Shown piece after piece: positions 1 to 54,582 of a stretch of 54,582 nt of DNA (position 1 is its first letter; each line of letters begins with the position of its first letter). Source of the DNA: Desulfobotulus pelophilus (GTDB taxonomy: Bacteria; Desulfobacterota; Desulfobacteria; Desulfobacterales; ASO4-4). The stretch lies in NCBI RefSeq assembly GCF_026155325.1, contig NZ_JAPFPW010000020.1, positions 1 through 54,582 on the forward strand. Direction: 5' to 3'. The notes under the pieces are model-generated. The model did no database searches and was not told the origin of the DNA. It was given only the letters and a program-made list of their open reading frames with translations. The translations under genes and the position numbers were made by a program.

Positions 1-47
1 TTGCTTATACAATATTTTGTTCCTTGTTTTTCATCTGGAGAAATTGA

Positions 48-719
48 TTATTCCTCCTTTATTGGGGTGAAAAGGCTCTGTATTTCTTCCAGAAGCGGCC
101 GGAGTTTCTGTTGCCAGGATCCGGGTATCATGAGCATGGGGATCTTTCGGTTTTCCGGCATGGGAATGGAAACACTGCCCGGAAACAGTCTTTCCATGAG
201 AAGATCCAGTAGAGATGCGCTTCTGCCATTGGCGTCCAGGTGTTCTGTCAGCTGAAGGAAAAGGGTATGGAGAATGACAAGCCCCTCTTCCATATCCGCT
301 GCGCCACTTGTCTCACAATTTATTTTTGAAACCATGCAGCGACAGGCCATGGGTCTGTATTCATAGACGAGACATGTTTTTTGGTCCGTGTCCATAAGGG
401 GGCATGGCCACCATGCCGGATCGGCGGCATCTTCCTGTGGCTCTTCACCTTCCATGTAAAGAGATGCCATGGTGTTCATGGTTATGCGGGGCTGAAGCCG
501 AAGGAGTGCTGGCTGGTTTAAAAAAGCACTTTGCAGTCTGGTACTGTTGTCGGAACTCATACCTTGTATAATGAAATCCGCTTCAAGACTGGTTATGACA
601 ACATTGCGCGTGCAGCAGGATGAGCAGCCGGGCTTGCAGGCTGTCTGATAGGGTTGAAAAGCTGCGGCCTGAAGGTGATACAGTTCTTTCAGAGACAGAA
701 GGCGGCTAGCTGGATCCAT
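48..719 (-). CDS. YkgJ-family cysteine-cluster protein
   Basis: A 223-residue soluble protein with the cysteine pattern of the YkgJ/UPF0153 (putative zinc or iron chelating) family. An N-terminal CKPGCSSCC cluster is followed about 100 residues later by CPLM...CLVYEYRPMACRC. The clustered cysteines plus the YRPMACR motif are what identify it; the biochemical role of the family is not established. I place the start at the ATG at 719, because AAAGGAAC lies just upstream and the family begins close to the first cysteine cluster. The longer frame to 812 adds 31 residues without a matching ribosome site. It is transcribed away from tRNA-Val and stands alone. Its stop lies at the window edge, so any downstream partner cannot be seen. 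Confidence 0.75.
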   Translation of the reverse strand: MDPASRLLSLKELYHLQAAAFQPYQTACKPGCSSCCTRNVVITSLEADFIIQGMSSDNSTRLQSAFLNQPALLRLQPRITMNTMASLYMEGEEPQEDAADPAWWPCPLMDTDQKTCLVYEYRPMACRCMVSKINCETSGAADMEEGLVILHTLFLQLTEHLDANGRSASLLDLLMERLFPGSVSIPMPENRKIPMLMIPGSWQQKLRPLLEEIQSLFTPIKEE

Positions 720-842
720 GGTTGTTCCTTTTGCTGTGACATGGTCTTTTTTCATATGCCGGTATGGACGAAAAGTTCGTAGAGCTTTGCTGGTTTTTGA
801 TAGGAAAGTCAAGGAAGGAGATGGTTTTCATTTTCTTTTTTC

Positions 843-871
843 TTGACCGCTGAAAAGAAAGAAGGTAAAGA
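843..871 (+). promoter_or_regulatory. Candidate sigma70 promoter of tRNA-Val
   Basis: TTGACC at 843-848 and TAAAGA at 866-871 are separated by 17 bases and lie just ahead of the tRNA that starts at 885. Position and spacing fit a housekeeping promoter. The -10 element is a weak match. Confidence 0.45.
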
Positions 872-884
872 GAAAAACTGTTTC

Positions 885-960
885 AGGCGCGTAGCTCAGT
901 TGGTAGAGCGCTACCCCGACACGGTAGAAGTCTCCGGTTCAAGTCCGGACGCGCCTACCA
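885..960 (+). tRNA. tRNA-Val (anticodon GAC)
   Basis: A 76-base cloverleaf with an encoded CCA end. The acceptor stem AGGCGCG/CGCGCCT, D stem GCTC/GAGC, anticodon stem CTACC/GGTAG and T stem TCCGG/CCGGA are all perfectly paired. The anticodon loop reads CCGACAC, giving anticodon GAC (valine). The base before the anticodon is C instead of the near-universal U33, which is unusual. A hairpin terminator follows directly. Confidence 0.93.
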
Positions 961-969
961 AAATGTATG

Positions 970-1004
970 AAAACCCGGTATGGCTAAGGCCTGCCGGGTT
1001 TTTT
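970..1004 (+). terminator. Rho-independent terminator of tRNA-Val
   Basis: AAACCCGG (971-978) pairs with CCGGGTTT (994-1001) and runs into a T-rich stretch. It lies ten bases after the CCA end of the tRNA. Confidence 0.75.
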
Positions 1005-1075
1005 GCGTTGCGTCCCTATGGCGTCGATGGAAAGATATTTCCAAAAGAAACATTTTTTGTTTGAAAGGTTCCGGC

Positions 1076-2314
1076 ATGACCTTAACTCTGCTGCACACTT
1101 CGGACTGGCATATTGGGCATAACCTCTACGGGCGTAAACGTTACGAAGAACACGAGGCGTTTTTTCAATGGCTGCTGCAATATATTGAAGAACGAACGGT
1201 GGATGTTCTTCTTGTATCCGGTGACATTTTTGATAGCAGCACACCTTCCAACCGTGCTCAGTCCCTTTATTATGATTTTTTGCACAGACTGAGCCGCTCT
1301 TCCTGTTCCCATGCGGTTATCACCGGTGGTAATCACGATTCACCAACTCTGCTGGATGCCCCGGCAGCCCTTCTTTCTTCTTTGTCCGTTCATGTTGTGG
1401 GCCGGGCACCCGAAAAACCGGAGGATAGTGTGCGGGTCCTTCGGGATGCGGCGGGTGATCCTGTCCTTGTGGTTTGTGCGGTACCTTTTCTGAGGGACAG
1501 GGATCTTCGGCGGGTCGAAGAGGGAGAATCCATGGAAGAGAAGGATATCCGTCTGGTGGAGGCAATGAAGGGGTACTATGCTGCTGCATGTGGGCATGGA
1601 GAATTCCTGCGGAAGACAATGAGTCCTTCTGTCCCCCTTGTGGGCATGGGGCATCTTTTTGTTGCCGGGGGCAGAAGTGAAAATGGTGATGGTATGAGGG
1701 AGCTGTATGTGGGCTCGCTGGCCCGTATGGGAAGCGATCTTTTTCCCCCGTATCTCGACTATCTGGCACTGGGCCATCTCCATGCCATGCAGAGGGCGGG
1801 TAAAAAAGATCATTTTCGTTACAGCGGATCCCCTCTGCCCATGAGTTTCGGGGAGGCTCGACGTTCTCAGGGTGTTCTTCTGGTTTCTTTTAATGAGAAT
1901 GGGCTTGCGGGTATTGAGACAGGTGAGGTTCCACGTTTTCAGGAGCTTTTATCTTTAAAGGGAGATCTGCTTTTCCTTGAAAAACGCATGGAGACTCTGA
2001 AAAAAGAAGGAAGCCGGGCGTGGCTGGAAGTGATCTGTCAGGGAGAAGGGCTGGGAGGAGGGCTGAAGGAATATATGGACGACCTCATGTCTGGTTCCTT
2101 TCTGGATCTGTTGCGTGTGGGGTATGAAAAAAGTGAAGGTGGTTGTTTTTTGGTTTCCGATGGTGTGGAGCAGCTTTCAGATCTGGACGTAAGAGAGGTT
2201 TTTCAACGCTGTATGGATGTCGGGGAAGTCCCGGAAAAGAGACGGGCGCAGATGATGCGTCTGTTTGAGGATATTTTGTCAGAAATGGCGATCAGAGATG
2301 GTATGGCAGAGTAA
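1076..2314 (+). CDS. sbcD: Exonuclease SbcCD subunit D (SbcD/Mre11 nuclease)
   Basis: A 412-residue metallophosphoesterase subunit of the SbcCD complex, which cuts DNA hairpins and blocked ends during repair. All nuclease signatures are visible in order: HTSDWHIGH near the N-terminus, LVSGDIFDS, ITGGNHDSP and ALGHLHAMQ. These supply the two-metal ligands of the Mre11/SbcD family. The start at 1076 has GAAAGG upstream; the longer frame from 980 would run into the tRNA terminator. sbcC begins 23 bases after the stop, so the two are co-transcribed and their products associate in the cytoplasm. Length and order are normal for the pair. Confidence 0.95.
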   Translation: MTLTLLHTSDWHIGHNLYGRKRYEEHEAFFQWLLQYIEERTVDVLLVSGDIFDSSTPSNRAQSLYYDFLHRLSRSSCSHAVITGGNHDSPTLLDAPAALLSSLSVHVVGRAPEKPEDSVRVLRDAAGDPVLVVCAVPFLRDRDLRRVEEGESMEEKDIRLVEAMKGYYAAACGHGEFLRKTMSPSVPLVGMGHLFVAGGRSENGDGMRELYVGSLARMGSDLFPPYLDYLALGHLHAMQRAGKKDHFRYSGSPLPMSFGEARRSQGVLLVSFNENGLAGIETGEVPRFQELLSLKGDLLFLEKRMETLKKEGSRAWLEVICQGEGLGGGLKEYMDDLMSGSFLDLLRVGYEKSEGGCFLVSDGVEQLSDLDVREVFQRCMDVGEVPEKRRAQMMRLFEDILSEMAIRDGMAE

Positions 2315-2337
2315 GCAGCTGTTGCAAGGAGGCCTTT

Positions 2338-5300
2338 ATGCGTATTGAGTCACTGCGGCTGAAGAATCTGAACTCCCTCAGGGGAGAATGGCAGATTGAT
2401 TTCAGAAACAAGGTGTTCCTCTCGGAAGGTCTGTTTGCCATTACTGGCCCTACAGGTTCGGGAAAAACCACAATTCTGGATGCTATCTGCCTTGCTCTGT
2501 ACGGTGCCACTCCCCGTCTTGGTCGTATCACCCGTGAAAATGAGATGATGAGCCGTCACACGGGAGAGTGCTTTGCGGAAGTGGTATTTGCCGTGGCGGA
2601 GGGACGCTTCCGTTGTCACTGGTATCAGCACAGAAGCCGCAAACGGGCGGATGGTCCTCTTCAGACAGCCAGACATGAAATATCAGAAGTGGATAGCGGA
2701 ACAGTTCGAAGTGCAAAGCTTCAGGAGGTTCTGGCAGAGGTTGAAACCCTTACGGGTATGAATTTTGATCGTTTTTGCCGGTGTATTCTCCTCGCTCAGG
2801 GGGCTTTTGCCGCATTTCTGGAAGCAACGGAGGATGAGCGGGCCCCCATTTTGGAGCAGATCACGGGGACGGCCGTTTATTCGGATATTTCACGGGCTGT
2901 GCATGAACGATTTACCTTTGAAAAACAAAATGCTCAGGAGCTCACACAGAAACTGGCGGGAATGGACCTTCTTTCCGGCGAAGAAGAAGCAGAGCTGTCC
3001 GGGGAGCTGCAGGCCTTGGAAGAGGAGGAAAGGAGGGGCAGGCAGGGAAAAGATGCCTTGTCAGCCATTCTTGCTCATTTTCTGCAGGTGGAAAGGCTGG
3101 AGGCGGAGCTTGCTGGTATTTCTGTGTCCCTTACGGCACTTCAAAAAGAAAAAGATGCTTTCAGGGCAGAGGGTGTCCGTCTGGACAGGGCCAGGCGTGC
3201 CCTGCTCCTTGAGGGAGGCTGGGCACGCCTGGAAGTTTTGCGAAGGCAGCAGTCCTTCCAGATAAAAGAAAAGGAAGCCTGCGAAAACAAATTGCCATTT
3301 TTGGCAGACACATTGCAGATCATGACAAAAGAGGAGGCCCGTCTCGCGGATTTATGGGATGCGCTGAGAAGAAAAATGGAGCAGAACAAGCCCTTTTTCA
3401 GAGAAATACGGGATCTTGACGGGGCCATTGTCAGGCAGCGGAAAGATTGGCATGCCGCCATGGGAGAAAAAGATTCCCTTGAGAGGCGAAAAGCCGTGGT
3501 TGCTGAAAGGGAAAGGGAGCTGATCACGGTCCTTGGAGAAAAAAAGAAGCAGCTTTTTCTGCTGCAGAAATGGCAGAAGGACAAGGCCCATGAGGGTGCC
3601 ATTGCCGAAATTCTTGGGGGCGTCACCCTTCTCACACGGCGTCTTCAGGATATCCAGAAGGAAGAGAAGTGTTTTGATACAAAGAAGAACGCATTGCTTG
3701 TTGAGCAGAAAGGTTTGGCAAAAGAAACGGAGAGGGTTTGTGAAGATCTTCTTGCTGTACGGAAAAAAGTCTTGGAGGCTGAAGAAAGGGTGCGGAACGG
3801 GGAGGGCCAGCTTGCTGATCTTGCCGGTGAACGTTCTCCGGATGTTCTTGAAGAAGAAAGAAGACTCCTTCGGGAAAAGGGTCTCATGCTTTCCATGAGA
3901 ATGGAGAGGCTTTCGGAGTTTCATCGTCTGGAAGAAAAACGTGTCCATCATCAGGAAGCAATGAAAAAGCTGGATGAAGAGGACTGCCGGTTTCGTGCCC
4001 AGATTTATGAACTGGAAAAGCTTCTTCACGAAAGGGAAAAGGAAGCTGCCCATCTTGAAAAGATGCTGATTCTGGAGCAGAAGGTCCGGGATCTGGAAAG
4101 TGAGCGGCGGTATCTTCAGTCGGGAGAACCCTGTCCTTTGTGCGGTTCACGGAATCATCCCTATGCACATGAAGCCGTAGCATTGGGTGAGGCGGGGCAG
4201 ATTCAGCAGGATTTTGATGCCGCCTGTGTGCGGAGAAAAGAGATGCAGGAAAAACTGTTTTCAGTTCGCACGTCCAGCACTATGGCCATGCGAGACCGGG
4301 AGCACCTGCAGAAGTCCCAGGAGGAAACCCTTCTGGCTCTGGTGGGTATCCGGGAGACACTGGCATGGGAACACCACGAAGCGGTAGCGGATCTGTCTGT
4401 AGAGATAATTCGCCAGAGGTTTCTGGAAGTAAGTGAAAAAGAAAAGGAACTGGAAGTTCTTTCTGCAAGAATCCGTAAAGTGCAGATGGAGCTGGAAAGC
4501 AGCCGCAGCCAGTGGAGGGATGCGGCGGAGAAGCTGAGCAGGATTAGGGAAAAGCATACGCTTGCTGAACATCGTATGGAGACCCTTCTCAGGGATCTTT
4601 CCGGGGTGAATGAGCGGCTTGGGGTCTGTATTCAGGAAAAGGAGCAGGAAGAAAAGAGTCTTCTGGACATTTTGGCTCCATTTGGTTTCGGGCAGAACGA
4701 CCTGCTTTTCCCCGAGGCCCTTCTTTTTGCTCTGGAAAAGAGAAGAGACAGCTGGAAGCAAGCCCTGAAAGATGAGCAGGCACGGGTGATGGAAATTCAT
4801 TCCCTTGAAGGAGATTTGCGGGAAAACGGAGCCAGAATGGCCGAACTGCAAGAGTATGCAGAGGTTCTGACGGTCAGGCTCGGGAAACTGGAATCTGATG
4901 AAAGCCGTCTGGTGCGGGAGCGTCAGATTCTTTTTGGAGACAGGGATCCGGACAGGGAAGAAAGGGCGCTTGTCAGCGAGGGAGAGCGGTTGAACCGGAG
5001 TCATCAGGAGGCCCTGAGGCGGACCGTTGAAGCTTCCGCAGCTTTGACAGAGGATAAAAGGCGTTCTTTGCGTATGGCGGAAGCTCTGAGCCGACTGGAA
5101 GAGGAGGTTGCCGGAGAAGAATCTTTGTTTCACACAGATCTTGGGCAGGCATCGTTTACAGGTGAAGCCGAATTTCTGGCGGCCCGTCTGCCAGATGGGG
5201 AAAGGCTGGTTCTGGAGCAGAGGGAAAAAAGGTTGCAGGAAGAAGAGGCAACCCTGCAATACGGTCGTAAGGAAAAAGAAAAGGCTCTGGCCGCAGTTTT

Positions 5301-6012
5301 GGCAGAAAAGCCTGTGAACAGAGCCAAAGAGGATGTGCAGGCGGAGCTGGAAAGGGCAGAAGCCAGGCTCCGGGAGCTGCGGCAGCGAATGGGGGCTATT
5401 CAGGAAGTTCTCCGTAAGAATGAAGGGGTAAAAGCCAGGCATCAGCAAACCCTTACCCTGCTGGAAAACCAACGGGGTTTAACCCGTGACTGGGAAGAGT
5501 TGCACGGCCTCATAGGGTCTGCAGACGGGAAAAAATTCCGGATCTTTGCTCAGGGACTTACCTTTGAGACCGTAGTGGCTTATGCCAATGAGCGATTGCA
5601 GTTCATGACAGATCGTTATCTTCTGGTGAGGGGCAGAGAAATGCCGCTCATGTTGCAGGTTCAGGATCTGTGGCAGGCCGGAGAACTGCGGAGTACGAAA
5701 AATCTGTCCGGAGGAGAAAGTTTTCTTGTGAGTCTTGCTCTGGCGCTGGGCCTTTCCCGTATGCAGAGTGGGGACAGGGCTGTTGCATCCCTGTTTCTGG
5801 ATGAGGGTTTTGGCACTTTGGATGATGCCACGCTGGATGTGGCGCTGGATGCTTTGGCGGGTTTGCGCCAGGAAGGAAGGCTGATTGGCATGATTTCCCA
5901 TGTGTCCCGTCTTCAGGAGCGCATACCTGCAAGGATAGAACTGGTACCGGGTCCCGGAGGCCTGAGCCGTGTGCAGGGGCCGGGTTGCAGCAGGAAGGGA
6001 GAGAGGGTCTGA
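2338..6012 (+). CDS. sbcC: Exonuclease SbcCD subunit C (SbcC/Rad50 ATPase)
   Basis: A 1224-residue SMC-like ATPase that drives the SbcD nuclease. The Walker A motif GPTGSGKTT is at residues 37-45. Two long charged coiled-coil arms follow, interrupted near the middle by the zinc-hook motif CPLC at residues 599-602, through which two molecules join. The ABC signature LSGGES lies near residue 1123 and Walker B FLDEGFGTLD near 1152. The Glu/Lys/Leu-rich arms explain the many long antisense frames over this gene, which I do not consider real. It is preceded by AAGGAGG and follows sbcD closely. Confidence 0.95.
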   Translation: MRIESLRLKNLNSLRGEWQIDFRNKVFLSEGLFAITGPTGSGKTTILDAICLALYGATPRLGRITRENEMMSRHTGECFAEVVFAVAEGRFRCHWYQHRSRKRADGPLQTARHEISEVDSGTVRSAKLQEVLAEVETLTGMNFDRFCRCILLAQGAFAAFLEATEDERAPILEQITGTAVYSDISRAVHERFTFEKQNAQELTQKLAGMDLLSGEEEAELSGELQALEEEERRGRQGKDALSAILAHFLQVERLEAELAGISVSLTALQKEKDAFRAEGVRLDRARRALLLEGGWARLEVLRRQQSFQIKEKEACENKLPFLADTLQIMTKEEARLADLWDALRRKMEQNKPFFREIRDLDGAIVRQRKDWHAAMGEKDSLERRKAVVAERERELITVLGEKKKQLFLLQKWQKDKAHEGAIAEILGGVTLLTRRLQDIQKEEKCFDTKKNALLVEQKGLAKETERVCEDLLAVRKKVLEAEERVRNGEGQLADLAGERSPDVLEEERRLLREKGLMLSMRMERLSEFHRLEEKRVHHQEAMKKLDEEDCRFRAQIYELEKLLHEREKEAAHLEKMLILEQKVRDLESERRYLQSGEPCPLCGSRNHPYAHEAVALGEAGQIQQDFDAACVRRKEMQEKLFSVRTSSTMAMRDREHLQKSQEETLLALVGIRETLAWEHHEAVADLSVEIIRQRFLEVSEKEKELEVLSARIRKVQMELESSRSQWRDAAEKLSRIREKHTLAEHRMETLLRDLSGVNERLGVCIQEKEQEEKSLLDILAPFGFGQNDLLFPEALLFALEKRRDSWKQALKDEQARVMEIHSLEGDLRENGARMAELQEYAEVLTVRLGKLESDESRLVRERQILFGDRDPDREERALVSEGERLNRSHQEALRRTVEASAALTEDKRRSLRMAEALSRLEEEVAGEESLFHTDLGQASFTGEAEFLAARLPDGERLVLEQREKRLQEEEATLQYGRKEKEKALAAVLAEKPVNRAKEDVQAELERAEARLRELRQRMGAIQEVLRKNEGVKARHQQTLTLLENQRGLTRDWEELHGLIGSADGKKFRIFAQGLTFETVVAYANERLQFMTDRYLLVRGREMPLMLQVQDLWQAGELRSTKNLSGGESFLVSLALALGLSRMQSGDRAVASLFLDEGFGTLDDATLDVALDALAGLRQEGRLIGMISHVSRLQERIPARIELVPGPGGLSRVQGPGCSRKGERV

Positions 6013-6046
6013 TCCTTTTTTCGGGCATTTTGCTGGACACAGAAAA

Positions 6047-6087
6047 TTGTCATGATATACAGTACTGTAAATAAAGAACAGTACTGT
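6047..6087 (+). promoter_or_regulatory. Two ACAGTACTGT palindromes in the chemoreceptor promoter region
   Basis: Perfect 10-bp palindromes ACAGTACTGT occur at 6059-6068 and 6078-6087, with centres 19 bp apart (about two helical turns). The first lies between a TTGTCA box (6047-6052) and an A/T-rich TAAATA. This is the arrangement of an operator within a promoter. The binding protein is unknown. Confidence 0.45.
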
Positions 6088-6188
6088 TGTTAGTTCACCG
6101 GTGTTCCCACGGTATTTTGCTCGGGAGTCTTCATCCTTGGCCTGAAGGGCTGCTGTTGCTACCACGGCTTCTTACAAAGGAGAAAACC

Positions 6189-8255
6189 ATGCATTTTCTG
6201 AACAACCTCAAGGTGGGCAGACGCATGGCCTTAGGTTTTGGGCTGCTGACGCTGATTATTCTGTTTCTCGGAGGTTTGGGCTATGTGGCTTCCATACGTA
6301 CGGACCGTTCTGCGGATGAAATAGTTATGGTCCGGCTTCCGAGTCTGGACTCTGTCCTTGTTATGGAATATCAGCTAGAAAAGCTGATTTCTGCGCAGCG
6401 TATGCTGTTAAACCCCAGAAACTCCATGGAAGTCAGGAGGATAGCTTATACGGCCCTTGACGCGTCGCGTAAAGCCTATGAAGAGGCTTCCAAAGTGTAT
6501 GAACCTTTACCCCAGACACAGGAAGAAAGCCTTGAATGGCAGGCTTTTCAGTCCATTCTTGCGGACTGGCGCAGACTGAATGATTCGTTTATTACGAGGT
6601 CACAGGAACTGGATTCAACGGGAATTCTGAATCCCGATGAGCTGATCGGATATATCCAGATGTTTCGGGCGGATCACCACTCTTTAATGGGCAGTGTTGC
6701 CAATTCTATTCTGCTGGGTGATTCTTTTCGTGGAGGAGAAGATCACAGGGAGTGTAATTTTGGTCGATGGCTGGCTTCCTTTACCACAACCAACAGAAAT
6801 CTTCAGGCTACCTTGAAGGAAGTGCAGGCGCCACATAAGGTTTTTCATGAAAGCGTTGAAACAATCCGAAGGGCCATGGAAGAGGGGGACAGGGAGAAAG
6901 CCCTGGGTATATTGAACGGAGATATGCGTCCAGCGGCGGAACAGGTGTTTGATTATTTTTTTGTTTTTCTGGATGAAGCCTTTCAGGTTCAGGAAATGCA
7001 GAATGAACTGACCCGTATGCTGGTAGGGGAGATTCTTCCTTTACAGGAAAGGGCCCTTGTTCATTTGGACAGGGTAGTTCAGATCAACAGGGATATTGCC
7101 ACACGTGAAGGTGCGGGTCTCATGGCTCTGTCTACCCGCAATAAAGGTCTGACGCTGATGGCCCTGTTCGCTGCTCTTATTCTGGCAGCGGTATTGGGTG
7201 TTGTGGTTACCCGCAGTATCCTTTTGCCCCTTGGGCAGAGCAGTCGTCTGTTTAGGGCCATTTCTACCGGAGATATGACGCAGACCGTGCCGTCGGATCT
7301 TCTGGTCAGAAAGGACGAGTTGGGTGATATGGGGCGGCAGATGGCGGAAATGGTGGCTTCTCTGCGGACTGTTTTTACCCGGCTGAACGGAGGGGTGGAA
7401 ACGCTGGCATCCTCTTCTACGGAGCTTTCCAGCATATCTGAACAGACAGCAGAAGGTGCGCAGGAATCGAGTAAGAGGGCAGAAACGGTGGCCGCTGCGG
7501 CGGAGGAAATGACTGCCTCCGCTCAGGCCATGGCCCAAAAAATGGAAACCTCCTCCGGGAATCTGAACTCTGTGGCATCGGCCATGGAAGAAATGACGTC
7601 GACCATTGGCGAAATAGCCACCAACACGGCAAAAGCCAACACAAGTACGGAAGAATCCGTTAAAAGGATAGAAGGTTTTGCCCGAATGATGCAGGAGCTG
7701 GGTGGGGCTGCTCAGGAAATCGGCAAGGTGACGGAAACCATTAACGGTATTTCTGATCAGACCAATCTTCTGGCCTTAAATGCGACCATTGAAGCGGCCC
7801 GGGCCGGTGATGCGGGCAAGGGTTTTGCCGTGGTTGCCGGTGAAATCAAGGAACTGGCCAGTCAGACAGCGAGGGCTACGGGTGATATCCGTCAAAAAAT
7901 CAATGGTATTCAAACTGCTGCTGACAAAGCGACAGCAGATATTGAAACCATTGTTCACGGCATTCAGAATGTGAACCATATCGTGGGTACCATTGCGGCA
8001 GCCATTGAAGAGCAGTCGTCTGCCATCGGTGAAGTTGCCGCTAATATAGCTTCTGCATCGGGTATGGTGGAGGAGGCCAATGGGCAGAGCAGCGAAATGA
8101 ATCAGGTTTCAGGAGAAATAGCCAGAGACATGGCTTCGGTGAGTGCTGCGGCAACACAGGTGGAAAGTGCCAGCAGGCAGGTACAGGAGACCGTACGGGA
8201 GCTCTCTGCCCTTTCTGAGGAAATTCGGGAAATGATGCGTCGTTTCAAAGTATAA
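6189..8255 (+). CDS. Methyl-accepting chemotaxis protein with CZB zinc-binding domain
   Basis: A 688-residue inner-membrane chemoreceptor. Transmembrane helix 1 spans about residues 14-34 and helix 2 about 320-342. A HAMP segment follows, then a long helical signalling domain with the conserved hairpin tip around [21 protein letters not shown]. Between the two membrane helices lies a chemoreceptor zinc-binding (CZB) signature: HH at 163-164, CNFGRW with Cys189, and HKVFH with His216 and His220. With this topology the CZB domain would be periplasmic, whereas most known CZB domains are cytoplasmic. The start at 6189 has AAAGGAGA at the right distance; the frame from 6087 does not. It stands alone, with a terminator after it. 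Confidence 0.9.
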
Positions 8256-8318
8256 GAATCCGTTGACCCGGCAATGATCAACAGACGTCACGTCATTTGG
8301 TTGTTGGAGCCCTTATTT

Positions 8319-8352
8319 AAAAAGGCTGTTCCGTTAAGGGGCGGCCTTTTTC
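8319..8352 (+). terminator. Terminator after chemoreceptor gene
   Basis: AAAAAGGC (8319-8326) pairs with GCCTTTTT (about 8344-8351) around a loop, with the T tract forming the 3' arm. It lies 65 bases after the chemoreceptor stop. Confidence 0.6.
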
Positions 8353-8621
8353 TATGCTTGAAGTACCAGAATGGGGGCAGTCCCCGGGCCAGCCATTGCT
8401 CAGGCTTGCCGTAGGATTACGACCTTTGGGCAGGATCATAAAAAATGGGGTCGCATTCAAGAAAAGAAAAGGGCTGGAAAAAAGGGGGCAGAAAGAACCG
8501 GTATTGTTTTTTTCTATCGGTTTTATCTTTGGCATAGAAATACACAATTTGCCCTGCTTCCTACCCCGTGGTATCCCGTGGCCTTATTCTTCGGCTGTCA
8601 ATTCAAAAGTAAGGGGTTTCA
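8353..8621. other. Intergenic region ahead of pstS, no gene recognised
   Basis: About 270 bases without a supported gene. The short frames here lack family features. It contains the string AAAAAATGGGGTCG, which resembles the end of the IS3-type element near 53905 and could be an old insertion trace. No pho box could be assigned by eye. Confidence 0.4.
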
Positions 8622-9458
8622 ATGCGTTGCATTCAAAAAATCTTTATATTGTCTTGCTTGTCTGTTTCTTTGCTTGTGGCTCCGGTGCATGCAGGAGAGA
8701 ATCCTTCTTTTAGAGGCAAAAGCGGAACTCTGCAGATTGCAGGAGGAACGGCGCACATACCCGTTATGAGGGATCTTGCAAGGGTAATCATGACAGAGGC
8801 TCCTTCTGTGCGTATTGCCATTGCCGGTGGTGGCTCTGGCGTGGGTATTCAGAAGGTTGGGGAAGGCCTGGTGGATATCGGTAATTCCGGGCGCAGACCC
8901 ACGGATCGGGAGATTGAAAGCTACGGACTGGTCCTTTACCGCTGGGCACTGGATGGTGTGGCTCTGGCCGTTCATCCTTCCAACCCCGTAGGTAGCGTGG
9001 ATGTGGCAACCCTTTCTGCCATTTATAAAGGGGAGATCAGAAACTGGAAAGAACTGGGAGGTCCGGACAGAACCATCACCCTTTATACACGGGATGCGGC
9101 ATCCGGCACCCGGGAGGTTTTCTGGACAAAAGCTCTCCAAAAAGGAGCGATTGCGGAGACTGCCCATGTGGTGGCTTCCAACGGGGCCATGAAAACGGCC
9201 ATTACCCAGGATCCCGGTGCCATTGGCTATGTATCCGTAGGCCATCTGGAACCGGGAATAAAAGCCCTTGCTTTTGAAGGTGTCATGCCCGGAGTGGATA
9301 CGGTGCTTTCCGGTGCCTATCCCGTTTCCCGGGGTCTTTACAGCAGTACAAAGGGAGAAGCCACCGGGCTGGCGGCAGACTTTCTGAACTATCTGTATAC
9401 CCCGGAAGGGCAGGCGATTATACGGGAAAAGGGTTTTATTCCTGCCGGTCGGGACTGA
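8622..9458 (+). CDS. pstS: Phosphate ABC transporter substrate-binding protein (PstS-like)
   Basis: A 278-residue exported binding protein. Residues 1-24 are a Sec signal peptide ending VHA before Gly-Glu. The mature part has the PBP-like fold motifs of PstS: AGGGSGVGIQKVGEGLVDIG (phosphate-loop region), SGRRPTDRE, IYKGEIRNWKELGG, and TRDAASGTREVF, the usual oxyanion-binding stretch. It captures phosphate in the periplasm for the permease encoded next. The start has AAGGGG upstream. A hairpin follows the gene before pstC. The short PstS type fits deltaproteobacteria. Specificity for phosphate over tungstate or molybdate is inferred mainly from the neighbours. Confidence 0.88.
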   Translation: MRCIQKIFILSCLSVSLLVAPVHAGENPSFRGKSGTLQIAGGTAHIPVMRDLARVIMTEAPSVRIAIAGGGSGVGIQKVGEGLVDIGNSGRRPTDREIESYGLVLYRWALDGVALAVHPSNPVGSVDVATLSAIYKGEIRNWKELGGPDRTITLYTRDAASGTREVFWTKALQKGAIAETAHVVASNGAMKTAITQDPGAIGYVSVGHLEPGIKALAFEGVMPGVDTVLSGAYPVSRGLYSSTKGEATGLAADFLNYLYTPEGQAIIREKGFIPAGRD

Positions 9459-9528
9459 TTTTCGGGTTGGCGGATACTGTGTACAGCGTTCCGGCATCCT
9501 GTGTACCGGATTCCGTATAATTGAAAAA

Positions 9529-9557
9529 ACCCGGAAAGCCGGTCAGCTTTTCCGGGT
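9529..9557 (+). terminator. Hairpin between pstS and pstC
   Basis: ACCCGGAAA (9529-9537) pairs with TTTCCGGGT (9549-9557), followed by a weak T tract. It probably attenuates read-through or protects the 3' end of pstS mRNA, so that more binding protein than permease is made. Confidence 0.6.
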
Positions 9558-9633
9558 ACAATTTTTAAAAGGGGCAGGTTCTCAGAATGGTTTCCTCTTT
9601 GAGAGCTCCTGTCCGGGGAGCAGGCTTTAGGCC

Positions 9634-10515
9634 ATGGGACAGTATTGTTTTCCCCCAAAGGATAAAAGGGAAACCCTTTTTCAGTATTTCTGCGGTTTTT
9701 CCGCATATTTTACCTATTGTCTTGTGCTGCTGCTTTTTGGCTTTTTTCTTTTTTTTGCTTATCCTCTTCTGAAAAGCGGAGGATATTTTCTTTTACTGGT
9801 AACACCCTGGCAGCCTTTGGCCGGTAATTATGGCATTGGCCCCATGATTGCAGGAACGGCTGTTATCAGCCTGCTGGCGGTGTGTCTTGCCTTTCCCGTA
9901 TCCTTGGGAGCGGCCGCTTTCTGCGAAGCAGGTCTTGCTCCTAGGAATCTTGTACGTTGGGTGCGGCCAGTTTTTCAGCTTATGACGGGCATCCCCACGG
10001 TGGTCTATGGCTTTCTGGCGGTTTTTCTTCTGGTTCCCTTTCTTCGCAAGGCCATCGGAGGTTCTGGTTTTTCTGTCCTTGCCGCATCCCTTATGCTGGC
10101 CCTTCTCATTGCACCGACCATGATCCTTTTTTTCTCCGATGCTTTCCGTGCTGTTCCCGGAGAGCACCTGCGAGTCATGACAGCCATGGGAGCCCATCCG
10201 GAAGAAAAGCTGGTTTTTCTGCTTCTGCCCCAGGCCAGAAGCGGTATTGTGGCGGGATTGCTTCTTGCCGCAGGCCGGGCTGTGGGAGATACCCTCATAG
10301 CCCTGATGCTGGCGGGTAACAGTCTGGCTTTTCCTTCCTCCCTTACGGAACCGGCCCGTACCCTGACAGGCCATATTGCCCTTGTGATGGCTTCGGATAC
10401 CCAAAGCCCTGAGTTCCGGTCCATTTTTGCCTGCGGGCTAACGCTGTACCTGATAACCACCCTGTTGATTTTTTTCTGCAGAAGGGTCGTGGTTTCTGAA
10501 AGGGGAAAAGGATGA
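9634..10515 (+). CDS. pstC: Phosphate ABC transporter permease PstC
   Basis: A 293-residue inner-membrane permease with six predicted helices and the ABC-permease cytoplasmic loop (AMGAHPEEKLVFLLLPQARSGIVAG, the EAA-type loop). MTGIPTVVYGF is typical of PstC/PstA. It pairs with PstA to form the channel. The stop overlaps the pstA start (ATGA), indicating translational coupling. The ribosome site upstream of 9634 is weak, so a slightly different start is possible. Confidence 0.9.
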   Translation: MGQYCFPPKDKRETLFQYFCGFSAYFTYCLVLLLFGFFLFFAYPLLKSGGYFLLLVTPWQPLAGNYGIGPMIAGTAVISLLAVCLAFPVSLGAAAFCEAGLAPRNLVRWVRPVFQLMTGIPTVVYGFLAVFLLVPFLRKAIGGSGFSVLAASLMLALLIAPTMILFFSDAFRAVPGEHLRVMTAMGAHPEEKLVFLLLPQARSGIVAGLLLAAGRAVGDTLIALMLAGNSLAFPSSLTEPARTLTGHIALVMASDTQSPEFRSIFACGLTLYLITTLLIFFCRRVVVSERGKG

Positions 10516-11396
10516 AGGCGCCCCTGCGTATAGCCATAAAAAGCGCTGCCTTTGCTGCGGCTTTGGGGCTTTGTTGTCTTGTTCTTTTTCTGCTGGCAGC
10601 CCTTTTTGTGAAAGCATGGCCTGTGCTGGATCTGCGCCTTTTGTTCGGGGATACTCCGCCGCTGCAAGCGATCAGGGGGGTAAGGCCCGTATTTGACGGG
10701 CTCTTCCCCGCCATTTGCGGAACCCTTCTTCTGGTGATTTGTGCTGTGGTTCTGGCCCTTCCCATGGGGATGGGAGCGGGCATTCATCTGGCTTTGGCTG
10801 CCAGCCCAGGTACCTGCCGCCGGATCGGCTTCTGCGTGGATATCCTTGCGGGTATGCCTTCCATTCTCATCGGTCTTCTGGGTTTTTCCCTTATTCTCTT
10901 TCTGTATCGTTACTTTCCGTTCATCACTCCGGGACTGCTGCCGGCAGCGGCATCTCTGGCCTGCCTTATTCTTCCCTATATCATCAGGGGAACCTGGCAG
11001 GCCATTCAGACTCTGCCACCGGAGCTGTTGCGGACCTCCCTCTCTCTGGGAGCCAGCCCTGTGCAGGCGCTGCGTCATGTCCTGCTTCCAGCTGCAAAAC
11101 CCGGGCTTACGGGTTGCCTCCTTCTTTCTGTAGGGCGTGCCGCCGAGGATACGGCCGTTATTCTTCTTACGGGTACCGTTGCTGCCTATGGTCTGCCATC
11201 GGGATTCTGGGATCCCTTCGAAGCCCTGCCATTTTTTATCTATACCACCGCAGCGGAATACGGCTCCCAGAGGGAGCTGGCCATGGGCTTTGCCGCATCG
11301 TTGATTCTGGTGGGGCTTTGTGGCGGACTCTTCAGCCTTGCCGCATTGATCCGCAGGACCGTACAGATGAAAATTTTTACGGGAAACATGTCATGA
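10512..11396 (+). CDS. pstA: Phosphate ABC transporter permease PstA
   Basis: A 294-residue inner-membrane permease with about six helices. It carries the loop LSLGASPVQALRHVLLPAAKPGL and the DILAGMPSILIGLLGF stretch that mark the PstA/PstC family. The start overlaps the pstC stop by four bases and is preceded by AAAGGGGAAAAGG. The stop overlaps the pstB start, so the three genes are tightly coupled. No sequence defect is visible. Confidence 0.9.
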   Translation: MKAPLRIAIKSAAFAAALGLCCLVLFLLAALFVKAWPVLDLRLLFGDTPPLQAIRGVRPVFDGLFPAICGTLLLVICAVVLALPMGMGAGIHLALAASPGTCRRIGFCVDILAGMPSILIGLLGFSLILFLYRYFPFITPGLLPAAASLACLILPYIIRGTWQAIQTLPPELLRTSLSLGASPVQALRHVLLPAAKPGLTGCLLLSVGRAAEDTAVILLTGTVAAYGLPSGFWDPFEALPFFIYTTAAEYGSQRELAMGFAASLILVGLCGGLFSLAALIRRTVQMKIFTGNMS

Positions 11397-12112
11397 TGAA
11401 ACCGAATATCAAAATCCGTATCCGCGATCTCCGTGTGGCCTATGGCAAAAGCCCTGTTTTTGCTAATGTTTCTCTGGATATAGCAGAAGGGGCCATTACG
11501 GCCATAACAGGGCCGTCCGGAGTGGGTAAATCTACTTTTCTTTTCAGCCTCAATCGTCTTTTGGAGACGGAAAATCAGGTGAATATTTCCGGCAGTATCC
11601 TGCTGGCTACGGAAAGGGGCTGGCAGGATATTCATGCCGGATCCATGGATGTGTATGAACTGAGACGGAAAGTATCTGTGGTGTTTCAAAATCCCAATCC
11701 TCTGCCCATGGGTATTTTTGCCAATGTGGCTCTGCCCCTCAGGCTGAAGGGTATCCGGAGAAAGGCGGAGCTGGAGGAAAAGGTGATCAGAGCACTGAAG
11801 CAGGCCCATCTCTGGGAGGAGGTGGGGCACCGGCTTACTGCGGATGCCCGTACCCTTTCGGGAGGTCAGCAGCAGCGGCTGTGCATAGCCCGAAGCCTTG
11901 TCATGCAGCCGGAAGTCCTGTTACTGGATGAACCAACATCCTCTCTGGATGCGTCGGCAGAGGCTGCCATTGAAAGCCTGCTTCTGGATCTGAAAAAGAC
12001 CTGTACGCTGGTACTGGTTTCTCATTCAAGAAGGCAGGTGAAAAACCTTGCGGATCTGGAGTTCGCCATGACCTGCCGTGACAAGAACAGGCCTGCCATT
12101 TCAGCTTTTTGA
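11393..12112 (+). CDS. pstB: Phosphate ABC transporter ATPase PstB
   Basis: A 239-residue ATPase that powers the PstCA channel. It contains Walker A GPSGVGKST, the Q-loop in VSVVFQNPNPLPMGIFANVALPL, the signature LSGGQQQRLCIARSL and Walker B VLLLDEPTSSLD. PNPLPMGIFANV is close to the PstB pattern. Two adjacent ATG codons (11393 and 11396) overlap the pstA stop and either could start. No phoU follows, although pst operons usually end with it. A terminator overlaps the end of this gene and sodA lies convergently beyond. Confidence 0.92.
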   Translation: MMKPNIKIRIRDLRVAYGKSPVFANVSLDIAEGAITAITGPSGVGKSTFLFSLNRLLETENQVNISGSILLATERGWQDIHAGSMDVYELRRKVSVVFQNPNPLPMGIFANVALPLRLKGIRRKAELEEKVIRALKQAHLWEEVGHRLTADARTLSGGQQQRLCIARSLVMQPEVLLLDEPTSSLDASAEAAIESLLLDLKKTCTLVLVSHSRRQVKNLADLEFAMTCRDKNRPAISAF

Positions 12113-12132
12113 AATAACAGACCTGTTTTTTT
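12086..12132 (+). terminator. Terminator of pst operon
   Basis: AACAGG (12086-12091) pairs with CCTGTT (12122-12127), and inside it ATTTCA pairs with TGAAAT. A run of T follows. The 5' arm lies within the last codons of pstB. Confidence 0.65.
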
Positions 12133-12212
12133 GTTTCTCCGTGCGCCGGGGCTTTTTTTGCGGTTAATATCCGGAAGCTTCCTCTGTGCAGCCGGACCTC
12201 TATGTTGGACAA

Positions 12213-12833
12213 TTACAGAATTATTCCCTCAAGGCCGGCTTCATACCGGTCATTCACAGCAGTCCAGTTGATGATTTTGAAGAAGGCTTTGATGTAATCG
12301 GGCCGTCTGTTCTGGTATTTCAGGTAGTAGGCGTGTTCCCAGACATCCAGGCCCAGCAAGGGTATTTTCCCATGCATGATGGGGCTGTCCTGATTGGGCA
12401 GGGGCAGCAGAACCGGTTTTCTTTTTTCATCCAGAACCAGCCACATCCATCCGGACCCGAAGAGTCCTGCCGCACCCTCTGTAAATTCTTTTTCAAAGTT
12501 ACCGTAGCTTCCGAAGGTGTCAACAAGGGATGTCAGTATTTTCCCGTCTGGTTTTTCTCCTGTTTTCAGTGTCTGCCAGAAGAGAGTGTGGTTGGCATGC
12601 CCCCCTCCGTGGTTGCGTACGGCCGTTTTTATGGTTTCCGGTAGGAGCTCCATTTTTCCGAGTAGCTCATGCAGGGTTTTTTCCTGCAGGTCCTTGTGGT
12701 TTTCCAGTGCGGCATTCAGTTTGTCCACATAGGTCTGATGATGTTTTGTGTGGTGAATTTTCATGGTTTCTGCATCAATATAGGGTTCCAGCGCATTGTA
12801 TGCGTAGGGTATTTCGGGAAGTATGTGCAGCAT
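12213..12833 (-). CDS. sodA: Superoxide dismutase, manganese type
   Basis: A 206-residue cytoplasmic Fe/Mn superoxide dismutase that converts superoxide to oxygen and peroxide. The metal ligands are in the family motifs MKIHHTKHHQTYV, NHTLFWQ and DVWEHAYYLKYQNRRPDYI. GGGHANH and the glutamine in LPNQDSP match the manganese-type pattern, so I call SodA rather than the iron enzyme; metal use itself cannot be proven from sequence. A strong AAGGAGG precedes the ATG at 12833; the seven extra residues of the longer frame have no support. It is monocistronic, facing the pst operon. For an anaerobe this suggests exposure to oxygen. Confidence 0.93.
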   Translation of the reverse strand: MLHILPEIPYAYNALEPYIDAETMKIHHTKHHQTYVDKLNAALENHKDLQEKTLHELLGKMELLPETIKTAVRNHGGGHANHTLFWQTLKTGEKPDGKILTSLVDTFGSYGNFEKEFTEGAAGLFGSGWMWLVLDEKRKPVLLPLPNQDSPIMHGKIPLLGLDVWEHAYYLKYQNRRPDYIKAFFKIINWTAVNDRYEAGLEGIIL

Positions 12834-13046
12834 TCTGTACCTCCTTGTTTGCATGGTTCATGCATCAGAATTTCTTATGCTGCAACAAAGAGTGTGTCTT
12901 TTTTTTGGTTTGTCAAAAAGTTTTTTAAGAAAAAAACACTCCCTGATTTGAATTTTATCGGGATTGGGCTGGTATGGGAACAATGGGCTTTTACAGAAAA
13001 GGGAAGGGTCCCATCTCAGAACAGGTTGAAACTCATGCCACTGTCG

Positions 13047-13400
13047 TCATTTTTTCCAATGCCACAGGTGAAGGGGTATGGTAGGATTGTATGTGTCGGC
13101 CATTTTAAAGTGGTGAATCATTTGCCATCGCTGACCCAGTGTCAGGTCGGATAGATCTATTGTGGACCATGAGGATGTAATTTCACGTATAAGAGGCATC
13201 CAGGCGTCTCTGTTGGCTTCAAAGGGAAGTCCTGTACAGGCCATGGCGTGGCGCAGGGCTTTATCCTGTATTTCGTAGAGGCTTTTTGCCATGGCAGCGT
13301 TTATGGCTTTTTCAGTCCTCCAGGCTGACGTGCCGGGAGCCGTGCACAGAGGATCGAGTATTCTCAAAAATTTTTGATAAAAAGAGCTGTCCTGCTGCAT
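13047..13400 (-). CDS. Small phage-type protein, faintly GemA/DUF1018-like
   Basis: A 117-residue protein preceded by GGGAGG five bases before the ATG. I do not recognise it firmly. The pattern of a short helical N-terminus, then W-x-PLIREIT and DLSDLTLGQRWQMIHHF, faintly recalls the GemA/gp16 (DUF1018) proteins of Mu-like phages. Its position, 56 bases downstream of a Ner-like DNA-binding gene on the same strand and opposite a phage-type repressor, supports phage origin. The transposase A and B genes that normally lie between such genes are missing. Confidence 0.5.
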   Translation of the reverse strand: MQQDSSFYQKFLRILDPLCTAPGTSAWRTEKAINAAMAKSLYEIQDKALRHAMACTGLPFEANRDAWMPLIREITSSWSTIDLSDLTLGQRWQMIHHFKMADTYNPTIPLHLWHWKK

Positions 13401-13456
13401 TCCGGCCTCCCTTTTTTTCTGCTCCGCTTTATCGGGTTTGTTTCGGATGGTGCCAT

Positions 13457-13720
13457 TTACTTCCAGAAGGTACGTTTCAGACGATTTTCAATGAGTTCGC
13501 GCAGTCGTGCACTTTTATATCTGCCATCGATCACGTTCCATATGCTGCTTCGGGAAACCCCCCATTCCCTGGCCCATTGGGCAACATTTTCTCCCAGCAC
13601 TCCGATCATTCCCCGGATTTCCCGGGCAATCCTGAATCGTTCCTGTTCATCGGGCGAGGCATTTTCAGGCATGCAGAGGGTGTAATGCACCACTTTTTCG
13701 GATTTTGCTGTGTGTCTCAT
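13457..13720 (-). CDS. Ner/Cro-like phage DNA-binding protein
   Basis: An 87-residue protein with a C-terminal helix-turn-helix: GENVAQWAREWGVSRSSIWNVIDGRY, with the second helix in SRSSIWNVI, followed by a basic tail RLRELIENRLKRTFWK. AAGGA lies eight bases before the ATG. It faces the S24 repressor gene across a 580-base regulatory region, as Ner faces the c repressor in Mu-like phages. It probably binds that region. The exact family was assigned by pattern and context only. Confidence 0.6.
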   Translation of the reverse strand: MRHTAKSEKVVHYTLCMPENASPDEQERFRIAREIRGMIGVLGENVAQWAREWGVSRSSIWNVIDGRYKSARLRELIENRLKRTFWK

Positions 13721-14302
13721 TGCATGATTCCTTTGTGGGGGTTGACGGCTTACTTCGTCCTGCAGAGATGGTGGAACAGAACCGCAGGTTCGGGCTGTGT
13801 CTGGCCGGTACCGTGCCGGCGGGAGGCCGGGAAGAAAAGAGTCGGCTGCATGGGTCTGGCCGGGTCCGTTTGTCTGTGGTAGAATGACTGATCAGGATCA
13901 GAAAAAAATGACGGCATTTCTGTTGGCGCTTTGATTCGGGGATATGGGCAGCCGGGGCTGTGGCCGTTGAACTGTTTTCAGATCTGTGTGCCAGTGCTAT
14001 TTCTCTGAGTCCGGATGACCTTTCCGGGTGAGTTGCCCTCCTCAACCTGCCAGTGAGTTCCTGTAGAGACCGGTATGGCTTTTCGGTTGTCACTGGACGC
14101 TCCATTCCCTTTATGATGACTGTCATCCGTAACAGATTAGAGTTGTCTCAATTCGTTCAAAGCTGTAATGATTACCGAGACATGTTTTGTTCTTCGGGAA
14201 AAAATCGTAAGCTAAATATTGTCGCCATGTCAATAAAAAACTGGTTTTTTCGCAGTTTTTAACTCCTTGCCAGGTGTTTTTAAGGATTGGAATCGCTCAC
14301 CT
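13721..14302. promoter_or_regulatory. Divergent regulatory region between phage-type repressor and Ner-like gene
   Basis: About 580 bases with no gene I can support. It holds a perfect palindrome GATGAC-T-GTCATC at 14115-14127 and an inverted pair TGTCTC (14144-14149) and GAGACA (14177-14182). Both are candidate operators for the repressor or the Ner-like protein. A 153-residue leftward frame covers much of it but overlaps the Ner-like gene and has coding-poor composition. Confidence 0.4.
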
Positions 14303-15115
14303 ATGTTGCCGATTACCTCAAAAGATAACAATTCTCAAAAAGAATCACTGAAAAACCAGGCTGATGCCGGTCTTTTTGAGAAGCGTTTGAATAGGCTGAA
14401 AAGTGTTTTAAAAGTTAAAAGCGAATCTGAATTAGCTAAAATCTTAAATATCAGGCCGCAGTCCATAGCTGCAGCCAGAAAGCGCGGCCAGTTTCCCACT
14501 GGCTGGATTTTTCAGGTGGCAGAGCTTGCAGGCGTTTCTTCGGATTGGCTTTTTTTTGGAACCGGTCCGGTCCGTCGAACGGTAACGCCGTGGTCAGAAG
14601 GGCCAGAAGAAGCAGTGGGGCAGAACGGTGCATTGAGTGAACTGGACGTAATGAAGGACAACAAAAGCAGTGAATCAGCCGAGGCGGAGTCGGAGTCAGG
14701 TCATTACGGATGGGTTCCCATGGTGGAAGCCCGGTTTGGGCCGGATGGAGAGTCCCTGGAAGTGGCGGAAAGCCGACGGAGCCTGTATGCGTTCCGAAAG
14801 GGGTTTCTCCGGCGTGTGGCTTCCAGTCCTGGAAAATTGGTTATGATGCGTATTAGCGGAGATTCCATGGAGCCGCATATCCAGGATGGTGGCATTGTCA
14901 TGATTGATCTGGGCCGATGCAGCCCCAGGGATGGCTGTATTTTTGCCATGAATTTTGACGATGTTATTGTGATTCGGGAGCTGGAGCTCCTTCCCGGAGG
15001 TATGTGCCGGGTTATCAGCCGCAAGCGATCCCGCTACGAGTCTTGTACGGTATCGTTAAAAGATATCTGTATTGTGGGTCAGGTTATTTGGAGTGATCGT
15101 ATCTTCCCACGGTAA
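14303..15115 (+). CDS. Phage-type CI repressor with S24 peptidase domain
   Basis: A 270-residue LexA-like repressor. The N-terminal third carries a CI-type helix-turn-helix (SESELAKILNIRPQSIAAARKRGQFPTGWIFQVAELAGVSSDWLFFG). An acidic Ser/Glu linker follows, then a C-terminal S24 domain with ISGDSMEPHIQDGGIVMID, containing the catalytic serine (GDSMEP) of the autocleaving family, and VIVIRELE. It would hold the prophage silent until RecA-stimulated cleavage. The start is uncertain: the ATG at 14303 has only a distant AAGGA, and the TTG at 14267 has none. It is divergent from the Ner-like gene and is the clearest remnant of a Mu-like prophage. Confidence 0.8.
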   Translation: MLPITSKDNNSQKESLKNQADAGLFEKRLNRLKSVLKVKSESELAKILNIRPQSIAAARKRGQFPTGWIFQVAELAGVSSDWLFFGTGPVRRTVTPWSEGPEEAVGQNGALSELDVMKDNKSSESAEAESESGHYGWVPMVEARFGPDGESLEVAESRRSLYAFRKGFLRRVASSPGKLVMMRISGDSMEPHIQDGGIVMIDLGRCSPRDGCIFAMNFDDVIVIRELELLPGGMCRVISRKRSRYESCTVSLKDICIVGQVIWSDRIFPR

Positions 15116-15189
15116 GTTACGCGTTTTCATGAGAAAGCAGCATGTGTGATGGAAAGCCTTCGGAATGAAAGTGTTTGGCAAAAATAAGC

Positions 15190-15236
15190 TTGGCAGAAAG
15201 CTCAATGGGTAGTATGTTTAGCTTGTTGGCTAAATG
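15190..15236 (+). promoter_or_regulatory. Promoter and ArsR-type operator of arsM
   Basis: TTGGCA (15190-15195) and TATGTT (15213-15218) are 17 bases apart. A perfect inverted repeat TTTAGC-TTGTTG-GCTAAA (15217-15234) overlaps the -10 box. Nearly the same sequence overlaps the -10 box of the second arsR gene (30365-30388), with 19 of 21 bases identical from 15216. It is therefore very probably an arsenic-responsive ArsR operator. Confidence 0.75.
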
Positions 15237-15354
15237 ATAAGCTGTTATCCTGCTGACGGAAAAAACGGCGGATTTGGAAGAAAAGAAGGCGTTTTCAGGG
15301 GGCAGGGGAATGGTTTCTGCATGATGACAGCGTGTGAGGTTGGGGAGAGAAGTT

Positions 15355-16122
15355 ATGATTTCGGATAAAGGGGCAGGACCTATGATCCGGCACCGTTATG
15401 GAGCTGTGGCATCGGCTGAGAACAGGGGCTGCTGCAGTGACGGTGGGCTGGCGTCCATTGATGCTTCCCGTCTTGGTTACAGTGCGGAAGAAGCGGCATC
15501 GGTTCCCGGGGGATCCAATCTGGGGCTTGGGTGCGGTAATCCCGTGGCCCTTGCCTCAATCAAGCCAGGTGAAGTGGTGCTGGATCTGGGGAGTGGAGCT
15601 GGGTTTGATGCTTTTCTTGCTGCAGAGAGGGTGGGTGAGACCGGTTTGGTTATCGGAGTGGACATGACGCCGGAGATGGTGGATAAAGCCCGCGCTAATG
15701 CAGAGAAAGCGGGGAAGTCTCAGCTGTCTTTCCGCTTGGGGGAAATTGAGTATTTGCCCGTGGCGGATGCTTCGGTGGATGTGATTATCTCCAATTGTGT
15801 ACTGAATCTTTCTGCGAGAAAGGATCGGGTTCTGGAGGAGTCTTTCCGTGTTCTGCGGCAGGGAGGGAGGCTGGCCATTTCCGATGTGGTACAGATGAAA
15901 CCCTTTAGCAGTATCTTGCTGGATCATCCTGACGCTCTCTGTGCCTGAGTTACGGGCGCCATAGCGCCCGAGCTTCTGGAGAAGCTCCTTGAAAAAGCCG
16001 GATTTACCGGTATTCAGATTGAGGTTCATGAGGAAAGTCGGGAATTTATCCGGGAATGGGTGTCGGGAATGGATGCGGGAGCCTATGTGAGAAGTGCCCG
16101 CATTCAGGCCAGAAAGCCCTGA
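15355..16122 (+). CDS. arsM: Arsenite methyltransferase ArsM, probable selenoprotein (in-frame UGA = Sec198)
   Basis: A SAM-dependent arsenite methyltransferase, 255 residues if the UGA at 15946-15948 is read through. The SAM site is VLDLGSGAGFDAFLAA with GVDMTPEMVDKA. Further ArsM hallmarks are SNLGLGCGNPVALASIKPGE, EYLPVADASVDVIISNCVLNLS (with the second arsenic-binding Cys) and, after the UGA, VTGAIAPELLEKLLEKAGF...EESREFIREWV. In ordinary ArsM the residue before V-x-GA is the third As(III)-binding cysteine; here that codon is UGA. The frame beyond it stays open for 57 conserved codons to the TGA at 16120. Two hairpins follow the UGA, one fitting bacterial SECIS geometry. A plain nonsense mutation is the alternative. 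The start has GGGGAGA upstream. An ArsR-type operator lies ahead and a strong terminator behind. Confidence 0.8.
15946..15987 (+). promoter_or_regulatory. Sec UGA codon and SECIS-like hairpins
   Basis: The UGA at 15946-15948 is followed by hairpin 1, GGGCGC-CATA-GCGCCC (15954-15969), and hairpin 2, GAGCTTC-TGGA-GAAGCTC (15970-15987). Both stems are perfect. The apical loop of hairpin 2 starts 28 bases after the UGA and has G as its second base. These features match published bacterial SECIS rules (loop 16-37 bases away, G in the first two loop bases). Confidence 0.6.
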
Positions 16123-16330
16123 ATACACCTCAGCGTCTGGTAAAATCGGAAGGAAGGGCTTGAGGAAAGTCTGGGCGGTCCCTTTTATGTCTCTGGTGGT
16201 CTCAGAGATTTTTCTCTGGGGTTGGCAGATAAAGCAGGCCTTGCCTGACTTCTGCAAGCGGTATGAGACGGTTTGGGACAGGTTTGTTTTTTGGGTGAGC
16301 AGGATTCAATTGCGATCCTGCCCTATGGAA

Positions 16331-16370
16331 AAGACTGGACAGGTTCGTTTGCCTGTCCAGTCTTTTTTTT
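16331..16370 (+). terminator. Strong terminator after arsM
   Basis: AAGACTGGACAGG (16331-16343) pairs perfectly with CCTGTCCAGTCTT (16352-16364), followed by a T run. It lies between convergent arsM and the SulP gene and may also serve the leftward gene. Confidence 0.85.
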
Positions 16371-16399
16371 GTCTGGGCGTTGCAGGGCTTGCCACCAGG

Positions 16400-18115
16400 C
16401 TACCCGTATAAGCCTTCTGTTTCGCCATGTGCCCGGGTGTGAGCCATTTTGTCTGTCTGTATCATGGCCTGCGCAGCAGCAAGAGCTTGGGAGAAGGAGG
16501 GAAAGAAGTGCTCTTCATCGATTTTCGGGCAGATCTGCATCTGCTGCATGGTTTTATGGACTTTTGGATGAAGCCCGCAGATAAAAACGCATGTTTTTTG
16601 TGCCTGCAGCCGGTCAATGGCAATTTCCAGCCCGTGAGCGGCTGTGGCATCGATGCTTTCCACTCTGCGCATCCGTAAAATAAGAATGGCCGGTGGTTTG
16701 TTCAGGAACTGAAAGGTGTCGAGAAACCGGTTTACCACCCCAAAGAAAAAAGGGCCTTCGATTTCATAAACCTGAATGGCTTCACCCGGGATGGGGAGTG
16801 TTTCGTCACCGGAAGGGGTGTGGGGATGCAGGTCAAAGTGGGCTAATGCCGCCATGCGTCTCATGAAGAGCAGGGCGGCAAGAACCACACCAACCTGAAC
16901 GGCAAGGGTGAGTCCTGCAAAAACAGTGAGAATGAACGTTACCAGCATGACAAAGATATCTTCGGCCGGAGAGTGGAGGAGGGTGATGAACTTGTGGATT
17001 TCTCCCATATCCCAGGCAACGATGATCAGAACACCGGCAAGGCAGGCCATGGGAATGCGGGAAGCCAGTGGTGCGAGGCATAGGATGGAGAGGGCAAGGG
17101 TGATGGCGTGAAAAATCCCTGCCATGGGCGAATGGGCACCGGCACGTATGCTGGTTGCTGTCCTTGCGATGGCGCCTGTGGCAGGAAGACCGCCAAAGCA
17201 GGCGGAAGCCATATTGGCCAAGCCCTGTGCCGTCAGCTCCGTGTCAGGGTTGTGTCGTTTTCCCGTCATTCCATCCGCTACGCTGGCACTGAGAAGAGAT
17301 TCGATCCCACCCAGAAAGGCAATGGTGAGGGCGCTGGGAATCATGACCGGTATGAGGCCCCAGATATTTTCAGGAATGCGAAAAGAGGGGAGGTTTGCCG
17401 GTATGCCACCGAAACGGGATCCTATGGTGGCAACTTCCACATCCAGCATGCAGACCAGTATGCTGGCGGAAAGGATACCCACAATATGGGCGGGAATTTT
17501 TGGTATTGTCCGGCGCACCATGACCATGACCAGAATGGTGAAAAGAGTGAGGCCCAGGGTTGCGGGGTCCGCTTCGCCCATGTGGGAGACAGCATGATTC
17601 ATGTGATCCAGGAAGGAAGATCCTTCCGGCTTGGCAGCGATGCCGAGCCCTTCCCGTAGCTGGGTGGAAAAAATAAAGAGGGCGATACCAGAGGTAAAGC
17701 CTGTGGTGACGGGATAGGGAATGTATTTGAGCATTTGACCAAGACCGAAAAGTCCCATCAGAAAAAGAAACATACCGGCCATAAAGGTGGCAACGCAGAG
17801 TCCTTCATATCCGAATTGGGCCATGATGGAGGCAATAATGGCAACAAAGGCCCCGGTTGGCCCACCAATCTGAAAGCGGCTTCCCCCCAGAAAAGAGATG
17901 ATGAATCCTGCCACAATGGCGGTAAAAATCCCCTGCCCCGGTGTGCATCCCGATGCAATGGCAAAGGCAATGGCCAGGGGGAGAGCTACAATCCCCACCG
18001 TGATACCGGCACCCAGATCCTGCATAAAATGACTGCGGAAGTAGTGTCTGGAAAAGACCATGCGGATTTCCGGCTGACAGGACGAGGTTATACGGTGAAA
18101 AACGGCAAAGTGCAT
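16400..18115 (-). CDS. SulP-family anion transporter with STAS domain
   Basis: A 571-residue inner-membrane transporter. The N-terminal SulP core has about 10-14 helices and the signatures GITVGIVALPLAIAFAIASG, GGSRFQIGGPTGAF and GGIESLLSASVADGMTG. A C-terminal STAS domain spans about residues 430-550 (YEIEGPFFFGVVNRFLDTF, LRMRRVESIDATAAHGLE). SulP proteins move sulfate, bicarbonate or other anions; sulfate would suit a sulfate reducer, but the substrate cannot be read from sequence. The ATG at 18115 has GGAGG seven bases upstream, better than the in-frame ATG at 18130 that overlaps that site. It is monocistronic. Confidence 0.88.
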   Translation of the reverse strand: MHFAVFHRITSSCQPEIRMVFSRHYFRSHFMQDLGAGITVGIVALPLAIAFAIASGCTPGQGIFTAIVAGFIISFLGGSRFQIGGPTGAFVAIIASIMAQFGYEGLCVATFMAGMFLFLMGLFGLGQMLKYIPYPVTTGFTSGIALFIFSTQLREGLGIAAKPEGSSFLDHMNHAVSHMGEADPATLGLTLFTILVMVMVRRTIPKIPAHIVGILSASILVCMLDVEVATIGSRFGGIPANLPSFRIPENIWGLIPVMIPSALTIAFLGGIESLLSASVADGMTGKRHNPDTELTAQGLANMASACFGGLPATGAIARTATSIRAGAHSPMAGIFHAITLALSILCLAPLASRIPMACLAGVLIIVAWDMGEIHKFITLLHSPAEDIFVMLVTFILTVFAGLTLAVQVGVVLAALLFMRRMAALAHFDLHPHTPSGDETLPIPGEAIQVYEIEGPFFFGVVNRFLDTFQFLNKPPAILILRMRRVESIDATAAHGLEIAIDRLQAQKTCVFICGLHPKVHKTMQQMQICPKIDEEHFFPSFSQALAAAQAMIQTDKMAHTRAHGETEGLYG

Positions 18116-18130
18116 GAGAGAAGCCTCCAT

Positions 18131-18670
18131 GGATGTCGGTATAAACAGACACGCAGGCTCAGGTCGGGCATGGGGGTCAGGCCGAGTCTGTGGTGTGCAG
18201 TGGAATTTGTGGGTTCGGTTTGTCGGTAACCGTCAAAACGACAAAAAGGCCTTGGTTCGGACGGTGAGTAACTTATGACAAAAAGATTTTGTGGAAAACG
18301 GGAGGAGGAAGATCAAGGTGAAGCATGGCCGATTCTTTCATTGGGGAAGGATAGAGAGTCTCACCATCAAAGCTTTTTTTCTATACCCGGCAAGAAGGAA
18401 AGGCAATGTTTTTGTAGCGGCAAGGTCCATGGAGTCTGCAAGTCTGTTTGTCGTCCGTTGCTTCGGTTCGCTGGTTTTGAATAGAGAAGGCGGTCACGGG
18501 AGGCAGAGGGAAGTATGGGCTGTTTTGCCCCGCCCGCTGCAGGGGTAAGCTGCGGCAGGCGGGGGCAGGTCATTTCTGTTTGAATGACAGAATACGGGCT
18601 GGATGTGGGTGCATCGTTCTGCCGCTCTCAGGTGGAGGAACCCTTGTCCCCTTGAGTGTGCCACCCTTGC
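18131..18670. other. Intergenic region between SulP and mgtE genes
   Basis: About 540 bases without a supported gene; the frames here are short and unconserved in appearance. A G/C-rich hairpin CCCCGCC (18528-18534) with GGCGGGG (18558-18564) lies about 110 bases past the mgtE stop. It could end mgtE transcription, though no T run follows. Confidence 0.4.
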
Positions 18671-20050
18671 TCATGCCGCTCCCGCAGCGCTTATAATATC
18701 TTTCAGATACCAGGTTGCAATGCTGAAATAGATCAGAACACCGCCAATATCCGCAATGGATGTGATGAGGGGTGCACTGGCCGTTGCGGGATCCAGCCGA
18801 AAGCGGGTGAGGAGGAAGGGAAGACTCATGCCCACAAGGCTGCCGAAAAGAACGGTGAGTACCATGGTCATGGCCACCACCACAGCCACATCCGGACCTC
18901 CCCGGAAAATACCGATCATGGATACGGCGAGTCCCATACACAGGCCTATTCCAATGGCTACGCCGATCTCTTTTTTCAGCAGCTTTAGCCAGTCTCCAAG
19001 TTTGACATCCCCCACAGCCAGAGCCCTTACCATCAGGGTGGCAGATTGAGATCCTGCATTGCCGCCGCTGTCTATGAGCAGGGGAAGAAAGAAAACAAGG
19101 GCGACAACCGCCGCAATGGTGTCTTCAAAGGCCGCTATCCCCGCACCGGAGAAGATGTTCATGAAAACCAGCACCAGAAGCCAGGGAAGGCGTTTTCTGA
19201 GTATGGAAAAAAAACCGGCATCCCGGATATTCAGGTTAAGATCAGGGATTTTGTGGCTTATGGCCCCAAAGCGGTGAAAATCTTCCGTGGCTTCTTCCTG
19301 CAGCACATCGGCCACGTCATCGTGGGTAATGATGCCCACCAGTACCTCGTTGCCATTGGTCACGGGAATGGCGAGAAGATCATATTTAAGAATCTTTCTG
19401 GCAACCTCTTCCTGATCCTCTTCCACCTTGGCCCGGACCGGATCCATATGCATGATGTCCTGAATTTTTGTTTCCGGACGGGCAAGAATGAGCTCCCTCA
19501 GGGAGACGGAACCGATGAGGCTGCGGTTTCTGTTAATGACATAGGCATAATAGATGGTTTCCTTATCCGGTGCTTCCAGTCGCAGCTTTTCCAGGGCTTC
19601 CCTTACGGTGATATCGGCAGGCAGGGCTGCATAATCCGATGTCATGATGGCACCTGCCGTGCCTTCGGCATAGGATTCCAGTTTAAGGATGTCCTGCCTT
19701 TCCGCTTTGGCCAGCATGTGCAGCAGTCGGTCTTTCCGGATGTCGGGAATGTTGCGGATGAGATCCACCCGGTCATCGGCATACATGGCTTGGATGATCG
19801 CGCTCAGCACCTCATCGGACAGTACAATGGTTGCTTTGGATTGCAGCTCTGGTGTCATGTGGGACAGAATTTTTGAAGCCGTTCCCGGGTCCAGCCGGGT
19901 CATGATAAGACAGATGTCCTGAGTCAGGGCGTCTTCGAGGGCCGCCGCTAGGTCGGCAGGGTGCTGTCTGGCGCAGAACTGGACGAGTTCCCTGTTATTG
20001 TTGCTGCTGATGAAGGTCTGAAGGGTGGGATAGATGGAATGCTTTTTCAT
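18671..20050 (-). CDS. mgtE: Magnesium transporter MgtE
   Basis: A 459-residue magnesium channel of the inner membrane. Order: an MgtE N-terminal helical domain (about residues 20-130, ending at the LRNIPD/LLHMLAKAERQDI type repeats), two CBS domains (about 135-255; TSDYAALPADITVREAL and IMHMDPVRAKVEEDQEEVARKI), then five helices. PLLIDSGGNAGSQSATLMVRAL holds the pore signature. The N and CBS domains sense cytoplasmic magnesium. AGGTG precedes the ATG. I looked for an M-box riboswitch in the leader and could not fit one, although the short hairpin AGGCT-CCT-AGCCT is present. Confidence 0.93.
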   Translation of the reverse strand: MKKHSIYPTLQTFISSNNNRELVQFCARQHPADLAAALEDALTQDICLIMTRLDPGTASKILSHMTPELQSKATIVLSDEVLSAIIQAMYADDRVDLIRNIPDIRKDRLLHMLAKAERQDILKLESYAEGTAGAIMTSDYAALPADITVREALEKLRLEAPDKETIYYAYVINRNRSLIGSVSLRELILARPETKIQDIMHMDPVRAKVEEDQEEVARKILKYDLLAIPVTNGNEVLVGIITHDDVADVLQEEATEDFHRFGAISHKIPDLNLNIRDAGFFSILRKRLPWLLVLVFMNIFSGAGIAAFEDTIAAVVALVFFLPLLIDSGGNAGSQSATLMVRALAVGDVKLGDWLKLLKKEIGVAIGIGLCMGLAVSMIGIFRGGPDVAVVVAMTMVLTVLFGSLVGMSLPFLLTRFRLDPATASAPLITSIADIGGVLIYFSIATWYLKDIISAAGAA

Positions 20051-20319
20051 GGTTCACCTCAAAAAACACGCCGCACATGGGAAAGGGGCGGCGGAGGGAA
20101 CCGTGAGAGGCTAGGAGCCTGTCAGGAGAACTGCCGTCCTTTCAGCACGCAGACGCATTGCTGTGGCCAGAGGCCTGTTGGGAAAGCGGAATGCTGGTAA
20201 GCAACTACTGCCTTCGTCCATTGCTGTTACGGGTCTCCATTTTCAGGTTGATGGCTGGCAGGGTACAAAAAAACCCCTGTAAAAAACCGACTGTCCATAG
20301 CACAGGGATGTTTTTCAGG

Positions 20320-20520
20320 TCAAGATTTTTTTCTCTTTTCTTGTGGATGGCCCGGAGATGGGGAAGGGTTTACCCTGAATCCACCAGATATGACGACTCC
20401 TGCCAGCAGTTCCATCAAAGACTGAAATACGATAACCACCATAGCAAGCTCAAGTTCCGATGGAAGTGCGAAGGCATTGGGGAGAACGACAAAGGAGTTT
20501 TGTGTGGTAAAGGGGAAGGC
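20320..20520 (-). pseudogene. Fragment of an arsenite/bile-acid-type permease (C-terminus only)
   Basis: The leftward frame reads TQNSFVVLPNAFALPSELE and continues into AMVVIVFQSLMELLAGVVI. This resembles the last two membrane segments of ACR3/bile-acid:sodium symporter-type arsenic permeases, whose ends typically read R-NSFVVLPLALALP...VVxQSLVELxG. Nothing resembling the other eight or so helices is found upstream. The tail RVNPSPSPGHPQEKRKKS looks non-native. I read it as a deletion remnant; the family call is by pattern only. Confidence 0.35.
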
Positions 20521-20631
20521 CAGCATCCGGCGCCGATCCGCTGGCAGATTGGATAACGGATGGATATGTTTTAAGACCTGCCTTTTCAAACTCCCGCCAT
20601 TTTTCCGGACCTTTATTTGTGACAATATCAC

Positions 20632-20919
20632 CTTTATTTTATAGATGTTACAATAAAATACGCCTCTGAACGGGAATGCCCCTTGGCTTGCTTCACGAGA
20701 GTATCGATGTCTGGGATATGTCCTGCAGAACCGGGGAGGAAAGCCATTTCATCCCAGCCTGTGGAGGGGAGAGAGTGATCCGGTTGATGTTTTGTTTTTT
20801 ATCGGATACGAATAAGGTATTATATGTTACTATGGTTACATTATTAAGGTTACAGATCTTTTAATTATGAAGGCTGAACAGCGGATGCCGGGGATGATCT
20901 TTCATAACAGGAGGTACTC
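20632..20919. promoter_or_regulatory. Regulatory region with ChrB-type palindrome ahead of the MFS gene
   Basis: TGTTAC-TATG-GTTACA lies at 20825-20840 and a further GGTTAC half site shortly after. The same half sites with the same four-base gap (TGTAAC-CGCT-GTTACA) sit inside the chrB promoter at 23868-23883. A single TGTTACA is also present near 20647. The shared pattern suggests ChrB control of the rightward genes. Confidence 0.5.
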
Positions 20920-21078
20920 ATGGAACTGGCCATAGTCGCCTGTGATTTTGGATACGGCTGTCGGGCGGATACGGGTCATTGAGAGGATCTCTGCGGGTGT
21001 CAAAACGCGGATTTTGTTTATTGCATTAACTCAGCGTTTTATTTGGCTTGGACTGCAGGTGATAGGTTTAGGGTGTAA
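20920..21078 (+). other. Possible short leader ORF with an internal UGA
   Basis: An ATG at 20920, preceded by a strong GGAGG, opens 20 codons (MELAIVACDFGYGCRADTGH) to a UGA at 20980. The same frame then continues for 31 more cysteine-containing codons (EDLCGCQNADFVYC...) to a TAA at 21076-21078, two bases before the MFS start. It could be a short leader peptide, a decayed gene or a small selenoprotein. I recognise no family. A 6-bp hairpin follows the UGA, but its loop is slightly too close for the usual SECIS range. Confidence 0.25.
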
Positions 21079-21080
21079 AA

Positions 21081-22364
21081 ATGAACAAACCAGACGAATC
21101 CATGGATGCACCATCGGCAGAAGACGACAGGGGAGGCATGACAGCCAGGAGATCTTCACACTGGTTTAACCGGACCGTGGCCGGAGCGGGCATCACCAGT
21201 GCGCTGGGTGATTTCTGCTACGAAACCACCACAGTGGTTCTCCCCGGTTTTCTTGCCGTGCTTGGCGTTCCTGCAGCGGTACTGGGTATTATCGAAGGTA
21301 TCGCTGATGCGGTGGCGAGCTTCACAAAGATGGTTTCCGGCTATATCGCTGACAAGCTGGGGCACCGGAAACTGCTGGTGCTGGTCGGTTACGGCTTGAC
21401 TCCCGTCGGGCAGGTGCTGATCGCTCTGGCGGCAGGCTGGCCACTGATCCTGCTGGGGCGGCTGGTATCGTGGTTTGGCAAGGGGCTGCGGGGCCCTTTG
21501 CGTGATGCCATCGTGACACAGTCGGTCACTCCGGAAACACGAGGGCGGGCCTTTGGTTTTCACCGGGCGACGGACACCATTGGCGCGGTGGCAGGCCCTC
21601 TGCTGGGGGTTGCACTGCTCGGCCTGGCCCAGGGCTGGCATTGGAACGGTGCTGACGGCCCTTTTCGTCTTGTGCTGTGGATATCGATGATCCCAGGTCT
21701 TATGGCGGTGCTGGCCTTTCTGATATTGGTGAAAGACCCCCAGCATGCTCCCAATCCAGGCTTGAAATTTTTCAGCACGCTGCAGGGATTGCCGCTACTG
21801 TTTAAACGCTACCTGGCTTCGGTGGGGGTGTTCGGCTTAGGCGATTTTTCCCATAGCCTGCTGATTCTGGCCGCAACGACATTGCTGGCTCCCTCTTTCG
21901 GTATCGTGAAGGCCAGTCAGGTGGCCGGACTTCTGTACGTGTGGCGCAATGTCGTGCAGGTCGCCGTGTCCTGTCCGGTGGGGTTTGTGGCTGACCGCAT
22001 CGGTCATTTGCCTGTGCTGATCACCGGCTATGTCCTGGGAACGCTGACGGCGGTTCTGACAGCCCTGGCATGCTGGGCCGGTACCGACAGCCTTCCCTTG
22101 CTGGTGGGGATCTTTTTTATGGCCGGACTGTATATGGCTGTGCAGGAAACGCTGGAATCGACGGTAACGGCGGAAATGGTTCAGCCTGAGACCCTGGCGA
22201 TGAGCTATGGCGCTCTGGGGACTGTCAATGGAACGGCAAAATTCATTTCCAGTTCCCTGGTGGGTGTGTTGTGGACGGTTTTTTCACCCATGCTCGGGTT
22301 TGGCATTGCCGCGTTTTTTATGTTCTCCGGAACAGTGGCTTTGATCCGGATTTCCCCCCGATGA
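21081..22364 (+). CDS. Major facilitator superfamily transporter
   Basis: A 427-residue inner-membrane protein with about twelve helices and an MFS loop 2-3 signature (SGYIADKLGHRKLLVLVGYG) and its second-half counterpart (VGFVADRIGHLPVLITGY). The substrate is not identifiable. By eye the gene is richer in G+C than its neighbours, with CTG- and GGC-heavy codons, which hints at transfer. The ribosome site before 21081 is weak, and a short frame ends two bases upstream, so coupled translation is possible. A ChrB-type palindrome lies in its promoter region. It converges on the DUF190 gene 12 bases away. Confidence 0.82.
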   Translation: MNKPDESMDAPSAEDDRGGMTARRSSHWFNRTVAGAGITSALGDFCYETTTVVLPGFLAVLGVPAAVLGIIEGIADAVASFTKMVSGYIADKLGHRKLLVLVGYGLTPVGQVLIALAAGWPLILLGRLVSWFGKGLRGPLRDAIVTQSVTPETRGRAFGFHRATDTIGAVAGPLLGVALLGLAQGWHWNGADGPFRLVLWISMIPGLMAVLAFLILVKDPQHAPNPGLKFFSTLQGLPLLFKRYLASVGVFGLGDFSHSLLILAATTLLAPSFGIVKASQVAGLLYVWRNVVQVAVSCPVGFVADRIGHLPVLITGYVLGTLTAVLTALACWAGTDSLPLLVGIFFMAGLYMAVQETLESTVTAEMVQPETLAMSYGALGTVNGTAKFISSSLVGVLWTVFSPMLGFGIAAFFMFSGTVALIRISPR

Positions 22365-22376
22365 TCCGATGAACTT

Positions 22377-22718
22377 TCAAGGTTGTACATTGTTTCTGTA
22401 AAGATGCACTCTGGTGTTTTCAAGAATAACCAGGCCACTGTGGATGACATCTCCGACACTGGCGAGAAAATTCTGTATCCTATCCGGTGAATCCACAATG
22501 TCCACGATAATGGGCAGGTCAAAGGAAAGGCGCAGGATTTTGGAGGTATGGATGCGGCTGTTGGCGCCAAAGCCCATGATGCCACGAAAGACGGTTGCGC
22601 CCGCCAGTCCCTGCTTTTTAGCTTCAATAACAAGCCATTCATAGAGGGGAATTTTTTCATAGGTGTCGCTTTCCCCGATGTATATTCTGAGCAGTTGTCC
22701 TTCATCCAGAAGCTTCAT
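22377..22718 (-). CDS. DUF190 (UPF0166) protein
   Basis: A 113-residue small cytoplasmic protein with the DUF190 pattern: an N-terminal LLRIYIGESDTY, EWLVIEAKKQGLAGATVFRGIMGFG and a C-terminal PIIVDIVDSPDRIQNFL. The fold is PII-like (trimeric ferredoxin-like). Many DUF190 genes are linked to crcB, and a regulatory or auxiliary role in fluoride export has been inferred from that. I start at 22718, where GGAG lies nine bases upstream. The start lies inside the end of crcB (its stop begins at 22726), so the two are coupled. Confidence 0.82.
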   Translation of the reverse strand: MKLLDEGQLLRIYIGESDTYEKIPLYEWLVIEAKKQGLAGATVFRGIMGFGANSRIHTSKILRLSFDLPIIVDIVDSPDRIQNFLASVGDVIHSGLVILENTRVHLYRNNVQP

Positions 22719-22723
22719 GGGTG

Positions 22724-23104
22724 TCATCTCCAGAGTGTGATGGTTAAGAAACGGCCAAGCATCAAGGCGGTCATGCCAAGGAACACATGGGCTGCGATAT
22801 TCACGGTACCCATGAAAAAGGAGTTGTTCATGAGGTTCATGGTTTCGTTGCTGAAAGTGGAAAAGGTGGTGAATGAGCCCAGAAATCCGATCATGAGCAA
22901 TAAGCGAACCTCTGCCGTCATTCCGGAATGGTACTCCGCAAGATGGGATAAGATCCCCATGAGAAAACAGCCGATGACATTGACTGCAAGGGTTCCGTAA
23001 GGAAAGGAAAGGGTATTCGTCAGGAGATGAACAAGGCCTGCCATAGCATACCTTGCAATCGCACCGAAAAAGCCGCCAATTCCGACGAGGCATATCTGGT
23101 ACAT
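22724..23104 (-). CDS. crcB: Fluoride exporter CrcB/Fluc
   Basis: A 126-residue membrane protein with four helices and the family landmarks GGFFGAIARYAMAG, FPYGTLAVNVIGCFLMGIL (with the conserved Asn) and GFLGSFTTFSTFSNE, the phenylalanine/threonine stretch of the fluoride pore. Fluc channels work as antiparallel dimers that let fluoride escape. GAGGAG precedes the ATG at 23104. It is followed by the DUF190 gene and preceded, 179 bases upstream, by chrB. I could not fit a fluoride riboswitch in that gap. Confidence 0.9.
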   Translation of the reverse strand: MYQICLVGIGGFFGAIARYAMAGLVHLLTNTLSFPYGTLAVNVIGCFLMGILSHLAEYHSGMTAEVRLLLMIGFLGSFTTFSTFSNETMNLMNNSFFMGTVNIAAHVFLGMTALMLGRFLTITLWR

Positions 23105-23283
23105 GGACAAACTCCTCTGTGTATACAAATCAGGAGAAACAGTATCGGTAGGTGGAGGATGGCAAAGGCCATCATCCGGTATGCAGAAACATTGCGTTTC
23201 TCCTGCGTTAAGGCGGGTGGCAGGATGGGGGGAGGTGGCTTGGCAGGCAGCCTCGGTTTGGGGATGGAAGGGGCTTTCTGTGC

Positions 23284-23853
23284 CTATTTCCCGTTCTGGT
23301 TTGGCGGATTATCACTGTTTTCATCATAGGTCTCAAATACCTGGCGGGCGTAGGTGTCCAGTAGGACTTCGCAAGCCTGCAGTTTTTTTTCTGCCTCATC
23401 GGCGAGGGGCGCTCCCAGAAAATCAAGTTTCTGGATTTTATGCAACCAGGACTGGAGCTTTTTCAGGTCCGCATCATTTTCTTCCAGCTCCGCATAGGTA
23501 AAATGACGCGCCAGGGTTTCTTTGTGGATTTCAGACTCAAAATCCTGGCATTTACCGATGAATTCTTCATATTCCTCGTTGCGATCCATCCTGAACCGGG
23601 TCATGAGTTTTTCTTCATTGGCCTGATCCAGCCCCAGGGTCTCCATGAGAACGGACTCTCCGCCCATTTCCGTGATTTCATGGGCCAGCATTTTCAGGGT
23701 ACGCAGATGGTCTCTGGTTTTGGGAAGAATACAGACTCCGTTTTGCAGATAAACGGCTCCCATTCCTTTGAGACGACGCCAGAGGGCCACCCGTTTTCTT
23801 GCGGGTTCTGCGGGTACTTTGTAGGTGAGCAGGAGCCATTTTATTTTTTTCAT
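23284..23853 (-). CDS. chrB: ChrB-type transcriptional regulator (chromate resistance)
   Basis: A 189-residue protein matching the N-terminal domain of ChrB: KWLLLTYKVPAEPARKRVALWRRLKGMGAVYLQNGVCILP, then a helical middle and RMDRNEEYEEFIGKCQDFESEI. ChrB family proteins repress chromate-resistance genes and release DNA on chromate. This is the short form without the rhodanese-like C-terminal domain. I start at the ATG at 23853, which aligns with the family start. Earlier ATGs fall inside the promoter (TTGACA...TAATGA), so the mRNA may be leaderless or nearly so. No chrA chromate transporter is present here, and crcB-DUF190 lies downstream instead. Confidence 0.75.
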   Translation of the reverse strand: MKKIKWLLLTYKVPAEPARKRVALWRRLKGMGAVYLQNGVCILPKTRDHLRTLKMLAHEITEMGGESVLMETLGLDQANEEKLMTRFRMDRNEEYEEFIGKCQDFESEIHKETLARHFTYAELEENDADLKKLQSWLHKIQKLDFLGAPLADEAEKKLQACEVLLDTYARQVFETYDENSDNPPNQNGK

Positions 23854-23861
23854 AGGACGCA

Positions 23862-23889
23862 TCATTATGTAACCGCTGTTACATGTCAA
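23862..23889 (-). promoter_or_regulatory. chrB promoter with operator in the spacer
   Basis: On the minus strand a -35 TTGACA (23889-23884) and a -10 TAATGA (23867-23862) enclose a 16-base spacer. That spacer is exactly the dyad TGTAAC-N4-GTTACA (23868-23883 in plus coordinates). This is the geometry of an autoregulated repressor promoter. Confidence 0.6.
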
Positions 23890-24039
23890 GTCCGGACTTT
23901 TTCTTGTGGGATTCTTTTCTTGACTTCTTTTTATACCCTATTATAGCCTTCCATCCAGAAGGGGATGGAGTTCCCCGGAACCGCCCAGGCCGGGCTGATG
24001 ACTCCTGTATGCGCCATGTTGTGGCGAAAGGGGATTGGT

Positions 24040-24067
24040 AAAAAAAGGCCTGAGGCGGTTTTTTTAT
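24040..24067. terminator. Possible hairpin ahead of dynamin-like gene
   Basis: A run of A (24040-24046), then GGCC-TGA-GGC, then a run of T (to 24065) can fold into a short A/T-armed stem with a bulge. It lies in the leader of the GTPase gene, after a candidate promoter TTGACT (23920-23925) and TATAGC (23942-23947). Confidence 0.35.
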
Positions 24068-24127
24068 GGCTTGTTCCCTGTGGATCCTTAAGGTACTGAA
24101 AACAAACTGCCGTATGAGGAGGTGACC

Positions 24128-25864
24128 ATGCACCAGGCGAGCCTATCTTTGCCCAGCCAGGATAAGGTTTGGGCGTTTTCAGCCCTGCTTGTAAAAGCCG
24201 CAGATCAGATTTCCGGGATGGGATCGGGATTTCTTCATTATGGGGAAAACCTTTCCCACCTGAATCAGCGCCTGTGTGAAGGCCGCTTTCATCTGGCTGT
24301 TCTGGGTCAGTTCAAGCGGGGTAAAAGCACCCTTTTAAATGCCCTTGCGGGTGAGGCCATCCTGCCCATGGGCGTACTTCCCCTGACCGCAGCACCTACT
24401 TTTATTCAGTTTGGCGAAGCTCCCAGAATTTCTGTGTGCCATGGAGCAGGAAAAAACCAGGAGTCTTTTATGGGGAAATCCACGGCGGAGCGAAGTGCCT
24501 GGCTGGCACATTTTGTCACGGAAAAGGAGAATCCTGAAAACAGGCGGGAAGTCAGTGAAGTGCTTGTGGACCTGCCAGCTCCCATCCTTTCTAGCGGGCT
24601 TGTTCTCATTGATACTCCTGGCATTGGATCGACCCACCTTCATAATACGACGGCGACTTTCAATTTTCTGGAGTCCTGCGATGCCGCACTTTTTCTGATT
24701 TCGGCAGACCCGCCCATGACGGCGGTGGAACTGGCCTTTTTGCGGGAGGTCCAGAAGAAGGTTCCGCAGCTGATTTTTGTACTGAATAAGATCGATTATC
24801 TGGCAAAGGATGAATTGGAAGAGGCCCTTGGTTTTTATCGGGGGATTTTGATGCGGGAGCTTGGCTTGTCGGAAGACGTGGTGGTTTTCTGTGTATCCGC
24901 CCGCAGAGGGCTTGAAGCCAGACAGGCAGAGGATCAAGAAACCTGGGCCGCCTGCGGTATGGCAGACCTTGAGCGATTTCTTGGGGATTTTCTGGCGAGA
25001 AAAAAAATGGCTGCCCTGATGAACGCTGTGGCTTTGCGGGGCAGGGCTGTGCTGGATGCGGTTTTGATGGAAGCGCGCATTGCCCTGAAAGCTTTTCGTC
25101 TGCCCCAGGAGGTGCTGGAAGAAAAGAGGGCGTTTTTTGCCAAAAGCCTTGAAAAGGCCGAAGAGGAAGGCCACTTGATTCAGGATATTCTTGCAGGGGA
25201 CAAGAAGCGTATCCTGGCTTTTGTTGAAAAAGCGGCGGAGGAAATGCATCAGGAATCTATGGATTTTTTAAGTGGGATCATGGGGCGTGAAGCGAAGGGG
25301 GGCAAGGGGCTATTTTCCAGTAAGCTGGTGGAAAAAGCCTGGGCGGAGGCCATTCCTGATTTTTTCGCCGAACAGCAGGCCGTTTTTCAAAAAAAGGTCA
25401 CAGAATATCTGGTGCGGTGTTTTGCGGGGCATGAGGCTCGCCTGGAGGGTCTGATTGAAACCCTGCGCCATGCGGCTGCCGATCTTTTTCAGGAAACTTA
25501 CTGTGCGGCAGGACAGGATGGCGTAGATATCATGAAAAAGAAACCCTATTGGGTTACAAATACCTGGAATACGGATTCCCTTCCTGTGCTGAAATCCACA
25601 GGGCAGCGTATGGATGAGCTTGCACGGCGGAATGCGGGGAATATCCGCTGGGCCATGGTGCAGAACGTGAACAACGCTTTCATTGGTTTTTCCGCACGGG
25701 TGAGACAGCGTCTTGCGGATACGGTGACGAATATTCAGGGTGCCATGGAAGCGGCTCAGGTGCGGTTGCGGACCAGGGATGGGAGCCTTGAGGATGACGT
25801 GCAGCGAATGGAAAAGAATCTGGCTGTGCTGGAAAGCCTCAGAAGAGGCATGGGCGGTTTTTAG
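24128..25864 (+). CDS. Bacterial dynamin-like GTPase
   Basis: A 578-residue dynamin-family protein. The GTPase motifs are complete: P-loop GQFKRGKSTLLNAL (about residues 57-70), switch threonine in VLPLTAAPT, G3 LIDTPGIGS and G4 LNKIDY. The helical C-terminal half has a Gly-rich end (ESLRRGMGGF) and charged heptads, as in bacterial dynamins that remodel or guard membranes. The ATG at 24128 directly follows GAGGAGGTGACC. Only one dynamin gene is present, whereas some bacteria have tandem pairs. Its gene neighbours do not indicate a specific role. Confidence 0.85.
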   Translation: MHQASLSLPSQDKVWAFSALLVKAADQISGMGSGFLHYGENLSHLNQRLCEGRFHLAVLGQFKRGKSTLLNALAGEAILPMGVLPLTAAPTFIQFGEAPRISVCHGAGKNQESFMGKSTAERSAWLAHFVTEKENPENRREVSEVLVDLPAPILSSGLVLIDTPGIGSTHLHNTTATFNFLESCDAALFLISADPPMTAVELAFLREVQKKVPQLIFVLNKIDYLAKDELEEALGFYRGILMRELGLSEDVVVFCVSARRGLEARQAEDQETWAACGMADLERFLGDFLARKKMAALMNAVALRGRAVLDAVLMEARIALKAFRLPQEVLEEKRAFFAKSLEKAEEEGHLIQDILAGDKKRILAFVEKAAEEMHQESMDFLSGIMGREAKGGKGLFSSKLVEKAWAEAIPDFFAEQQAVFQKKVTEYLVRCFAGHEARLEGLIETLRHAAADLFQETYCAAGQDGVDIMKKKPYWVTNTWNTDSLPVLKSTGQRMDELARRNAGNIRWAMVQNVNNAFIGFSARVRQRLADTVTNIQGAMEAAQVRLRTRDGSLEDDVQRMEKNLAVLESLRRGMGGF

Positions 25865-25880
25865 ATGGTAAAGGGATGGG

Positions 25881-25920
25881 GGGGACAGAAGAGAAGAATT
25901 CTCCACCGTCCCCTTTTTTA
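25881..25920. terminator. Terminator between dynamin-like and CcdA-like genes
   Basis: GGGGAC (25881-25886) pairs with GTCCCC (25908-25913), followed by six T. It ends the rightward GTPase gene and overlaps the stop of the leftward CcdA-type gene. Confidence 0.65.
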
Positions 25921-26637
25921 TAAGGGTGCATCCGCAATAAAAGGCCGGGCAATGAAGTAGAGTGCCAGAAGCCCGATGCCGGCACCGGCTGTTTTTTTGA
26001 ACCAGAAGCCACCCTGCTGGAAAAAAGTGCTTTCCAGAAGCCTGCGCACCAGAGCCATGCTGGAACCGGCAATGGCAATGGGCAGGCAGTGGCCGATGCC
26101 AAAGAGCACGATAAAGACAAGGCCCGAGGCCATGGTTTCCTGCAGGGTCATGAGGGCGAGAATCGGGGCGATAAAACCGAAGGTGCAGGAGCCGGAAAGA
26201 ATTCCATAGGCAAGGCCCAGGATAAAAGCTCCGGAAAGTCCCCGGACCCGTAACTTTGAAAGGGTGCCGCCGCCGGACAGGGAACAGGCCTGCACACCCA
26301 TCATGTCCAGGGAGATCCAGAGCAGGATGGCTCCCACCAGAATTGTCCAGTAAGGGCTGATTTCACCCATCATTCTGCCCAGCAGGGTGGCGAGGATACC
26401 CAGTACCGCAATGGTGATAAAAAGACCCGTGGTAAAGGAAAGAGCGTACGAAACACCCTTTGACGCTTTGGGTTTTTCATCTTGCCCAGCCACATAGCCC
26501 ACAATCAGGGGGATGGAAGCCAGATGACAGGGTGACAGGAGAACGCTCACCATGCCCCAGATAAAGCTGGCTGCAGCACCGATCCAGAATCCTCCCATCA
26601 TCCAGTGATGGAGGGTAATGAAAAATTCGTTCAGCAT
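25918..26637 (-). CDS. CcdA/DsbD-type transmembrane electron carrier
   Basis: A 239-residue protein with about six helices and one cysteine in each half: MVSVLLSPCHLASIPLIVGY and GILSGSCTFGFIAPILAL. This is the CcdA/DsbD pattern that carries reducing power from cytoplasmic thioredoxin to periplasmic thiols. It is the last gene of a leftward cluster with arsR, an ArsP permease and several thioredoxin-fold genes, so it probably reduces the periplasmic thioredoxin encoded 52 bases upstream. I start at 26637, with AAGGAAA upstream; the longer frame overlaps that thioredoxin gene. A role in cytochrome c maturation is possible but less supported by the neighbours. Confidence 0.85.
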   Translation of the reverse strand: MLNEFFITLHHWMMGGFWIGAAASFIWGMVSVLLSPCHLASIPLIVGYVAGQDEKPKASKGVSYALSFTTGLFITIAVLGILATLLGRMMGEISPYWTILVGAILLWISLDMMGVQACSLSGGGTLSKLRVRGLSGAFILGLAYGILSGSCTFGFIAPILALMTLQETMASGLVFIVLFGIGHCLPIAIAGSSMALVRRLLESTFFQQGGFWFKKTAGAGIGLLALYFIARPFIADAPL

Positions 26638-26689
26638 GATTGCTATTTCCTTGCAGCCTGTGTTTTTGGCAAAAAGGGGGGGCCCTTGT

Positions 26690-27058
26690 TTATTCCACGC
26701 CAAGTTGTTTCAGCACATCCTCAATGCTTTTTTTATCCATGAATCCCACATGACGGCCCGCTTCTTTACCCTCTTTATCGAAAAAAATCTGGGTGGGAAT
26801 GCCCCGGATACCGTATTTTCTAGCCTGATCCCTATGTTTCCAGACATCAATAAAAACGATGGCTGCCCTGCCTTCATATTCTTTTTCCAGCTCTTTGAGA
26901 ATGGGAGCCATCATTTTGCAGGGGATACAGCTTTCCGCACCCAGATCAATCATGGTGACCATTCCCTTGACAGGCAGTTCGGGGATGGAGGGGGTTGCCC
27001 ACAGGGCAGGGGCGGAAAAAAGGATAAGAAGAAAAAAAAATGTACCGGTGGATTTCAT
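26690..27058 (-). CDS. Periplasmic thioredoxin-family protein
   Basis: A 122-residue exported thioredoxin. A signal peptide (about residues 1-21, ending LWA) precedes the fold. The active site is CIPC at residues 44-47 (LGAESCIPCKMM), and the cis-proline is in IRGIPTQIFFDKEG. AAGGAAA lies before the ATG, and the start overlaps the upstream MauE/DoxX stop by four bases. It is the likely electron acceptor of the CcdA-type protein downstream. The substrate is unknown. Confidence 0.88.
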   Translation of the reverse strand: MKSTGTFFFLLILFSAPALWATPSIPELPVKGMVTMIDLGAESCIPCKMMAPILKELEKEYEGRAAIVFIDVWKHRDQARKYGIRGIPTQIFFDKEGKEAGRHVGFMDKKSIEDVLKQLGVE

Positions 27059-27507
27059 GGTTGTTTCCTTACAAGATGGACAAGAAGGTAGAAGGAGAGA
27101 AGAAGAAACGATGCGTCACGCAGGAGGTAGAAAAAAGCATCACCCGTAGCTTCCGGATCCGTGGAAAAGCACCCGCAGGAAATATCAAGGCCTCTGTACA
27201 TATTGAAAAGAAGACCAGCCACAAAGCTGATGAGCAGCAGATTGGTGAGCACAACCGCAGCGGGATAGGCCCTCTGGGTCACAAGCAGAATGGCGAGGAT
27301 GACTTCCAGCCAGGGAAGGATCAGGGCCACGGGCTGGATAAGAAATGCCGGGAGGATCTGATAAAGTTCAATTATCTGCGCAAAGCCATGGGGGTTGAAG
27401 ATCTTGGGAATGCCTGCCGCCAGAAAGATGACCGCCATGGCAAGCCTTCCTGCCAGGGCGAGGTGTTCCCATGGGAAGGCCTGCTCCCGGGATGATTCAT
27501 GGGGCAT
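27055..27507 (-). CDS. MauE/DoxX-family membrane redox protein
   Basis: A 150-residue protein with four helices of the MauE/DoxX family: LALAGRLAMAVIFLAAGIPKIFNP at the N-terminus, ELYQILPAFLIQPVALILPWLE in the middle, and a loop DISCGCFSTDP with a CxC motif. MauE proteins take part in disulfide formation of partner proteins; a quinone or thiol redox role fits here. GGGGG lies before the ATG at 27507. It begins two bases after the rhodanese stop and ends inside the thioredoxin start, so all three are coupled. Confidence 0.8.
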   Translation of the reverse strand: MPHESSREQAFPWEHLALAGRLAMAVIFLAAGIPKIFNPHGFAQIIELYQILPAFLIQPVALILPWLEVILAILLVTQRAYPAAVVLTNLLLISFVAGLLFNMYRGLDISCGCFSTDPEATGDAFFYLLRDASFLLLSFYLLVHLVRKQP

Positions 27508-27509
27508 GG

Positions 27510-27989
27510 TCAGTCCCCCTTTTCCGTGGGTAATTGCTTTTGCTGCCAGAGTCCCCACCCGTTGATGAGAACCCGGACATTTTCATAGCCCAATTCCCGT
27601 AAACGTTCTGCCACGACGTGGCTCAGGTCACATACCGCACCGTCACAATAGACCACAAGGGGTTGTTCTGGGGGAACCCGTTCGAAAAAATGTGGTATGA
27701 AGGCATCAAAATCATCATGGGGAAGGAAAACAGCTCCCTGAATGCGGCCCTTGTTATATTCCATTTGACTGCGTGCGTCTACGAAGAGGGTGTTTTTTTT
27801 CTGAAAAAGGACGAGGGCTTCATCCGGAGGTATGATTTCTCCGGAAGCCTCGCGGACTTCATGCGGGCTCAGGGAAAGGGGCAGGCCATTCTGACGGATC
27901 GCATTGCTTCCCAGCCCCAGAAGAATGGAAACAATGAGTATCAGCGGCATTTGCCAGAGGCAGTTTTTGGCAATGGCGACAGGGTGCAT
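27510..27989 (-). CDS. Membrane-anchored rhodanese-like protein
   Basis: A 159-residue protein with an N-terminal membrane helix (about residues 11-31) followed by a rhodanese domain: TLFVDARSQMEYNKGRIQGAVFLP, then YCDGAVCDLSHVVAERLRELGY with the catalytic loop cysteine at 115 and a second cysteine at 120. The domain probably faces the periplasm. It may handle sulfane sulfur or thiol transfer for the neighbouring redox proteins. AAAGGA precedes the ATG at 27989. Confidence 0.82.
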   Translation of the reverse strand: MHPVAIAKNCLWQMPLILIVSILLGLGSNAIRQNGLPLSLSPHEVREASGEIIPPDEALVLFQKKNTLFVDARSQMEYNKGRIQGAVFLPHDDFDAFIPHFFERVPPEQPLVVYCDGAVCDLSHVVAERLRELGYENVRVLINGWGLWQQKQLPTEKGD

Positions 27990-28087
27990 GCGATCCTTTG
28001 CTCGGAGTTGTATTGTGAGCGTCTGTGTCGGAAGAGGGGTAGAGGAGCAGGCAAGGAAACCCTGCATAGGGATTCCCTGCCCCTGTT

Positions 28088-28318
28088 TTATTGGAGCCAG
28101 CCCAGTACGTCTTCTTTTTTAGGTACCTTGCCAACCATTTTTACATCTCCGTCAATGATAACGGCGGGGGTTCCGAAAACGCCATATCCTGCAATTTTGA
28201 GGAGATCGGATACCTTTTCAATGGAAGCGTTAATGCCTGCTTCGGCTACGGCTTCCCTCACCACTTTTTCCGCCTGACCACATTTGGCACAGCCCGGTCC
28301 GAGAATTTTGATTTCCAC
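28088..28318 (-). CDS. TM0996/MTH895-family glutaredoxin-like protein
   Basis: A 76-residue minimal thioredoxin fold. It starts MEIKILGPGCAKCGQAEK with the redox motif CAKC at residues 10-13, and has the cis-proline in VFGTPAVIIDGDV. This family is frequent in arsenic operons beside ArsP-type permeases. The start is a GTG at 28318 preceded by AAGGAG. It is cytoplasmic, having no signal. A hairpin lies between it and the upstream permease gene. Confidence 0.85.
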   Translation of the reverse strand: MEIKILGPGCAKCGQAEKVVREAVAEAGINASIEKVSDLLKIAGYGVFGTPAVIIDGDVKMVGKVPKKEDVLGWLQ

Positions 28319-28396
28319 GATTGTTCTCCTTTATACTGTCTGTAGGTTCCGTTGCCATACGGCTTGTATTCAGTGAACTTTTTTAAAAAGGTACGC

Positions 28397-28443
28397 AGGA
28401 CTTTTGACCGGAATTCACATTCCAAAGCAAGAGTCCTTTTTTT
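28397..28443. terminator. Bidirectional hairpin between permease and glutaredoxin-like genes
   Basis: AGGACTTTTG (28397-28406) pairs with CAAGAGTCCT (28428-28437), with an inner GGAAT/ATTCC stem, and is followed by T on the plus strand. On the minus strand it lies 40 bases after the permease stop and may attenuate the downstream redox genes. Confidence 0.55.
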
Positions 28444-28478
28444 ACAGGCTTGATTTTCGGCTGGAGAACCGGATCAGC

Positions 28479-29651
28479 CTATGCGAAAAAACTGCCATAG
28501 AACATGCCTGCCGCTGTGGACATGACAATGACCAGCAGGCTGAAAACCGCTGTTTTTTTCACTCCCAGCACACCGGAAACCACCAGCATATTGGGAAGGG
28601 AGATGGCAGGACCCGCCAGAAGAAGGGCCAGAGCCGGACCTTTTCCCATGCCTGAGCCCATGAGGCCCTGCAGAATGGGGATTTCCGTCAGGGTGGCAAA
28701 ATACATCAGGCCACCGGCAAGGGCTGCAAAAAGGTTGGCCCCAAAGGAGTTGCCCCCCACAAGTCCTGCGATCCATGATTCGGGTATCAGGGCGGGATGG
28801 CCGGGACGACCGAGGAAAAAGCCAGCAGCCAGTACACCAATGGCAAGAAGGGGGGCAATGAGTTTCACATAGTCCCAGGTGGACGCCACCCATGCTTTTC
28901 TTTCTTCCTGAATAAACCAGGCCTTGAGCATCCATGCTAGAATCCCCAGCAGGCCAATAACAAGGTACCATTTGATGCTGAATAAAAGGGCAAAAACACC
29001 AGCGCTTCCCGCCGCAGGCGGTGCGAGGGTGGCAGACAGAAGAATCAGTACCATGACCAGCATGAAACCGCCATCCTGCCAGAGACGGCGGCCCGTATCC
29101 TCTTCATCGGGAAGGTGGAGCTGGCCTGCGGTGCGGGCGGCATCGTCCTTTCTGAAAATAAAAGCCATCAGGAGGCCTATGATAAGGGCAAAGAGGATGG
29201 CACCGATGGCCCGTGCAAGGCCCATCTGCCAGCCCAGCACCCGTGCTGTGAGCACAATGGCCAGCACATTGATGGCAGGGCCGGAGTAGAGAAAGGCTGT
29301 TGCAGGTCCAATGCCTGCCCCGCGGGTATAGATGCCGGCAAAAAGAGGCAGGACCGTGCAGGAGCATACGGCAAGGATGGAGCCGGACACGGAGGCCACG
29401 GAATAGGCAAGGATTTTTTTAGCCTGGGCGCCGAAATATTTGAGCACCGCTGCCTGGGATACAAAGACAGAGATGCCTCCGGCTATGAAAAAGGCGGGGA
29501 TCAGGCAGGTGAGTACATGCTCTCTTGCGTAATCCTGCAGCATGAGAAAGGCTTCCAGGCCGGATCTGCGCATGACTTCATGGTCCCATGGAATGAAATA
29601 TGCGGCAATAAAAAGCCCGATGATCCATAAAAGTTTGCTTCTTTCCTGCAT
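28479..29651 (-). CDS. arsP: ArsP-type permease (DUF318/PF03773)
   Basis: A 390-residue inner-membrane permease with about ten helices. The family signature SGSILAVCSCTVLPLFAGIYTRGAGIGPATAFLYSGPAINV is present in the first half, and GLMGSGMGKGPALALLLAGPAISLPNM in the second. ArsP proteins export trivalent organoarsenicals; other members of this family have unknown cargo. The CSC motif lies within a helix, as in the family. AAAGGAG precedes the ATG. An arsR gene lies 117 bases upstream on the same strand. With arsM present elsewhere in the window, export of methylated arsenic is a reasonable inference. Confidence 0.82.
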   Translation of the reverse strand: MQERSKLLWIIGLFIAAYFIPWDHEVMRRSGLEAFLMLQDYAREHVLTCLIPAFFIAGGISVFVSQAAVLKYFGAQAKKILAYSVASVSGSILAVCSCTVLPLFAGIYTRGAGIGPATAFLYSGPAINVLAIVLTARVLGWQMGLARAIGAILFALIIGLLMAFIFRKDDAARTAGQLHLPDEEDTGRRLWQDGGFMLVMVLILLSATLAPPAAGSAGVFALLFSIKWYLVIGLLGILAWMLKAWFIQEERKAWVASTWDYVKLIAPLLAIGVLAAGFFLGRPGHPALIPESWIAGLVGGNSFGANLFAALAGGLMYFATLTEIPILQGLMGSGMGKGPALALLLAGPAISLPNMLVVSGVLGVKKTAVFSLLVIVMSTAAGMFYGSFFA

Positions 29652-29768
29652 GGTTTTCTCCTTTGTAACGGATGGAAGATGCTGTCCGTCATCTGGCGGG
29701 CAGGTGATTTTTGTAAAGGTATCTGGCCTGATGCTGGTGCGTGGCCGTGTTCATGTGCGGTAAGGCCC

Positions 29769-30134
29769 TCAGGATGCTGCCCGGTCAGGTACAGATTTGC
29801 GGATACGATCTCTGTGAATTTCCGGGAGGAGAGTTCGCATTTCTGTAACAGCGTCATCGTCTTCCAGCCAGTTTTTTATTTTGGCAAGCATGTCTGCGGC
29901 ATAGGGATTATCCGTTTCCTTGTCTAGGGCATAGTTCACCCACGGGCCTTCCTTTTTCCAATGGACAAGCCCTGCTTCTTCCAGAATTTTTAAATGCTTG
30001 CTTACCGTAGACTGGGCAAGCCCCATGACTTCCTGCAGTTCACAGACACAGAGTTTGCGATTTTCAAGGGCTTTCAGAATTTTCAGTCTTCCGGGATCGG
30101 AAAGAGCTTTCATGACTTTGATCAGATGTTTCAT
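29769..30134 (-). CDS. arsR: ArsR-family repressor (ArsP/redox branch)
   Basis: A 121-residue winged-helix regulator: MKALSDPGRLKILKALENRKLCVCELQEVMGLAQSTVSKHLKILEEAGLV, with the ELCVCDL-like metal site KLCVCEL at the start of the DNA-binding helices. It probably represses the downstream arsP and redox genes and is released by As(III). GGAGG lies just before the ATG at 30134. The 22-bp dyad upstream is a probable autoregulatory operator. It differs from the operator shared by arsM and the second arsR, so the two ArsR proteins probably read different sites. Confidence 0.88.
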   Translation of the reverse strand: MKHLIKVMKALSDPGRLKILKALENRKLCVCELQEVMGLAQSTVSKHLKILEEAGLVHWKKEGPWVNYALDKETDNPYAADMLAKIKNWLEDDDAVTEMRTLLPEIHRDRIRKSVPDRAAS

Positions 30135-30146
30135 TTTTATATCCTC

Positions 30147-30168
30147 CATATCGACATATGTGAATATG
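30147..30168 (-). promoter_or_regulatory. Dyad operator of leftward arsR
   Basis: CATAT-N3-CATATG-N3-ATATG forms a symmetric 22-bp element directly upstream of the ribosome site of the leftward arsR. The position and A/T-rich dyad fit an ArsR-family operator. Confidence 0.55.
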
Positions 30169-30342
30169 CGCTTCTGTTCTAGGCGTGTCAAGATGAAATG
30201 TTTATCCGTTTGGTCCGGGTGTAAGGCCAGCCCAGCAAAATCATCTGATGGCTATGTGTCTTCCCTGCAGAAAGGGTGTTCTTGCAGGTGGATGTGTCCG
30301 TATTCGGAAAAATATTATAATCAGAAAACAAGTTAAAAAAGC

Positions 30343-30388
30343 TTGAAAAATGGAACAGGGTTGCTATGCTTAGTTTGTTGGCTAAATG
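30343..30388 (+). promoter_or_regulatory. Promoter and ArsR-type operator of arsR-arsC
   Basis: TTGAAA (30343-30348) and TATGCT (30365-30370) are 16 bases apart. From 30368 the sequence GCTTAGTTTGTTGGCTAAA matches the arsM operator in all but two bases, with half sites TTAG and CTAA. The operator overlaps the -10 box and start region. Confidence 0.75.
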
Positions 30389-30406
30389 TTAAAGAGCGGA
30401 GGGAAT

Positions 30407-30763
30407 ATGGAAAAGCTGCTGGCCATTACCAAGGCCCTTTCCGATGCCAATCGGCTTCGGGTTCTCATGGCCCTGACGGAAAGGCCCCATCTCTGTGCCT
30501 GCCACCTGACGGAAATGCTTGGGGTGACAGGTGCTACGGTATCCCGTCATATGGGTCTGCTCCGTCAGGCTGGTCTTGTGAAGGCCAGGAAGTGTGGAAA
30601 GTGGACGCATTACACCCTTTGCACCGGCAATGTGCAGATCGACACCCTCCTTTCATGGGTGCAGTTGCATATGCCGGAAAATGAGGTGATTCGTGCAGAT
30701 CGGGAATTTATCCGGAGCTGTGTTCTGGAAAAAATGGAATGTGAAGAAGGGTGTTGTGGGTAG
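30407..30763 (+). CDS. arsR: ArsR-family repressor (arsC/acr3 branch)
   Basis: A 118-residue winged-helix regulator: ITKALSDANRLRVLMALTERPHLCACHLTEMLGVTGATVSRHMGLLRQAGLV, with a CAC metal site in HLCACHL and an extra C-terminal CEEGCCG that may bind metal. GGAGGG precedes the ATG at 30407. Its own promoter carries the operator also found before arsM, so it is the best candidate for the regulator of both. arsC follows 82 bases downstream. Confidence 0.9.
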   Translation: MEKLLAITKALSDANRLRVLMALTERPHLCACHLTEMLGVTGATVSRHMGLLRQAGLVKARKCGKWTHYTLCTGNVQIDTLLSWVQLHMPENEVIRADREFIRSCVLEKMECEEGCCG

Positions 30764-30845
30764 TCTTGGCTACTACCTTATCTGCCCTGATGAAGGTCAA
30801 AAAAATCTTCCCAAAAAGGGAGAAGAGCCGGAAGGAGGCAAGAAG

Positions 30846-31280
30846 ATGACAGAAAAAAAGAAATTGCTCTTTCTTTGCACGGGAAATTCCTGCCGCAGCC
30901 AGATGGCCGAAGGCTGGGCCAGGCATTTGAAGGGAGATGTGCTGGAGGTTTATTCGGCGGGTATGGAGACCCACGGGCTCAATACCAATGCCGTTGAGGT
31001 GATGGCGGAGGCGGGAGTGGATATTTCCGGACACAGGTCCAAGCTTCTGGAGGATCTTAAGGATGTGGATCTGGATTATGTGGTGACCGTATGCAGCCAT
31101 GCGAATGAAACCTGCCCCTATTTTCCGGGTAAAGCCAGGGTTGTGCATGTGGGCTTTGATGACCCTCCAAAACTGGCTGCCGGTATGGATGATCCCGAGG
31201 AAAAACGGAACTGTTACCGCAGGGTGCGGGATGAGATCCGGGCCTTTGTGGAAACCCTGCCAGCGAGCCTTGGGGCTTGA
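30846..31280 (+). CDS. arsC: Arsenate reductase, thioredoxin-dependent (low-molecular-weight phosphatase type)
   Basis: A 144-residue enzyme that reduces arsenate to arsenite. The phosphatase loop CTGNSCR gives Cys11 and Arg17. The two further redox cysteines of the thioredoxin-coupled class are Cys83 and Cys90 in VTVCSHANETCPYFPG, matching Cys10/82/89 of the Staphylococcus enzyme. DDPPKLAAGMDDPEEKR carries the family's aspartate segment. GGAAGGAGG lies before the ATG. The arsenite formed can be exported by the Acr3 encoded downstream or methylated by ArsM. Confidence 0.93.
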   Translation: MTEKKKLLFLCTGNSCRSQMAEGWARHLKGDVLEVYSAGMETHGLNTNAVEVMAEAGVDISGHRSKLLEDLKDVDLDYVVTVCSHANETCPYFPGKARVVHVGFDDPPKLAAGMDDPEEKRNCYRRVRDEIRAFVETLPASLGA

Positions 31281-31735
31281 GAAGAATTGTATCAGAACAA
31301 ATAAGATATGGTAACGGTTCAGCATAGTTTTTAAGGGATCCTATCGGTCAGGCAGATGCACAGGCAGCCAGACCATTTGCTCGCGGCGCAATTGTATTGT
31401 TAGAGCTTTTGGCCGGTGTGGAACCAACGAAAAATTTTTGGCACTCAAGACTGAAAATTTTATAAGAGGCTTTGGGTGTCTGCTTTGGGTGTCTGCTTTG
31501 GGTGTCTGCTTTGAGTGCCTGAAACCTGAAACGATTGCACTGACACTTGCAAACAGTCAGGATGCCTTGCAATGGTACGGATCTGCTGAATTATATGGTG
31601 TTGGAATTTTTGAATAAAAACGACTGTACCATCCCATATTATGCAAGAAATCCGTTTTTTGATAATGGAAAAGCACCTCTACAGGCTTCTTTCGAGGTTC
31701 TGTGATGCGTAAAAGGTTAGAGGAGAGTAGAAAAC
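31281..31735. other. Intergenic region with repeats, between arsC and AhpD-like gene
   Basis: About 455 bases without a supported gene. It holds a 13-bp tandem repeat (31471-31522) framed by the inverted repeat GGCACTCAA...TTGAGTGCC. The unit length is not a multiple of three and no continuous frame fits, so it is not coding. Confidence 0.5.
31439..31522. repeat. Inverted-repeat element containing four 13-bp tandem units
   Basis: GGCACTCAA near 31439 and TTGAGTGCC near 31511-31519 are inverted. Between them, TTTGGGTGTCTGC repeats three times exactly (31471-31509), and a fourth diverged copy runs into the right arm. A related element with the ends GGCACTCA and TGAGTGC lies at about 32023-32083, on the other side of the AhpD-like gene. 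Confidence 0.6.
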
Positions 31736-32011
31736 ATGGATGAAAGAACGAAAATTCTGATAGGAATTGGATCTTCCGTGGCCACAAGCTGTCAGCCCTG
31801 CCTTACACACCATGTGGACAGGGCGGATGAACTGGGAATTGAAGATGCGGATATTATTGAAGCCATTCATGTGGGAACCCAGGTCAAGCAGGGCGGCATG
31901 AAGGCCATGCAGCAGTTTGTGGAAAGGGTTGCTGGGAAAAGGCTGGAAGCGGTTTCTGTTCAGGGAGAGAATAGTGCGGAAAGCTGCTCCTGCGGTGGGA
32001 GCTGCTGCTGA
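31736..32011 (+). CDS. AhpD-like carboxymuconolactone decarboxylase-family protein
   Basis: A 91-residue protein of the CMD/AhpD fold. The active site is CQPCLTHH at residues 19-26, the CxxCxxxH pattern of AhpD-type peroxidase partners, followed by DIIEAIHVGTQVKQGGMKAM. It ends in an unusual CSCGGSCC tail that could bind a soft metal or arsenite. GAGGAGAG precedes the ATG. It sits between arsC and acr3, so a thiol-redox or arsenic-binding role is inferred. Such proteins occur in other arsenic operons, but their chemistry is not known to me. Confidence 0.8.
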   Translation: MDERTKILIGIGSSVATSCQPCLTHHVDRADELGIEDADIIEAIHVGTQVKQGGMKAMQQFVERVAGKRLEAVSVQGENSAESCSCGGSCC

Positions 32012-32022
32012 TTTGACTGATA

Positions 32023-32083
32023 TATATCCGGCACTCAGGTTGTAAATTCAAGCTTGTTGCTACTAAGTGACTTTTGGGCTTGA
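32023..32083. repeat. Second GGCACTCA...TGAGTGC inverted element
   Basis: GGCACTCAGG at 32024 and CTTGAGTGCTGG near 32073-32084 are inverted ends resembling those of the element at 31439-31519, but the interior is different and shorter. It lies between the AhpD-like gene and acr3. Confidence 0.45.
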
Positions 32084-32175
32084 GTGCTGGAAAACAAAAA
32101 ATCTTTGTGCCTTAGTATCTAACTATATTGAGAAGTATATGGTATTGGTGAGTTTTTATAAAAAAGGAGAAGCCC

Positions 32176-33243
32176 ATGACAGCTAAAGACAGCAGACCGC
32201 TGGGTTTTTTTGAAAGATATCTTACTATTTGGGTGGCCCTGTGCATGGTGGCAGGTATCCTGATTGGTTTTCTTTTTCCGGGAATGGCCAAGGTTATCCA
32301 TGCCATGTCCATAGAGCAGGTGAACCTTCCCATAGGGCTTCTGCTCTTTCTGATGATTTATCCCATCATGATGCAGATTGATTTTCCCCAGGTTGCCAAA
32401 GCCTTCAAAACCCCGCGTCCTGTACTGACAACCCTTGTGATCAACTGGGGAGTCAAACCCTTTACCATGACGTTTTTTGCCTGGATCTTCATGTTTTTCA
32501 TCTGGGCCCCTTTTATACCAGCCGATATGGCCAGTGAATATTTTGCCGGCATGGTACTCTTAGGTATTGCGCCCTGTACGGCCATGGTTTTTGTATGGAG
32601 CTATCTGTCCAGGGCCAATATGGGTCTGACCCTTGTCATGGTTGCCATTAACTCCCTTACCATGCTGGTTCTTTATGCCCCTCTGGGAAGCGTTCTGCTT
32701 GGCGTGGCTCTGCCCATTCCCTTTATCACACTGAGTCTCACTGTTGGTTTTTATGTGGGTGTCCCCCTTGTGGCAGGCTGGCTTTCCAGGCGTTATCTGA
32801 TTCATAAAAAAGGGAAAGACTGGTTTGATACGGTGTATGTGGCCAAATGGGGAAAGGTTTCCATTCTTGCTCTGTTGGCCACCCTGGTTTCTCTGTTCAT
32901 TCTGCAGGGAGATGTTATTCTGCGGTCTCCCCTTGTGATTGTGATGATTGCCATTCCCCTTATCATTCAGACCTTTGTTATTTTTGGCCTTGGTTATGTG
33001 GTCTGTCGTTTTCTGGGGATTTCCTATGAAGACGCAGCTCCCACTTCCATGATCGGTGCCTCCAATCACTTTGAGGTGGCCATTGCCGTGGCCATAACCA
33101 TGTTTGGTGTTACCTCCGGTGCTGCTCTGGCTGCCGTTGTGGGGCTTTTAATTGAAGTGCCCATCATGCTGGCTCTGGTGCGTTTTTGCCTCAGAACAAA
33201 GGCTTTTTTTCCATCTGAACCTGAAAAAGCTCCCCTTGCCTGA
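32176..33243 (+). CDS. acr3: Arsenite efflux permease Acr3
   Basis: A 355-residue inner-membrane exporter with ten predicted helices. Acr3 landmarks: LMIYPIMMQIDF, LGIAPCTAMVFVWSYLSRAN with the essential Cys134 in helix 4, and NHFEVAIAVAITMFG and GLLIEVPIMLALV with the conserved glutamates of helix 9-10. AAAAAGGAG precedes the ATG. It exports the arsenite formed by ArsC. A clear terminator follows, so it closes the rightward arsenic operon. Confidence 0.95.
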   Translation: MTAKDSRPLGFFERYLTIWVALCMVAGILIGFLFPGMAKVIHAMSIEQVNLPIGLLLFLMIYPIMMQIDFPQVAKAFKTPRPVLTTLVINWGVKPFTMTFFAWIFMFFIWAPFIPADMASEYFAGMVLLGIAPCTAMVFVWSYLSRANMGLTLVMVAINSLTMLVLYAPLGSVLLGVALPIPFITLSLTVGFYVGVPLVAGWLSRRYLIHKKGKDWFDTVYVAKWGKVSILALLATLVSLFILQGDVILRSPLVIVMIAIPLIIQTFVIFGLGYVVCRFLGISYEDAAPTSMIGASNHFEVAIAVAITMFGVTSGAALAAVVGLLIEVPIMLALVRFCLRTKAFFPSEPEKAPLA

Positions 33244-33600
33244 TGCTGTTCAGGGGTAATCTTTCTTTCCTTGGAGAGGCGGGCTCCCCATTTCGGGCCG
33301 TCGTTTCCGTGAAGGCCCCAGTGCATTGAATTCTGAAAGTTGTGTTTGCGGTATGAGGGTGAGAGGGGAATCTCCCATGGTGACATATACTTTTATCGTG
33401 GCCACGATGGGATAAGAAAATGATAAAAATGTGGGCACCGGCGCAGGGGACGTGTGCTGAACAGCTAGCCGGGGGTGCGGAGAAAAACTCTGCACCCTTT
33501 TTCATGCAGACCTTTACGGAAGGCTGGTGTTTCTTTACTGTACCCGGGGATGTGCCCGAAAGAAAAAATGAAATGAACCGTGAATTGATGGAGGCATTGT
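33244..33600. other. Intergenic region with acr3 terminator
   Basis: About 357 bases with no supported gene. It contains the terminator at 33473-33502 and presumably the promoter of the secreted thioredoxin-fold gene, for which I see no convincing boxes. Confidence 0.45.
33473..33502 (+). terminator. Terminator after acr3
   Basis: GGGTGCGGAG (33473-33482) pairs with CTCTGCACCC (33488-33497) across a loop of five A, with one G-U pair, followed by T5. It lies 230 bases after acr3 and 100 bases before the next gene. Confidence 0.75.
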
Positions 33601-34008
33601 ATGCCGTTGTTTCGTATGATGATGGTTTGTTTTTTACTGCTTTGGAGTGTCTCTGCTGCTTTGGCTGAGGGCATTGCCTGGGTGCCACAGGATAAAGCCG
33701 TGGAAAGGGCTGTAGAGGAAGGGAAACATGTATATTACTATTTTTACACGCCTTCCTGCCCATCATGTCAGATCATGGGAAACCATACCCTGGAGGATCC
33801 GGGGGTGGTAAGCCTTCTCAATGGGTATTTTGTCAGTACCAAAATGCATGCTTCGTTTAACAGGGAGCTGGCCGGAAGCTTGGGGGTCATGGTTGTGCCT
33901 ACCCACATCTTTTTTTCAGCAGATGGAGACGAGCTTTTTCGCCAATCAGGTTATCTGCCGCCGGATGAGTTTATGCAAGTGCTGAAAAATCTGAATTCAG
34001 AAAAGTGA
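33601..34008 (+). CDS. Secreted thioredoxin-fold protein
   Basis: A 135-residue exported protein. The signal peptide runs to about residue 22 (ending ALA-EG). The fold has the redox motif CPSC at residues 53-56 (FYTPSCPSCQIMG), followed by DPGVVSLLNGYFVSTKMHA, which recalls the thioredoxin_7/SoxW-like group that reduces or senses thiols, and the cis-proline in VVPTHIFFSADG. GGAGG lies six bases before the ATG. It is followed after a hairpin by a VKOR-thioredoxin gene, so the two probably act together in the periplasm. Confidence 0.85.
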   Translation: MPLFRMMMVCFLLLWSVSAALAEGIAWVPQDKAVERAVEEGKHVYYYFYTPSCPSCQIMGNHTLEDPGVVSLLNGYFVSTKMHASFNRELAGSLGVMVVPTHIFFSADGDELFRQSGYLPPDEFMQVLKNLNSEK

Positions 34009-34025
34009 GTGGGGGTATATTGGTA

Positions 34026-34060
34026 AGGTCCACAATGGGATGGCCGCTGAGCGTGGACCT
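34026..34060 (+). other. Hairpin between secreted thioredoxin and VKOR genes
   Basis: AGGTCCAC (34026-34033) pairs perfectly with GTGGACCT (34053-34060). No T run follows, so it is more likely an mRNA-stabilising or attenuating stem than a full terminator. Confidence 0.5.
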
Positions 34061-34095
34061 GAAGACTTTCTGAAATCAGGAACAGGGGTTGGATA

Positions 34096-35145
34096 ATGAT
34101 ACAAAAGATCTGTCATCTACTGGTTGTCACCGCTCTTTGTTTCAGTGCATGGATAGCCACGAATGATTTGTTTGCCTTGCCTTTTTTTCTGTCTGCGTCC
34201 TCCGTGACGGGCTGTGAAACAGCCTGTGCTGCCCTGCATGAATCCAGCATCGGTATTCTGTACGGGATCCCCCTTTCTCTGCTGGGTTTTCTGGGGCTTC
34301 TTGTTTTCTGGATTTTACGGATCAGAGGCTTAAAGGCCATAAGCTTTTTGATTCTGTCGGCTATGGTGGGAGCAGAGTTTTATCTGATTCTGCTGCAGTT
34401 TTTTTATTTCAGGGAATTCTGCTCCTCCTGTCTGGTTTTTGCGGCCATGGTTTTTACTGTTTATGCCATGATTCTGGTTCAGGATTTTTTTTTGAAGCCT
34501 CCTGTCCTTTTTCGGGAGCTGCCTTTACAATTATTCCCTGCCTTTGTTTTTATGCTGGTGCTTCATATGGTTTTATTCCCGCCTTTTTTTCCGGACAGAA
34601 TCCTTGCCGAAGGCCTGCCCCTGTGTCTTACGGAAAAAAAGCCTGATGTCGATTCGATTCGTATAGAAGTTTTTGTTTCTCCGGATTGCCCCTATTGTGA
34701 GGCTGCGGTTTCCTATCTTTCCAGTATTCTTTATGGAAAGAATAGGAAGGCATCCATACGTATCAAGCATGTGGGGCTGAATGGCCAGTCAAGGCGTAAA
34801 GCCATCGAAAATGTGGCTATGGGCATTTATGGTGATCTTTCGCCTGCGGCTCTGAAAATGGCGGAATGCTATATCATGCAGAATGAAAAAGAGCTGGCAG
34901 CTATTCAGGATGGTCAGCTGCAGACGCCCGTGATCCGTATGGTTGGTGACGGGGATTCCCGGTATTTTACGGGCTGGACTTCACGGAATCAGGAACAGAT
35001 TGCAGAAATTTTGAATGAGCGTATGCCGGACAGAAACCGTCCAGCTGGATCTGTGGACTGGTTTCATAATCGTTTGCCAACGGGAGATACGGTTCTCTGT
35101 CCTTCCACGGGGGCACCTTCTGATAAGGGAGTGTGCGGTTTCTGA
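34096..35145 (+). CDS. VKOR-thioredoxin fusion (disulfide-forming enzyme)
   Basis: A 349-residue membrane protein. The N-terminal VKOR domain has four to five helices, the loop cysteine pair Cys40 and Cys44 (SSVTGCETAC) and the quinone-linked active site CSSC at residues 109-112. A C-terminal periplasmic thioredoxin-like domain carries CPYC at residues 198-201 (VFVSPDCPYCEAA). Bacterial VKOR homologues replace DsbB and pass electrons from protein thiols to quinone; the fused thioredoxin acts like DsbA. The C-terminal tail has two further cysteines (VLCPSTGAPSDKGVCGF). A terminator overlaps the stop. Its place next to the arsenic genes may be coincidental. Confidence 0.88.
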   Translation: MIQKICHLLVVTALCFSAWIATNDLFALPFFLSASSVTGCETACAALHESSIGILYGIPLSLLGFLGLLVFWILRIRGLKAISFLILSAMVGAEFYLILLQFFYFREFCSSCLVFAAMVFTVYAMILVQDFFLKPPVLFRELPLQLFPAFVFMLVLHMVLFPPFFPDRILAEGLPLCLTEKKPDVDSIRIEVFVSPDCPYCEAAVSYLSSILYGKNRKASIRIKHVGLNGQSRRKAIENVAMGIYGDLSPAALKMAECYIMQNEKELAAIQDGQLQTPVIRMVGDGDSRYFTGWTSRNQEQIAEILNERMPDRNRPAGSVDWFHNRLPTGDTVLCPSTGAPSDKGVCGF

Positions 35146-35176
35146 TGCGGAAATTTTTTTATTCCCGCATCTTTTT
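35144..35176 (+). terminator. Terminator after VKOR gene
   Basis: GATGCGG (35144-35150) pairs with CCGCATC (35165-35171), followed by T5. The 5' arm overlaps the VKOR stop codon, and the leftward large gene ends at 35200. Confidence 0.65.
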
Positions 35177-35199
35177 GGGAGGTTATTGTTTTTGTGGGT

Positions 35200-38100
35200 T
35201 CAGCCCGATGGAAAAGCGGAAGGTCTCTTGTCGTCATTTTGATCCGTTCGGCATTGGAGGGCTGCATCCGGTACCCATTGACTCAGATAATGAAGATACT
35301 GAGGGTAGGTGGCCAGATAAAAGGAAAGGCCCGGTCCGAAATTTTTACCGATCAGGCCGTTGATCAGAAGGGTGCTGACGTGTTTTTCCTCTTTCAGCAT
35401 CTGGTGATAGGCGCAGAAGACTTCCCTTTCTTCAAAAGACATGCGATCCATTCGTTTTTGTAAGGCTACCCGTGCTCTGGGCTGGTACATAAAAAAGTGC
35501 AGAAGGTCCAGAACGTTGATGACGATCATGGTCGTCAGGCGGGTATGGGGATGGTTTTCCGGGAGTATGCGGTTTTTTGTATCCGAAAGCAGTGTAAGGA
35601 TGTCGGATCGGGGGAAGGCCAGCTCCAGTTCCATGCAGGTATCAAAAATCTGGCGCATTTTTTTCCTGTAGTCCTGGGCACGGAGTTCAAGATTGTGGAA
35701 ACGGTCTGCCAGTCCTTCTATGATGCCAGCAACCGTATCGGATGCGGTTTTAGATATGATGGCGGCCCATTTTTGTAAAGCTTCGCTGGGAGCTCCATGG
35801 CCTGTACCCGCCAGCATCTGCCCGCAGATACCGCTGAACAGTACAGCTACGGGAATGGCAAGAATACTTCTGAAAAAATTACCAATCACAGCCGCTCTCG
35901 GAAGCCCCCGGAAAAAATTGTGGGTGGAAAGATAAATTCCGTTTGCAAGTCCCATGAACGCATAGAGAGCTATGGGGTTGCTGGATGTGGTGATGGCAAA
36001 GATTTCGTCAAGGATTCTGGTTTTGACCACATAGTCCAGCAGGGGAACAGAAAATCCTGTAAACAGAAGGGAATCCGCCACCCGGTTCCAGCGTACGTGG
36101 TCATGCCATTTCAGAAGGGGGGAGCGGCGGATACCTCCACCACCCAGAACGGACTGCAATATGTTGCGCAGGCCGGTAATGAAAAACCAGATGACCGCAC
36201 CGAAATAAGCCAGAAGCCACCAGTCCTTTGTCAGGGCAAAGGTTAAAAATGCAGGAATAAAACCGATGACAACCTTCAGTATCTGGGTCAGTGAAGTGTT
36301 CAGATAGGCTGCCGGATGAAAGCGGAAGGCTTTTTCCCTGTGTTTGAAGGCTGCTTTGGGATTTTCCTGCCGCATGGTGCCTCCAAGGGTGATGACATTA
36401 CCTCTGGCTTCCAGACGAACAGCACTTTTCCGGATAATGAATTCAGATTGTTTTTTATGGGTTACGGGACGCAGAATTTTGGCGTATCGCAGCCGGTAGA
36501 GGATTGGTGCCAGTTTTCTGCAGGGAGGTTTTTTGGGTATCCATGTCACCCTTGGACGGACGGGGATGCGGATACCGGGGCGGTGATGATTTTTTCCAAG
36601 TTTCTGCTGGAGGAAGCGACGGGTCCTGAAGGGAAGGGTATCTCTCAAAACAAGGCCCATGCCGTAAAAGCGGGGAGAATTTCCTGTGGAATCCGTACCT
36701 ATGCGTGTCTGCAACGGACGTATGGCATAGGGACTCACCAGCCGGGTAAGATGGGAGAGAATGTTCTCCAGTGTTTTGGACTGTTCGGTAGCCTGGGATG
36801 TGTGAGCCAGCTGCAGGTGATGGTGGCAGTCCATGAGTATGCGTTTAAGGATGATGATGTTGCCCTGATTCAGGGCCAGCTGCAGGGCATTGATTTCTCT
36901 GTATGCCACGGCCCTTCCCAGGGCCTGATCCTTGAGATTGTAGATTTCAAGATGAGAAATACGGCCTTCGGTCCGGAAGAGGAGTTCTGCCACATCCGCC
37001 ACCCGAAGGTGTTTGAGGTTGAGAGTAAGGGAAAAGGAAGGGTGCAGTCTGGCCAGAGCTTCGGTGAGAGTTTCCGGTGAAAGGGTCAGCAGCTCAGGCA
37101 GGTCCTTTTCCGGGCTGAAGCTGTCGTCCTGTTTTGCAGGGGCCAGAAAGCGGTTTTCAATGGCTTCCGGTGTCAGGGTTTCAAGGGCTTCAATACGTTT
37201 TACAAAAATAGCGGCTTCGGGCGATTCTGTGTCCACTTCCAAGGGGGCAGGATGGAGAGACTGGCGGATGGCTGTTTCCACCAGAGAGTGAAGATAGGCG
37301 GAAAGGTGCAGGGTTGAGGGCTGGCCTAGTCCTACCATGACCAGAAAATCCTCTTTGCTGGCTTCCGGTATTTCCATGGCCAGCTCCGTTTCGATTTCAG
37401 GCCGGTATTTCCGATTGAATATATCCAGGTTTTCAAGAACTTTTTCTGCCCGGTAGCGGGAAACTTCTCTGCCTTTTTCCATAAAGGCATCTACTTTCGG
37501 CAGGTTGAAAAACCGCGTCATGGCTTCGGCCGTATGCAAGCCGGAGGGAGCCCATATAAAGGAAGCCATGCGGCCCCGGAAAGGAATTTCATACTCAATA
37601 CCGATGGCCGCTCTGATTCCCATGATGGAGGCGGCGTTCATGAGCTCGGAAACTGCCTGAAAAGGAATGTGATTGTAATAAATTACCCGGATTTCCCGGA
37701 TGCCTTTGATCCAGGCATCCATGATGAGATGGCAGGGATTTTTGCGGCCTTTGGTATTGGCATCATGGACATGGTCGTCAAAGCTGACCTGATTCCAGTC
37801 TTCAGGCATTTCCAGCAGATGGTAGTGGCTGAGGAGGCTGCGTATGACCCGGGGTCTGCCGCTGGCAGCCCTTCTGAAATCATGGGCCAGAGCCAGCTGG
37901 CGAAGCATGTCATTTTCATCGCAGCGAATGAGCTCCTTCATAAGCTGCAGCATGACACGGGCTGCGTTATTGCGAAGGTTGCTCTCTGTGGAACTCCGGA
38001 CCTCATCCACGATGGACTGCAGGGCTGTCAGCCGGTCTTCCACGCGACCCGCATCCAGGCTGTCCAGAAGGTGGGCTGTTGCATAGGCCATGCGGAGTTC

Positions 38101-38259
38101 TCTGGGGGCAGCCAGCTCTTTGATACCTCTGGGGTGGAGGTAGGGGCCTACCCGTTGACGAAGGTCTTTCTGCTTTTTTTTACGATAACGTATATCTTTA
38201 ATGATATCAAGCAAATGATAGTCTGCTGCATCAAACATGAATGGATGCCATTTTTTCAT
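35200..38259 (-). CDS. Unrecognised 1019-residue protein with C-terminal membrane region
   Basis: I do not recognise this protein. The first 600 residues are mostly helical and soluble-looking. Near residue 165 there is DDHVHD and near residue 220 AIGIEYEIPF. An HxH followed by a G-x-E strand is reminiscent of PHP-type metal phosphoesterases, but the rest of that motif set is not evident. Residues about 590-640 are rich in Arg and Lys. Four or more membrane helices follow between about 660 and 830 (LTQILKVVIGFIPAFLTFAL, WWLLAYFGAVIWFFITGL, IGNFFRSILAIPVAVLFSGI). The C-terminal 150 residues are helical and end FYLATYPQYLHYLSQWVPDA. GGGAG precedes the ATG. It is monocistronic. A large membrane-linked regulator or hydrolase is only a guess. 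Confidence 0.85.
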   Translation of the reverse strand: MKKWHPFMFDAADYHLLDIIKDIRYRKKKQKDLRQRVGPYLHPRGIKELAAPRELRMAYATAHLLDSLDAGRVEDRLTALQSIVDEVRSSTESNLRNNAARVMLQLMKELIRCDENDMLRQLALAHDFRRAASGRPRVIRSLLSHYHLLEMPEDWNQVSFDDHVHDANTKGRKNPCHLIMDAWIKGIREIRVIYYNHIPFQAVSELMNAASIMGIRAAIGIEYEIPFRGRMASFIWAPSGLHTAEAMTRFFNLPKVDAFMEKGREVSRYRAEKVLENLDIFNRKYRPEIETELAMEIPEASKEDFLVMVGLGQPSTLHLSAYLHSLVETAIRQSLHPAPLEVDTESPEAAIFVKRIEALETLTPEAIENRFLAPAKQDDSFSPEKDLPELLTLSPETLTEALARLHPSFSLTLNLKHLRVADVAELLFRTEGRISHLEIYNLKDQALGRAVAYREINALQLALNQGNIIILKRILMDCHHHLQLAHTSQATEQSKTLENILSHLTRLVSPYAIRPLQTRIGTDSTGNSPRFYGMGLVLRDTLPFRTRRFLQQKLGKNHHRPGIRIPVRPRVTWIPKKPPCRKLAPILYRLRYAKILRPVTHKKQSEFIIRKSAVRLEARGNVITLGGTMRQENPKAAFKHREKAFRFHPAAYLNTSLTQILKVVIGFIPAFLTFALTKDWWLLAYFGAVIWFFITGLRNILQSVLGGGGIRRSPLLKWHDHVRWNRVADSLLFTGFSVPLLDYVVKTRILDEIFAITTSSNPIALYAFMGLANGIYLSTHNFFRGLPRAAVIGNFFRSILAIPVAVLFSGICGQMLAGTGHGAPSEALQKWAAIISKTASDTVAGIIEGLADRFHNLELRAQDYRKKMRQIFDTCMELELAFPRSDILTLLSDTKNRILPENHPHTRLTTMIVINVLDLLHFFMYQPRARVALQKRMDRMSFEEREVFCAYHQMLKEEKHVSTLLINGLIGKNFGPGLSFYLATYPQYLHYLSQWVPDAALQCRTDQNDDKRPSAFPSG

Positions 38260-38458
38260 AGTGCTCCCTGATATGAAAAGGGTCCGGATGGGTTGTTTTA
38301 TGAAACAGGCCTTTCATTATGGATAGCAATAAATATGCCGTGATTGTTTTCTGGCATTTCAGGGGGTAAATTGTACTTTTTTGTGAAAGTATGTAAAAAA
38401 AGATGACAGTCAGGCATGTTTTTCCCGGAATCAGGTGTGATTGCTATGGGAGGGATTT

Positions 38459-38512
38459 ACGCAGAAAGCCGCCGATTTATCCCGACGGGAGAAAATAGGC
38501 GGCTTTCTGCGT
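38459..38512. terminator. Long hairpin downstream of ectC
   Basis: ACGCAGAAAGCCGCC (38459-38473) pairs perfectly with GGCGGCTTTCTGCGT (38498-38512), a 15-bp stem with a 24-base loop. It lies 30 bases beyond the ectC stop and 200 bases before the large leftward gene. No T run follows on the minus strand, so it may protect the 3' end of the mRNA. Confidence 0.6.
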
Positions 38513-38541
38513 ACAATGTGACCATGTTTCTGATCCTGAGA

Positions 38542-38949
38542 TCAGGCTTTTCCCGTTTCCTCTTCCGGAGTTGCGTAAACACCGTCTTTATTATGGTCTT
38601 CCGTGCCTACCAGAGCCGGGTTGAAAACGCAGACAAGGCGCATGTCTTCAGAAGCCCTTAAAAGGTGGGATTCATGGCCGTTAAGGGCATACATGGTGCC
38701 ATCGGATATGGGGATGATTTCCCCGGTATCCAGCCTTTCCAGCTCACCTTTGCCGCCAACGCAATAAACGGCTTCCAGATGGTTTTTGTACCAGATCCGG
38801 GTTTCCGTACCGGCGAAAATGGTGGTTTCATGGAAAGAGAAACCCATGCCATCCTTTGCCAGAAGAAAACGGCGGCTGACCCAATTGCCGTTGGCAGCTT
38901 TTTTATCCCGCTCTGTTCCGATAATTTCTTTGAGGGTGCGAACAATCAT
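38542..38949 (-). CDS. ectC: L-ectoine synthase
   Basis: A 135-residue cupin enzyme that cyclises N-gamma-acetyl-diaminobutyrate to ectoine. MIVRTLKEIIGTERDKKAANGNWVSRRFLLAKDGMGFSFHETTI is a near-signature N-terminus, followed by HLEAVYCVGGKGELERLDTGE and the cupin histidine in LNGHESHLLRA. AGGAG lies before the ATG at 38949; the longer frame has no support. It is the last gene of the ectoine cluster and is separated from ectB by 433 bases, more than usual. No ectD hydroxylase follows, so the product is ectoine rather than hydroxyectoine as far as this window shows. Confidence 0.95.
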   Translation of the reverse strand: MIVRTLKEIIGTERDKKAANGNWVSRRFLLAKDGMGFSFHETTIFAGTETRIWYKNHLEAVYCVGGKGELERLDTGEIIPISDGTMYALNGHESHLLRASEDMRLVCVFNPALVGTEDHNKDGVYATPEEETGKA

Positions 38950-39382
38950 ACTTTTCTCCTGTTTTGTTGGGATGCCAGGCATGCGAATGTAAAAAGTTGG
39001 CCATAGTGTCCGGTATGGTGTATCCCGAAATTTCATGGGCTTTGCTCCGTGGCAAGGCATACCGGGCTATTGGCAATTGAGTTTGCAACAGAGCTTCGCA
39101 GGCCGCCTGTGCGAAAAAAGCGGTCAACTGCCTGATTCGTCATGCAAGCAGCAAAATCAGATTTGTCAGGGTGGTAACCAGGCTTTTTGCTTGAGTGACG
39201 CAGGGTTTTTGCCGATCCCGAACAGGTCAAGAAGCTCTAGGAATAAGATTGCGTCACGGGCAAACAGCCATGGTGCCTGTGTCTCTGTCTCGCAGGTATG
39301 GAACGTAGAGGCTTGTGCTGATCAGTTACAGGAATTTTTGCAGGGCAGCCCCCCTTCCGGGGCTGCCTCGTTGGTTCTGTGT
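38950..39382. other. Long ectB-ectC spacer
   Basis: About 430 bases with no supported gene. A hairpin just after ectB pairs GGCAGCCCC (39344-39352) with GGGGCTGCC (39359-39367) and could attenuate transcription into ectC. A separate ectC promoter is possible, but I cannot point to one. Confidence 0.45.
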
Positions 39383-40642
39383 TTAAGCAATTTCTCTTTC
39401 TTTGAGAACGTCCTTGACGCTGTCTGCAATGATGGCCAGCCCTTCCTTGAGAAGCTCTTCTTCAATAACAAGGGGTGGCAGCAGCTTGAGAACCTGTTTT
39501 TCAGCGCCTGCCAGTTCCATAACCAGTCCCTTTTCAAAGCATTTCTGGGAAATCTCCCTTGCCATGCTGCGTTCAGGTATGTCAAGGCCCCAGATCATGC
39601 CACGGCCGCGGATGCTGGCTTCCAGTTCCGGCCAGGTGGCCCGGATGACATCCAGAGCTTCATACATGAGATTGCCCTTGTACTGTATGGATTCGCTTAA
39701 GGCGTTGTTGTCCCAGTAGGACAGTGCTTCGGTACAGGCGACAAAGGCAAGGTTGTTACCGCGGAAGGTACCCGTATGTTCGCCGGGTTTCCACTGGTCG
39801 AGATCGGGCCGCATGAGAACCACAGCCATGGGAAGACCGCCACCGAGGGCCTTGGACAGGGTGATGATGTCCGGCTTGATGTCGGCGAATTCAAAGCTGA
39901 AGAAGCTGCCTGTCCGACCGTTGCCTACCTGAATGTCGTCAATGATGAGAAGGATGTCAAATTCACGGCAGAGCTCGGAAAGTCCTTTGAGCCATTCCGC
40001 GGAAGCCACGTTGATGCCACCCTCGGCCTGTATGGTTTCCACGATAACGGCTGCGGGGAGATCCAGGCCTGAGCTTGTATCTTCAATCATTTTTCGCAGG
40101 CAGACCAGAGAATCCACGCTGTCGCCGAAGTAGTTTTCAAAGGGCATGAAGCTGACGTTGGACCGACTGATGTGGGCCTCATCTCTGTAAAAGGTGTTGC
40201 CTGTCACGGCAAGGGCGCCCATGGAAAGACCGTGGTAACCATTGGTGAACGACACTATATTGGAGCGGCCCTTTACGGTTCTGGCCAGTTTCAGTGCGCT
40301 TTCCACCGCATTGGTTCCGGTGGGACCGGTGAACTGGATTTTATAATCCATGTTACGGGGTTCCAGGATGGTGGTGGAAAATTTTTGGAGAAAACTTCGT
40401 TTGGCTGTGGTGGCCATGTCCAGTCCGTGGATAATACCATCGGACTGCAGATATTCAATCATGGCTTTGGAGATTTTATCGTTGTTGTGGCCGTAGTTCA
40501 GGGTTCCCGCACCGGCAAAAAAATCAATGTAGTTTTTTCCGTTCTCATCGGTGAGAATGGCACCTTTGGAAGTGGCAAAAACGGTGGGGAAGGAGCGGAT
40601 ATATCCGCGGACCTGGGATTCGAGGGCTTCAAATATACGCAT
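39383..40642 (-). CDS. ectB: Diaminobutyrate-2-oxoglutarate transaminase
   Basis: A 419-residue class III PLP aminotransferase that makes L-2,4-diaminobutyrate from aspartate semialdehyde in ectoine synthesis. Typical EctB stretches are present: IFEALESQVRGYIRSFPTVF, FFAGAGTLNYGHNN, FTGPTGTNAVESALKLAR, TNGYHGLSMGALA, and IIDDIQVGNGRTGSFFSFE (PLP aspartate). The Schiff-base lysine is Lys264 in LSKALGGGLPMA. AGGAG precedes the ATG. Full length for the family. Its place between ectA and ectC fixes the role. Confidence 0.96.
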   Translation of the reverse strand: MRIFEALESQVRGYIRSFPTVFATSKGAILTDENGKNYIDFFAGAGTLNYGHNNDKISKAMIEYLQSDGIIHGLDMATTAKRSFLQKFSTTILEPRNMDYKIQFTGPTGTNAVESALKLARTVKGRSNIVSFTNGYHGLSMGALAVTGNTFYRDEAHISRSNVSFMPFENYFGDSVDSLVCLRKMIEDTSSGLDLPAAVIVETIQAEGGINVASAEWLKGLSELCREFDILLIIDDIQVGNGRTGSFFSFEFADIKPDIITLSKALGGGLPMAVVLMRPDLDQWKPGEHTGTFRGNNLAFVACTEALSYWDNNALSESIQYKGNLMYEALDVIRATWPELEASIRGRGMIWGLDIPERSMAREISQKCFEKGLVMELAGAEKQVLKLLPPLVIEEELLKEGLAIIADSVKDVLKEREIA

Positions 40643-40769
40643 TTTGTGTCTCCTGTTTTTTGATGTGAAACGGGATCTTTTGTTAATATAGTAAGAAATC
40701 CTGAAAAAAAGAGTCGGCTGGTTCAGGATAAATGAACAGGTTTTGGCTCAATGCAGCTTCGGTTATGGG

Positions 40770-41279
40770 TTATGGCTGTGTCATTTTTTGTTGTAGAGGG
40801 CCGATGACAAAGAGAAGCTCCGGTTCATGGGCTGCCTTGCCAAAGCAGGAAGCTGGAAAAAGTTCCTCTTCAAAAACCCATGGTACATCATGGTGTCGTG
40901 CCAGCGCCGTAAACAGGGCAATGGAAGCTTTGTTGGACGGAGTTATGGTTGCTTCTATCCATAGGGGCCCTACCTTTCGCTTCAGTTCGTTGAGCATGGT
41001 AAGTCCCAGTCCTTCTCCCTGACAGGACGGGTCCACGCAGACCTGCCATATGAAAAGACAGTTCGGGTTTTCCGGAGGTGTCAGGCCCGTAATAAAACCG
41101 GCAAGCTGGCCGTTTTTTTCGGCGATAAGGGAGGTTCTGGAAAAAGCATGCCCAAAGTAAATGTAGTAGTAGGCTGAGTTCAGATCCAGGCCCGGAGTTT
41201 TTTTGACCAGCTGCCAGAGCGAACCGCCATCGGCGGGCTCTGGATGGCGGAATGTGTAAGGGGATTGGTAGGATTTCAT
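40770..41279 (-). CDS. ectA: L-2,4-diaminobutyrate acetyltransferase
   Basis: A 169-residue GNAT enzyme that acetylates diaminobutyrate. It opens with FRHPEPADGGSLWQLVKKTPGLDLNSAYYYIYF, the usual EctA start. Acetyl-CoA binding is in FIWQVCVDPSCQGEGLGLTML, and LWIEATITPSNKASIALFTALAR closes the fold. I choose the ATG at 41279, where GAGG lies six bases upstream. An ATG at 41282 and a GTG at 41291 are in frame. It is separated from the upstream yitT-like gene by about 190 bases that hold a perfect palindrome, so it may be expressed partly on its own. Confidence 0.94.
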   Translation of the reverse strand: MKSYQSPYTFRHPEPADGGSLWQLVKKTPGLDLNSAYYYIYFGHAFSRTSLIAEKNGQLAGFITGLTPPENPNCLFIWQVCVDPSCQGEGLGLTMLNELKRKVGPLWIEATITPSNKASIALFTALARHHDVPWVFEEELFPASCFGKAAHEPELLFVIGPLQQKMTQP

Positions 41280-41411
41280 CATAGGCCTCACTGAATCAGA
41301 ATGCAGAGTCCGAGGCTCTTTTTCTCCTTATAATTTGGTGTTGTTAGAAGGCGACACCAGTATTCTGTACGGTAAAAGGAATAGGATGCTGGTTGATGTG
41401 TCAGACAGAAC

Positions 41412-41441
41412 GGGGGAATCATAGCATGCTATGATTCCCCC
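41412..41441. repeat. Perfect 30-bp palindrome between yitT-like gene and ectA
   Basis: GGGGGAATCATAGCA (41412-41426) is followed directly by its exact reverse complement (41427-41441). Outside it, GACAG (41404-41408) can pair with CTGTC (41441-41445), lengthening the stem with a bulge. It is 30 bases past the stop of the yitT-like gene. It could be a terminator, RNA-processing stem or operator. Confidence 0.75.
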
Positions 41442-41471
41442 TGTCAAGTTTTTGACTCTTTTGCCCGGGGC

Positions 41472-42329
41472 TTAGTACACTTTCCGCTTGGAGAAGGATG
41501 ATCCCATTACGGAGAAGGTATTTTCTACAATGAAAAGGGCGTTGTCGTCTTCCGTGAAGACAATTTCTTCCAGTTTTTTGAGCTGTACATTGTTGATTAC
41601 GGTCATGAGAACCTGACGTTCCGTGCGCAGGTAGGCGCCTACGGCGGGGATGAGGGTGGAGCTCATGCCCAGCTCCTCAATGATTCTTTTGGCTATAATA
41701 TCGGATTCACCGGAAATAATGAAAACAACCTTGCGCTGGTTAAACATGGAAAGACTGTATTCCAGCGTGGCGGAAGACACAAAAACCATGATGATGGAGG
41801 CAATAACAAGATCCGTTTCAAAGGCCAGAAAGCTGATGAAATATAAAATGAGATTGAAAGCGAAGTAGGATTTGCCCAGACCGATATTGTAGCGTTGCAG
41901 AAGCAGCAGGGCAACGATATCCAGGCCACCGTTGGAACCTAAAGACCGGAGGACAATGCCGGCTCCCATGCCTGATATAACGCCGCAGCTGATGGCTGCG
42001 TAAAGCTGATCTTCAATGGGAATGGTATAGGGATAGAGGGCAAAGGCCACAGTGGTAACGATAATGGCCCATGTGGTATAGAGAACAAAGCGCCTGCTGA
42101 GCAGCATTCCCCCCAGAATCATGAGAGGAATGTTGAGCACAAGAAAGATAATTCCCGGCTCCAGAAGGCCTGTAAGATAGTAGATCATGGATGCCATGCC
42201 GAAAAGTCCGCCGGGAACGAAGGCATGGGGTGTTGCAATGCCTTTGATGGCGATGGCATACATGACAGCACCGAAGGTGATGAGAATAAGGTTCCACCAT
42301 ACGGTGTAGCTGACGTCGCGTTTGAACAT
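41472..42329 (-). CDS. YitT-family membrane protein (DUF161 + DUF2179)
   Basis: A 285-residue protein with five to six helices (DUF161; FGAVMYAIAIKGIATPHAFVPGGLFGMA and GAGIVLRSLGSNGGLDIVALLL) and a soluble C-terminal DUF2179 domain (RKVVFIISGESDIIAKRIIEELG, TVINNVQLKKLEEIVFTEDDNALFIV). The function of the family is unknown; a transport role is often supposed. GGAG precedes the ATG. It lies 11 bases after the aspartokinase gene and within the ectoine cluster, so a link to osmolyte or precursor transport is inferred from position only. Confidence 0.88.
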   Translation of the reverse strand: MFKRDVSYTVWWNLILITFGAVMYAIAIKGIATPHAFVPGGLFGMASMIYYLTGLLEPGIIFLVLNIPLMILGGMLLSRRFVLYTTWAIIVTTVAFALYPYTIPIEDQLYAAISCGVISGMGAGIVLRSLGSNGGLDIVALLLLQRYNIGLGKSYFAFNLILYFISFLAFETDLVIASIIMVFVSSATLEYSLSMFNQRKVVFIISGESDIIAKRIIEELGMSSTLIPAVGAYLRTERQVLMTVINNVQLKKLEEIVFTEDDNALFIVENTFSVMGSSFSKRKVY

Positions 42330-42340
42330 GCAGTCTCCGG

Positions 42341-43798
42341 TTATGAGGCCATGGCGTCGGCCCCGGTTGCAGCGGTTTCTCTGTGGGCATCCTCCTCCAC
42401 AAGCCCTTTGTGGAGGGCTTTGGCAGCCCTTGCATAGTCTTCTTCCGCTACAATGAACTGCATGTCAACCTGTCTCATGGATTGTTGCAATGCAAGGATG
42501 TTAATTCCTGCTTCGTGCAGGATGCCCGTTGCCTTTGCCAGAAAGCCGGGAACCTTCATATTGCTGCCGATGGCGGCAATGAGAGCAATTTTGCGTATGG
42601 TAACTTCCGCACCGGGAAAAGTTTCTTCCAGGGCTTCTGTGAGGCGGTTCGCTCTTTTGAGGGAGCTGTCCACGTAATGAATGATGGTGTTGGCATTCAG
42701 GTTTTTGCCGATGGAGCGCATTTTGAATCTTCGGAAAACGTCACAGACAGCCGCCTCCCTGTCGTAGTAGCCCACCCGGTCCTGATCGAAAATTTCTATG
42801 GCCAGAACGCTTTCCCGCCCCGCAATGATTTCCACACAGGGTTCTTTGCTTCTGTATCTGCAGTCGATTACCGTTCCCGGATGTTCCGGTTCAAAGGTGT
42901 TTTTGACGCGGATGGGAATGCCCGCCTGTCGCAGCCCTTTGGCTGCCTGTGGATGGATGGCTTCCATGCCCAGATCGGAAAGCTGATCCGCCACATCGTA
43001 GTTGGTACGGCCCATGGGTGCCACATTCTCAGGCCCCATGAGTTTGGGGTCTCCGGAACTTAAGTGAAATTCTTTGTGGATGATGGCTTCTCCGGCTCCC
43101 GTGAGACAGGCCACTTTGCTGAAGGTGATTTCTGAATAGCCCCGGTCAAAGGTGGCCATGAGACCTTCCTTGCATCGGGTGTATCCTGTGACAACGGGCA
43201 TTTCCTGAGAGACATCAATTTCGGAAAAAACGGATTGAATTTTTTCATTGATGGGCAGGGCGCACTCTTCCATCCATCCGGAAAGATCCACAAGGCGGGC
43301 GTTGATACCACAGTTCTGAAGTATCTGGACCGTATTGAAGGCGCTGTGAGCCTCTCCCACCGCGCTGAGCATTTCCCGGACGGTCATGAGATGTTCCTCC
43401 AGCTGAAAGTGGCCAAAGGAGCAGAGTCTGGTGAGATCCAGCAGGCAGCTTCGGGCACCTTCAATGCGTTCCCGTACAAAGCGGTCTGCGGTCATGAGGT
43501 CCAGTCCCAATGGAGCCAGTTCCGCATTGATGGCAATCATGCGTTCCGCGACTCTGTTCAGGGAATCTCCCCAGGCCCAGGAAACATCGTCGTTGGCAAA
43601 AAGTCCATAAACGCCGGGTTCTCTGGTTTTTTTATGTTCCAGCAACAGGTCGGTGATGCCTCCGTAGGCAGAAACAACAAAAATGCGGTTGTAGAGCGCG
43701 TCCTGTTTGCGATGGCCAAGGATGATGTTCTGCAGAACATCGCTGAAACGGGACATGGATGTGCCCCCTATTTTTTCAACGGTATGTCTGGTTTTCAT
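42341..43798 (-). CDS. ask: Ectoine-cluster aspartate kinase (Ask_Ect)
   Basis: A 485-residue aspartokinase. The N-terminus VEKIGGTSMSRFSDV is the ATP/aspartate site variant of the ectoine-specific Ask_Ect group (most aspartokinases read KFGGTS). Further signatures are IFVVSAYGGITDLLLEHK, VTGYTRCKEGLMATFDRGYSEITFSKVA and C-terminal ACT domains (IGSNMKVPGFLAKATGILHEAGINILALQQSMRQVDMQFIV). It supplies aspartyl phosphate for ectoine, typically without lysine/threonine feedback. AAGGAAG precedes the ATG. It is the first gene of the cluster here, whereas in many bacteria it comes last. Confidence 0.93.
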   Translation of the reverse strand: MKTRHTVEKIGGTSMSRFSDVLQNIILGHRKQDALYNRIFVVSAYGGITDLLLEHKKTREPGVYGLFANDDVSWAWGDSLNRVAERMIAINAELAPLGLDLMTADRFVRERIEGARSCLLDLTRLCSFGHFQLEEHLMTVREMLSAVGEAHSAFNTVQILQNCGINARLVDLSGWMEECALPINEKIQSVFSEIDVSQEMPVVTGYTRCKEGLMATFDRGYSEITFSKVACLTGAGEAIIHKEFHLSSGDPKLMGPENVAPMGRTNYDVADQLSDLGMEAIHPQAAKGLRQAGIPIRVKNTFEPEHPGTVIDCRYRSKEPCVEIIAGRESVLAIEIFDQDRVGYYDREAAVCDVFRRFKMRSIGKNLNANTIIHYVDSSLKRANRLTEALEETFPGAEVTIRKIALIAAIGSNMKVPGFLAKATGILHEAGINILALQQSMRQVDMQFIVAEEDYARAAKALHKGLVEEDAHRETAATGADAMAS

Positions 43799-44008
43799 TG
43801 TTCTTCCTTTGTCTGTTCTTACGGATAAACGGCTGTTATTGGCAGGCGCTTATTTTCAGGGAAATCTCGGATGTGTCGTGATGCCTGCAATTGTGATTCT
43901 GGACAGGATCCGAAGGGGAGGATGATGACAGTCTGCAGATTGTGCAGAAGGCGTCCAGAGTTTGGCATTTGGACAAAGTTTGTATATCTGTTGTGATGAC
44001 ATCCAAAA

Positions 44009-44037
44009 AGTGTAGACCTGTGAAGGGGAGTTGTCAA
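44009..44037 (-). promoter_or_regulatory. Sigma70-type promoter of the ectoine cluster
   Basis: On the minus strand TTGACA (44037-44032) and TACACT (44014-44009) are separated by exactly 17 bases. The predicted start would leave a leader of about 200 bases before the ask ATG at 43798. Confidence 0.65.
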
Positions 44038-44127
44038 GAAAAACGTCAAAATAATGACGTGTTCTTTTCTGGCAAGGGGGAGGAGATGGGAAGAGTACGA
44101 TGCATACTGCGGTGCGGTCATGGATGG

Positions 44128-44171
44128 AAAAGGCCCGTTATCTGGTAGATCTGTCCAGAACCGGGCCTTTG
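44128..44171. terminator. Terminator downstream of hemC
   Basis: AAAGGCCCG (44129-44137) pairs with CGGGCCTTT (44162-44170), with an inner TCTGG/CCAGA stem. On the minus strand T4 follows. It lies 20 bases after the hemC stop. Confidence 0.7.
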
Positions 44172-44190
44172 ATGTGATTTGCCGCCGTGT

Positions 44191-45129
44191 TTAGCCGTTA
44201 CGTCTTTCTTGTTGAATGGCGTCCAGAATGGCTGCGCCGCCCGCAGAAAGGATCTCTCCAGCAAGGTTGTGGCCCATATTTTCAGCGTCCCTGCCGTAAC
44301 CTTCCACTTCTCTGGTAATAAGCTTCTGTCCCATGGGATCGATGATGCCCGCAGAAAGGCGCAGTCTGTTTTGATTCAGATCTGCAAAGGCAAAGGCCGG
44401 AATGCTGCATCCCCCCTCCAGACGGCGCAGAAAGGCACGCTCTGCCAGAAGTCGTGTTTCCGTGGGGTTGTGATTGACGGCAGCACGAATTTTTTCTTTA
44501 CGTGCAGGGTCAAGGTGGGTAAAGGCTTCGATGGCAATGCAGCCCTGACCCACGGGTGGGATGAAAAGGGATAGGGGCAGTTTTTCTGCAATCAGGTCAT
44601 CATAGCCCATGCGATGGACACCGGCAAAGGCGAGAATGAGGGCATCGCACTGGCCTTCGTCCATTTTACGGATGCGGGTCTGCAGATTGCCCCTCATGTC
44701 CACCACTTTGACATGGGGAAAGGCGTGTCGTAAAAGGGCGACCCTCCTCACCGAAGACGTCCCCACGGTCAGAGGCTTTTCTCTGTCATTGAGGCGGGCG
44801 GTTTTTCTGCGGCTTACAAGTACATCTCCCGGATATTCCCGTTCTGTAAAAGCGATGAGTTCAAAGCCTTCGGGAAGGATGGACTGCATATCCTTGGCGC
44901 TGTGGACGGCAATATCCATTTTGCCGGAGGCGAGGTCTGCTTCGATTTCCTCTGTAAAAACACCTTTGGAACCTATTTTGGCAATGGATACATCGAGTAT
45001 TTTATCCCCTTTGGTTTCCAGGGGAATCAGCTCGGTTTCCATGCCTGCTTTATGCAGCAGGTCAGCAACGTGTCTGGCCTGCCAGAGGGCCAGTTCGCTT
45101 TTTCGGGTGCCTATGCGGATGGGGTACAT
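44191..45129 (-). CDS. hemC: Hydroxymethylbilane synthase (porphobilinogen deaminase)
   Basis: A 312-residue cytoplasmic enzyme that joins four porphobilinogens into hydroxymethylbilane for haem, sirohaem and cobamide synthesis. It starts IRIGTRKSELALWQARHVAD and contains FTEEIEADLASGKMDIAVHSAKDM, VGTSSVRRVALLRHAFPHVKVVDMRGNLQTR and PPVGQGCIAIE. The dipyrromethane cofactor cysteine is Cys241 in RRLEGGCSIPAFAFA. AAGGAG precedes the ATG at 45129; the frame extending to 45192 lacks a ribosome site. It is monocistronic with its own terminator. Confidence 0.95.
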   Translation of the reverse strand: MYPIRIGTRKSELALWQARHVADLLHKAGMETELIPLETKGDKILDVSIAKIGSKGVFTEEIEADLASGKMDIAVHSAKDMQSILPEGFELIAFTEREYPGDVLVSRRKTARLNDREKPLTVGTSSVRRVALLRHAFPHVKVVDMRGNLQTRIRKMDEGQCDALILAFAGVHRMGYDDLIAEKLPLSLFIPPVGQGCIAIEAFTHLDPARKEKIRAAVNHNPTETRLLAERAFLRRLEGGCSIPAFAFADLNQNRLRLSAGIIDPMGQKLITREVEGYGRDAENMGHNLAGEILSAGGAAILDAIQQERRNG

Positions 45130-45345
45130 GAAAAACTCCTTTATAAAAATACACCTGAAAAAATCAGGTCTTTGTATGCACAACAGGGGCATCCAGCACT
45201 ACGCCACAAAGCGTAAGTCGGTACCATGGCTGTATAGCAGAAAAGGGGGGCAAATTAAAAGGTCCTTCCTTTTGCCGTCCCCGGTGTTTCTCTGTGTGCG
45301 GTCAAGACCCGTTCCTTTCGACATGAGTATTTGAACATATGGTAA

Positions 45346-46197
45346 TTATAATGCCTTGTGCTTGTCGATTCCCAGAAAGCGGGCGGCATTTTTTCCGCAG
45401 ATATTCAGGATTTCTTCCGTGGACAGGCCTGCTTTTTTCATATCCCTGAAATAGAGGGCAGGGGGCAGAAGGGGCCAGTCTGAGCCGAAAAGAAGCGGGC
45501 CACCGGATGCGTGCAGCAGAAAAGAATAGGTCTCATTTTTATAAAGAAAAGGGAAGGCGGCCGTGTCATAGGCAACAAGATCTCTTTTTCCGGTGATTCC
45601 TTTTTTCATAAGGCTGTAAAAAGGATATCCTCCCCCACCGTGGGCAAGAATCATGCGGTTTTCTGGAAAATATTGCAGGAGGTTCTCAATGCCTTGCAGG
45701 GAAATGGGTGCCTTGCCCGGATAGTTGTGTCCGACGGGATCGTTGGTGTGTATGAGAACGGGTGCCTGAAACTGTCTGCACAATGCCATGACGGGTCTGA
45801 GCTTTTCCAGAAGGTCTTTGTCAAAATCTCTATGATAGCAGGCCACCTCGCCGATGCCAAAGGCACCGGCCTCAAGGCAGCGTTCCGTTTCTTCTGCTGC
45901 CCATGAATCTTCAGGGTTGATACAGCAGAGGGCAAGGATGCGGCCTTCATATTTGCGGCTGGTTTCCATGAGAAAAGTGTTGTGGTGCTGAAGGCGCTGT
46001 CTGCTGCGCCAGGGAAATCCGCAGGCAAGGGAGATATGGATGCCGTTTGCGTCCATGGAGGCAAGGAGGGCCTCTGGTCCCTGAATGCTGGAGGCGGGAT
46101 TGTTATACAGAAGGGCAAAGCCTTGGTCATCCAGAAACTCTTTGCGGTTTTTTTGAACGGTTTCAGGGAAAATATGGGTGTGACAGTCGATGAGCAT
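45346..46197 (-). CDS. Amidohydrolase-family (amidohydrolase 2) metal hydrolase
   Basis: A 283-residue TIM-barrel hydrolase. The metal motif DCHTHIFP is at the N-terminus, LIHTNDPVGH gives the third histidine, ILAHGGGGYPFY the fourth, and LLFGSDWPL the final aspartate. This is the amidohydrolase-2 pattern (PF04909), whose members include decarboxylases and hydrolases of many substrates; the reaction cannot be named. The ribosome site is weak (GGAAAA). It is monocistronic. Confidence 0.83.
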   Translation of the reverse strand: MLIDCHTHIFPETVQKNRKEFLDDQGFALLYNNPASSIQGPEALLASMDANGIHISLACGFPWRSRQRLQHHNTFLMETSRKYEGRILALCCINPEDSWAAEETERCLEAGAFGIGEVACYHRDFDKDLLEKLRPVMALCRQFQAPVLIHTNDPVGHNYPGKAPISLQGIENLLQYFPENRMILAHGGGGYPFYSLMKKGITGKRDLVAYDTAAFPFLYKNETYSFLLHASGGPLLFGSDWPLLPPALYFRDMKKAGLSTEEILNICGKNAARFLGIDKHKAL

Positions 46198-46466
46198 GGA
46201 TTTTTTCCGGGTTTTCTGATTAAAGGATGCCGTTGGTAATCGTTTGGTTGTCTGACCTTACATATGACGCAGACGGTTTTGGGTTACCCTGTTCTTTCCG
46301 TTCTGCGGATCAGAATCAGGATAATGGCTAACTTTTTAGTGACTGGCAAGTTGTTAAAAAGTACAGGAATTATAGTGCCGCACCATGAAAATGTTTTGTA
46401 AGGACAGGATTCTGCTGTCAATGGAGTCCGGCAGGCAAGCTGGAGAAAGAAAAGACAGGGTAGACA

Positions 46467-46952
46467 ATGTGCAGGGTCAAGGCAGAACGTCATGTTGTAC
46501 TGGTTCATCCGGAGATTCCGTGGAATACGGGCTGTGTGGGCCGTACCTGTCTGGGAGTGGGGGCCACGCTGCATCTGGTGGAGCCCCTTGGATTTTCCTT
46601 AAGCGCAAAGGAGGTAAGGCGGGCGGGCCTTGATTATTGGCCAAGGGTTTCTTTGCAGGTCTGGCCGGATTTTGCCTCTTTTATGGATTCTATGAAGCCT
46701 GGTCAGGAAGAAATTCTTTTTTTCACCAAAACAGCCAGCCGGACATTCAGAGATATCATCCCTCTGAAGAGGATGATTCTTGTGTTCGGTTCTGAGTCCA
46801 GGGGACTGCCACCGGAAATTCTGGCCTCATTCACGGGCCAGCATGTGCATATTCCCATCCATGACAGTATACGTTCCCTGAATCTTTCCACGGCCGTTGG
46901 CATCGGCCTTTTTGAAAGCATGAGGGGAAGGGATCCGGGCCATGGATGGTAG
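46467..46952 (+). CDS. trmL: tRNA (cytidine(34)-2'-O)-methyltransferase TrmL
   Basis: A 161-residue SPOUT methyltransferase that modifies the wobble base of leucine tRNAs. All three SPOUT motifs are visible: VVLVHPEIPWNTGCVGRTCLG, LVFGSESRGLP and IRSLNLSTAVGIGLFE, which together form the knotted SAM site. Length is typical. The start at 46467 has a modest AGGG. The DUF1007 gene begins close to its end (ATG chosen at 46969), so co-transcription with the metal-transport pair is likely. Confidence 0.93.
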   Translation: MCRVKAERHVVLVHPEIPWNTGCVGRTCLGVGATLHLVEPLGFSLSAKEVRRAGLDYWPRVSLQVWPDFASFMDSMKPGQEEILFFTKTASRTFRDIIPLKRMILVFGSESRGLPPEILASFTGQHVHIPIHDSIRSLNLSTAVGIGLFESMRGRDPGHGW

Positions 46953-46968
46953 GGAGCCATGTTTTCAG

Positions 46969-47595
46969 ATGAAAAAAAACGCCAGTAGAATGAAAATACC
47001 GGTCGGGTGCTGGGTGGTGCTGTTTTTCTTCGCAGGTTTTTTATGGGGAAAGCAGGCTCTGGCCCACCCTCATGTGTTTGTGCAGACGGCCCTTGAGCTG
47101 GAGCTGGACGAAAAGGGGGTACGGGGTATATGGCAGAGATGGGCCTTTGATGAATATTTCAGTGCCTGGGTCATAGAAGATTTTGATAAGAATGCGGATG
47201 GGGTCTTCTGCGAAAAGGAAGTGCAGACCGTTTACGAGGAAACCTTTCAGAATTTAGAAAACTTTGGCTTTTTTACGACGATTCTGAAGGATGGCAAGAA
47301 GGTTCCCGTTAAAAGAATAGAGCATTTTTCCGTGGAGATTGAAGAAGGCCATGCTGTTTATTCCTTTTTTATTCCCTTTGTCCTGTCCCCGGAAGAAGAG
47401 ACGGCAACATTCCATGTGGCGGTTTATGATGAATCTTTTTATTGCCATCTTTTTTTTCCGCCGCAAAATGTGGGAATAAGGAAAAACGGCCATGGCTGGA
47501 AAGTGGTGTCTGTTCCCGAGGAAAGGCCGGACCTTGCCTACTATTACGGATTCATGACGCCTGTGGCGCTTCGCTTTGAGGTGGAAATACAATGA
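46969..47595 (+). CDS. DUF1007-family periplasmic protein (metal transporter partner)
   Basis: A 208-residue exported protein. A hydrophobic signal segment (about residues 14-30) ends near ALA-HPHVFV. The AHPHVFVQTALELELDEKGVRGIWQRWAFDEYFS opening is the DUF1007 signature; an EF-hand-like DKNADGVFCEKE follows. The N-terminal histidines may bind metal. DUF1007 genes commonly precede NiCoT transporters, as here, where the stop overlaps the next start. Starts at 46942 and 46990 are also possible. Confidence 0.8.
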   Translation: MKKNASRMKIPVGCWVVLFFFAGFLWGKQALAHPHVFVQTALELELDEKGVRGIWQRWAFDEYFSAWVIEDFDKNADGVFCEKEVQTVYEETFQNLENFGFFTTILKDGKKVPVKRIEHFSVEIEEGHAVYSFFIPFVLSPEEETATFHVAVYDESFYCHLFFPPQNVGIRKNGHGWKVVSVPEERPDLAYYYGFMTPVALRFEVEIQ

Positions 47596-48530
47596 TGGGG
47601 AAAACTGGATGGCTTATGCTTGTGTGTTTGCTGCTGGCTATGACCGGTGAGGTTTTTGCCAGCAGCCCCTTTCAGCGGTCTGTGCAGGTCGCACCAGCGG
47701 AGAAGGAATCCTCCTTCAAACCCGCAGACCTTCTGCCTTCATGGGTCCGGGATGCCGGTTCCAAAGCCATGGGCAGGATTCTTGTCTGGCAGGTGCAGCT
47801 TCGTCAGAAGGCGGGGGGGTATGCCCGCCAGATCCGTGAGAACCCTTGGGGTAAGGCTTTCTGGTCCTATATGGGGCTGGCCTTTGCCTATGGGGTGGTC
47901 CATGCCCTGGGGCCGGGTCATGGCAAGGTTTTTGTGAGTACATGGTTTTTAAGCAGAAGGGGCAGCCTGACTCAGGCCATGGCCATGGGAGGACTCATGG
48001 GCTTTCTCCATGTATTCTCAGCCCTTGTGCTGGTTTTTGTTCTTTATTTTATTTTGAAAGCAGGAGGGCCCGGTGCCATGGACGGCGCAGGCTCACAGAT
48101 ACAGAAGTTCAGTGCCGGACTGATTGTGCTTGTGGGGCTCTTTATGGTCTGGAAGGCCTTTCGGGGTATGACTCACGGACATGGGGCAGGGGAGGATTGT
48201 GCCTGCTGTGCCAGCGACTCCGACAGGCGCAGCCTTCTTTCCCTGAGTCTGGCCGTGGGCATGGTTCCCTGCCCCGGTGCGGCGCTCATCCTCTTTTTTT
48301 CCATTTCTCTGGATATTCTGCTGGCAGGGGTACTGGCCATGGTCTTTCTGGCGGCTGGTCTTTCTTTGACCACCATCACCTTTGGCGTGTTGTCCCTTTA
48401 TGCAAGGAAGGCCTTTTCCGCCATGGGATCCGGGGTGTGGGTGAGGCCCCTGTGGTATCAGGTTCCGGTCCTTGCAGGGGCCCTGTGTATTACAGGCATG
48501 GGGGTCTTGCTTTTTTTCAGTCCTGTGTAG
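47592..48530 (+). CDS. NiCoT/RcnA-type nickel-cobalt transporter
   Basis: A 312-residue membrane protein. After a signal-like helix and a 50-residue hydrophilic stretch, six helices follow. The metal-path motif is GVVHALGPGHGKVFVSTWFLS, a variant of HxxxxDH in NiCoT proteins. A loop GMTHGHGAGEDCACCASDSD is rich in His and Cys, and VGMVPCPGAALILFF lies in the second half. It probably moves nickel or cobalt; the direction is not clear from sequence. It overlaps the DUF1007 stop by four bases, supporting a joint transport system. Confidence 0.82.
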   Translation: MMGKTGWLMLVCLLLAMTGEVFASSPFQRSVQVAPAEKESSFKPADLLPSWVRDAGSKAMGRILVWQVQLRQKAGGYARQIRENPWGKAFWSYMGLAFAYGVVHALGPGHGKVFVSTWFLSRRGSLTQAMAMGGLMGFLHVFSALVLVFVLYFILKAGGPGAMDGAGSQIQKFSAGLIVLVGLFMVWKAFRGMTHGHGAGEDCACCASDSDRRSLLSLSLAVGMVPCPGAALILFFSISLDILLAGVLAMVFLAAGLSLTTITFGVLSLYARKAFSAMGSGVWVRPLWYQVPVLAGALCITGMGVLLFFSPV

Positions 48531-48663
48531 GGGGCTTAGGGGTAGTTACGGGTTTTTTACGGATCTTCACGGACCAGTACGGATTGTCACAGGCCTGCGC
48601 GGACGGCTGCCTGTCCCTGACAGTCTTTGTATGTCTGTGTTTCTCTGGGTCTGTGCCCTTAAT

Positions 48664-48744
48664 GTCTTTAAGGTCTTTAAGGTCTTTAAGGTCTTTAGGG
48701 TCTTTAGGGTCTTTAGGGTCTTTAGGGTCTTTAGGGTCTTTAGG
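48664..48744. repeat. 9-bp tandem repeat, nine units
   Basis: Three copies of GTCTTTAAG are followed by six of GTCTTTAGG with no interruption. The array is in a 267-base gap between convergent genes. The flanking DNA contains loose ACGGA/GGTCT-type repeats, suggesting an older, decayed array. All frames through it are open because the unit is nine bases, but no coding signal supports a gene. Confidence 0.9.
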
Positions 48745-48797
48745 GTAGACTGGCTTTTGTGTTTTTCTGGTCTGTGTTCTTAATCTCTTTACGCTTT

Positions 48798-50306
48798 TTA
48801 TCCATGGGAAAACCCATGGTCGGCCCATTCGGGAAGCCCTGTGATCCGGCCTTCGGAGGATTCAAGACAGGTACCGATGCGGGTGATGTCGGAAAGCTTC
48901 GTGCGCAGTTTTTCAGCCATGCTATCTTCTGTTGTGAAAAGGAGCTCATAGTCTTCTCCGCCGGTTAAGGCAAAGGAAAGGGGATCTTTTCCGTAGCGGC
49001 TGCAGTAGGCCAGAAGGTCCGGTGACAAAGGGATGGCGTGGGGATCAAGGGCAAGGGTGAGGCCGGAAGCCTTTGCCAGATGCAGGGCATCCCCTGCAAG
49101 GCCATCACTGATATCCATGAGACAGCAGACTCCCGCATCCGAAAGAAAGCCGGCAGCATCGAAGCGGGCTTTGGGTTTAATGAAACGGCGGATAAGGGGG
49201 GCTGCCCCTTTGCGGTTTCCGGAAAGAAGGGCATGGCAACCTGCGGCGGCATCTCCTGAAAAGCCTGTCACATAAATGCCTTCTCCGGTTTTTGCAAGGG
49301 ACCGGCGGGGAAAAAATTCTCCTCCCTCTCCTGCCACAAAAAGGTCCACACAGAGGGCTTCGGCTTTGCAGATATTGCCACCAGCAATACTGCCCCCGGT
49401 TTCCGCAAGGGCCTGGCGCATGCCCTGCTGCAGGGCAAGGATATCCTCCTCTTTTTCTCCGGGGGGAAGGCCCAGATTGACAAAAAGTGCAACAGGTCTT
49501 GCAAAGGAAGCGGCAAGGTCACTGGCAGCGGCCATAACCGCTTTGTACCCCAGCTCTTCAAAGGACATCCAGTTTCTTAGGAAATGAACCCCCTCCCTCT
49601 GGGTGTCGGTGGAGATCACGGGCTTTTGCAAACAAAGCAGAAGGGCGGCATCATCTCCGGGCCCCACAGGAATGGCGGGGTCTTTTTTGTCTGCTGTCAG
49701 TTTTCGGATCAGGCTAAACTCATCCCAGTAGATGTTTCCCGCAGATTTTTTGGGTGTGGGGGCGAAGCGTTTGTGCCAGCTGTCAAAGCGTTCCAGCTGA
49801 TGGTCTCCGAAACGGGCCAGCTGATTTCGTATGCTGGCAAGGGGTTTTTCCCTGCCCGCTTCCCCGGGGTTTTTGGAGAAGAATTTATCTGCATAGCAGA
49901 TGATTTTTTCTTCAAGGGAGAGCGGCTGCATGTCCCGTGGGGGCAGGGGCAATTCTGCTTTCTGAATTTCTTCCTTTGAAAGGCCGGTTCCCGTGTGGCG
50001 CTCACATACCAGAGCGTGACGGGGCAGGCCCTCTTTTTTCAGTATGTCATGGCCGAGAAAGCCATGGCATATATAGGAATGTTTCCCATGGCAGCCGATA
50101 TCCGATGCATGGGTGAGGCCTATCCCGATATCGTGCAGAAGGGCGGCTTCGGCAATGAAGTTGAGATCCGGCCCTTCTTCCATAACCTGCAAGGCCGCAT
50201 CCAGCGCTTTGCGGGCCACCATGCGGGAGTGCTGCAGCAGAATATCCCTTGCAGGGTGGCCTTCGGGGTAATAGTGATTCAGGATTGTCAGGACCCTGGG
50301 ATTCAT
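48798..50306 (-). CDS. thiL: HD-domain / thiamine-monophosphate kinase (ThiL) fusion
   Basis: A 502-residue two-domain protein. Residues 1 to about 185 form an HD phosphohydrolase-type domain (LLQHSRMVARKALDAA, ALLHDIGIG with His58-Asp59, ICHGFLGHDIL, ICYADKFFSK). Residues about 195-502 are ThiL, which phosphorylates thiamine phosphate to thiamine diphosphate: PVGPGDDAALL, TGFSGDAAAG, MDISDGLAGDALHLA and FALTGGEDYELLF. Most ThiL proteins are about 320 residues and lack the HD part. The start overlaps the prfB stop (ATGA), so the two are coupled. The HD domain may act on a nucleotide or phosphate ester; its substrate is unknown. Confidence 0.9.
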   Translation of the reverse strand: MNPRVLTILNHYYPEGHPARDILLQHSRMVARKALDAALQVMEEGPDLNFIAEAALLHDIGIGLTHASDIGCHGKHSYICHGFLGHDILKKEGLPRHALVCERHTGTGLSKEEIQKAELPLPPRDMQPLSLEEKIICYADKFFSKNPGEAGREKPLASIRNQLARFGDHQLERFDSWHKRFAPTPKKSAGNIYWDEFSLIRKLTADKKDPAIPVGPGDDAALLLCLQKPVISTDTQREGVHFLRNWMSFEELGYKAVMAAASDLAASFARPVALFVNLGLPPGEKEEDILALQQGMRQALAETGGSIAGGNICKAEALCVDLFVAGEGGEFFPRRSLAKTGEGIYVTGFSGDAAAGCHALLSGNRKGAAPLIRRFIKPKARFDAAGFLSDAGVCCLMDISDGLAGDALHLAKASGLTLALDPHAIPLSPDLLAYCSRYGKDPLSFALTGGEDYELLFTTEDSMAEKLRTKLSDITRIGTCLESSEGRITGLPEWADHGFSHG

Positions 50307-51416
50307 GCCTTGCCCTTTGCATGGCTCCTGCGGAGCAGTTCCGCCTGGATGAAGCCGTCCAGAGAACCGTCCAACACGGCTTGGCTGTTGCCTGTCTCGT
50401 GGTTGGTTCTGTGATCCTTGATCATCTGGTAAGGATGGAGCACATAGGAGCGTATCTGGGATCCCCAGGCAATTTCTCCTTTGCTGTCATGCATTTCCTG
50501 CATTTTTTCATCCTGCTTCTGTTTTTCCAGTTGATACAGGCGGGACTGCAGAACCTTCATGGCCATTTCCCGGTTTCTGTGCTGGGATTTTTCCTGCTGG
50601 CAGGAAACCACAATGCCTGTGGGCAGGTGGGTGATGCGGATGGCGGAGCTGGTTTTGTTCACATGCTGACCGCCGGCACCCGAAGCCCGGAAGACGTCAA
50701 CCCGCAGATCCTTATCTTCGATATCGATTTCGATTTCCTGATTCACTTCAGGGTAAACAAAAACGGAGGCAAAGGATGTCTGTCTTTTACCGTTGGCGTT
50801 AAAAGGGGAGATGCGTACCAGTCTGTGGACTCCGGATTCGGTTTTGAGATAGCCGAAGGCAAATTCTCCGCTCACGGTAAAGGTGACACCTTTAATGCCT
50901 GCCTCATCTCCGGGCTGGTAATCCACCATCTGCATGGAAAAGCCTTTGCGCTCCACCCAGCGGGTGTACATACGGAACAGCATTTCCGCCCAGTCCTGAG
51001 CCTCCGTTCCTCCGGCACCGGCATTGATGGACATGATGGCTGTGGCGGAGTCATCTTCTCCGTCCAGCATCAGCTTTAAGGAAAGATCGCCAAGGCTTTC
51101 TTCCACATCATCCATTTGCATGGCCACATCTTTAATGGTTTCTTCGTCTCCTTCTTCCACAGCCATTTCCAGAAGCATTTCCGCATCATTAATAGCGCCT
51201 TCTATTTTTTGATAGCTTTCCAGTTTTCCTGATAGGAAGGTGCGTTCCTGAAGAATGGGTCTGGCTGCTTCCGGGTTGTCCCAAAATCCTTTATGGGCGA
51301 TGATGGATTCAATTTCACTCAAACGGTAGCGGAGGTGTTCGAGGTCAAAGACACCCCTTTAACTGAAGGAGTTGGGCGCGCTGATCCTTTGTGCGCTGCT
51401 TCAGTTCTGCGGACAT
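50303..51416 (-). CDS. prfB: Peptide chain release factor 2 (programmed +1 frameshift)
   Basis: Release factor 2, 370 residues after frameshifting. It recognises UGA and UAA (ISPF recognition loop in VRISPFNANGKR) and carries the catalytic GGQ (RASGAGGQHVNKTSS). The first 23 codons start at the ATG at 51416 (AAGGAG upstream) and end at an in-frame UGA (51347-51345) in CTT-TGA-C. The remaining 347 residues continue in the +1 frame. The classical stimulator AAGGGG lies just before. This is the autoregulatory arrangement known from E. coli. It overlaps the HD-ThiL gene. Confidence 0.96.
51343..51358 (-). promoter_or_regulatory. RF2 +1 frameshift signal
   Basis: On the minus strand the sequence AAGGGGTGTCTTTGAC contains an internal Shine-Dalgarno-like stretch, the slippery CTT and the UGA stop followed by C. 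This is almost identical to the E. coli prfB site. Low RF2 lets the ribosome slip and make more RF2. Confidence 0.95.
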
Positions 51417-51478
51417 GGTATTCTCCTTAAAAGTAAGTGAAGCCCCTTTACGTTGAGGGGAGTGTGCTTCCTGATGGG

Positions 51479-53059
51479 TCAGGATTTTTTTTTCTTACGC
51501 AGTTCTGCCAGTCTTCCCATGGAGACAGGCAGGACGGGTATCACAGCTTTGAATAATACCACAAAGAGGCAGGCCCATGCAAAAAAATCCCCGATTTCGG
51601 CGTAAAGGCTTTTTCCTTTGAGCAGGGGGGCTCGGACGTTGAGGGTGTCTGTGGTATTCATGGCTGTTTTTTTCTCTATGCGTCCCGTCGGGAGGATTAG
51701 GGCGCTGATGCCTGTGTTGGCACTGCGTATGACGGTTTTACGGAATTCAACGGCACGGAACTGGCTGAAGGCGAGGTGCTGGGCCGGGCCGCCGGTATTG
51801 CCGAACCAGGCATCATTGGTCTGGACCGCAAGGAGTTCGGCCCCTTTTGCCACAGCCTCCCTTGCCATGTGGGGGAACACGCTCTCAAAGCATATCAGGG
51901 GGGCGAGAAGCCTGTCCTGAAAGGCAAGGACGGGTGGATGCATGCCGGGAGTGAACTCTCCTGCGGGAACGATAAACTGATCAAGAAATGGCAGATAGCG
52001 TTTCAGGGGGATGTATTCACCAAAGGGAACGAGGTGGCGTTTGTCGTAGCGGGCAAGGATATCTCCCTCGGGGCTGATCAGGTAGCTTCTATTGAAAAAA
52101 AGGTAGTTTCCGCCGGATGCTGTCTCGTAGGCAGGTGAGCCCGTGAGGTGATATCCTCCGGATTCCCTTATGTGGGTAAGAATCTGCCGGGTGGGGGCTT
52201 TGTCCGTAAAGAGGTAAAAGGGGGTGGCGGTTTCCGGCCAGAGGAAAAGACGGTTTTCGTCTTCAGGTGCTTTGGCCATGAGCCTGTGGTAACGATCAAG
52301 GGTTTTTTTTTGGAATGCCGGATCCCATTTCTGGTCCGGGGGAAAGTTCCCCTGAAGGATGGAGACTTCAATGCCCGGGGCATGGGCTGTTATTTTTTCA
52401 ATGTTTTTTATACGGATATGGCCGTACGAACCGAGGCAGAGCCATAGGCAGAGGGAGATGACCATGTTTTTTCCTTTTTTTCCCGGAAAGGCCAGAGCTG
52501 TATTTGCCATAACAATGGCAAAGGAAACAAGGTAGACTCCGCCCATATCCGCCGACTGTATGAGGAGGGGAGTTTCGGCAAGGCCGTGGCCCAGCTGTGC
52601 CCATGGGAAGCCGGTGAAAAGGTGTCCGCGTATGAACTCAAGAGCTGTCCATGCAGCCGGAGCAAGGAGGAGAATATTTTTTTTTTTCTGGTAAATATGG
52701 TGGATGAAAAGAAAGAAAAATGCCGGATAAAGGGCCATGTAGGAGGCAAGAAGACCCAGGGCCCCCAGGGCTGCGGGCCAGGGAAGGCCGCCGAAGGCCT
52801 GTACGGTGGCAGCCAGCCAGTGCAGGGTTACGGAAAAGAAAAAAAAACCGAAAAAAAATCCACACCGGAAAGCCTTGCCAGAGCTGTCTGCTCTGGCGGA
52901 CATACGTATGGGCAGGGCAGATGCCATAAACAGGAGGGGCCAGAAACCAAAAGGGGGAAAGGCAAGAGCTGTAGCAATACCGCAGGCAGATGCTGTGGCT
53001 GGTGCGGAAAGACGGGCATAGAGCATGGAGGGGTCTCCCGGATAAAAGAACAGATTCAC
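51479..53059 (-). CDS. lnt: Apolipoprotein N-acyltransferase
   Basis: A 526-residue inner-membrane enzyme that adds the third acyl chain to lipoproteins. The N-terminal half has six or more helices (CGIATALAFPPFGFWPLLFM onward). The nitrilase-like domain holds the catalytic triad: Glu in FLWPETATPFY, Lys in YDKRHLVPFGEY and Cys in APLICFESVFPH. RSANTGISALILPTGRI is also typical. Its presence implies an outer membrane. The start is a GTG at 53059 with AGAGGA upstream; an ATG at 53026 with GGGAG is an equally plausible start. It lies 62 bases upstream of prfB on the same strand. Confidence 0.93.
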   Translation of the reverse strand: MNLFFYPGDPSMLYARLSAPATASACGIATALAFPPFGFWPLLFMASALPIRMSARADSSGKAFRCGFFFGFFFFSVTLHWLAATVQAFGGLPWPAALGALGLLASYMALYPAFFFLFIHHIYQKKKNILLLAPAAWTALEFIRGHLFTGFPWAQLGHGLAETPLLIQSADMGGVYLVSFAIVMANTALAFPGKKGKNMVISLCLWLCLGSYGHIRIKNIEKITAHAPGIEVSILQGNFPPDQKWDPAFQKKTLDRYHRLMAKAPEDENRLFLWPETATPFYLFTDKAPTRQILTHIRESGGYHLTGSPAYETASGGNYLFFNRSYLISPEGDILARYDKRHLVPFGEYIPLKRYLPFLDQFIVPAGEFTPGMHPPVLAFQDRLLAPLICFESVFPHMAREAVAKGAELLAVQTNDAWFGNTGGPAQHLAFSQFRAVEFRKTVIRSANTGISALILPTGRIEKKTAMNTTDTLNVRAPLLKGKSLYAEIGDFFAWACLFVVLFKAVIPVLPVSMGRLAELRKKKKS

Positions 53060-53199
53060 ATTGAGATTCCTCTGGCCTTGTGCTATTTTTTCAGGAAAGT
53101 CTTTTCAGCAGGACCTCTTATTGAATCCCGCCAGATTTTGTTTTTCCGTTGTCGGAGTCCCGGCATCTCTTTTTTTCCAAAATATACGGAGTGCATGCC

Positions 53200-53511
53200 A
53201 TGAGTCAGATTGTAAAGGAGCAGGACCGGACCATTGTCATTCCCGGCGTGGATATTGTTGCGTCCATGGCCAATGATTTTCGCACGGAATTGCAGAACCT
53301 GATACAGGATAGCAGCGGTGATATTGAGCTGGACCTTGCAGGTGTTGAGATGGTGGATTCCGTTGGTATCGGTGTGATTATTGCCACCCATAACTCTCTG
53401 ACGCGTCAGAATCGAAGGTTGAAAGTGGTAAATGTTGCGAGAGATATCTACAGCCTGTTCAGTACCATGCGACTGGACCGGCATTTTTCCGTAGAACCTC
53501 TAGCTTCCTGA
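53200..53511 (+). CDS. STAS-domain anti-sigma factor antagonist
   Basis: A 103-residue protein consisting of a single STAS domain (SpoIIAA-like): [63 protein letters not shown]. The phosphorylatable serine is in VDSVGIG. Such proteins bind anti-sigma or switch kinases. No kinase or phosphatase partner lies beside it. GGAG precedes the ATG at 53200; the upstream frame from 53149 lacks a site. A terminator follows. Confidence 0.88.
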
Positions 53512-53541
53512 AAGGCTGTTCCGGTAAGCTCAGACAAATAC

Positions 53542-53567
53542 AAAACGCCCTGTTAAGGGCGTTTTTT
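53542..53567 (+). terminator. Terminator of STAS gene
   Basis: AACGCCC (53544-53550) pairs with GGGCGTT (53557-53563), followed by T. It lies 30 bases past the STAS stop, and also just downstream of the leftward tRNA-Pro, so it may serve both. Confidence 0.85.
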
Positions 53568-53572
53568 GATGT

Positions 53573-53650
<78 letters not shown>

Positions 53651-53851
53651 AAGAATAAAGATGGTACTTACCACGCTTCCCCGTCTTGTGCAAGTGTCTT
53701 CTTTGCCCCAAATCCTCCATCAAATTTATCCACACCCCTCCTGTGGTGTTTCGGGAGGCTTTTTTCAGCCCTCAACAGGGCGGCGAGAATTCAAAAAGGG
53801 TCTTTTTATGATGAATACATCTCAAGTATAAGGCGCAAGACTCAAAATCAA

Positions 53852-54582
53852 TCAATCTTCGGTAATTTTAGACGCAGCTATCCCTCTTGAGGCAATTTTT
53901 AGAAAAATGGGGTCGGTCGTCAATAGCGGACACCAAAATATGTAAGCCGCCTGCTGCTCTTTGAAAAATTGTTTCTCATAGGATGCAGGAGAGAGATAGC
54001 CAAGCCTCTTCTGCCGTCGTTGCCGATTGTAAAAGATTTCTATGTGGGTTGTAATCTGGCGTATGGCTTCCTGCCGGGTTTCGTAGCGCCGATGATGAAC
54101 AAGTTCGTTTTTCAGTACACCCCAAAAGCTTTCAATGGGAGCGTTGTCGTAGCCGTTCCCCCTGCGGCTCATGGATGCCCGCTTTGAACTGGTCAAGGAA
54201 TTTTCGGTAGTCTGCGGCGCAATATTGGCTACCACGGTCGGAATGATGAATCAGGCCATCTGCAGGCCTTTTGGCGACGACGGCGCGAAACAGTGACTGG
54301 GAGACCAGGTTTTTTGTCATACGCTCTCCCATTGCGTAGCCTACGACCTCTCCGGTAAAAAGGTCCTTGTGACCGGCAAGGTATAACCACCCCTCCGCCG
54401 TAGGAATGTACGTGATATCCGTTACCCGGACCTGATTCGGTGCCTCCGTTACAAAGCTCTGCTCCAGAAGGTTGGCGGCAACCGGCAGCTTGTGGTTTGA
54501 ATTCGTGGTTGCCTTGAATTTTTTAACCTGTTTGCAGCGAAGCCCCAGGTTCCTGCGAATCCGCTTGATCCGGTGAACCCCA
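53852..54582 (-). pseudogene. IS3-family transposase (orfB), frameshifted and cut by the window edge
   Basis: On the minus strand the frame entering at the window edge reads GVHRIKRIRRNLGLRCK, then NQVRVTDITYIPTAEGWLYLAG and LIHHSDRGSQYCAADYRKFLDQF, and ends in the wrong frame near 54132. The continuation SMSRRGNGYDNAPIESFWGVLKNEL...RLGYLSPASYEKQFF is in another frame, ending at 53852. The DDE catalytic residues are split across the two frames. An extra G in a run at 54178-54180 would explain the shift. The second frame also runs past the likely element end into flanking DNA. It is probably inactive. Confidence 0.85.
53908..54582. mobile_element. IS3-family insertion sequence, partial
   Basis: The element contains the frameshifted DDE transposase. 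Its end here is probably near 53908, where the sequence TGGGGTCGGTCGTCAATAG begins with TG as IS3-family ends do. This boundary is inferred. The other end, orfA and any target-site duplication lie outside the window. Confidence 0.65.

Follow-up and report, generated by a model that had tools for sequence, protein, structure and literature searches.

The arsM gene of Desulfobotulus pelophilus at 15355–16122 (forward strand) of the 54,582-nucleotide stretch of DNA analysed here, which we call the window, very probably encodes a SAM-dependent arsenite methyltransferase with selenocysteine (Sec) inserted at an internal UGA, codon 198, by way of SelB and a hairpin in the message. Translation of the frame gave 197 codons, the UGA (15946–15948, forward strand) and then another 57 codons before a UGA stop (16120–16122), for a predicted selenoprotein of 255 residues; translation might alternatively start at a GTG at 15334, in frame with arsM. 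When the UGA was read as a residue, the product matched NF008823, the NCBIfam arsenite methyltransferase model, at 296.2 bits (cut-off 263) over residues 10–255, that is, across position 198 to the end of the protein, and this was the single match above the cut-off among 12 in the D. pelophilus genome. The local motif at the UGA, U-V-T-G-A, fits UxxG. The preliminary description of this DNA had reported a UGA at codon 198 followed by 57 family-matching codons, and had placed it at the cysteine of a C-V-x-G-A segment; the frame, the family match and the purifying selection described below agree with the first statement, and the motif and the alignment column bear out the second. Gene callers that halt at the UGA would be expected to yield a 197-residue protein without one As(III) ligand.

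The UGA takes the place of an As(III)-binding cysteine

Columns were assigned from phmmer alignments to solved algal ArsM chains (5evj, 4kw7 and 4fr0, with 4fs8 among the entries), and CmArsM residue numbers were counted off the printed 4fr0 alignment. Residue 198 fell opposite Cys224 of 4fr0. The arsenic-binding sites of CmArsM are given as Cys72, Cys174 and Cys224, and the C174A and C224A variants as inactive in both methylation steps (PMC3877260); the UGA, lying in the Cys224 column, therefore takes the place of an As(III) ligand. Counterparts of all three residues are present: C60 (codon 15532–15534, forward strand) for Cys72 and C148 (codon 15796–15798, forward strand) for the As(III) ligand Cys174, both positions being counted on the sequence from the alignment, and U198 for Cys224. 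Algal and bacterial Cys-form ArsM proteins (4fr0, 5evj) have the methyltransferase core and the counterparts of C60 and C148 in common with the D. pelophilus protein but differ in the third ligand, which is Cys in those proteins and would be Sec here; the algal chains are also longer (377–387 residues), with only their first part aligning, to about residue 248.

In the mechanism that we propose, SelB, guided by the hairpin just 3′ of the codon, would insert Sec at UGA 198; Sec198 would form the As(III) site together with C148 and C60, and its selenolate would bind arsenite and methylarsenite, with SAM donating the methyl group as in Cys-ArsM. The insertion of Sec itself, the binding of As(III) by selenium and any improvement in affinity, rate or re-reduction are what we infer from the sequence. 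Selenium chemistry offers possible reasons for the use of Sec, namely a lower pKa, a stronger As–Se bond and easier re-reduction.

Codons after the UGA are under purifying selection

The same UGA at arsM codon 198 was present in all three genomes examined from the taxonomic family, which belong to a single genus; the ArsM proteins of the sister genomes share 77% and 79% identity with that of D. pelophilus. Each of the three genes continues for 57 codons after the UGA and ends at a UGA stop. Over this part dN/dS was 0.12 between D. pelophilus and one sister genome (G002; dN 0.08, dS 0.70), 0.19 between D. pelophilus and the other (G001; dN 0.11, dS 0.56) and 0.15 between the two sisters; the corresponding values before the UGA were 0.21, 0.23 and 0.11. 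The codons after the UGA are under purifying selection, and neither sister genome shows the downstream degradation that the preliminary description had named as grounds for abandoning its reading.

Programmed truncation, in which the 197-residue protein is the working product and a near-cognate tRNA allows some read-through, draws on the observation that the bulk of the aligned methyltransferase core precedes the UGA. Since termination generally competes with Sec decoding, some of the 197-residue form is likely to be made. Against truncation, the 57 codons beyond the UGA show conservation at the protein level (dN/dS about 0.12 with G002 and 0.19 with G001), and the residue that would be lost is an As(III) ligand reported as required for both CmArsM steps (PMC3877260); we regard truncation as highly improbable.

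The genome carries a complete Sec machinery

The preliminary description had proposed a search of the genome for selA, selB, selC and selD, and all four were found: selA (6.6e-163), selB (379 bits, cut-off 242), selD (376 bits, cut-off 125) and selC, the tRNA-Sec gene (75.4 bits, gathering score 47), which Rfam confirmed and for which ARAGORN gave the anticodon UCA. The selD frame (locus L128, C2:166808–167725) has one in-frame UGA of its own, near its start; read as Sec, the surrounding product is ..RAAGUAAKLAP.., which fits the Sec form of SelD, and the SelD of this genome is predicted to be itself a selenoprotein.

A candidate SECIS hairpin follows the UGA

RNA 3′ of the arsM UGA folds as two hairpins, with z scores of −3.8, −3.0 and −2.2 for 45, 55 and 71 nt. 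The UGA-proximal hairpin (GGGCGC-CAUA-GCGCCC, 15954–15969, forward strand, −11.2 kcal/mol) falls outside the SECIS model, its loop lying 11 nt from the UGA with no G in the first two loop positions. It precedes the candidate bacterial SECIS (GAGCUUC-UGGA-GAAGCUC, 15970–15987, forward strand, −8.7 kcal/mol), whose 7-bp stem, UGGA loop and distance of 28 nt from UGA to loop satisfy the bacterial rules as quoted in PMC13188914; a SECIS-type hairpin does follow the UGA that the preliminary description had read as Sec. None of the 18 hairpin bases differs among the three genus members, an invariance that leaves no covariation available there. An Rfam scan of 14000–17500 gave no match to SECIS; five RNA families came up at E values as high as 5, each with less than half its gathering score.

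The same rules for stem, loop and spacing were applied to 29 UGA genes of the order (22 canonical and 7 divergent, introduced below) and to 121 Cys genes. At −5 kcal/mol or below, a threshold set once the scores were known, a SECIS-like hairpin followed the codon in 29/29 UGA genes and in 8/121 Cys genes; at −7.5 kcal/mol or below the figures were 19/29 and 3/121. Over the 45 nt after the codon, folding energy averaged −14.8 for the UGA genes, as against −9.5 for the order's 41 Cys genes, at similar G+C content (Mann–Whitney p 9.5e-7); the genes share kinship and the loci were not randomly drawn, so neither these hairpin counts nor this p value are independent tests. At the true stops of the same UGA genes (n = 28, one gene being dropped because its contig was too short), a SECIS-like hairpin was found in 5 at −5 or below and in 1 at −7.5 or below, and the best hairpin at the UGA stop of D. 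pelophilus arsM itself scored −0.9.

Synonymous change was also absent where the hairpin lies. Codons +8 to +15 after the UGA had zero synonymous differences among the three genus members, whereas, with the first 15 codons set aside, 180 of the 574 codon pairs that could be compared differed. For one pair within the genus (L098 and L099), 0/8 differences were counted at the hairpin codons and 78/196 in the gene. Four zero-difference windows occurred among the 121 comparable ones, two at the hairpin and two about 125 codons upstream. This lack of synonymous change is supporting, not decisive, evidence for a SECIS role.

Sec and Cys forms exchange at one column

An order-wide draw matched 149 of 389 genomes at E <= 1e-30, and at least 30 of the order matches had a UGA inside the frame, 22 of them in canonical ArsM (3 from the genus and 19 others) and 8 in divergent relatives. 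The column was then read over 150 loci, comprising 80 contig loci and 70 genome loci (30 with UGA, 13 hand-picked Cys forms and 27 Cys loci from the search). TGC occurred in 77, TGT in 44 and TGA in 29, and these were the only codons seen, so that the exchange of U and C among relatives, a further check suggested at the outset, amounts to 29 UGA and 121 Cys. In all 22 canonical UGA genes the aligned stretch contains no stop but the UGA, which lies exactly at the column; C148 is kept in 22/22 and C60 in the 21/21 that cover it. In the divergent genes the UGA is at the column in 7/8, the eighth (L155) having been counted as Cys when its alignment fell on another, Cys-bearing copy. The best 80 of 548 contig-wide relatives all had Cys at the column (80/80), a pattern-selected set that gives no estimate of how frequent Sec forms are. 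Among the matches listed, a class-wide search returned same-order genomes only, and its best loci were those of the order-wide draw.

Two loci (L121 and L041) have one stop in the aligned frame, a TAA in L121, yet a Cys codon at the column; these are possibly broken copies or effects of the chosen start site.

A nonsense mutation or a sequencing error would leave arsM broken or conceal a true TGC or TGT codon. One base separates UGA from either Cys codon, and Cys occupies the column in 121 of the 150 loci of this non-random sample. Set against this are the same UGA in 3/3 genomes of the family and in 19 further canonical genes of the order, purifying selection on the downstream codons, and a SECIS-like hairpin accompanied by complete Sec machinery, which together make mutation or error exceedingly improbable; more broadly, a pseudogene, a sequencing error or general recoding of UGA is a very unlikely cause of the arsM UGA. 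The reading of the gene as a Sec-ArsM in the preliminary description is supported by the sel genes, the U/C exchange, the intact sister genes and the SECIS-type hairpin.

Hairpin registers and the origin of Sec in the genus

The 19 other canonical Sec-ArsM genes of the order have a distinct hairpin, with a 6-nt loop beginning 20 nt after the UGA (in 4 of the 19 the scan gave a loop of 4 nt at 21 nt). Its seven pairs are standard or G–U in 19/19, with compensatory types at pair 2 (UA in 9, CG in 8, UG in 2) and pair 5 (AU in 15, GC in 2, GU in 2). Together with the divergent genes, three registers are found: 28 nt in the genus, 20 nt in the 19 canonical genes and 17 nt in the 7 divergent ones. 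The 28-nt register is one of two features that set D. pelophilus arsM apart from the other 19; the other is C196, two residues before Sec (CxU), where they have T (18) or A (1).

A quick tree was built from 90 rows (3 + 18 Sec and 69 Cys); it omitted L149, whose sequence was too short, as well as L155, the divergent rows and 51 of the 80 contig loci. In this tree the genus was nested within Cys forms, separately from the other Sec clade, which requires two changes. An AU test on the same data scored a tree with both Sec groups together 24.7 log units better (p-AU 0.848). With a single origin of Sec not rejected by this test, we make no claim of two origins from the tree. We hold tentatively, as somewhat less than an even prospect, that the genus swapped the As(III)-binding Cys for Sec independently of the other clade of the order and with its own 28-nt SECIS. 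If so, Sec would have been gained more than once, and this would imply that anaerobic arsenic methylation favours selenium at this one ligand.

Relation to known Sec-ArsM proteins

Sec-ArsM was already known by 2008, which answers the question of earlier description raised in the preliminary description, and the D. pelophilus gene is a further example. In that year eight sequences were reported from an ocean survey, and the protein was counted with the families common to prokaryotes and eukaryotes (PMC2398784). A 2016 count gives 41 Sec-ArsM proteins in 39 organisms (PMC5029168), Sec-ArsM is listed again in 2020 (PMC7435645), and a 2022 review places it right before a group headed ‘Predicted’ (PMC9312934). 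The entry in a 2026 review (arsenite methyltransferase, NF008823, UxxG, one Sec, WP_011987699.1) stands directly above ‘Predicted with high confidence’ with Fomenko et al. 2007 as its reference, and that review names Sec-ArsM in a group nearly all of which was identified by bioinformatics (PMC13188914). D. pelophilus ArsM belongs to the same family (NF008823/PRK11873, WP_011987699.1), with U at UxxG and a single predicted Sec, and does not differ in kind. ArsM/AhpD, ArsM/DUF2284 and methyltransferase/UXPK-star selenoproteins (NF041537, NF041536, NF047649) have a related domain with Sec at UxxG, but carry two to three Sec and a second domain (PMC13188914); D. pelophilus ArsM scores far below their cut-offs (154 of 510, 135 of 575 and 163 of 460 bits, respectively).

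The gene adds a well-supported example, with conservation in sister genomes and a mapped SECIS candidate, and the presence of Cys and Sec forms in one order would allow the reason for using Sec to be tested directly. Among the titles and abstracts listed in a literature search, none dealt with the effect of selenium on As(III) methylation by Sec-ArsM.

A divergent group with Sec as the sole ligand residue

Seven divergent ArsM-like genes (L150–L154, L156 and L157) have the UGA at the same column and a SECIS-like hairpin at 17 nt. In 7/7, C60 is replaced by T and C148 by G, and the N-terminal CC pair is lost. Because Sec is the sole ligand residue left, the substrate of these proteins may be something other than arsenite. 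The two members scanned (L150 and L152) were below every curated NCBIfam cut-off, L150 ends shortly past the domain with no fusion partner, and inspection by eye of the neighbours at five loci gave no shared gene pattern. This Sec-only group and the two hairpin placements in the order are less documented than Sec-ArsM itself.

Genomic setting

In each of the three genus members, genes for pst phosphate uptake lie near the predicted Sec-arsM (8622–16122 in the window; L179 and L180 in the others). In L180 the matches to a pst ORF and to arsM are about 50 bases apart; in L179 and D. pelophilus a superoxide dismutase match lies between pst and arsM, and in D. pelophilus so does a gene that looks repressor-like by eye and has no NCBIfam match. 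Arsenate enters cells via phosphate transporters, which makes a functional link between arsM and pst plausible.

The window also contains an arsenic-type cluster at 28479–33243, with its regulator, arsenate reductase and Acr3 genes about 14–17 kb downstream of arsM. A 91-residue protein with a GGSCC tail has no NCBIfam match; a thioredoxin-type arsenate reductase match and a permease with best matches to SaoE and SO_0444 are below cut-off. The genes scoring above their cut-offs are an Acr3 arsenite efflux gene and two ArsR/SmtB regulators. By its gene content the cluster looks like one for arsenic detoxification.
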